34,389 nt of DNA from an uncultured Clostridium sp. (GTDB lineage: Bacteria > Bacillota > Clostridia > TANB77 > CAG-465). The notes under the pieces are model-generated. The model did not search any database and was not told the origin of the DNA. It was given only the letters and a program-made list of their open reading frames with translations. Both the position numbers and the translations under genes were made by a program. How positions within the stretch are numbered: position 1 is the stretch's first letter; every line of letters starts with the position of its first letter. The stretch lies in the NCBI GenBank assembly GCA_948470565.1, contig CAOKPF010000014.1, positions 1 to 34,389 of the forward strand, given 5' to 3'. Positions 1 through 34,389 of this stretch are shown one piece after another.

Positions 1-282
1 TCTTAATACTTTTTAATTTGATTTTTTTTGTAGTTATTAATTCGCTAATCAACATATAAATTATAAAGAAGAAAAAATATCCTCTTATATTATCATTATA
101 ATTAAAAACACTAAAATGTCCAAAGTTATCCAAAAATTTATCTGAATAATTCCAATATTTTATAAATCCCAATATAATTTTAAATTGCTAAAACATGAAT
201 GCAAAAAAGTAATTAAGAAAATTATAACGCTACATATTATATATTTTTTACTATTATTATTACTTTTTCTAACTTTTATCAT
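1..282 (-). pseudogene. Frameshifted membrane-protein fragment at left edge
   Basis: An ATG at 282 opens a 40-codon frame: a basic start (MIKVRKSNNN), a hydrophobic helix (residues about 14-30) and a stop at 160-162. In another frame, open from 187 to the window edge, the reading continues for 62 codons with a second hydrophobic stretch (RGYFFFFIIYMLI). Joined near 160-185, the two frames would give a small protein with two membrane segments. I see no clear Shine-Dalgarno sequence. I do not recognise the family. It could be a decayed gene, a sequencing indel or chance open frames in AT-rich DNA. Confidence 0.3.
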
Positions 283-335
283 AATTTATTATATTTATAT
301 AATTTGAATTAATTTACAATATAAAAAGATGTGTA

Positions 336-365
336 ATTTAAGTATAACTATTATTAAAGTTAAAT
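336..365 (-). repeat. Decayed terminal CRISPR repeat
   Basis: This 30-base copy differs from the array consensus at four positions (7, 10, 18 and 30). It lies 37 bases from the first clean repeat, which is one spacer length. A degenerate repeat is expected at the leader-distal end, so it fixes the left side as the old end of the array. Confidence 0.8.
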
Positions 366-402
366 AAAATAGAAAAAAAGGAAGAAATACCTTTATTTTC
401 AT

Positions 403-1620
403 ATTTAAATACAATTATTGTTAAAGTTAAACAAATTAGAATAAAATCTATTCACTCTTCACTTGCAATATTTAAATACAACTATTGTTAAAGTTAAACG
501 AAAGCGAGGTGATTAATTTTGTATAATTTATTTAATTTAAATACAACTATTGTTAAGGTTAAACAATAGGAGATAATCAAAATAATATTATCCATACAAA
601 ATTTAAATACAACTATTGTTAAAGTTAAACAAATGTGATATTATTTTATTAAAGGGGGCATTAAAAATTTAAATACAACTATTGTTAAAGTTAAACTTAC
701 TGCGCTTAAGGATAAAGTAAGTTATATTAACAAATTTAAATACAACTATTGTTAAAGTTAAACATGTCTGATACGCAAAAGAAAGCTATCGTAATCGAAT
801 TTAAATACAACTATTGTTAAAGTTAAACTATGGTGAAGTGACTAATCCTAAAATATTGTTAAAATTTAAATACAACTATTGTTAAAGTTAAACCTTTGAA
901 CCATATGGTATTGCATTAGCTGTTTTTTTAATTTAAATACAACTATTGTTAAAGTTAAACGTAGTTTCTCCACAACTAACTATAAAATCTATACCTATTT
1001 AAATACAACTATTGTTAAAGCTAAACAGTTGACTACAAAAAAATATCAGAAGATACATTCAAATTTAAATACAACTATTGTTAAAGTTAAACATAGTCCT
1101 TTTCTGTAATAACTCTACTTGGATTAGTATTTAAATACAACTATTGTTAAAGTTAAACTAGCACACCCAGAAATTTGCTTAGAAGCTGTTAAAAAATTTA
1201 AATACAACTATTGTTAAAGTTAAACGGAGTGATGCGAGTTGAATATATATTTTGTAATAAATTTAAATACAACTATTGTTAAAGTTAAACCCTGCATTTT
1301 ATAAGTCTTAATTATTTCTTCTTTCTTTATTTAAATACAACTATTGTTAAAGTTAAACTTGCTATAGCTAATAATTCAATTTCTTTATTTTTTATATTTA
1401 AATACAACTATTGTTAAAGTTAAACGTAATGCAATAGAAAATGTACTGAACAGACTTGAATTTAAATACAACTATTGTTAAAGTTAAACTTGGCCACTAT
1501 TAGTAATAATGGAAGCAGTAACAGATTTAAATACAACTATTGTTAAAGTTAAACGTAAAACTTTCCCTTGTTTTGTTAATTTTTTCTTTTATTTAAATAC
1601 AACTATTGTTAAAGTTAAAC
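403..1620 (-). CRISPR. CRISPR array, 19 repeats, type I-B-like repeat
   Basis: Nineteen 30-base repeats start at 403, 470, 535, 601, 667, 734, 799, 864, 931, 997, 1063, 1129, 1196, 1261, 1329, 1396, 1460, 1525 and 1591. On the plus strand each begins ATTTAAATAC and ends AAAGTTAAAC. The 18 spacers are 34-38 bases long. Only the copies at 403, 535 and 997 differ, by one base each; the others are identical. Read on the minus strand the repeat begins GTTTAACTTT and ends TATTTAAAT, the shape of clostridial I-B repeats whose end forms the crRNA 5' handle. With decay on the left, transcription from a leader on the right is likely. No cas gene lies in the window, so effectors must be beyond the left edge or elsewhere. 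Some array bases fall in a chance plus-strand open frame that is not a gene. Confidence 0.97.
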
Positions 1621-1868
1621 CATCGAAAAATCAACATTTTAAAAAATTCCTACCCTACAAATTCATTGATATTTCAAGCTTTTTTTTATTTTTTTCCAGC
1701 GATTATTTATTTTATAGTTTTAGCCATATTACTGCATTATACTAATTTAGCTGGAAAAAAATAATATTATATTACTTTCTTAATTTATTTTTCTTGCCTA
1801 TTTATTCTTGTAACAATTATGCAGATTTATTTAATTCAATAATATCTTCTATTAATTTCATTTACCTA
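1621..1868 (-). promoter_or_regulatory. Putative CRISPR leader with inverted repeat
   Basis: This AT-rich, gene-free segment touches the last perfect repeat, on the side opposite the decayed repeats. On the minus strand a TATAAT box lies at 1736-1741. A perfect 13-base inverted repeat (ATTTTTTTCCAGC at 1688-1700, its complement at 1750-1762) encloses 49 bases including that box. The assignment as leader rests on position and array polarity. I see no strong rho-independent terminator here for the polysaccharide operon that ends at 1869, so read-through into the array is possible. Confidence 0.55.
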
Positions 1869-2960
1869 TTAAAATTTATTTAATACATCTATTACATAAG
1901 TTATTTCCTCATCGCTCATACCCTCATATAACGGAAGTGATAATACCATATTTGAATATTCTTCTGTAATTGGAAGGCTTCCTGCCTTTATATTAAGATA
2001 TGAATAAGCCTTTTGTAAATGTGGAGGAATTGGATAATGAATTACAGTTCCTATTTCATTTTCCTTTAGATATTTTACAAGCTCATCTCTATTTTCACAC
2101 ATTATGACAAATAAATGCCATACTGCCGTTGCTCTATCTAATACTCTAGGTAATTTTATTTTAGGATTTTTTATTTCATTTAAATATCTATTTGCTACAT
2201 ATTCTCTATTTTTATTTAACTCTTCTAAATGAGTAAGTTTTACTCTAAGAAATCCTGCTTGTATTTCATCAAGTCTAGAATTTCTACCAATATAATCATT
2301 TACATATCTTACCAAACTCCCATAATTTCTTAGTGCCTTTGCTTTTTTCACATACTCCTCATTATTTAATGTAATTGCGCCAGCATCTCCAAAAGCTCCC
2401 AAATTTTTACTTGGATAGAAACTAAAACAACCTATATCCCCAAATGAACCAACTTGTTTTCCATCAAAAGTTGCCCCATGAGCTTGTGCACAGTCTTCTA
2501 CTACATATAGATTATGTTTTTTTGCAATCTTACATATCTGTTCCATATTAGACGCTTGTCCATAAAAATGTACAACAAGAATTGCTTTTGTTTTAGATGT
2601 AATTTTTTCTTCTAACTTATTTACATCTATGTTATAATATTCATCTGGTTCAACAAATACAGGTGTTGCACCATTTTTACTAATTCCCATAACAGATGCA
2701 ATATACGTATTTCCTTGTACTAAAACCTCATCACCTTTACCAACACCAAGTATTTCAAAGGCAAGTTCTAAGGCATCAAGTCCACTAGCAACTCCAACAC
2801 AATACTTAGTACCAACAAATTTAGCAAATTCCTCTTCAAAACATTTTACTTCATTTCCAAGAACATACCAACCACTTCTTAAAACATCTAAAGCCTTTTT
2901 TTCATACTCAGCTTGATATTTAAAAAATTGATTTCCAAGTTTATTAAATTCTACTTTCAT
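1869..2960 (-). CDS. DegT/DnrJ/EryC1/StrS sugar aminotransferase
   Basis: This is a PLP-dependent aminotransferase of the type that aminates nucleotide-linked keto sugars. The 363 residues match the family length. Visible landmarks are the SGLDAL phosphate-binding segment (59-64), VEDCAQAHG with the PLP-ring Asp156, and the lysine motif [12 protein letters not shown] with Lys185 as the Schiff-base residue. The closest types I know are FdtB/QdtB (dTDP-3-keto-6-deoxyhexose aminotransferases) and WecE. With RmlA and RmlB encoded in the window, the substrate could come from dTDP-4-keto-6-deoxyglucose. FdtB-type enzymes need a 3,4-ketoisomerase, however, and none is visible, so the exact substrate is open. 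It is the last gene of the operon, 10 bases after the GtrII-like gene, and borders the CRISPR leader. Confidence 0.9.
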
Positions 2961-2970
2961 TATATCCCCC

Positions 2971-4524
2971 TTATATACTAAAATCTGATATTTTTACAAC
3001 CACAATATCATCATAAACACGAATACTTCCCTCACTTGGATAAATAGATAAATCTTTTGCAACTTCTTGATATTTTTCCTTATCCTCAGTAGTAGCTAAT
3101 TTAAAATCATATCCTGCTACATTTATAAATGAACGCATTCTAAACATATTACCATTATCCCATTCATATATAGACTTTCCTATTAACTCTTGATTAATTA
3201 TTGCAGTTACTTGACCTGCTTCTTTTTTTCCATAAATACACAGTTTATAGTTATTTATCTTCCCATCTACTATATCATATATATCATTTGCAAGTTTATT
3301 TGAAAAATTTAAATCCTGTTGATATCTAATATTATCACTATAATTTAACTTTATTATATATGTAGATTGCCTAATTCCTATAACAATAGTAGCAAATACT
3401 AATGCATAGCTAAAATTTTTCTTATTAATAGAAATTGCAAAAATATACCAAATACAAGAAATCATAATAGTAAGTGTTTGCATAGTTCTATAAGGCATTG
3501 TTGTACCAAGTAAAATTGATATAATAAATGGTGAAAACAATATAACCATAAATATTACTGGTATAATAAATTTACTATATTTTTTACATTTAAAAACATA
3601 CCAAATTCCTAAAATTAAAGTTAGCATTACAGTAGGCATAATTATATTTGCACCATATACTGCATTTTTAAAAAAAATTGATATAATAAAGTCTTTTATA
3701 AGTACTATTGTTTCCTTTAAAGGTCTTCTTGTCCAACCAATAAAACCATCTATATATGAATCTGAGCTAATCGAAAATAACTTTAACAAGATTTTATTCA
3801 TTATATAATACGCAATAATTGACATAATTATAATCATTATATAATATATAATATTCTTACATAATCTAACAATATCTTTAATATTTCTAATATTATCATC
3901 ATTTATTATTTTTAACAGCATAAATGTACAAATTAATGTTATATAGTAAGAAATAAAAGACTGATATATACCTATACAACATGCTAAAATAAATACACAT
4001 AATCCCAAATATATATACTCACTATTCTTGTTTTTAGCATTAAATTTATTATTTATATAATCATATGAGAGCTTAGCTACAATGGTTGTAAACAGCATAC
4101 CTATACTGATCTCAACATTAAATGTAGTAAAATATATATAATGAACAGATATTGGCAATGTTAAAAAAATTATACAAAATACTATATTTGCTATCGTGTT
4201 ATTTTTACCTATAATATTACTTAACACACTACAAGTATAAATTGAAGTAATAGCCATTACTACTACACAAAGAAATGTATTTTTAAATGGTATTATATTA
4301 TTAGTCATAAGTAATTCTTTTAATGCACCTATTGTAAATCTACCTTGTGAAATCCAATTTATACTATTACTTTCCCCCTCTACTATTGCATACTCCGAAT
4401 CCACTCCAACAGTGAAATTTGTAATAGTATAACCATATGAAAGAATACAAAAAAATATAACTGTAATTATTACACATCTATTATTAATAATAAAGTTCTT
4501 AGTACTCTTTATAAATTCTTCCAT
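2971..4524 (-). CDS. GtrII-like membrane glycosyltransferase
   Basis: This polytopic membrane protein of 517 residues has roughly ten or more hydrophobic helices, the first at about 14-34, and a soluble C-terminal part after about residue 415. The first outward loop holds GVDSE (40-44), and INWISQGRF follows at 55-63. Acidic residues there are typical of GT-C-type enzymes that use polyprenyl-phosphate sugars. The overall pattern resembles the Glucosyl transferase GtrII family, which adds side-chain glucose to surface polysaccharide on the outer face of the membrane. I infer a side-chain modification of the exported glycan. It lies 2 bases after the 791-residue glycosyltransferase and 10 bases before the aminotransferase. 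No partner flippase or GtrB homologue is visible. Confidence 0.7.
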
Positions 4525-4526
4525 AA

Positions 4527-6902
4527 TTACTTTGCCCCCTTGTTAAAATTAGGTATTACTTTATTTATTAATTTCCACCTTTTAGAATTAATAATATTTT
4601 TATACTCATCTACTAACTGTGTATGCTCTTTTTCCACTCTGTTGTTATAATCCTTTAATTCGTTAAATGACTTAGCAAAATCATTTAATTCTGTTTCATA
4701 TTTTTTATTATTATTTATTGCTATTTTCAAACATTTATCATATTCATCAAGTTCTCCTCTTTGCTCTACAAGCTTGTATATATACTTTCTTTTCTCATTA
4801 ACATAATCATTTTTTAAATATTCCAATTTAATCATATCCGATATATCATTATACATAATATTTTCTTTTGGTACATTTTCATATATTTTCTTATACTCAT
4901 TACACATTTCATTTAATGTCTTTTCTTTTTCTTTTAATTTTTTTACATTATCTTTCTTTTTTAAAAATTCATCTTTATTATTTTTTATATACACTATTTT
5001 TTTCATTACATCTTCAGGTGTAGAATTTATATCAATTATATATCCTGCATCTTCATTTGAAATTCTCTCATTTATAGCACCAATATTATATGTAATTATA
5101 GGAATTTCAGCCATTATACTTTCTGTTAATGTATACGAAAATGTTTCTGGCCAAATAGATAATAGACATACTAAATCAATACAGTTTTCTTTTAGTAAAT
5201 TTATTAAATTATCTCTTTCATAAATTCCATGATATGTATAATTTCCTTTACTTTCATTATAGTTATTATCACTAGTTGTACCGAACAGATGTATTTTTAT
5301 TGTATCATCATTTAAATTATCTACTAAAAATTTTAGCACATTAAAGCCTTTATGCTCATTTATTCCACCTAGAAATGCAATATTAAAAGTATTTTTTTCT
5401 CTTGCATCATTTTCAAATATATCATATTTTTTAGAACCATGATAAATTACATCAATTTCTAAATCGCTATATACTTTTTCAATCTCAAATTTAGCAGTAT
5501 TTGATGGAACTATTATTTTGTCAAATTTTTTTAAATTTTCTCTCCATTCATTTTGCCATATTGGTATAATATTACTATTACAATTTAATTTCTTTTTTAA
5601 GCACTTTTCACAATTTTTCTCTTCTAGCAATGCACAATACTTAGTATCTTCATTAAGCATCTGAATTGTAGGGCAAATAGTATAATAATCATGTAATGTA
5701 ATCATTGTATATATATTTCTTTTTTTTGCAATATCTACTAAGTCCATATAATGTTCTTTAAAGTGATGTATATGTATTAAATCTATTTTAAACATATCTA
5801 TTATATTTTCTACCATTTTTCCATACTCTGTGTTATACAAATAAAAATTAGTATATGATTGGATCTTATCCATTTCAATTTCTGCTTCGTAGTCTTCAAA
5901 AAAAGCCTTTACAAAATAACAATCTTTAAAATCCTTATCTGGAAAAAGTATAAAAAAGTTGAAATACTTACGAAGTCCATTTATCAAATCATATATATGA
6001 AGAGTTGTACCACCTAAATTTTTTTCGCTCAACTCTCTAAAATCATGTATAACAAATAATATATTCTTTTTTTTATTTATTTGTGTATATATCATAATAT
6101 TTTTCTGTATATATGATATGGGGTAATTTAATACAAAATTATTTGTATTTTCATAATTTACAGGATATTTTTCTTGTAATATTTTAAGATGTGATGCTAT
6201 CATTTCCTCTTTTTCTTTTGAAAATGATTGCGTACCTTTATGGTATATATATGTATTGTCACATAATAAATGTTTATATCCAAGTTCTAAAGCTCTATAA
6301 CAAAAGTCATTTTCTTCGCCATATCCTTTTTCAAACGTTATATCATCAAATAGTCCAACATCATTTAATGATTTTCTAGTAATATACAAACAAAATCCAT
6401 GACCTGTTGGAATTTGTGGATACAAATTCATACTTACTTTTTCCACTAACTCTGCGTATTCTTGTAACTCAAATCCACTTGGAATACTATTTTCAACCAT
6501 AGGTATAGGCACTGAGGCAAGTGTTGCATTATTTGAAAGCGGTGTAACAGTAGATACCATTTCTTGACTATACGCACAATTTTGCATTTTTTCAACCCAA
6601 TTAAAAGTTACTTCTGTATCACTATTTAACAAAATTACATCATTATTTGATAATTTTAGTCCAACATTTACAGTTTTTACAAATCCTAAATTTTCTTTAT
6701 TACTTTTTAATATAATATTTAAATCACTATATTTACTTACAAATTCTTCTAACATAGGTTCTATTCTTGTATCAGTACTCATATCGTTTATAAGTATTAA
6801 TCTATGTTGTTTTAAATCAGTATTATTAATAACTGTTTCTATACATTTTTTTACAAAATCATAAGCGTTATATATTGGAATAACAATATCTACATCGCAC
6901 AT
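4527..6902 (-). CDS. Bifunctional GT2-GT4 glycosyltransferase with coiled coil
   Basis: This 791-residue protein looks like two glycosyltransferases in one chain. Residues 1 to about 260 form a GT2/GT-A domain (DIVIPIYNAYDF start; LNSDTEV with Asp95 as the metal/nucleotide motif; YGEENDFCYR acceptor-side motif at 194-203). Residues about 278-640 form a GT4/GT-B domain with GG at 297-298 and the E-x7-E pair Glu586/Glu594. Five cysteines at 410-441, including a CEKC pair, form a metal-site-like insertion seen in some GT4 enzymes. The C-terminus (about 680-780) is a charged coiled coil ending in SKRWKLINKVIP, a tail common on surface-glycan GT2 proteins. It is probably cytoplasmic and adds two successive sugars. 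RBS TAGGAGG precedes the ATG. Confidence 0.85.
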   Translation of the reverse strand: MCDVDIVIPIYNAYDFVKKCIETVINNTDLKQHRLILINDMSTDTRIEPMLEEFVSKYSDLNIILKSNKENLGFVKTVNVGLKLSNNDVILLNSDTEVTFNWVEKMQNCAYSQEMVSTVTPLSNNATLASVPIPMVENSIPSGFELQEYAELVEKVSMNLYPQIPTGHGFCLYITRKSLNDVGLFDDITFEKGYGEENDFCYRALELGYKHLLCDNTYIYHKGTQSFSKEKEEMIASHLKILQEKYPVNYENTNNFVLNYPISYIQKNIMIYTQINKKKNILFVIHDFRELSEKNLGGTTLHIYDLINGLRKYFNFFILFPDKDFKDCYFVKAFFEDYEAEIEMDKIQSYTNFYLYNTEYGKMVENIIDMFKIDLIHIHHFKEHYMDLVDIAKKRNIYTMITLHDYYTICPTIQMLNEDTKYCALLEEKNCEKCLKKKLNCNSNIIPIWQNEWRENLKKFDKIIVPSNTAKFEIEKVYSDLEIDVIYHGSKKYDIFENDAREKNTFNIAFLGGINEHKGFNVLKFLVDNLNDDTIKIHLFGTTSDNNYNESKGNYTYHGIYERDNLINLLKENCIDLVCLLSIWPETFSYTLTESIMAEIPIITYNIGAINERISNEDAGYIIDINSTPEDVMKKIVYIKNNKDEFLKKKDNVKKLKEKEKTLNEMCNEYKKIYENVPKENIMYNDISDMIKLEYLKNDYVNEKRKYIYKLVEQRGELDEYDKCLKIAINNNKKYETELNDFAKSFNELKDYNNRVEKEHTQLVDEYKNIINSKRWKLINKVIPNFNKGAK

Positions 6903-6912
6903 ACCCTACCTC

Positions 6913-8967
6913 CTAATCATTAACTATCTGTCTTAACTTATTTTTTACTTTAGTCTTAAAACTCTTTGGAAATAGCTTTAAGAAAAATAAAAATACTTTT
7001 CTTTTAAAACTAACTTTATTACCACTTTTATTATTATCTACTTTTTTATTACTTTCCTTTAACTCTTTAAAAATCATTTCATCTTTTACATACCATCTTT
7101 TAGAGTTCTCTAAATCTATATCTGATAATTCTACTTTTTCTTTTTTTGCATTTCTAAAATAGTCAATATATCTACCTATATTATCTTGTATATCAAAATT
7201 TTTAGAAGTTTCTAAAGCATTTTTCCTCATTTTATTTAATACATCTACATTGTTTAACAGATATTCTACTTTTTCAATATATTTATCTACATTATTTATT
7301 TCCTTTATTACAAAAGAATTTTCACCATCTTTTGCATATTCATTAACACCAAAAGAATTTGACATAATTGGAACTACGCCTGATGCCATAGCCTCTAGTG
7401 GAGTAAGTCCAAAACCTTCTATTATGGCTGTATCTATATATATATCAGTAGTGTTCATTATTTGATTAACTTTTTCTCTACTAAGTGGTCCTTCATACAT
7501 ATTTACCTTAATATCACTGTTATTTATAGGGAACATTATTTCCCTTGTATATATTACATTTATTTCAATATTGAGCTCTTTTAATGTTAAATTCTTTAAA
7601 ATTTCTGCAAGCATAAAATCAGCCTTATTATAACTATCTCTAAAAACTAATGTTATAACTTTTTTGTCTTCACTTCTTGTGTCTTCCCTACTGTTATTAT
7701 ATAGCAATCTTAAATTTATATTATTAGGAATAACAGTTGCCTCTTTCCCAAAATTCATAATACATTTATTTTTTAAAAACTCTGATATAGCAAGTATATT
7801 AGTGCTATTTTTACAAGCAAGTTCAGCCCAGCTATATACTTCACCATTATCAAAACATGGTTCATATCCTTGCATAAAATTAACATATGGTATATCATAT
7901 TTTTCTGCAATAGTTTTTACAAAAAATATTGTAGGATATATAGTACCAACTATACACTTTGGTTTTATTTTATCAATATTTTTCATAAAACATGGATTAA
8001 ATATCATTATTTCATCATAAGAATGTATTCTTTCAGTAAGAATACTTGCGTTTACTCCATTTATACACATATAGTTTACTAAGTCAACTACAACATGTAC
8101 TCCACCAGCTCTTTGATGAATATCTGGCAAGAAAAACAGTACTTCAGGTTCTACTATTTCGTTGCGCACACTCTTTAACTTATTTTTTATATATTCTATC
8201 GGATCATTTTTTACATACTCTTTCATTTTCTTCTCATATGGTTCCCTCCATCTATCAAAGAAAATTTTCCTGTTTTTCTCAAGCTTTTTTTGTTTCTCTT
8301 CACTAGTTCCAAACGACGCTTCCGATTTATGAAACACATAGGTATCTATTGCAAGTTTAGCACTAAAGCCTTTTTCCTCACTCTTAAACTGATAATCTGT
8401 TTCTTCACCATATCCCATACCATATATTTCATCTAATTTTCCTACTTTATCTAAGCACTCCCTTGTTATCATTAAACAGTTTCCAACAACAGTACAAGCA
8501 TCAAAACATTCTCCACTAAAGTTTTGCTCGAGTAAAGCATCCATTTGCATATAATTATATCCTTCAAACATTTCCAAAGTAATATTTGCAGCATTGCTAG
8601 CAACTGGACAAATTAGTCCAATACTACTATCCTTTTCAATATGAGCTATTAACTTAGGAATAGTATTCTTTGCAAGTAGACAATCAGAATTTAATAATAG
8701 TACAGTTTCCGCATTTGATAACTCTAACCCTGCATTTACATTTTTTACAAACCCTAAGTTATTTTGATTTGTTTTTAATATCACTTTATCCTTATACTTT
8801 TGCTCAATATTTTTTAAACAATTAAGTGTGAATTTACTGGAATTATCATTCATCAATATTACTTTATTTATATATTCATCTGGAGTATTTTGAAACAGTG
8901 CATAAACACACAAATTAACCCATTCTGGTGAATTATATATTGGAATAATTATGTCACATTTTTTCAT
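6913..8967 (-). CDS. Bifunctional GT2-GT4 glycosyltransferase
   Basis: This 684-residue protein has the same domain order as its downstream neighbour: a GT2 domain (residues 1 to about 250; CDIIIPIYNS start; LLLNSD with Asp95; GYGEETDYQFK near 185-195) followed by a GT4 domain (about 274-610; PDIHQRAGGVH loop; E-x7-E with Glu517 and Glu525 in EGFGLTPLEAMASG). The C-terminus is short, basic and hydrophobic (about 650-684), and could anchor the enzyme at the membrane surface. The GT2 halves of the two neighbours share spacing and motifs (NLGFVK, LLNSD), which suggests an old duplication followed by divergence. It lies 1 base after the upstream gene. Donor and acceptor sugars cannot be told from sequence. 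Confidence 0.85.
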   Translation of the reverse strand: MKKCDIIIPIYNSPEWVNLCVYALFQNTPDEYINKVILMNDNSSKFTLNCLKNIEQKYKDKVILKTNQNNLGFVKNVNAGLELSNAETVLLLNSDCLLAKNTIPKLIAHIEKDSSIGLICPVASNAANITLEMFEGYNYMQMDALLEQNFSGECFDACTVVGNCLMITRECLDKVGKLDEIYGMGYGEETDYQFKSEEKGFSAKLAIDTYVFHKSEASFGTSEEKQKKLEKNRKIFFDRWREPYEKKMKEYVKNDPIEYIKNKLKSVRNEIVEPEVLFFLPDIHQRAGGVHVVVDLVNYMCINGVNASILTERIHSYDEIMIFNPCFMKNIDKIKPKCIVGTIYPTIFFVKTIAEKYDIPYVNFMQGYEPCFDNGEVYSWAELACKNSTNILAISEFLKNKCIMNFGKEATVIPNNINLRLLYNNSREDTRSEDKKVITLVFRDSYNKADFMLAEILKNLTLKELNIEINVIYTREIMFPINNSDIKVNMYEGPLSREKVNQIMNTTDIYIDTAIIEGFGLTPLEAMASGVVPIMSNSFGVNEYAKDGENSFVIKEINNVDKYIEKVEYLLNNVDVLNKMRKNALETSKNFDIQDNIGRYIDYFRNAKKEKVELSDIDLENSKRWYVKDEMIFKELKESNKKVDNNKSGNKVSFKRKVFLFFLKLFPKSFKTKVKNKLRQIVND

Positions 8968-8968
8968 C

Positions 8969-10582
8969 TTAATTTTCTCCTTTTTTCAATGTTTTATTTA
9001 CCCTATTTGCCTTTATATTAGCTAATAAATAGATATTAAGTATCATTGCTACAATATTTGTGGTATAAGAGGCTACTGCATATCTATCTAATATTGCTCC
9101 AAGCATTGCATGAGATAGTACATGAAGTAAGCTAAACGAATATAGCACAATTACTAATTCAAAACTCCTTATATATTTATCATTATATTTTCCTCTAAGT
9201 TTTATACGTAAAATTACAGCTTCTACAAATAAAAATGGTAATAATAGTAATGTAAATTTAAATATTATTGTAGAAATATTCTCTAATTTCTGGAATACAA
9301 AATTTACTAGTTTAACTGGCTTTATCGTAGTTTCATAACTTCCAGCATAAGGCATATAATAATCGATAACTCCAAGTAAATTTGAACTATTAGTATTATA
9401 TACTCTATATGCTATTGGTGAATTTTCAGTAGAATACAACAAATCAAACTTCTTTATAAGTATTATCTTTGTTGTATCAAACTCAAATTCTACTTGAAAT
9501 ATATCAATAGTTGCAAGATAGCTTGAAATATATCCCTCTAGTAAAAACCATGGTCTATGTACTAATGTACTAAGTATAAATTTTGCAGCTTCAACAGTTG
9601 ATACATCATTTTCTTTTGTATAAATAATTTTGTAATCATCTACATCATTAGTTGCCCTTAAAATTATAAAATTCTTATACTCTGATTTTTTATCCAATAT
9701 ATCATAAATTTTTTGTTTATCTTCTATTGATATTCTATTATTTGCCTCTATACTTTCTCTTGTATAAGCATCACCATGAAATTCTCTGTTATAATTTGAT
9801 ACTCCTTCTATAAGCATTTTAGTTAAATAACTAGATGATGAACGCCCCTCATCTGCTTTTACATTTTTTAACTTTAACAGTTTGTCCCATGCAACAATAC
9901 TAATAGCAATCATAACAAGACTTACAAAAACTGTCAAACATTTATACAGTATATTCTTCTTATTTCTATACTTTATTATTGAAATAACAAGGGCAGTTAT
10001 AAGTGGATATATAACTGTACCAATGTATGGTTGTTTTAAATGCCATACAATTGGTGACACAATAGCAAAAAATACAGTTAATAAAATATATTTTTTCCTT
10101 TCAGTTAGTATATCTAAATCAATAAATTTCCAAGCTAAATAACATGTACATATAGCTATTGTTATAGACATAAATTCAGTAAGCAATGTATGATAATATC
10201 CAAATATTATTGGATTTAATGCCACTAATGCCATAAATATTATTGCTATTAATATCTTAGATTTTTTATCCTCTTTTTTTACAGTATCATTAAATATAAA
10301 TGCGGTAAAAATAAGCATTACTATATAAAAGCTATACATTCCAATAAGTAGTGCACTTGGTCCATTTCCAAAAAATACATTTAAAACATATATGAAAAAT
10401 GGAAAGGTAAGTCCCCTTGCTATATCCCAATTACAAAAAGTGTCATTTGGTGAAAGCATATTTGTAAGCCATAAATAATGTGATGAATCAAATGTAATTA
10501 TAGGACTATATGTAAAAAATATAATCGTAATTAAGACTAATATACTACTAATAACACCTATTTTCATTCTATTACTGTTCAA
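8969..10582 (-). CDS. Polytopic membrane protein, GT-C glycosyltransferase-like
   Basis: This 537-residue protein has about 11-12 predicted membrane helices. The first helix (about 8-28) is followed by a loop with TFDSSHYLWL (Asp32, His35) and NWDIARG (51-57), and a larger outward segment falls around residues 240-390. An acidic residue after helix one is the hallmark of GT-C enzymes of the ArnT/PMT type, so a lipid-linked-sugar transferase acting outside the membrane is my best guess. I cannot name a family. The start is a TTG placed 7 bases after a good GGGGAG site, and the next in-frame ATG (codon 6) has no better site. It is within the polysaccharide operon, 1 base before the next gene. 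Confidence 0.6.
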   Translation of the reverse strand: MNSNRMKIGVISSILVLITIIFFTYSPIITFDSSHYLWLTNMLSPNDTFCNWDIARGLTFPFFIYVLNVFFGNGPSALLIGMYSFYIVMLIFTAFIFNDTVKKEDKKSKILIAIIFMALVALNPIIFGYYHTLLTEFMSITIAICTCYLAWKFIDLDILTERKKYILLTVFFAIVSPIVWHLKQPYIGTVIYPLITALVISIIKYRNKKNILYKCLTVFVSLVMIAISIVAWDKLLKLKNVKADEGRSSSSYLTKMLIEGVSNYNREFHGDAYTRESIEANNRISIEDKQKIYDILDKKSEYKNFIILRATNDVDDYKIIYTKENDVSTVEAAKFILSTLVHRPWFLLEGYISSYLATIDIFQVEFEFDTTKIILIKKFDLLYSTENSPIAYRVYNTNSSNLLGVIDYYMPYAGSYETTIKPVKLVNFVFQKLENISTIIFKFTLLLLPFLFVEAVILRIKLRGKYNDKYIRSFELVIVLYSFSLLHVLSHAMLGAILDRYAVASYTTNIVAMILNIYLLANIKANRVNKTLKKGEN

Positions 10583-10608
10583 ATTTATTCTCCCCTTCCC
10601 TATTTTTA

Positions 10609-12171
10609 CTATACAATAAATGAAATTATTATATTAAGCATAATTGGTACTTGTAATAACATAAATGCATACTCAATATATTTAGTATCAATATTTATTA
10701 ATTTTTTATCTAGTATGAGAACTAATGCCATAACAATTGGTATAAAATACCTACCCTGTACACCATTTATAGTACTAGCTCCAACTTTTACTGTAGCTGC
10801 TGTAAACTGAACATATAAAGCTGTAAACATTAAAACTATTACCATAAGTAATATAAATATTACACCTATTTTCTGCTTAATATTAAATGTAATTTTCTCG
10901 TTATTATTTAAAAGTCCAACTATTATACCTGTTGTAAATATATATGATATAAAAGAATATATACTTACATGACCGTTATAAGTTCCATAACCTGTAAATG
11001 ACATAAAATACTGTATAAATCCATCATATATACTTCTAATAAATATAATTCCATATTTTATTGGATTTTTCAATATAAATTTTATTTGCTCACTTCCAGC
11101 AGAATAAGAAAGTTCAAAACATCTATTAGCTATCTTTAACCAAGCTAATGCCAATATCACTGAGGCTAATACAATTAAAATTCTAAGGATTATACTTTTT
11201 TTCGTATTTTCAAATGAGGCTTTTGGTATCAAAAATAACAATAATAAAAGTGGAACATACACAATTTTACTAAGTGCTATTATAATTGATGATATTACTA
11301 GTATAGTCCAATCTTTTCTACTAACCTTTAATTTATTATAACATATGTCAAATATTATACTAACAAATAATAATACAAAAGCATTTATCATTAAATCCCC
11401 TGTTAAAACTATTGTTGAGCTAACTGCAACTGGCGTAAGTAACAAAAGTGATATTATTTCTTTTTTTACAGGTAATCTTTTTATTGCATATGTAACTACA
11501 AATAACCAAAATGCAAAACCAGTTATTCTGCCTAAAATTGCAACCCAATACACACTTAAATTTAGTATCCTACCAATAAATACTCCAATGATTTGTGGTA
11601 AATATTGTATTGGAGAATAAACTACTGCTGAAGAATAGTATGCACCATAAAATTTAGTTTCATCTGCATTTAATTTAAAATTAATTGCATCTTTTAAATT
11701 AATATACTTTATAGAACCTTTCCATTCATCATGAAAATTTTGCAAGGAAACTGGCATATCAGTTCCATATGTTCCAATTTCTTCATATACAGGTGTTGCA
11801 AAATTTCCAAGTGATATTTCATATATTCTGCAAAAATGTGCTAATTCATCTGAACCTGATAATATAGGTACTGCAAATAAACATATAGTACCAATAAATA
11901 AGTCCAAAATTAAAAATCTAATATGTACTTTTGAGATTTTTTTACAAATTATAAGTAATACATATAGTAATACACTAAATACAACAAAAAATAATAGATA
12001 CATAATATATATTTTTCTTGCAGTATTAACATTAGTGTTTAAAAATTCTAAATTCTTTTCTTTAAAATCATAAAAATACATTAGTCCCATAGTAATAGCA
12101 AATACAAAATATATAACTAACATTTTATACTTTTTAATAACATTAACTATGTTATTTGTTAATATTTTCAT
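10609..12171 (-). CDS. DUF2142 family membrane protein
   Basis: This 520-residue polytopic membrane protein has about 11-12 hydrophobic helices. After the third helix comes PILSGSDELAHFCRIYEI (Asp108, Glu109, His112), which matches the conserved D/E-x-x-H-F loop of DUF2142 proteins. These are common in surface-polysaccharide loci and are thought to resemble GT-C transferases, though their reaction is not settled. An upstream in-frame TTG would add two residues. I chose the ATG at 12171 because TAGGAG lies 6 bases before it. It follows the tandem GT2 gene by 9 bases and precedes the GT-C-like gene by 26. Three such membrane proteins in one operon suggest several outside-facing modifications of the glycan. 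Confidence 0.75.
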   Translation of the reverse strand: MKILTNNIVNVIKKYKMLVIYFVFAITMGLMYFYDFKEKNLEFLNTNVNTARKIYIMYLLFFVVFSVLLYVLLIICKKISKVHIRFLILDLFIGTICLFAVPILSGSDELAHFCRIYEISLGNFATPVYEEIGTYGTDMPVSLQNFHDEWKGSIKYINLKDAINFKLNADETKFYGAYYSSAVVYSPIQYLPQIIGVFIGRILNLSVYWVAILGRITGFAFWLFVVTYAIKRLPVKKEIISLLLLTPVAVSSTIVLTGDLMINAFVLLFVSIIFDICYNKLKVSRKDWTILVISSIIIALSKIVYVPLLLLLFLIPKASFENTKKSIILRILIVLASVILALAWLKIANRCFELSYSAGSEQIKFILKNPIKYGIIFIRSIYDGFIQYFMSFTGYGTYNGHVSIYSFISYIFTTGIIVGLLNNNEKITFNIKQKIGVIFILLMVIVLMFTALYVQFTAATVKVGASTINGVQGRYFIPIVMALVLILDKKLINIDTKYIEYAFMLLQVPIMLNIIISFIV

Positions 12172-12180
12172 AAACAACTC

Positions 12181-13998
12181 CTAATCTGATACCTTATCTG
12201 TTCTTACTCTAATTCTTGATACATCATTTCTAAAATTAACATTAAAGAAAGGATCTGGCATATCAAAATATTTCTTCCATTTTTCTATTAGTCTTTTTCC
12301 ATCATTATCTAATCTTTCTTTTTTCTCTTTAGTATCTTCATATCCTCTAGATTGTGATTCATAATGATAAGCTTCTACATAAGGTTCATACATATTATAT
12401 TTTCCAATATCTCTAAACTTTAAACATAAATCTATGTCATTATATGCTACTGGAAACGCTTCATCTAGTCCACCAACTTTATCATATTCACTCCTTTTAA
12501 ACATCATCATTGCACCTGTTACAGCACTAAAATTTTGCTGTATCATTGTTCTTCCCATATATCCTGCTTCATATTTTATTACATTAAGATTAACATGACC
12601 TGCAACACCTGTATGATTTAATACAACTCCTGCATGTTGTATAGTATTATTCTTATATAAAAGTTTTGCGCCAACTGCTCCAATATCTTCTCTTTGTGCA
12701 TCCCCTATAAGAGTTTGCAAAAAATCCTGTGATATTATTTCTATATCATTATTAAGTAGTAATATAAACTTACCATTAGAGTTATTTATTCCAAAGTTGT
12801 TTAATTTTGAATAGTTAAAACTGTCTAAATTGCATTCTACAACTTTTACATTTTCTTTCATCTTTAGCTTTTCATAATACTTAAAGATTTCTTCTGTAAC
12901 ACTATTATTCTCTACTATTATAATTTCATAATTTTTATACGTAGACTTTTCAATTGAATTTATACATCTTTCTAAATCTTTTTTTTGATCTTTATTTGGA
13001 ATAATTATTGAAACTAGTGGTTGTCCTTTAACTTTGTATATTACTCTATATAGCCCCAATATACTAGAATCAATTATATCTGCATCGATATTTTGTCTAG
13101 TTAAACTATCCTTTATAGCTTTTTTTGCAGCTACATAAGCATAAGGTTTTGCAGCTGCACTTGATGCTACTGAGTTTTCATTTATACGCCAGTGGTATAA
13201 TATTTTTGGAATATGTACAATCCTGTTTGCATTTTCAATAGCTCTTAAAATTATGTCATAATCTTGACTTCCATCATAGTCACTCTTAAATCCCTTAATT
13301 TTATCCATTAAATCTTTTCTAAACACACTAAAATGACATATATAGTTATAACTTCTAAATGTATCAGGCGCATAATCAGATTTAAAATGTGGTCCCATTC
13401 TTTTATCTTTGCTTTCCATTATTTTATCCTCATCAGTAAAGATAAAATCTGCGTCCATATTCTCATTAATACATTTTACAATTTCATATATTGAAAATAA
13501 TGGAATAATATCATCATGATCAAGAAGTGCAATATAATCTCCTGTTGCAAGCTTTAAGGCTTCATTAGAATTTCCAGCTATACCTAAATTTTTTTCTAGC
13601 TTTTTATAAATTATTCTACTATCACTTTTTACTATATCATTAATATATGTTAGTTCCTCTGTACTCCCATCGGCTAAACATAATTCAATATTTGAATATG
13701 TTTGATTTAATACTGATTCTGCTAATTCTCTAAAATAAATTTCTGGTGTATTAAATAATGGAACTATTATACTAATTTTAGGACTATATGTAAATTTATG
13801 CCTTCTTTGAGCTTCTAGTTCTACCTCATTTGGTTCATTTTGCTCAATCCATTTTAAGTAATTTTCCTGCTCCTCCCTTTCAAAAGAAGTATCTACTCGC
13901 CTAAAAAGCTTAAAATATACTTTTTCAAAAAATCTATGTATTGCCTTTTTTAATCCATGTGTTTTTAAATAATTAAAACCTCTATTTATTATTCCCAT
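12181..13998 (-). CDS. Tandem GT2 glycosyltransferase
   Basis: This 605-residue protein holds two GT-A/GT2 domains. The first spans about 73-300 (KISIIVPLFNTP; DHDD at 160-163; QDYDIILRA; HWRINENSVA). The second spans about 325-560 (LVSIIIPNKDQ; LLLNNDIE with Asp418; FPVAYNDIDLCLKFRD; HYESQSRG). This arrangement is typical of enzymes that build polyrhamnose or related repeating chains, and the rml genes in the same window fit a rhamnose donor. That link is inferred. The N-terminal 70 residues are basic and amphipathic (about 1-35), perhaps for membrane contact. It is in the operon with 10 bases to the upstream methyltransferase-like gene and 9 bases to the DUF2142 gene. Confidence 0.88.
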   Translation of the reverse strand: MGIINRGFNYLKTHGLKKAIHRFFEKVYFKLFRRVDTSFEREEQENYLKWIEQNEPNEVELEAQRRHKFTYSPKISIIVPLFNTPEIYFRELAESVLNQTYSNIELCLADGSTEELTYINDIVKSDSRIIYKKLEKNLGIAGNSNEALKLATGDYIALLDHDDIIPLFSIYEIVKCINENMDADFIFTDEDKIMESKDKRMGPHFKSDYAPDTFRSYNYICHFSVFRKDLMDKIKGFKSDYDGSQDYDIILRAIENANRIVHIPKILYHWRINENSVASSAAAKPYAYVAAKKAIKDSLTRQNIDADIIDSSILGLYRVIYKVKGQPLVSIIIPNKDQKKDLERCINSIEKSTYKNYEIIIVENNSVTEEIFKYYEKLKMKENVKVVECNLDSFNYSKLNNFGINNSNGKFILLLNNDIEIISQDFLQTLIGDAQREDIGAVGAKLLYKNNTIQHAGVVLNHTGVAGHVNLNVIKYEAGYMGRTMIQQNFSAVTGAMMMFKRSEYDKVGGLDEAFPVAYNDIDLCLKFRDIGKYNMYEPYVEAYHYESQSRGYEDTKEKKERLDNDGKRLIEKWKKYFDMPDPFFNVNFRNDVSRIRVRTDKVSD

Positions 13999-14008
13999 TT
14001 TTCCTCCA

Positions 14009-15904
14009 TTAGTGTTTTTTAAATAAATTAATTATTATTTTTTTATTCTTAAAATAATTTAATTCATTATTTAATGAATTGTTACTATTATTTAAGTTAT
14101 CAATTTTTTCTGAGAGTTCCTGACATTTTTTTTCCAAATTTACAACTTTATCCTCAATTTCATTTTTTTCTACTTTCAAATTATTAATATCAGCTCTATA
14201 ATTTTCGCAGTATTTATTTAACTCTCTAACATTTTGTTCTAACTCTAAAGTATATTCTTTATTAAATGTATTACTATCTGCTTTTGCAAAATATTTTAAT
14301 GTATCATTATTAAGTACAAAATTTTGAAAATTTTGTTCAAGATTAAAAAATACCTCTTTATACTCTAATAACTTAAATTGTTCTAATATTTCGTCAAACG
14401 TTATATCCTCTAAAATTGATTTATTATATATATACATATTGTATAATGCTCTATACATTATATACTCAAACGGTACATTTTCAAAATACCATTCTTGGTC
14501 AAAAACTATATACTCATTATCAAGTAAAAACATATTTTCAAATACCAAGTCTATGTATCCATTCTTTACCATACTTAAATTTTGATATAGTTCTTTATCT
14601 ATTATAACATCAAATTTTTTAAAAATACTATCTTCAAATTTAATATCTAACTTTTGGTTATATATCTTATTTTTAAAGAATTCAAATACATTTAATATCT
14701 CCAAATAAAATCTTTCTTTTCCATAATTTTTGTATATATTAATTAAGTGTTTGTCTAATGTTATACTATCAATAAATTTGCTTACAATTTTACCATTATC
14801 AAAACAGTCTAATATATTAATTTTATCAGCCTTTAATTTATCTATTATACTTTTCATTTCATTTATATGTTTTTTACTACATTCAAACTCTGGTAATTTT
14901 TCAACTACATCATTATATATTTTAGTTATTAGCTTATATTCATCTTTCCTAGAAATATTATAGTTTATAAATTTTGGTTCTCTAACTTCTTTTGATTTTT
15001 CATAAATTTTATCATCAAAACTTACTTCTATAAAATATGAATTTGCAAATATATCAAAATACTTACTTTTAGTAGCACCTTTTATAAACTCTAGTTCATT
15101 GTAATAAAACCTTGTATCTTCATTATAATATCTTGAATATATAAACTTTGAGTCATTTATATGTGGTATATACTCATCAGAATAAATTACTCTAGTTAGC
15201 TTATAATCTGGTAATGGATAATAAAATTTTATATTTTTAGAGTTTATTCTCTCTAAAAATTCTACTATCTCTTTTTTTCCAAAAATATTATTTTCGATAG
15301 AAGTATCAAAATTTTTATTACTTTTAAATTTATCATCTCCAATAATAAATTTTGCACCAAATTTATTATCTGTAATTATAATTAATTTTCCATTTAAATT
15401 TAAGTGTTCTTTTGAAAATTGTAATAATTTTTCTACTGCATCAATATTATTATCTGCTTTTATAAGTTTATCTGCATAGTAGAATACATCATTTAAAATT
15501 ACATAGTCAAATTTTTCTTGAATATCTACATTTAATGTAGAACATATAACTTTTAATTTATCATATTTATTTAGCCTTTTTTCAATTGCTTCAACTCTAC
15601 TTTTAGATAATTCTACTGATGTAACACTGCACCCCTTACTACATAACTCCTCTGTTATATTACCAAATTTTGCTCCAATTTCTAATACTCTACAATTATT
15701 TGAAAATTCATACCATTTTATTATATTTCTAGTATTTTTTGATAGATTACTAACTATATGTGTATTAAAGTCATTATTTAAAATTTTATCATAATCACTA
15801 CTAGAAAATTCATTCATATACTTAATTATTTCAGCTTCTTGTTGTCTTGTTAATGTGTCATCATACCATACATCACCATTATAGTTAGAATAATCTATTA
15901 TCAT
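14009..15904 (-). CDS. WbdD-like methyltransferase/kinase-like/coiled-coil protein
   Basis: The 631 residues fall into three parts. Residues about 60-240 are a class I SAM methyltransferase (motif I VLEIGAKFG at 73-81, acidic SVELS at 96-100, YVILNDVFYY at 134-143). Residues about 290-525 contain DLVFEN (Asp452, Asn457) followed by FDQEW (Asp469), spaced like the catalytic D-x4-N and metal-binding Asp of kinase-fold phosphotransferases. Residues about 553-620 form a long coiled coil, ending in a basic/hydrophobic tail (KKIIINLFKK). WbdD of E. coli O9a combines a methyltransferase, a kinase and a coiled-coil ruler to cap the chain and set its length. I infer an analogous role. The gene sits directly after wzt (1 base gap), fitting a cap that the Wzt C-terminal domain reads. 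The methyltransferase call is firm; the kinase part is tentative. Confidence 0.7.
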   Translation of the reverse strand: MIIDYSNYNGDVWYDDTLTRQQEAEIIKYMNEFSSSDYDKILNNDFNTHIVSNLSKNTRNIIKWYEFSNNCRVLEIGAKFGNITEELCSKGCSVTSVELSKSRVEAIEKRLNKYDKLKVICSTLNVDIQEKFDYVILNDVFYYADKLIKADNNIDAVEKLLQFSKEHLNLNGKLIIITDNKFGAKFIIGDDKFKSNKNFDTSIENNIFGKKEIVEFLERINSKNIKFYYPLPDYKLTRVIYSDEYIPHINDSKFIYSRYYNEDTRFYYNELEFIKGATKSKYFDIFANSYFIEVSFDDKIYEKSKEVREPKFINYNISRKDEYKLITKIYNDVVEKLPEFECSKKHINEMKSIIDKLKADKINILDCFDNGKIVSKFIDSITLDKHLINIYKNYGKERFYLEILNVFEFFKNKIYNQKLDIKFEDSIFKKFDVIIDKELYQNLSMVKNGYIDLVFENMFLLDNEYIVFDQEWYFENVPFEYIMYRALYNMYIYNKSILEDITFDEILEQFKLLEYKEVFFNLEQNFQNFVLNNDTLKYFAKADSNTFNKEYTLELEQNVRELNKYCENYRADINNLKVEKNEIEDKVVNLEKKCQELSEKIDNLNNSNNSLNNELNYFKNKKIIINLFKKH

Positions 15905-15905
15905 A

Positions 15906-17276
15906 CTATTCCTCCACCTTTTTTATTACTATATCTGAGTCAATTTTTATTAGTCCAACACATTCTTTAGTTGATATTATTTCAACCAATAATGCATCAT
16001 ATTTTCTATTTAATACTTCTAATTCTCCCTTTTCATTATATTTTGTACAACTAAATGAGAGTGTATATTTACTAGGTGCAAGTGGTATTATTTGTTTAAA
16101 TTCACATATTCTAATCTCACCTTTTTTTACTTTTCCTGTAATTTGTTTTTCTATAACAGTATTTGTTCCACACATCTCTAAACCTTTAAAATCTTTAACT
16201 GTCATAGTAAATATAGGGTCACTTACATCTTCATTAAATTTTATTTTTGACTTTAAGACAACTTCCTTATCATTTTCAATAGTTTGCAAATATTTCCCAT
16301 CAACATCAAAAATACCATAATCAATTACTTCAGCCTTTTTATTACCATATTCCACTAGATTTTCATTTTGTGTAAAATTCTCTTTCCATGTATTCTTTTC
16401 TGATTTTTTACCTTTTTTAGTTTTCTTTTCACTTTTATTCTTGTCATTTTCAGTCTTAATCTCATCTGTATTAGCTAATTTTTCAGTTTCAATATTTGAT
16501 TTTTCTATATCAATTTTTTCATCTACACTTTTTTCATCATTTCCAAGACCTACAATTATTTTTTTATACTTTTCTACTCCTTCTTTTACACCACCATCAA
16601 ATATCTTTTTACCTGCATCAATAATTACAGTTCTAGTACAGTTTCTAAGTACATCTCCTATTCCATGAGTTACAAATAGTATTGTTTTTCCACTATTTTT
16701 AAATTGTTCAAATTTCTTAAAACATTTTAATTGAAAAGACATATCTCCAACCGATAGTACCTCATCAACAATTAAAACATCTGGATCTACATTTATAGCA
16801 CAAGCAAACGCAAGTCTTGCAAACATACCAGAAGAATAAGTTTTTACTGGCTGATATATATGATCTCCAATATCTGCAAACTCTATTATTTCATCACGCT
16901 TTGCATCAATTTGTTCATTTGTAAGTCCCATAACTTGACCATGCTGATATATATTTTCTATTCCTGTAAGTTCCATATTAAAAGCTGTTCCAAGTTCTAA
17001 TAATGAGCTTATTTTTCCATTTACCTTAATAGTACCACTTGTTGGAATTACAACACCTGTTATCATTTTTAATAATGTTGACTTACCTGCACCATTTTTT
17101 CCAAGTATTCCTAATACTTCACCTTTTTTAACCTCTAAACTTAAATTATCTATCGCCCTAAAAGTTCCATGTTTTTGAATAAAAGGAAACATTGTTTCCA
17201 TCAATCTATCCTTTTTTCTAGCAAACATTTTATACTCTTTTACTATACTTGATATTTCTATAACGTTATCGCTCAT
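15906..17276 (-). CDS. wzt: ABC transporter ATPase with C-terminal glycan-binding domain
   Basis: This is the ATPase of an O-antigen/teichoic-acid-type exporter (456 residues). The nucleotide-binding domain spans about 1-240: Walker A GKNGAGKST at 59-67, signature YSSGM at 147-151, Walker B LIVDE at 168-172 and switch His204. A lysine- and glutamate-rich linker (about 245-300) leads to a beta-rich C-terminal domain (about 305-456) with the pattern of the Wzt C-terminal carbohydrate-binding domain. In Gram-negative systems that domain binds the capped end of the glycan, so its presence predicts a terminating modification, matching the WbdD-like gene 1 base downstream. The linker is longer and more charged than I would expect. 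The partner permease is two genes upstream, separated by a GT2 gene. Confidence 0.93.
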   Translation of the reverse strand: MSDNVIEISSIVKEYKMFARKKDRLMETMFPFIQKHGTFRAIDNLSLEVKKGEVLGILGKNGAGKSTLLKMITGVVIPTSGTIKVNGKISSLLELGTAFNMELTGIENIYQHGQVMGLTNEQIDAKRDEIIEFADIGDHIYQPVKTYSSGMFARLAFACAINVDPDVLIVDEVLSVGDMSFQLKCFKKFEQFKNSGKTILFVTHGIGDVLRNCTRTVIIDAGKKIFDGGVKEGVEKYKKIIVGLGNDEKSVDEKIDIEKSNIETEKLANTDEIKTENDKNKSEKKTKKGKKSEKNTWKENFTQNENLVEYGNKKAEVIDYGIFDVDGKYLQTIENDKEVVLKSKIKFNEDVSDPIFTMTVKDFKGLEMCGTNTVIEKQITGKVKKGEIRICEFKQIIPLAPSKYTLSFSCTKYNEKGELEVLNRKYDALLVEIISTKECVGLIKIDSDIVIKKVEE

Positions 17277-17286
17277 CTTTTCCCCC

Positions 17287-18273
17287 TTACCTTTTACCTA
17301 TAAGTTTTAAGAAAATATATCTAATATTAAATAATCCTCTTGCAAGTATTGGAATATGTAATATAACAAAATTTAAAATATATAATTTTATATCTTGATA
17401 TTTATATAATTTATGAAATATATTAATTTTTTTTAAACTTATCCATTTTATATTTTCTATATATCGATAATATTCCAATGCCTTTTTGTTAAGATTTTTT
17501 AACTCATCTGGAAAAACTTTTTCATTTTCACAAAAGGCCTGAAATCTTTCCTTCTTTACATTAACAAATAATTCTCTTACCATATCAAACTTTTTAAACT
17601 TAGTTGATACCTTATCTGTACCTACCTGATTATTACCATGCTGTCTATACAATATATATTTTTCTTCCATATAAGATACTTTACCATTTAACATAACTAC
17701 AAGTGCAATCCAATAATCATGTATTAAATACTTAGTTGTTTTTGGAAGTGGTAAAATAATACTAAGAAAAGAGCTTTTTGATATTATTGTACAACCTGTC
17801 ACACAATTATCCATATATAGCAATCTATAATCGTTATATTTTTTAAGTCTTTTATCGATTTTTAAAAATTTAAACATAGAGTCATTTATAACATTTAAGT
17901 TTTCATCTACAATTTTTAAATCACCAAAAACTAAATCTACATTATCATTTATTAGCTTATCATATGATTTTTGAATTTTATCTTCAAGCCACACATCGTC
18001 CTGATCTGATAACATATAATAATTTGCCTCTACCTTCTCTAGTAAAAATTCAAAATTTTTAACATATCCTAGATTACTACTCTGCTCATATACTATTATT
18101 CTACTATCTTTAGTCTCATATTCCTTTAATAATTTTAAAGTATTATCTGTTGAACAATCATCTGATATTATTACCCTTATATTTTTATATGTTTGATTTA
18201 ATATACTCTCTAATTGTTTAGCTATATATTTTTCACCATTATATGTTGCAAGCAAGACATCAATTTTTTCCAT
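17287..18273 (-). CDS. GT2 family glycosyltransferase, rhamnosyltransferase-like
   Basis: This single-domain GT2 enzyme of 328 residues has the start IDVLLATYNGEKYIAKQLES, the nucleotide-binding VIISDDCSTDNT (34-45) and the acidic metal motif SDQDDVW (89-95). SDQDDVW is typical of the rhamnosyltransferase-like branch of GT2. The C-terminal quarter (about 265-320) has hydrophobic stretches that may lie against the membrane. It sits between the wzm permease (8 bases upstream) and the wzt ATPase (10 bases downstream), so an early step in building the exported chain is plausible. Donor specificity is not readable. RBS AGGTGAT precedes the ATG. Confidence 0.88.
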   Translation of the reverse strand: MEKIDVLLATYNGEKYIAKQLESILNQTYKNIRVIISDDCSTDNTLKLLKEYETKDSRIIVYEQSSNLGYVKNFEFLLEKVEANYYMLSDQDDVWLEDKIQKSYDKLINDNVDLVFGDLKIVDENLNVINDSMFKFLKIDKRLKKYNDYRLLYMDNCVTGCTIISKSSFLSIILPLPKTTKYLIHDYWIALVVMLNGKVSYMEEKYILYRQHGNNQVGTDKVSTKFKKFDMVRELFVNVKKERFQAFCENEKVFPDELKNLNKKALEYYRYIENIKWISLKKINIFHKLYKYQDIKLYILNFVILHIPILARGLFNIRYIFLKLIGKR

Positions 18274-18281
18274 AATATCAC

Positions 18282-19073
18282 CTATAAAACATCTGCAAAG
18301 TCTTTTTTACTCTTTTTAAATACGGAATTTCCCCATATATATATAACTGCTGTAATTATCCAAAAAACTAATGTATAAATTCCATGACCACTTGTAATAA
18401 TTTTTTCATCCAAAAATACTTCTCTAAAACCTGTAACCAAATATGTAAATGGCATACATTTTACAACTTTAGCAATTATTGGATAACTATCAAGCATTGA
18501 TATATTCCACATAACAGGAGTAAGCCAGAACAATAATTGCATTAATACATTAAGTAATTGCACAAAATCTGGAACTAATGCAGATAAAGCCGATGTAAAT
18601 CTAATAATTGAAATTATTAAACAAAATGCTGCAAATATAATATATATAAATTTTAATATATTAAGAAAATATCCAAATATTGCACATACTACTACTGCTA
18701 TAATTATTAAAAATAAAGATATTATACTAGATGAGGTAAATGAAATTACAGGTATTATATCAACGGGGAACACCACTTTTTTTACCAAATAACTGTAATT
18801 TCTAATTGATGAACTTCCATTTATTATACTATCATTTATGCTCATCCACATAGCCATACCTGGTAAATACCAAACGATAAATGGATAATCTCCTGCACTT
18901 CCAGCTTTTAAAATAAACTGAAATACTATAACATATGTAAGCATAAATACAAACGGTGATACAAATCCCCAAATAGCACCCAAACTAGTTCCTGCAAATC
19001 TATTTTTAAAATCATTTTTTCCTAATTGATATACTAATCTTTTATTGTTTATTAAAGACTTTATAAAATCCAT
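18282..19073 (-). CDS. wzm: ABC-2 type polysaccharide export permease
   Basis: The permease has 263 residues, the usual size of Wzm/TagG proteins. A short cytoplasmic amphipathic N-terminus (YQLGKNDFKNRFAGTSLG) is followed by about six membrane helices starting near residue 33, with the LTPVMWNISML and MPFTYLVTGFREVFL segments typical of ABC2_membrane exporters. It should pair with the Wzt ATPase two genes downstream to move the lipid-linked glycan across the membrane. It is the first gene of the 11-gene operon. A TTGAAA-N17-TATAAT promoter lies 26-54 bases upstream and a GAGGAGG site directly precedes the ATG. Confidence 0.93.
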   Translation of the reverse strand: MDFIKSLINNKRLVYQLGKNDFKNRFAGTSLGAIWGFVSPFVFMLTYVIVFQFILKAGSAGDYPFIVWYLPGMAMWMSINDSIINGSSSIRNYSYLVKKVVFPVDIIPVISFTSSSIISLFLIIIAVVVCAIFGYFLNILKFIYIIFAAFCLIISIIRFTSALSALVPDFVQLLNVLMQLLFWLTPVMWNISMLDSYPIIAKVVKCMPFTYLVTGFREVFLDEKIITSGHGIYTLVFWIITAVIYIWGNSVFKKSKKDFADVL

Positions 19074-19098
19074 ATTTCCTCCTCATTTATCAGTCATT

Positions 19099-19127
19099 AT
19101 TATATCATCATACTATTAATATTTCAA
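19099..19127 (-). promoter_or_regulatory. Sigma-A promoter of the polysaccharide operon
   Basis: On the minus strand TTGAAA (19122-19127) and TATAAT (19099-19104) are 17 bases apart, with a TG one base before the -10 box (extended -10). The expected start near 19092 gives a leader of about 20 bases before the wzm ATG. The right end of the promoter is about 48 bases from the MITE-like element. Confidence 0.85.
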
Positions 19128-19175
19128 TACTACATATAATTTTTTAACAAAATTTAGAAAATAATAAAAAAGTAA

Positions 19176-19414
19176 TTGTTACCATTCACGGGTATAGTAA
19201 GGTAAATGAAACACTGTTATATCAGCAAATATCTTATCTTGTAAAAAAAAGATTTTTACAAAATAACATTAATTTTATAGTATTTTAATCATAAAAGTAA
19301 ATTTTAGTATTAATTTTTATTATATATTTTTAATAAAATTATTACTTAAATTAAGGCAGTGCAAAAGTATTAATGACATAAAAAATATAATTTTATCCCC
19401 GTGAATGGTAACAA
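19176..19414. mobile_element. MITE-like element with 17-bp terminal inverted repeats
   Basis: TTGTTACCATTCACGGG at 19176-19192 is repeated exactly in inverted orientation at 19398-19414, and 20 of the first 21 end bases match. The element is 239 bp and has no open frame of useful length. Direct GTAA copies flank it (19172-19175 and 19415-19418), a possible 4-bp target duplication. No transposase is present, so it would need one in trans. It could also be an internally deleted insertion sequence. The ends are less AT-rich than the surroundings, so chance is unlikely. Confidence 0.75.
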
Positions 19415-19598
19415 GTAATTTATATTAAAATTAAAATATAAACTACTTTTATTTTATCTAATTATTTGCTATTCAATCTGCATTTGACAATAATTTCTTA
19501 TTTTTTTACTTTTTATATAAACATTTGCCATACTAATGAAGCAATCAAATTTGTTTAACAATGATGTAATTATTATAGGAAATAATTTAATAAAGTGT

Positions 19599-19623
19599 AA
19601 AAAAAGAGGTTATACTAACCCCC
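19599..19623 (-). terminator. Terminator of the toxin-antitoxin operon
   Basis: Read on the minus strand, a short stem (GGGGGTTA at 19623-19616 against TAACCTC at 19612-19606, with two G-U pairs) and a 3-base loop are followed by seven U residues. It starts 6 bases after the toxin stop codon. Confidence 0.7.
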
Positions 19624-19628
19624 CTATA

Positions 19629-19883
19629 CTAATAATTCTTATATATATCTCCTCTATTATTTGCGTCTGTTACATTTATTATTATTTCATTATCTATCCA
19701 TTCAAATATAATACGATATTCCCCCACACGCAAACGATAAGTATTTTCTCTATCTCGCATTTTCTTTATATCACCAATATATGGAAGTTTATATATAGCC
19801 TTATATATTCTCTTTTGTTGCTTTTCATTTTGTTTATCAATAAATTTTTGTGCTTTCTTTTTTATATTAATTCTGTAATTCAT
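19629..19883 (-). CDS. RelE/ParE superfamily toxin
   Basis: This 84-residue protein has the complete RelE pattern: a basic N-terminal helix pair (KKKAQKFIDKQNEKQQKRI), KMRDRENTYRLRVGEYRIIFEW (strand pair with the conserved YRLRVGEYRIIF core, about 41-62) and a C-terminal NRGDIYKNY. RelE-type toxins cleave mRNA, often on the ribosome. I do not assign the exact activity. Its start codon overlaps the antitoxin by 17 bases, and a GGGGAT site inside the antitoxin gene serves it, so the two are translationally coupled. The length is normal and no residue looks damaged. Confidence 0.9.
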   Translation of the reverse strand: MNYRINIKKKAQKFIDKQNEKQQKRIYKAIYKLPYIGDIKKMRDRENTYRLRVGEYRIIFEWIDNEIIINVTDANNRGDIYKNY

Positions 19884-20151
19884 CTATTGAAATCCCCTTT
19901 TCTTTTAGTATCTGTTCAAAAGGAATTGCCTCCTCTTTTTCCTTTTTTCTTTCTTCATCAGTTAAAGAGAGTTCGTCTAATAACATTAATTTTTCTGTTA
20001 TATCCATATTTTCAAGTATAACATCAGGAGCTAATAATAATAATTTTATATCAATTAATTTTTCTGCTAACTCTTTAATAGTACTAATTTCATCTTTATT
20101 TAATACACACATAATATTATATATATCAATTACATTTTGTTTATCACTCAT
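19867..20151 (-). CDS. Antitoxin of the RelE-type pair
   Basis: The 94 residues begin at the ATG at 20151, which has GGAGG 8 bases upstream. An in-frame ATG 11 codons earlier lacks such a site, so I reject it. The C-terminus IPFEQILKEKGISIDEL (about 75-92) has the form of the toxin-binding tail of RelB/Phd-type antitoxins. The middle is helical and acidic (LTDEERKKEKEEA). The N-terminal half is not an obvious Phd or MetJ/Arc DNA-binding domain, so the repression partner is uncertain. The gene overlaps the toxin start by 17 bases and follows an interrupted small ORF under one consensus promoter. Confidence 0.8.
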   Translation of the reverse strand: MSDKQNVIDIYNIMCVLNKDEISTIKELAEKLIDIKLLLLAPDVILENMDITEKLMLLDELSLTDEERKKEKEEAIPFEQILKEKGISIDELQN

Positions 20152-20170
20152 TTTTAATACCTCCATATAT

Positions 20171-20338
20171 TTAACATTTTTCATTTAATTCTTCATTTAT
20201 TTTATAACCATTACTTTTTAGATATACCTTTCTTAATTATATATTTTCTAGCTTTTTAAAAAATTCATTATCCAATAAAACACTAATTTTTTTATCTTCA
20301 CGTCTTACTCTCATATAATCAGCCATGTTTACAGACAT
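20171..20338 (-). pseudogene. Small ORF with in-frame stop, head of the TA operon
   Basis: An ATG at 20338 with AAGGAG 5 bases upstream opens 33 codons (MSVNMADYMRVRREDK at the start, LLDNEFFKKLENI at the end) and meets TAA at 20237-20239. The same frame then continues for 21 more codons (ending KINEELNEKC) to a second TAA at 20171-20173. The 55-residue product would be basic and helical, a size suited to a DNA-binding regulator, but I do not recognise the family. It may be a truncated regulator, a functional 33-residue peptide or an upstream coupling ORF. Confidence 0.5.
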
Positions 20339-20362
20339 TTTTTCTCCTTTTTTTCTATATAT

Positions 20363-20391
20363 ATTATATTATTTTACGTGTTAATTGTCAA
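20363..20391 (-). promoter_or_regulatory. Consensus sigma-A promoter of the TA operon
   Basis: TTGACA (20386-20391) and TATAAT (20363-20368) on the minus strand are exactly 17 bases apart, a perfect consensus. The transcript would start near 20356 and cover the interrupted ORF, the antitoxin and the RelE toxin. Confidence 0.88.
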
Positions 20392-20472
20392 TATTTTAAG
20401 TAAATCTTCCAAGGAACTTCTAAAGAAATTTTAAATTAGTTATAAACTTATCATACTATTTTTTATAAACTA

Positions 20473-20508
20473 AAAATGTTGAACTTGCATTTACAAATTC
20501 AACATTTT
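20473..20508 (-). terminator. Terminator after the GH25 gene
   Basis: A perfect 11-bp inverted repeat (AAAATGTTGAA at 20473-20483 and its complement at 20498-20508) has a 14-base loop. On the minus strand the stem is followed by U residues, about 50 bases after the GH25 stop codon. Confidence 0.7.
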
Positions 20509-20558
20509 ATTAGTTTTAATGATTTTTATTTATGTATTTTTTCCAAGTTATATTCTTT

Positions 20559-23546
20559 TTATTTATAACTTTTATACAAATAATTCATATCTACATTACC
20601 AGTTATACCATTTACCTTACCAGTAGATGTATATTGCCACATATTATATTTACCTTTATAATCAGTCTTTTCTGTATAATGTGCTAACCATATATCATAT
20701 GTGTTTAAATATGACATATCTAAATTATTTATATACCAATTCTTACTTGCATATATCATTGGTGTATATCCTGCATTTCTTATAGTATCACAAAAAGCTA
20801 CGCAAACTCTAGTTCTATCAATTGTAGATAAACTATTAGCTCTAGGAGGAGTTTCAAGATCATGTACATATTCAGTATCTATTATTATTGGATATTGTAC
20901 TGTATATCCTCTAACCTGATTTAAAACCCAATTTGCCTCTTCAACCGCTTCATCTACATTAATAGCTTGCGAAAAGAAATATACACCACAAGGAATTCCA
21001 AGCTCATTTACTTTAGTGATATTTTTTCTATAATATGTATCCTCAACTATTTTACCAGTACCATAACCTCTATATCCACATCTTATTATAGCAAATTCAA
21101 CACCTGCATCTTTTACATCATTCCAATTTATATTTTGTTGATAGCTTGATACATCTATTCCCCAATATCTATCTTTATAAACATTAATTAAGATTTTTTT
21201 CTCTGAAATTACATCTCCAAGAGAAGAAATAACTTGCACTTTTAAAACATGCATACCTTCTGATACATACTTAACATCTACCACACCTGAAAATCCAGGA
21301 GTTGGATTAGTGCCTATTCCACCATATCCAGGTATTGCATTTATAACATCTTGTCTTTTAATTCTATTTATAGTATTACCTACTCTTGAATCATCCATAT
21401 ATGTAATTATGCTAGTATCGGGAGTTTCAGACATTTCCCAACCAACTAATGTAATTTGATTTTTAGCTAGGTTATTATCAATTGGTTTTTCAATATGTAT
21501 AGTTCCATCATATTTATGTAAATTAATTTTTCTTGTATCAACTGCAAGCAATTCATTGGCAGAAGAAATTATCCAAACTGCAACTGTATGTTCACCATCT
21601 CTTAGATTACTTAAATCTACATTTGTTATAAATTGTGGATTAGGGTTTTGCTCAGCTGTTCCATATCCTGTTACTGACTCTATTAAACCTGCTCTTGGTG
21701 TTCTTTCTACACTTTTTCCTATATATTTACCATCTATATATACTTCTACTCTTGCATCTTTATCATCACTTAACACCCAACCATCTATTTGCATACTTGT
21801 TTTTACAGTCCTGTTAACTTTAGGATTATCAATATAAGTTCTTGCTACGTATTTTTGTAAATTAAAAGTTTTTGTATCAGTTGCAAGCAGTTTATTATTA
21901 GATGATACGATCCATACTGAAACTGTATGTTCTCCATCTCTTAAACCACTTAAATCTACATTTGTTACAAATTGTGGATTAGGATTTTGCTCAGCTGTTC
22001 CATATCCAGTTACTGACTCTATTAAACCAGCCCTTGGTTTTCTTTCTACACTCTTACCTATATATTTACCATCTACATATACTTCTACTCTTGCATTTTT
22101 ATCATCACTTAACATCCAACCATCTATTTGCATATTTAATCTTTGAGTACTATTAGGTTTAGGGTTATCAATATAGGTTCTTGCAACATACCCTTCTACA
22201 TTTACAGTTCTTGTATCACTTGCTAAAAGCTCATTATTTGACGATACAATCCAAACTGATATAGTATGCTTACCATTTCCCGGAATATTTACATCTACAA
22301 TGTATTTTGGAGTTGGATTTTGCTCGGCTGTTCCATATCCTGTTACTGACTCTATTAAACCTGCTCTTGGTGTTCTTTCTACACTCTTACCTATATATTT
22401 ACCATCTATATATACTTCTACTCTTGCATCTTTATCATTACTTAATACCCAGCCATCTATTTGAAAGTGTTCCTTAGAATTAGCATTTTGTTTTGGATTA
22501 TCTATATAGGTTCTTGCTACATATTTTTTTAAATTAAAAGTCTTTGTATCAGTTGCAAGTAATTTATTATCAGATGAAACTATCCATACTGAAACTGTAT
22601 GTTCTCCATCTTTTAAATCACTTAAATCTACATTTACAATATACTCAGGTGTTGGATTTTGCTCAGCTGTTCCATATCCTGTTACTGACTCTATTAGACC
22701 TGCTCTTGCTACTCTTTCTACATTTTTCCCTATATATTTACCATCTATATATACTTCTACTCTTGCATTTTCATCATCACTTAATACCCAGCCATCTATT
22801 TGCATTTGAACGTTTTGAGTACTATTTGGTTTAGGATTATCAATATAGGTTCTTGCTACATATTCTTTGACATTAACATCTCTTGTATCAGCAACAAGCA
22901 ATTTATTTTCAGAAGATATTATCCATACTGCTACTGTATGCCTCCCCTTTTCTAATGTACTTACTTCAACTCCATAACTTACAGTAATAGTCCCATCATC
23001 ATTTACATTTTTGCTTTTAACAATTGTATCTTGTGAATAAGGTATGTATTTTCCATCTATATATATCTCAATTCTTGAATTTTGATCATTTGAAACATAT
23101 TGCCCTGAAATATCAAATTTTGATATAACATCTTTTGCATCAGTTGGCATTTCCAAATTGTTTTTAGCAAAATATTCAATTTTCTCATTAACCGATACAT
23201 CAATTATATGACTTCCCTTTATTTCCTCTTTATCATAACTTGCTACATCAGTATAGCTAATAGTGATACTAGCTTTACCCTTTTTTACACCATTAGTTGT
23301 AACTGTTAATACATCATTATCTAACCAACAAGAATCTTCGGAAACTGTTACAATAGATGGATCTGATGATTCTATATCAATCTTGCCAACAGAATTTACC
23401 GCTTCAATTGTAAACGTTTTGGTATCTCCTTCATACATATTTAATTGTTCAGCAGATACATCAACACTACCATATGCAAATAATTTTGCTGGAAAAATAA
23501 TAGACATAAATAGTATAATTATTAAAGCATTTAAAATTTTTTTCAT
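20559..23546 (-). CDS. Secreted GH25 muramidase with tandem wall-associated repeats
   Basis: This 995-residue exported protein starts with a signal peptide (1-24, hydrophobic core then KLFA). A bacterial Ig-like domain (about 27-118) follows, then a degenerate repeat (about 144-228), four near-identical repeats of about 113 residues (229-679; IDGWVLSDD, ARVEVYIDGKYIGK and YGTAEQNP recur, the last at 291, 404, 517 and 628) and a degenerate repeat (680-790). A glycoside hydrolase family 25 domain (794-995) ends the chain. Catalytic landmarks are Asp798 (GIDVSS), Asp890/Glu892 (IIIDTEY) and WQYTSTG (970-976). GH25 enzymes cut the MurNAc-GlcNAc bond of peptidoglycan. The repeats look like beta-sandwich modules for wall or glycan binding. 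There is no LPXTG motif and no C-terminal anchor. It lies between the two polysaccharide operons with its own promoter. Role in wall turnover or in attachment of the glycan is inferred. Confidence 0.93.
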   Translation of the reverse strand: MKKILNALIIILFMSIIFPAKLFAYGSVDVSAEQLNMYEGDTKTFTIEAVNSVGKIDIESSDPSIVTVSEDSCWLDNDVLTVTTNGVKKGKASITISYTDVASYDKEEIKGSHIIDVSVNEKIEYFAKNNLEMPTDAKDVISKFDISGQYVSNDQNSRIEIYIDGKYIPYSQDTIVKSKNVNDDGTITVSYGVEVSTLEKGRHTVAVWIISSENKLLVADTRDVNVKEYVARTYIDNPKPNSTQNVQMQIDGWVLSDDENARVEVYIDGKYIGKNVERVARAGLIESVTGYGTAEQNPTPEYIVNVDLSDLKDGEHTVSVWIVSSDNKLLATDTKTFNLKKYVARTYIDNPKQNANSKEHFQIDGWVLSNDKDARVEVYIDGKYIGKSVERTPRAGLIESVTGYGTAEQNPTPKYIVDVNIPGNGKHTISVWIVSSNNELLASDTRTVNVEGYVARTYIDNPKPNSTQRLNMQIDGWMLSDDKNARVEVYVDGKYIGKSVERKPRAGLIESVTGYGTAEQNPNPQFVTNVDLSGLRDGEHTVSVWIVSSNNKLLATDTKTFNLQKYVARTYIDNPKVNRTVKTSMQIDGWVLSDDKDARVEVYIDGKYIGKSVERTPRAGLIESVTGYGTAEQNPNPQFITNVDLSNLRDGEHTVAVWIISSANELLAVDTRKINLHKYDGTIHIEKPIDNNLAKNQITLVGWEMSETPDTSIITYMDDSRVGNTINRIKRQDVINAIPGYGGIGTNPTPGFSGVVDVKYVSEGMHVLKVQVISSLGDVISEKKILINVYKDRYWGIDVSSYQQNINWNDVKDAGVEFAIIRCGYRGYGTGKIVEDTYYRKNITKVNELGIPCGVYFFSQAINVDEAVEEANWVLNQVRGYTVQYPIIIDTEYVHDLETPPRANSLSTIDRTRVCVAFCDTIRNAGYTPMIYASKNWYINNLDMSYLNTYDIWLAHYTEKTDYKGKYNMWQYTSTGKVNGITGNVDMNYLYKSYK
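21510..22862 (-). repeat. Four tandem ~339-bp repeats within the GH25 gene
   Basis: These encode residues 229-679. Unit boundaries are close to residues 229, 342, 453 and 566, giving periods of 113, 113 and 111 residues measured at the YGTAEQNP motif. Long stretches are identical at DNA level between units, for example the segment coding GYGTAEQNP. Such repeats can change number by recombination and are prone to assembly collapse. Confidence 0.9.
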
Positions 23547-23736
23547 TTTTTTCCTCCGTTTACCTTGTAACTTTCATATATTCTTAAAATTATTTCTTCC
23601 AATAACAAAAATTTCATTTATTTAATAAATTTTCATTATTATTATTAGTTTATAAAAATTACATATACTGATATTTTTTTACAATTTTTTAATATTGCAA
23701 TTTAAGCATTCACATTTTTTTGATTTTTGCTATTAC

Positions 23737-23765
23737 ATTATATCAAACTTCACAAATTTTGTAAA
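23737..23765 (-). promoter_or_regulatory. Putative promoter of the GH25 gene
   Basis: On the minus strand TTTACA (23760-23765), 17 bases, then TATAAT (23737-23742) with an extended TGA before the -10. The start would be near 23730, leaving an untranslated leader of roughly 180 bases. I see no recognisable riboswitch in that leader. Confidence 0.65.
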
Positions 23766-23793
23766 TACCTATTTTTTGTATTTTGTAAAAAGT

Positions 23794-23892
23794 AGTTGTA
23801 TGATAAAAAGATGTAAATTATGAAAAAGTCGTATCAAAAAAATGTAATTTTAATATAAAAGTGGTATGAAAAAAATGCAAAATCTATTGACA
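23794..23892. repeat. Three 33-bp-period direct repeats in the divergent intergenic region
   Basis: Imperfect copies of AGTnGTATnnAAAAAA-TG-AA begin at 23794, 23827 and 23860, exactly 33 bases apart. They fill the space between the leftward GH25 promoter and the -35 box of the rightward ATPase gene (TTGACA at 23887). A spacing of about three helical turns puts the copies on the same face of the DNA, as operator or iteron-like sites often are. Confidence 0.55.
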
Positions 23893-23915
23893 TTAAAAAA
23901 TAAAAATTATAAAAT
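23887..23915 (+). promoter_or_regulatory. Putative promoter of the DUF4143 ATPase gene
   Basis: TTGACA (23887-23892), 17 bases, then TAAAAT (23910-23915). The ATG is only 18 bases beyond the -10 box, so the transcript leader would be very short. AGGTGAT lies just upstream of the ATG. Confidence 0.65.
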
Positions 23916-23932
23916 ATATTTAGGTGATATAA

Positions 23933-25228
23933 ATGAAAAGAAAATTTTATAATATCTTAATGGAATGGAAAAATAAAAATATAAATACTCCATTAATGGT
24001 TGTTGGAGCAAGACAAATAGGTAAAACATATATAATAGATGAGTTTTGCAAAAATGAATTTGAAGATTATATATATATAAATTTAATGGAAAAACAAAGT
24101 ATTGTTAATATATTTGAAGAAAATATAGATTTTGAAACTAAGGTAAGAAAACTAGAGCTAGAATTAAATAAGAAAATTATTCCTGAAAAAACAATAGTTT
24201 TTATTGATGAAATTCAAGAATCGGAAAAAGCTATTAGTTCCTTAAAGGCATTTTGTGAAAGTAATTTAAACTACAAAATTATTTGTGCAGGAAGCTTACT
24301 AGGGGTAAAAATAAGCAGATTTAAATCATCTTTTCCAGTAGGAAAAGTACAAATTGAGTTTATGTATCCTATGGATTTTGAAGAGTTCTTAATTGCACTT
24401 GATAAGGAAATGTGGGTAAATGAAATAAAAAGATGTTATGATAATTTAGAGGAAATTAGCATACATGAAAAACTTATAGATATGTATAGGACATATCTAT
24501 GTATAGGCGGTATGCCTGCTGCAATTTTAGAGTATAAAAATGTAAATGAAGATATATTATTATGGAATAAAAATATATTAAGAAATATAGTTTTATCGTA
24601 TTTAGCAGATATGAATAAATATACACTTAATAATAATGAATCTGTAAAAATAGAAAAGGTATATAATACTATTCCAAGTGTTCTTGCAAAGGAAAATAAA
24701 AAATTTAAATATTCAGATATTGAAAAAGGAGCTAATAAAAGAAGATTTGAAAGTGCAATTGATTGGTTAGAAGCTAGTGAGATGGTATATAAATGTAAGT
24801 ATATTAATAAAGTTGAGCCACCACTTAAAGCATATGTTAAAGAGGATAATTTTAAGCTGTATTTAAGTGATATTGGTTTATTAACATCTTTGTTAGAAAT
24901 AGAATTTTCAGAAATTCTATTAAATAAAAACTTTTTGTTTAAAGGTGCTATTACAGAAAATTATGTAGCTCAAGCCTTTAGAACAAATAATATCTCACTA
25001 TACTATTGGAATTCTGGAAATAAAGCTGAAATTGACTTTTTATTATACAATAAAGATGGGATTATACCAGTTGAAGTAAAAGCAGGTGACAATACACAGT
25101 CAAAAAGTTTAAATGTCTTTAATGAAAAATACAATCCAAAATATTCTATTAGACTATCTACAAAGAATTTTGGTTTTAACAATGGGATAAAATCAATACC
25201 ATTGTATGCGACTTTTTGTATTAAATAA
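23933..25228 (+). CDS. AAA+ ATPase with DUF4143 domain
   Basis: This 431-residue protein matches the widespread ATP-binding/DUF4143 family. Its P-loop is GARQIGKT (25-32), with Walker B IVFIDE (88-93) and sensor region CAGSLLGVKISR (117-128). The C-terminal part (about 200-431) includes the DUF4143 region and a PD-(D/E)xK-like core: GNKAEIDFLL (362-371, Asp368) and PVEVKAG (379-385, Glu381, Lys383). The family is common in gut Bacillota and archaea, often as lone accessory genes. Its function is not established; a defence or mobile-element link has been suggested from context elsewhere. It is monocistronic, has opposite orientation to its neighbours, and converges on rmlB with a shared terminator. 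Confidence 0.9.
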   Translation: MKRKFYNILMEWKNKNINTPLMVVGARQIGKTYIIDEFCKNEFEDYIYINLMEKQSIVNIFEENIDFETKVRKLELELNKKIIPEKTIVFIDEIQESEKAISSLKAFCESNLNYKIICAGSLLGVKISRFKSSFPVGKVQIEFMYPMDFEEFLIALDKEMWVNEIKRCYDNLEEISIHEKLIDMYRTYLCIGGMPAAILEYKNVNEDILLWNKNILRNIVLSYLADMNKYTLNNNESVKIEKVYNTIPSVLAKENKKFKYSDIEKGANKRRFESAIDWLEASEMVYKCKYINKVEPPLKAYVKEDNFKLYLSDIGLLTSLLEIEFSEILLNKNFLFKGAITENYVAQAFRTNNISLYYWNSGNKAEIDFLLYNKDGIIPVEVKAGDNTQSKSLNVFNEKYNPKYSIRLSTKNFGFNNGIKSIPLYATFCIK

Positions 25229-25308
25229 TACTTTAATAACAGAAAAAAATAGAAATATCAAATAATGATATTTACAACTGAATTTATGAAAAATTATAGT
25301 TAAATTGC

Positions 25309-25345
25309 AAAAAAGATATTTGAGCTTTCTTCAAATATCTTTTTT
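25309..25345. terminator. Bidirectional terminator between convergent genes
   Basis: A perfect 15-bp stem (AAAAAAGATATTTGA at 25309-25323, its complement at 25331-25345) has a 7-base loop. A-tracts and T-tracts on both sides make it work in either direction. It ends the DUF4143 gene from the left and rmlB from the right. Confidence 0.92.
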
Positions 25346-25356
25346 CATTATAAATT

Positions 25357-26319
25357 TTAGTACTCTTTGTTTGAATACCATTCTATTGTTCTTTTCAAGC
25401 CTTCTTCAACAGTTACAGATGGTTCCCAGCCAAGCTCTCTTTTTATTTTTGATGAATTAATAGCATATCTATAATCATGACCTTTTCTATCTTCTACAAA
25501 TGTAATTAAGTCTTCTGATTTTCCTAACTGTTTTAAAATAGTTTTTACAATTTCAAGATTTGTTTTTTCATTATTTCCACCAACATTGTATACTTCGCCT
25601 TTAACACCCTTATGTAATACTGTATCAATAGCAATACAATGATCTTCAACATATAACCAGTCACGAATATTACTTCCATTACCATATATAGGTAGTTTCT
25701 CGTTTGCCTTTGCCTTTTTTATCATATGTGGGATAAGTTTTTCTTCATGTTGATTTGGTCCATAATTATTTGAACATCTAGTAATACAAACATTCATATT
25801 AAATGTTTCACCATATGCTCTAACAACTAAATCTGACCCCGCCTTTGAAGCTGAATATGGACTATTTGGAGCAAGAGGTAATGTTTCAACAAACATTTCA
25901 TCTCCATCTTTTAAAGTACCATATACTTCATCAGTAGATACATGAACAAATCTGTTTTCACTTCCCTCACCCCAAACTTGTCTACAAGCTTCAATCAATG
26001 CGTTAGTACCTAAAACATTGTTTTCAGTAAAGGTAAGCGGACGCTTTATACTATTATCAACATGTGACTCTGCTGCAAAATGAACAACTGCATCTATATC
26101 ATATTTTTTTAACACATTGATATTATTTTCAAGATCACATATGTCACCTTTCTCAAAAATATATTTTCCATCTGATTCCTTCAAATTATCCATATTAGCA
26201 GCATAAGTAAGTTTATCATAAACAATATACTTATATTCATTTCCATAAGTTTTTACCATATAATTTATAAAATTTGAACCTATAAAACCTGCTGCTCCTG
26301 TTACTAAAATATTCTTCAT
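25357..26319 (-). CDS. rmlB: dTDP-glucose 4,6-dehydratase
   Basis: Second enzyme of dTDP-L-rhamnose synthesis: NAD-dependent conversion of dTDP-glucose to dTDP-4-keto-6-deoxyglucose. It is a 320-residue short-chain dehydrogenase-type protein with the NAD-binding TGAAGFIGSNF (7-17), the catalytic STDEVYG (128-134; Thr129, Asp130, Glu131) and YSASK (155-159; Tyr155, Lys159). It is the last gene of the rml operon, 18 bases after a small membrane-protein gene, with AAGGAGG before the ATG. The order pgm-D-A-C-(orf)-B is unusual only for the inserted small gene. The product also could feed an amino-sugar branch through the DegT aminotransferase at 1869. Confidence 0.97.
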   Translation of the reverse strand: MKNILVTGAAGFIGSNFINYMVKTYGNEYKYIVYDKLTYAANMDNLKESDGKYIFEKGDICDLENNINVLKKYDIDAVVHFAAESHVDNSIKRPLTFTENNVLGTNALIEACRQVWGEGSENRFVHVSTDEVYGTLKDGDEMFVETLPLAPNSPYSASKAGSDLVVRAYGETFNMNVCITRCSNNYGPNQHEEKLIPHMIKKAKANEKLPIYGNGSNIRDWLYVEDHCIAIDTVLHKGVKGEVYNVGGNNEKTNLEIVKTILKQLGKSEDLITFVEDRKGHDYRYAINSSKIKRELGWEPSVTVEEGLKRTIEWYSNKEY

Positions 26320-26337
26320 GTAATTCCTCCTTAAAAA

Positions 26338-26508
26338 CTACTTACATAACACAACATATAGTGTTATAACTGCGGTAAAACCTATTGCTAAGCAGCTAAG
26401 AATTAATGTTAGAAGTGCACATAGTCTATCTCTAGTACTCATTTCAACTTCTACTGTTATCTTCTCATTTCCACCTAGTTTTTCTTTCAACTCAACCTCA
26501 TTACTCAT
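26338..26508 (-). CDS. 56-residue single-span membrane protein inside the rml operon
   Basis: This gene is too short for most gene callers. An ATG at 26508 with GGAGGG 7 bases upstream opens 56 codons ending TAG. The protein has a charged soluble N-terminus (MSNEVELKEKLGGNEKITVE) and one hydrophobic helix (about 29-54, LCALLTLILSCLAIGF onward) with a Lys end. The predicted topology is a single-pass or tail-anchored protein. I do not recognise a family. Its strong ribosome binding site and close fit between rmlC (29 bases) and rmlB (18 bases) argue that it is translated with them. A membrane tether or regulator of sugar synthesis would be a guess. Confidence 0.75.
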   Translation of the reverse strand: MSNEVELKEKLGGNEKITVEVEMSTRDRLCALLTLILSCLAIGFTAVITLYVVLCK

Positions 26509-26537
26509 AAAAATTCCCTCCTTTTCTTATGTTTATA

Positions 26538-27116
26538 TCACATATCTTTAAATAGATCAGTTTGCTTTAGTTTATCAATAGTAGGCCAATTTGCATCCTT
26601 AGGTGATGTTAATAGCTCACTTTCTTTAATATTTTCCATAGGCCAGTTTATTCCAACTTTTGGATCATTCCACATTAGACCACCCTCATCACTTGGAGTA
26701 TAAAAATCTGTACATTTATATGTAAACTCAGCCTCATCAGATAATACTAAAAATCCATGTGCAAATCCTTTTGGTACAAAAAACATCTTTTTGTTTTCCT
26801 CAGATAATTTTACACCTTCCCATTTACCATAAGTTTTACTACTAGGTCTTAAATCTACACAGACATCAAATACTTCACCTTTTATAACTCTTACAAGTTT
26901 ACCCTGAGAATGTGTCTTTTGAAAATGCAAACCTCTAAGCACACCTTTTTTAGATTTTGATTGATTATCTTGTACGAATTTATCTGTAATACCAATTTTT
27001 GCAAACTCTGCTTCACTATATGTTTCCATAAAGTATCCTCTATCATCACCAAACACCGCTGGCTCTATTATACATACTCCATCAATAGAGGTATCTATTC
27101 TTTTAAATTTGTCCAT
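26538..27116 (-). CDS. rmlC: dTDP-4-dehydrorhamnose 3,5-epimerase
   Basis: Third step of the dTDP-rhamnose pathway. The cupin-fold enzyme has 192 residues from the ATG at 27116; a TTG three codons earlier overlaps the GAAAGG site, so I prefer the ATG with AAGG 9 bases upstream. Landmarks are VFGDDRGYFMETY (21-33), GVLRGLHFQ with catalytic His64, KGEVFDVCVDLR (79-90), VPKGFAHGF (114-122) and FTYKCTDFY with Tyr133 region. The length fits the family. It is followed 29 bases later by the small membrane-protein gene. Confidence 0.96.
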   Translation of the reverse strand: MDKFKRIDTSIDGVCIIEPAVFGDDRGYFMETYSEAEFAKIGITDKFVQDNQSKSKKGVLRGLHFQKTHSQGKLVRVIKGEVFDVCVDLRPSSKTYGKWEGVKLSEENKKMFFVPKGFAHGFLVLSDEAEFTYKCTDFYTPSDEGGLMWNDPKVGINWPMENIKESELLTSPKDANWPTIDKLKQTDLFKDM

Positions 27117-27137
27117 TATTATCAACCTTTCTAATAT

Positions 27138-28013
27138 TTAATTTTCACTATTAATCATTCTCTTTATATATTTTCCATATTCAGTTTTTGCAAAATTGTC
27201 AGAAAGTTTTAAAGTTTGTTCTTTACTTATCCAACCATTTTTATATGCAATTTCTTCTAAACAAGCTATTTGAATGCCTTGCCTTAATTCAATTGCTTTT
27301 ACAAAGTCTGCTGCATCATTTAATCTATCAGCAGTTCCTGTATCAAACCAAGCATATCCACGACCAAGAGTTAATACTTTTAAATTTCCTCTATCCATAT
27401 ATACTTTATTTACATCTGTAATTTCAAGTTCCCCTCTTGCACTAGGCTTTATATTAGCTGCTATATCTACAACCGAATTATCGTAAAAGTACAAGCCTGG
27501 CACTGCAAGATTAGATTTTGGTCTTTCAGGTTTTTCTTCAATTGAAATAGCATTACCATTTTTGTCAATTTCAACTACTCCATATGAAGTTGGATCTGAT
27601 ACTTCATAACCAAAAATTATACCGCCCTTTTCTAACTTACTAGCAGATTTTAGCATTTCTTCAAGTCCTGGTCCATATATCATATTATCTCCAAGTATTA
27701 AAGATACAGGAGAATCTCCGATAAATTCTTTTCCAAGAATAAATGCATCAGCAAGTCCTACTGGCTTTTCCTGAATTTTATATTCAAGTTTCATACCAAG
27801 TTGACTTCCATCTCCAAGTAATGTTTTAAAAGCATCAATATGTACAGGAGTTGATATTATAAGGACTTCATTTATACCTGCTTGCATAAGTGTAGATAAT
27901 GGATAATATATCATAGGCTTATCATATACAGGTAAGAGTTGTTTTGAAATTGCAAGAGTTATTGGATAAAGTCTAGTTCCACTTCCTCCCGCAAGTATAA
28001 TACCTTTCATCAT
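27138..28013 (-). CDS. rmlA: Glucose-1-phosphate thymidylyltransferase
   Basis: First committed step: makes dTDP-glucose from glucose-1-phosphate and dTTP. The 291-residue protein starts at the ATG at 28013; the longer open frame starting at 28055 is rejected because an AGGAGG site lies just before 28013. Motifs are [13 protein letters not shown] (5-17), [12 protein letters not shown] (23-34), [10 protein letters not shown] (105-114) and [10 protein letters not shown] near the C-terminal third. The ATG overlaps the rmlD stop (ATGA, 4 bases), so translation is coupled. The product is feedback-sensitive to dTDP-rhamnose in known homologues. Confidence 0.97.
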
Positions 28014-28876
28014 TTTAGTTCCTCCTTTAAATAATCTTTTAGTGCCTCTTCCCAAGTTTTTGGATAAATTCCTACATTATGTAATTTATTTTTAAGAAGC
28101 TTACTATTAGCAGGTCTATCACTAGAATTTGGGTACATTTCTTTATATTTTGTAGAAGTTATAGGTATAACTTTTGTATCAATATTTGCAAACTCAAATA
28201 TTTTTTTTGCAAAATCACTCCATACAGTAAAACCTTCATTTGTAGAATGGTATATCCCATACTCTGGCTCTTTTATTAATATTTGTTCTAAAATTTCACA
28301 AAGTGACGTTGTAGATGTAGGACTTCCATGTTGATCACACACAACAGAGATTTCACTATTTGTTTCTGACAATTTTAACATTGTCTTAACAAAGTTTTTT
28401 CCACCCAATCCATATAACCATGCAGTTCTTAAAATATAATATTTCTCTGCCTTAGCAGCATTTTGTTCACCTAAAAGTTTAGTTTTTCCATATGCACTAA
28501 CAGGTCCTACTTGCATATCTTCTGTATACTCTTTGTCTAACTCTAATTTTCCATCAAATACATAATCTGTGCTTATATGTATTAATATTGCATCAACAGC
28601 TTTAGTTGCCTCAGCAATATTTCCAACTGCAATACCATTTACCTTATTTGCAAGTTCAAAATTTGTTTCACAACCATCAACATTTGTATATGCTGCACAG
28701 TTTATAACAAAGTATGGTTTAACTTCTTGGACTTTATTCATTACAGCATCTTTGTTACAAATATCAAGTGTTTGAATTGTAGTTTCATACACTTCATAAT
28801 CTGCATTTTTCTTAAGCCTTTCACATAACTCTCCACCAAGCATTCCATCTTGACCAATCAATAATATTTTTTTCAT
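28010..28876 (-). CDS. rmlD: dTDP-4-dehydrorhamnose reductase
   Basis: Last step of dTDP-L-rhamnose synthesis, NAD(P)H-dependent. The 288-residue SDR-type protein has the nucleotide-binding [13 protein letters not shown] (5-17), [12 protein letters not shown] (59-70), STDYVFDG (102-109) and the catalytic YGKTK (129-133; Tyr129, Lys133). RBS AGGAGG precedes the ATG. It is second in the operon, 37 bases after the phosphohexomutase, and overlaps rmlA by 4 bases. Confidence 0.97.
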
Positions 28877-28913
28877 AATATCCTCCTGAATATGTAATTT
28901 TTATATAAATATA

Positions 28914-30347
28914 CTACTTCAATAAATTCATAAATTCTTCTTGTATTTTTGTCATATCCTCTTTTGTAACTCCCTCAAATCTTGCTGTAATATTAGGTCC
29001 TGTATTAGAAGCTCTAACAAGTGCCCAACCATTTTCAAATTCTGCTCTAACTCCATCTATATCGTTTACATTATAGCCTTTTTGCTTACAATACTCTTTT
29101 ACTTTGTCTATTACTTTAAATTTTACATCATCTGGTGTTGCAATTTTTATTTCAGGTGTTGAATAATAATGATTTATTCCATCTAATAATTCACTTAAAT
29201 TTTTATCTGTATTTGAAAGTATTTCAATAAGTCTTAAGCCTGCATATATTCCATCATCAATGTTTGGCCATTTATCCCTAAAAAATACATGTCCTGACAG
29301 TTCACTTCCAAAAGCAAAGTTTCCTTCCCTCATTTTAGCCTTCATGTATGAATTACCTGTTCTATAACATACTGGTATTCCGCCAAGCTTTATTATTTCA
29401 TCTTTTAAAGATTTAGAACATTTTACATCAAATAAGGCATTTTTATTTTCAACTTTACTCATTATATCACGCCATATAATAATTGCATAAAAGTCAATAT
29501 ATATCATGTTTCCCTTTTCATCTATTATGCCAACTCTGTCTGCATCACCATCTATTCCAATTCCAAGATCTGCTCTATTTTCAATTACTGCTTTTTTCAA
29601 AGCTTCATTATTTTCTTCAACACTAGGATCCGGGTGATGGTTTGGAAATGCTGGATCAGAATCACAAAATATTGGAATGTATTCTATGCCCATCATATCA
29701 AATACATCTTTTATTATTATAGATGCAGTACCATTTCCAGCATCAATTACTGCTTTTATTTTTCTATCCCCAAGCTTTATTGATTTTTTTATAAGGTTTA
29801 AATACTCTTGTTTTATATCAACATTTTGAATACTTCCCTTTAGTGGTGCATCTTCTATCTCACCTTTTTCAACTTTTTCATAATATTTTAACAAATCAGC
29901 TGCATGTTTATTAGTATATTCTCTAAAATCTTGTATCATCTGTCCACAAGCATTACCAAAATCATCAAATGCCATTTTAAATCCGTTATATTCTTTAGGA
30001 TTATGACTTGCTGTAATCATAATTCCAGGCATTATATTTTTTCCATCATTAAAAAATAGTTGTGCATAGTAATACATTGGAGTTGTAACTAATCCTAGAA
30101 ATCCTACTTCTACGCCTGATTCACATATTCCATCTAATAACGCTTGTGATAAAGGAACTGATGAATCTCTGTTATCGTGACCAACTACACATTTGTAGTA
30201 ACCCTTATCCATAATATATGATCCAAATGCTAAACCTATTGTATAGGCTACATCTTGGTTTAAATCCTCTCCATAAATTCCACGAATATCATATCCCCTA
30301 AATATGTTAGGATTGATATCAGTTAATATTTTATATTTTTTATTCAT
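28914..30347 (-). CDS. Phosphomannomutase/phosphoglucomutase
   Basis: Alpha-D-phosphohexomutase of 477 residues. It interconverts hexose 6- and 1-phosphates, giving glucose-1-phosphate for RmlA and perhaps mannose-1-phosphate. Landmarks are FRGYDIRGIYG (16-26), the phosphoserine loop TASHNPKEYNGFKM (112-125, Ser114), the metal loop DGDADRVG (266-273), the sugar-binding GSELSGHVFF segment and the phosphate-binding RASNTGPNITAR near the C-terminus. The dual PMM/PGM (AlgC-like) form is most likely by length and motif order, but glucose versus mannose preference cannot be read. It leads the rml operon, with AGGTGAT before the ATG. Confidence 0.93.
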   Translation of the reverse strand: MNKKYKILTDINPNIFRGYDIRGIYGEDLNQDVAYTIGLAFGSYIMDKGYYKCVVGHDNRDSSVPLSQALLDGICESGVEVGFLGLVTTPMYYYAQLFFNDGKNIMPGIMITASHNPKEYNGFKMAFDDFGNACGQMIQDFREYTNKHAADLLKYYEKVEKGEIEDAPLKGSIQNVDIKQEYLNLIKKSIKLGDRKIKAVIDAGNGTASIIIKDVFDMMGIEYIPIFCDSDPAFPNHHPDPSVEENNEALKKAVIENRADLGIGIDGDADRVGIIDEKGNMIYIDFYAIIIWRDIMSKVENKNALFDVKCSKSLKDEIIKLGGIPVCYRTGNSYMKAKMREGNFAFGSELSGHVFFRDKWPNIDDGIYAGLRLIEILSNTDKNLSELLDGINHYYSTPEIKIATPDDVKFKVIDKVKEYCKQKGYNVNDIDGVRAEFENGWALVRASNTGPNITARFEGVTKEDMTKIQEEFMNLLK

Positions 30348-30363
30348 AAAATCACCTATCGTG

Positions 30364-30392
30364 ATTATATCATATCATATTAAAATATGAAA
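30364..30392 (-). promoter_or_regulatory. Putative extended -10 promoter of the rml operon
   Basis: On the minus strand TGATATAAT places TATAAT at 30364-30369 with an extended TG. The matching -35 position (30387-30392, TTTCAT) is weak. The start would be about 10 bases before the mutase ATG, giving a very short leader. Confidence 0.55.
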
Positions 30393-30559
30393 GCTTTTTT
30401 TCAAAATTGCATATAAAAAATCATGGTATTTTTGAACCAATATTAATTTTTTTAGAGTAATTTATAATTAAATATTAAGCATACTTTCATAACTATGTAA
30501 ACTTTACATCAAATATTAGTACCGATTAAGTATATGTGATTTTTACAATTAAACAGACA

Positions 30560-30590
30560 AAGACTGCCAAGAATTTTTCTTGACAATCTT
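30560..30590 (-). terminator. Weak terminator hairpin after the 135-residue ORF
   Basis: A 14-base stem with two mismatches (AAGACTGCCAAGAA at 30560-30573 against TTCTTGACAATCTT at 30577-30590) lies 25 bases past the stop codon of the gene at 30615. The U-tract is poor on the minus strand. The rest of the gap from 30393 to 30559 holds nothing I can identify. Confidence 0.4.
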
Positions 30591-30614
30591 TTCTTAAAAT
30601 TTTTATAGTATTTA

Positions 30615-31022
30615 TTATTTAAATTTTTTAACTTCTTCAATTACAATAAAAATAATTATTGTAATATATAAATAAAAAATAAAACTCAAATCAATGAATA
30701 ATGAACTAGGTATAGCTTTATCTTTTTTTACACATGATATAATCCTAAAATCTTCATCATATCCAAATATTATAGCACACTCGTCGTTTTCTAATGCCAC
30801 ATAAAATATATTATCTTCAAACTTTGCATTACTGTTAAGCTCAAATAACAATTTTGGATTTTTTGATATATCTATTGCCTGATCCATTAACATATCATAA
30901 TCATTCTCTGTCGCTGGAATTATATCTATATGCGAAATAAGTACTATAAGAGTGATTATTACAATTATTTGTAATAAAATAAATATAAGAAACCTTCTTT
31001 TAGTTTGTAAAATTTTTTTCAT
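30615..31022 (-). CDS. Hypothetical two-span membrane protein
   Basis: This 135-residue protein has a basic N-terminus, a first hydrophobic helix (about 11-30), an outward acidic domain (about 31-105, with ATENDYDMLMDQA and ALENDECAIIFGYDEDF), a second helix (about 108-128) and a basic tail. The layout resembles small extracytoplasmic sensor or inhibitor modules, but I do not recognise a family. GAGGG lies 8 bases before the ATG. Upstream on the same strand are a strong promoter (31318-31345) and a 20-codon ORF, so it may be a second gene in that transcript. Confidence 0.6.
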   Translation of the reverse strand: MKKILQTKRRFLIFILLQIIVIITLIVLISHIDIIPATENDYDMLMDQAIDISKNPKLLFELNSNAKFEDNIFYVALENDECAIIFGYDEDFRIISCVKKDKAIPSSLFIDLSFIFYLYITIIIFIVIEEVKKFK

Positions 31023-31206
31023 CGCTCTTTCCCTCTTTCTCTAATTTTTCTAATTGTTATCCTGCACAAAAAAATAATTCCCCATAAAATACAATAAAAC
31101 TTCCTATGAAAATTATAATAGTATATCACTTAATTTTTTGTTCACACTTAATATCAAACAATATCTTAGGATTTTTTGTATTGCTATAACTTTAAATTCT
31201 AATGTA

Positions 31207-31269
31207 TTATAAATCAATGAAATACCATAACATCAATTTAAAAGTTTTTAAAATATTCTTATTCTTCAT
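31207..31269 (-). CDS. 20-codon ORF with strong translation signals
   Basis: AGGAGG precedes the ATG at 31269, and a strong promoter (TTGACA-N16-TATAAT) lies about 50 bases further upstream. The ORF (MKNKNILKTFKLMLWYFIDL) ends at 31207. It is basic and amphipathic. It could be a leader peptide, a small toxin-like peptide, or the surviving start of a decayed membrane protein: a further hydrophobic frame without a start (IFIGSFIVFYGELFF) lies at 31057-31125. I cannot decide. Confidence 0.35.
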   Translation of the reverse strand: MKNKNILKTFKLMLWYFIDL

Positions 31270-31317
31270 ATATCTCCTCCTTAATATTAATTAACTGGTA
31301 ACATTTTATTTCCCAAT

Positions 31318-31345
31318 ATTATATCACAAATTTTACTTATGTCAA
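31318..31345 (-). promoter_or_regulatory. Strong leftward promoter
   Basis: On the minus strand TTGACA (31340-31345), 16 bases, then TATAAT (31318-31323) with an extended TG. It faces the 20-codon ORF and the 135-residue membrane-protein gene. Confidence 0.75.
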
Positions 31346-31390
31346 TTTAATTATAAAAATTACAGTTTTTTTCTTTTTTTTTTTCATATC

Positions 31391-31419
31391 TTGACTTTCA
31401 ACTAAAATTAATGTATAAT
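31391..31419 (+). promoter_or_regulatory. Strong rightward promoter of the 81-residue ORF
   Basis: TTGACT (31391-31396), 17 bases, then TATAAT (31414-31419). It is back to back with the leftward promoter, with 45 bases between the -35 boxes, and leaves a leader of about 40 bases before the ATG at 31468. Confidence 0.8.
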
Positions 31420-31467
31420 CTCTAAAGTTTATTGTTACTCAAAAAATATTTTTTAGGAGGTTACATT

Positions 31468-31713
31468 ATGGATTTTAAATTTACAACAATTGAAGAATGT
31501 GAAGAAAAAATTAAACAAATGAAAGATTTAACTTTACAATTAGAAGAAATTAGCTATATTCAATTTCCAATACCAGATAATAAAAAAGAACAATTTCATC
31601 ATTATTATGCAAATTTAATTATCAATGATATATGTGATTTAAAAGCTAATATTAATGGACTAGAAAAGGAACTTAAAAGATACAAAAAAGTAATGGAAAA
31701 CAAGAAAGAATAG
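31468..31713 (+). CDS. Hypothetical 81-residue coiled-coil protein
   Basis: The start is the ATG at 31468, which has AGGAGG 8 bases upstream; an earlier in-frame TTG at 31432 has no such site. The protein is charged, helical and soluble: an N-terminal helix (EECEEKIKQMKDLTLQLEE), a short HH-containing middle (KKEQFHHYYANL) and a C-terminal coiled-coil helix (NGLEKELKRYKKVMENKKE). I do not recognise a family. It has its own promoter and terminator, so it is a single-gene unit. Confidence 0.7.
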   Translation: MDFKFTTIEECEEKIKQMKDLTLQLEEISYIQFPIPDNKKEQFHHYYANLIINDICDLKANINGLEKELKRYKKVMENKKE

Positions 31714-31734
31714 AAGATAAAGTATATAAAGATA

Positions 31735-31769
31735 AAAGGTTGTGTAAATATAATATTTATACAGCCTTT
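31735..31769 (+). terminator. Hairpin terminator after the 81-residue ORF
   Basis: A 15-bp stem with two G-U pairs (AAAGGTTGTGTAAAT at 31735-31749, ATTTATACAGCCTTT at 31755-31769) has a 5-base loop. The following stretch is T-rich but not a clean U-tract. Confidence 0.65.
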
Positions 31770-31816
31770 ATTATTATATACTATTTAATTGGAATAGTTA
31801 AATGGACTTTTCTTCT

Positions 31817-32210
31817 TTAAATTTCATCATATCCCATTGTTTTACATATTTTTAATAACTCTCCAAACAAAATATCTCCATAAACTCTTTTTTTATATTT
31901 ACTAGAAATACCATATCCTAAATTCCCTGAAACAATTACATTTTCTAAATATTCACTTGAAGATTATCTAATCCTACCTATTCCAAATGTTTTTTCATCT
32001 AACATATAGAAAATATCTTGTATATGGTATCCAACCATCTGGTAAATTTTTACCAAATGAATAATTGTTTTATTTTCTAACCTTTAAATATTTTTTGTAT
32101 TTCATTTTATACACATGATTACTAAAACTATTTTCATTATCCTTTATATCCTGTATATATTATATTATTTTTTCCCGATAAGTAGATAATTTTTTAAGTT
32201 CAATTTTCAA
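31817..32210 (-). pseudogene. Decayed GNAT-family N-acetyltransferase
   Basis: A GGAG site precedes a TTG at 32210 (MKIELKKLSTYREKII), which soon meets a stop. Pieces in other frames then follow in the right order: a helical stretch (YIQDIKDNENSF), GWIPYTRYFLYV, DEKTFGIGRIR, then SEYLENVIVSGNLGYGISS and YGDILFGELLKICKTMGYDE, ending at TAA 31817. The order matches a GNAT acyltransferase of about 130-170 residues, with the GNLGYGI-type strand followed by the acetyl-CoA region. Several stops and frameshifts make the gene non-functional. Confidence 0.75.
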
Positions 32211-32228
32211 ATTTATCTCCCCATAACT

Positions 32229-33035
32229 TTATTTTATCTCATTACAATGATACTTTAATATAACATCTCTTGTTATAACTTTATTAGCAATTTCACCTCT
32301 ACCAGAAACATCCCATGGTGTTGACTTATTATGTGTTAATTCTACCAATTTACTTGCTGTAAAATTTCCATATTTTTTTAATGTCTTATCTATACAATTT
32401 ACCTTTTCAATTCCATCTTTTGCAAATAATAATCTACTTCTAGATGGTAATTCATTTTGATTAACCGATTTTATTATTTCATCTTCTTTTTCAATTATAT
32501 TATATCCATGACTTTTATATCTATCATACACACTTTTTGTAACTGGACCATATTTATACGCATATATTTCATCAATATATAATTCCTTGTTGTATTCAGC
32601 TAAATATTCTGCAAAACAAAAGTATACTAATTTTTCTAATTTAAGATGCGTACATTTTACCTTACAAATCACATATTTTGCAACATCAATACCAAGCAAT
32701 ACTCTATCTTTATTTATCAAATCAATAAATTCATCTACAGAATTTACTACTACTACATCTTTAAAATATGAATCTTTTTTTACAACATCCTCCCACTTTA
32801 ACGATGCAAGCTGCATTGAATGCGTGGATATTGATACATCTTTTCCACATCTTTCAATAATTTGTGGAACTATCAAATTTAATTTTTCTATATTCACTAG
32901 TTCATCTATTACATAATGTAATGCTATTCTTATACCATTAGAATAGCTACTACTCATTATTATATAATGTGTCAATAATTTTCTTTCTTCCATATTAAAA
33001 TTCATTCCTTTCTTGCTTCGCTCAAAGTCACACAT
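32229..33035 (-). CDS. Panacea (DUF4065)-domain protein, candidate antitoxin
   Basis: The C-terminal part (about 115-265) of these 268 residues fits the Panacea/SocA-like/DUF4065 domain: LKLEKLVYFCFAEYL (131-145), the hallmark AYKYGPVTKSVYDRY (159-173) and ELTHNKSTPWD (232-242). Panacea domains are known to neutralise unrelated toxins, including toxic small alarmone synthetases. The first 110 residues match nothing I recognise and may set partner specificity. The gene lies 2 bases after the synthetase gene, so translation is probably coupled. The start is uncertain: ATGs at codons 11 and 15 are possible (AAGGA abuts the former), and none has a well-spaced site. Confidence 0.85.
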   Translation of the reverse strand: MCDFERSKKGMNFNMEERKLLTHYIIMSSSYSNGIRIALHYVIDELVNIEKLNLIVPQIIERCGKDVSISTHSMQLASLKWEDVVKKDSYFKDVVVVNSVDEFIDLINKDRVLLGIDVAKYVICKVKCTHLKLEKLVYFCFAEYLAEYNKELYIDEIYAYKYGPVTKSVYDRYKSHGYNIIEKEDEIIKSVNQNELPSRSRLLFAKDGIEKVNCIDKTLKKYGNFTASKLVELTHNKSTPWDVSGRGEIANKVITRDVILKYHCNEIK

Positions 33036-33037
33036 AA

Positions 33038-33655
33038 TTATGAAAGTTTCTCATTTCTTTCATATTCTTTTTCCCATTTTACATAATCTTGTTTATATTT
33101 TTCATGTGATGATATATTAGTTTTCTCATAATATCTATCCCATATTTGTAACTCCCATGGAAAACTATAATTATCATTTTTAAAATATATATGAGTAGCT
33201 TTATATCCTGTATCCTTTGAAGCATCAATACATTTTAACTTACCATTATATTTACTTTCTACAAATCGCTTTATTTTACTATATTTAATTTCTTCATCAA
33301 GTATAATCCTTATTCCATACAAATCATTAAAACACTTATTTATTGGAATTTCACCATTATTATGATTTTTTATATAATTATATATTTTATACTGAATTGA
33401 ATTTTTAGCTTTAATTCTTGAACTTACTTTTTTTACTTCTGACAGTTTACTTAAATCCAATTCCAAATTAAAATTATTGATAATAAATAATCTATAATTA
33501 ATAATTAAATTTAGTATATCATTATTAGTATAAATATCCTTAACTAACGCTTTCTTTAAATTTACAGATATATACTCATAATTTTCCCAACTTTTTTGTA
33601 CATAATCGTATCTTTCATATATATATGTTATTAACCTATCAAGTTCCTCAAGCAT
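33038..33655 (-). CDS. RelA/SpoT-fold small alarmone synthetase, probable toxSAS toxin
   Basis: These 205 residues hold a stand-alone RelA/SpoT synthetase domain with no hydrolase or regulatory domains. The landmarks are intact: R-x-K-x3-S-x3-K (Arg80, Lys82, Ser86, Lys90) for ATP, DLYGIR (111-116) with the metal-binding Asp111, GYKATH (150-155) and the acidic ELQIW (168-172), then SSHEKYK (182-188). A tryptophan after ELQI and the SHEKYK segment resemble toxic SAS enzymes (FaRel2/PhRel-type), some of which pyrophosphorylate tRNA 3' CCA ends while others make toxic alarmones. Which applies here cannot be told from sequence. A helical region (1-70) precedes the fold. It is first in a two-gene operon with the Panacea protein. 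AAAGGAG precedes the ATG. Confidence 0.9.
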   Translation of the reverse strand: MLEELDRLITYIYERYDYVQKSWENYEYISVNLKKALVKDIYTNNDILNLIINYRLFIINNFNLELDLSKLSEVKKVSSRIKAKNSIQYKIYNYIKNHNNGEIPINKCFNDLYGIRIILDEEIKYSKIKRFVESKYNGKLKCIDASKDTGYKATHIYFKNDNYSFPWELQIWDRYYEKTNISSHEKYKQDYVKWEKEYERNEKLS

Positions 33656-33670
33656 AAATTCTCCTTTATC

Positions 33671-33691
33671 TATATATAATAATTATATATA
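33671..33691. promoter_or_regulatory. Palindrome over the toxSAS -10 box
   Basis: TATATATAAT and its exact complement ATTATATATA (10 bp each, one central base) overlap the minus-strand -10 box. It could be an operator for autoregulation. Pure AT content makes a chance origin possible. Confidence 0.35.
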
Positions 33692-33710
33692 ACTTTATTC
33701 ACAAATTCAA
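33682..33710 (-). promoter_or_regulatory. Promoter of the toxSAS-Panacea operon
   Basis: TTGAAT (33705-33710), 17 bases, then TATAAT (33682-33687) on the minus strand. The start would be about 20 bases before the ATG at 33655. Confidence 0.75.
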
Positions 33711-33811
33711 CTATTTAGTGAGAAATAATAATAATTTAATATAAATTGTAAAATAACTTATAGCTTTCATTTTTTATTTTTATATTATTCTATGTAATTT
33801 TGCTATTTCAC

Positions 33812-33840
33812 TTTACATAATTATGATTTTATTCTATAAT
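33812..33840 (+). promoter_or_regulatory. Promoter of the 97-residue ORF
   Basis: TTTACA (33812-33817), 17 bases, then TATAAT (33835-33840), 52 bases before the ATG at 33893. It is divergent from the toxSAS promoter. Confidence 0.7.
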
Positions 33841-33892
33841 ATTATTAAAGAATGATGTATAAAAATAATATTTTATTAAGGGAGGAATATTT

Positions 33893-34186
33893 ATGAATAA
33901 TTTTATACGGAAAGAATTTATGTTAACATTTACAAAAGGAAATATGCTAAAGATTTTTAAAGGATATGTGATTACAACAAAAGAAAAAGTTGACAAAATG
34001 CAAGAACTCATATTAAAACGTTTAGAAAATGATGGGGTTACAGGCAATGCCATAAATGAACTTTTTATGTGGGGAGAAACTAAAAAAACTACTAAGGATG
34101 AAGTTACCGAAGGAGCTTTTATTGATTTGGTTGAAAACGCTATATTCAGTAATATAAATATACGTAAAAATACAAAAGCTCTTTAA
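33893..34186 (+). CDS. Hypothetical 97-residue protein
   Basis: The protein is mixed-charge and soluble with no membrane segment. A lysine-rich middle (YVITTKEKVDKMQELILKRLE, about 25-45) looks helical, followed by NAINELFMWGETKKTTKDEV (53-72) and a basic tail. I do not recognise the family. It has its own promoter, a strong GGGAGG site 7 bases before the ATG and a good terminator, so it is a real single-gene unit, facing away from the toxSAS-Panacea operon. A link with that module is only positional. Confidence 0.7.
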   Translation: MNNFIRKEFMLTFTKGNMLKIFKGYVITTKEKVDKMQELILKRLENDGVTGNAINELFMWGETKKTTKDEVTEGAFIDLVENAIFSNINIRKNTKAL

Positions 34187-34194
34187 AAACCAAT

Positions 34195-34227
34195 AATCTC
34201 AGTTGGAAATTTCAACTGGGATTTTTT
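34195..34227 (+). terminator. Rho-independent terminator after the 97-residue ORF
   Basis: An 11-bp stem with one G-U pair (AATCTCAGTTG at 34195-34205, CAACTGGGATT at 34213-34223) has a 7-base loop and is followed by a run of T. This is the cleanest terminator in the window on the plus strand. Confidence 0.92.
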
Positions 34228-34340
34228 CTCTCTTATTAATATATATAACAAATATTATAACATTTAAAAATGATAAGAATATATAAAATTTATTGAGTTA
34301 TAATATAAAAAGTGATATAATTAATATGGGAGGTATAAGT

Positions 34341-34389
34341 TTGAAAAATAACATAGTAAAAAGAGCATGCAAAAAAAGCGTAAATACAA
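34341..34389 (+). CDS. Start of a gene running off the right edge
   Basis: A TTG at 34341 lies 7 bases after GGAGG and opens 16 codons (MKNNIVKRACKKSVNT) without a stop before the window ends. The start is strongly basic. Too little is present to identify it. Confidence 0.45.
   Translation, partial: MKNNIVKRACKKSVNT

What the first reader, a model, noticed from the sequence alone, without database searches (positions are those of the whole stretch)
19172..19418. 239-bp MITE-like element beside the main operon promoter
Seventeen-base perfect terminal inverted repeats enclose non-coding DNA, with GTAA direct repeats outside. It sits about 50 bases upstream of the polysaccharide operon promoter, so it could alter transcription of the whole surface-glycan operon and mark strain differences.
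Basis: seen in the sequence. Interest (0 to 1): 0.6.

Follow-up and report, generated by a model that had tools for sequence, protein, structure and literature searches.

The report
Miniature IS66-type transposon beside glycan operon
A 235-base piece of mobile DNA with no genes of its own, one of at least nine near-identical copies in this genome, has jumped in just upstream of a surface-glycan operon's promoter; it is an ordinary kind of parasite DNA, and its ends match those of single-gene IS66-family transposons.

Summary
The element is 235 bp (19178-19412), with 15-bp perfect terminal inverted repeats (GTTACCATTCACGGG; 19 bp with one mismatch), and is flanked by an 8-bp duplication AAGTAATT, not the 4-bp GTAA. 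Nine full copies lie in the genome (93-98% identical). Eight have perfect 8-bp duplications, each of a different sequence, so the family has transposed repeatedly. It is absent from 27 sister species, and its end sequence from 384 other genomes of the order.

The same ends (GTTACTATTCACGGG) bound 614-bp and 331-bp elements in a Selenomonadaceae genome that still carry pieces of an IS66-family transposase. Complete single-gene (ISBst12-type) IS66 elements have related ends (GTAACTATTCAGCCC) and 8-bp duplications. So this is a non-autonomous IS66/ISBst12-type MITE. The helper transposase was not found; contig ends sharing the terminal repeat suggest unassembled larger copies.

Next to the operon: the -35/-10 (TTGAAA-17-TATAAT) is conserved in seven sister species and intact here; the element ends 50 bp upstream of the -35 and shows no promoter or terminator above chance. 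A strong effect on the operon is unproven.

The parts
19178..19412 (.). 235-bp MITE, IS66 (ISBst12-type) ends, 20% G+C, no ORF of 80 aa or more
19178..19192 (+). left terminal inverted repeat GTTACCATTCACGGG (19 bp to 19196 with one mismatch)
19398..19412 (-). right terminal inverted repeat GTTACCATTCACGGG
19170..19177 (+). left copy of the 8-bp target duplication AAGTAATT
19413..19420 (+). right copy of the 8-bp target duplication AAGTAATT
19099..19127 (-). promoter TTGAAA-17-TATAAT (TG-extended) of the glycan-export operon, conserved in seven sister species
18282..19073 (-). first gene of the operon: ABC-2 type (Wzm-like) permease
19629..19883 (-). gene on the other side of the element: ParE/RelE-like toxin (weak match, below cut-off)

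Best explanation
A non-autonomous miniature transposon (MITE), 235 bp, mobilised in trans by a single-gene IS66-family (ISBst12-type) transposase that recognises the GTTACYATTCACGGG ends and makes 8-bp target duplications. It inserted into the gap between a toxin-like gene and the polysaccharide-export operon, 50 bp upstream of that operon's conserved promoter, which stays intact. Shown: the element, its copies, the 8-bp duplications, its absence from sister species, and the linkage of the same ends to IS66 transposase fragments in another genome. Inferred: that a complete helper IS exists (or existed) in this organism, and that the insertion has little or at most a modulating effect on the operon.
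For: Nine full copies (93-98% identical) and partial ones; eight perfect and one 7/8 eight-bp duplication, each of different sequence; 24 end matches genome-wide against 2 for the reversed control pattern. Same ends in Selenomonadaceae MAG RGIG9261 (96+96 end matches, control 0; 28 pairs, mostly 226-257 bp, 16 with at least 7/8 duplications). In relative G647 the same ends bound a 614-bp element encoding an IS66 transposase C-terminus (PF03050 29.6 bits, over its cut-off of 23.1; NF033517 E=1.7e-18) and a 331-bp element joining a putative N-terminal piece to the same C-terminal tail. Complete single-ORF IS66 elements of Geobacillus and Anoxybacillus plasmids have ends GTAACTATTCAGCC and perfect 8-bp duplications. 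ISDge4, assigned to the ISBst12 group, has ends GTGACTACTCAGCA/GTAACTGCTCAGCA and an 8-bp duplication (PMC12898284).
Against: No transposase gene with these ends was found in this genome (PF03050 none), nor a complete one anywhere searched. The helper is inferred from contig ends C25 and C31, which share an end whose short reading frame stops inside a hairpin, as in the G647 IS and roughly as in the Geobacillus/Anoxybacillus IS66 elements. Ends differ from Geobacillus ISBst12-type ends in 5 of 15 positions. Two copies (C39, C46) might lie in reading frames; this was not resolved.
Confidence: 0.88

Rival explanations
1. The element has been co-opted as a regulatory module of the glycan operon: its insertion changes operon transcription, for example by supplying a promoter or by separating the promoter from upstream sequence.
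For: It lies 50 bp upstream of the -35. IS elements inserted upstream of a silent gene switched it on in Geobacillus, apparently by promoters within the element (PMC8024623).
Against: Promoter-like hits in the region equal the shuffled expectation (19 against 19.0) and no terminator-like site lies in the element. The core promoter is intact and conserved in seven sister species that lack the element. The element is one of nine copies at unrelated sites.
Confidence: 0.12
2. A MITE of a transposon family other than IS66 that also makes 8-bp duplications.
For: The helper transposase of this genome is not assembled; canonical three-gene IS66 elements in the class end in GTAAGCG, not GTTAC.
Against: Identical 15-bp ends bound elements with IS66 transposase fragments in G647, and single-ORF IS66 elements have closely related ends and 8-bp duplications.
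Confidence: 0.08
3. Not a transposon but a repeated regulatory or structural hairpin spread by recombination (REP-like).
For: AT-rich, folds better than shuffles as single strand (z -4.5), and apart from the terminal repeats has no recognisable content.
Against: Perfect 8-bp duplications of different sequence at eight of nine sites are the signature of transposition.
Confidence: 0.02

Closest known systems
ISBst12 group of the IS66 family (pHTA426 element, labelled ISGka4-like by PGAP; ISDge4 of Deinococcus geothermalis)
   Same: Ends of the form GTNACTAYTCA... (GTAACTATTCAGCCC in Geobacillus; ours GTTACYATTCACGGG), 8-bp target duplication, stop codon within or beside a hairpin near one end.
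   Different: Those are about 1.6 kb with one transposase gene (pHTA426 element); this element is 235 bp without any gene, and its end differs from position 12 on.
GTTACTATTCACGGG elements of Selenomonadaceae MAG RGIG9261 (L096-L138)
   Same: Same 15-bp ends, one exactly shared 25-bp end stretch, similar size (mostly 226-257 bp), 8-bp duplications.
   Different: Interior unrelated and G+C-rich; about 100 copies rather than nine.
614-bp and 331-bp elements of Selenomonadaceae genome G647 (L199, L200)
   Same: Same ends; non-autonomous deletion derivatives.
   Different: Still carry transposase fragments, so their origin from an IS66 element is visible.

Membership tests
MITE (miniature inverted-repeat transposable element) | Short (under about 600 bp), terminal inverted repeats, no transposase gene | tested here: met
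   235 bp, 15-bp perfect repeats, no ORF of 80 aa or more
MITE (miniature inverted-repeat transposable element) | Several copies with constant-length target duplications at unrelated sites | tested here: met
   nine full copies, eight perfect 8-bp duplications
MITE (miniature inverted-repeat transposable element) | A related autonomous element in the same genome | tested here: inconclusive
   PF03050 not found in the 126-contig assembly; contig ends C25, C31 and C9, C56, C86, C109 share the end sequence with other interiors; smallest contig is 2505 bp, so short repeated contigs appear to be missing
IS66 family, ISBst12 group | 8-bp target duplication | tested here: met
   reference elements
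IS66 family, ISBst12 group | Ends resembling those of the group (GTAACTATTCAG...) | tested here: met
   GTTACYATTCACGGG against GTAACTATTCAGCCC: 10 of the first 11 positions agree, the rest differs
IS66 family, ISBst12 group | IS66 transposase associated with these very ends | tested here: met
   G647 elements, PF03050 over cut-off, but in another genome and only as fragments
IS66 family, ISBst12 group | Single transposase gene without TnpA/TnpB | not testable with these tools
   no complete copy with these ends was found

The most novel reading that the evidence does not exclude
A recently horizontally spread IS66/ISBst12-type transposon lineage mobilises unrelated miniature elements in distantly related bacteria (this genome and a rumen Selenomonadaceae with about 100 copies), capturing new interiors while only the terminal 15-25 bp stay the same; in this species one insertion modulates surface-glycan expression.
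Probability: 0.15. Interest if true: 0.45.

Novelty: new member of a known kind. Interest (0 to 1): 0.25.

Why it matters
It gives a clean set of insertions for tracing strain differences in this lineage, and adds a MITE family with defined ends to the ISBst12 group of IS66, for which no MITE was found in the held open-access papers. It is not a new mechanism.

Tried and rejected
GTAA as target duplication: rejected, since nine copies show 8 bp. Canonical three-gene IS66 as the parent: its ends in the class are GTAAGCG..., less like ours than the single-gene group. Parent IS in the own assembly: PF03050 negative; the end sequences of contigs C9 and C25 lead only to further contig ends. Copies in viral contigs: none. 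End sequence in 5.4 million papers: no relevant hit. Pairing C-type and B-type contig ends through reverse-complementary flanking 8-mers: compared by eye, no match. Window RNA families: none. A first alignment of copies mixed orientations and was redone. Weak database hits in sister species are short AT-rich matches without the ends and were discounted. A viral scan with the toxin-like neighbour as query found nothing.

Full report
Check of the observation. The inverted repeats are real: GTTACCATTCACGGG at 19178-19192 and its reverse complement at 19398-19412, 15 bases perfect and 19 with one mismatch. A first-order Markov simulation of the window gives 0.15 such 15-bp repeat windows on average; 4 are seen, 3 of them from this one repeat.

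Copies. The own genome (2.1 Mb, 126 contigs) holds nine full copies, 225-236 bp, pairwise 93-98% identical, and partial copies at C70, C54 and C109. Extracting the eight bases on both sides gives eight perfect duplications and one with 7/8, all of different sequence (AAGTAATT, GCTTTCTA, CTTTTAAC, GAAAATTA/GGAAATTA, ACTTATTT, ACTCAAAT, GCTACAAA, CAAGTTTT, CATAAAAC). A chance 8/8 match has a probability of about 6e-5 per copy at roughly this base composition. Genome-wide the end sequence occurs 24 times with up to two mismatches, against 2 for the reversed control pattern. This shows transposition.

Distribution. Among 56 relatives, 27 of the same genus, no genome has more than short AT-rich matches, and the 23-base end pattern with up to two mismatches is absent from 384 other genomes of the order. 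An exact scan of 84,980 genomes with the 22-base end hit a single genome, the Selenomonadaceae MAG RGIG9261 from water-deer rumen (43 stretches; 96+96 matches with up to three mismatches and none for the control). Its elements are mostly 226-257 bp with 8-bp duplications in many cases but a G+C-rich, unrelated interior. An end stretch of 25 bases is identical between the two genomes. A shared transposase lineage is the simplest explanation; horizontal spread is an inference.

Family. A relaxed search of that family gave genome G647, where the same ends bound a 614-bp element with an open frame of 174 codons that matches the IS66 transposase domain (PF03050, 29.6 bits against a cut-off of 23.1; NF033517, E=1.7e-18, below its whole-protein cut-off as expected for a fragment). 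The 614-bp element reaches the end of its contig, so its duplication could not be read. A 331-bp element with the same ends (L200, minus strand) carries a frame that, by eye, looks like the N-terminal coiled coil of such a transposase, and ends in the same tail LTQILTKDADR: an internal deletion derivative, which is how MITEs are thought to arise. Plasmid copies of complete single-gene IS66 elements in Geobacillus kaustophilus and Anoxybacillus amylolyticus have ends GTAACTATTCAGCCC and GTAACTATTCAGCCG with perfect 8-bp duplications; pHTA426 is reported to hold one ISBst12-group IS66 element (PMC8024623), and ISDge4 of the ISBst12 group has GTGACTACTCAGCA/GTAACTGCTCAGCA with an 8-bp duplication (PMC12898284). 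Three-gene IS66 elements in the class end instead in GTAAGCG.

Helper. No PF03050 match exists in the assembly. Six contigs end within 55-124 bases inside an element with the same end but another interior: C25 and C31 (one type), C9, C56, C86 and C109 (another). The C25/C31 type has a short frame ending VFDLSYVNAEN-stop (read by eye) with the stop inside a strong hairpin, as in G647 and, with the stop at the hairpin base, in the Geobacillus and Anoxybacillus elements. This is what collapsed, unassembled larger copies would look like; contigs below 2.5 kb are not in the assembly. That they are the helper is inferred.

Position. The promoter of the operon, TTGAAA-17-TATAAT with a TG extension, lies at 19127-19099 on the minus strand. 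Orthologous permease genes of seven sister species (62-70% identical) have the same kind of promoter at the same place and no MITE; the sequence further upstream differs. The element therefore inserted 50 bp upstream of an intact promoter. Within the region, promoter-like hits equal the shuffled expectation, and no terminator-like site lies in the element. A modulating effect cannot be excluded but has no positive evidence.

Verdict. A real, ordinary MITE; the new points are its 8-bp duplication, its assignment to the single-gene IS66 (ISBst12-type) group through shared ends, and the sharing of its ends with a distant rumen bacterium.

Noticed in passing
L096-L138 (Selenomonadaceae MAG RGIG9261): About 100 copies of a mostly 226-257 bp MITE with G+C-rich interior; some are tandem or composite (L120:2882-3343; L127:2384-2855, 472 bp; L113:6257-6656, 400 bp).
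   Followed up: partly
window 19629-20184: A ParE/RelE-like toxin gene (weak PF05016 match, below cut-off) overlapped by a small upstream gene, a likely toxin-antitoxin pair between the element and the next gene.
   Followed up: partly
window 20559-23546: 995-aa protein with at least four similar Ig-like repeats and a C-terminal glycosyl hydrolase family 25 domain.
   Followed up: no
L227 (NC_006509.1): PGAP labels this IS66 transposase ISGka4, whereas PMC8024623 uses ISGka4 for an ISLre2-family element: a naming conflict.
   Followed up: no
C9, C56, C86, C109 contig ends (L022, L038, L039, L040): A second end type sharing the terminal repeat but with a different AT-rich interior, cut off by the contig ends; either the other end of the helper IS or a second MITE family.
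   Followed up: partly
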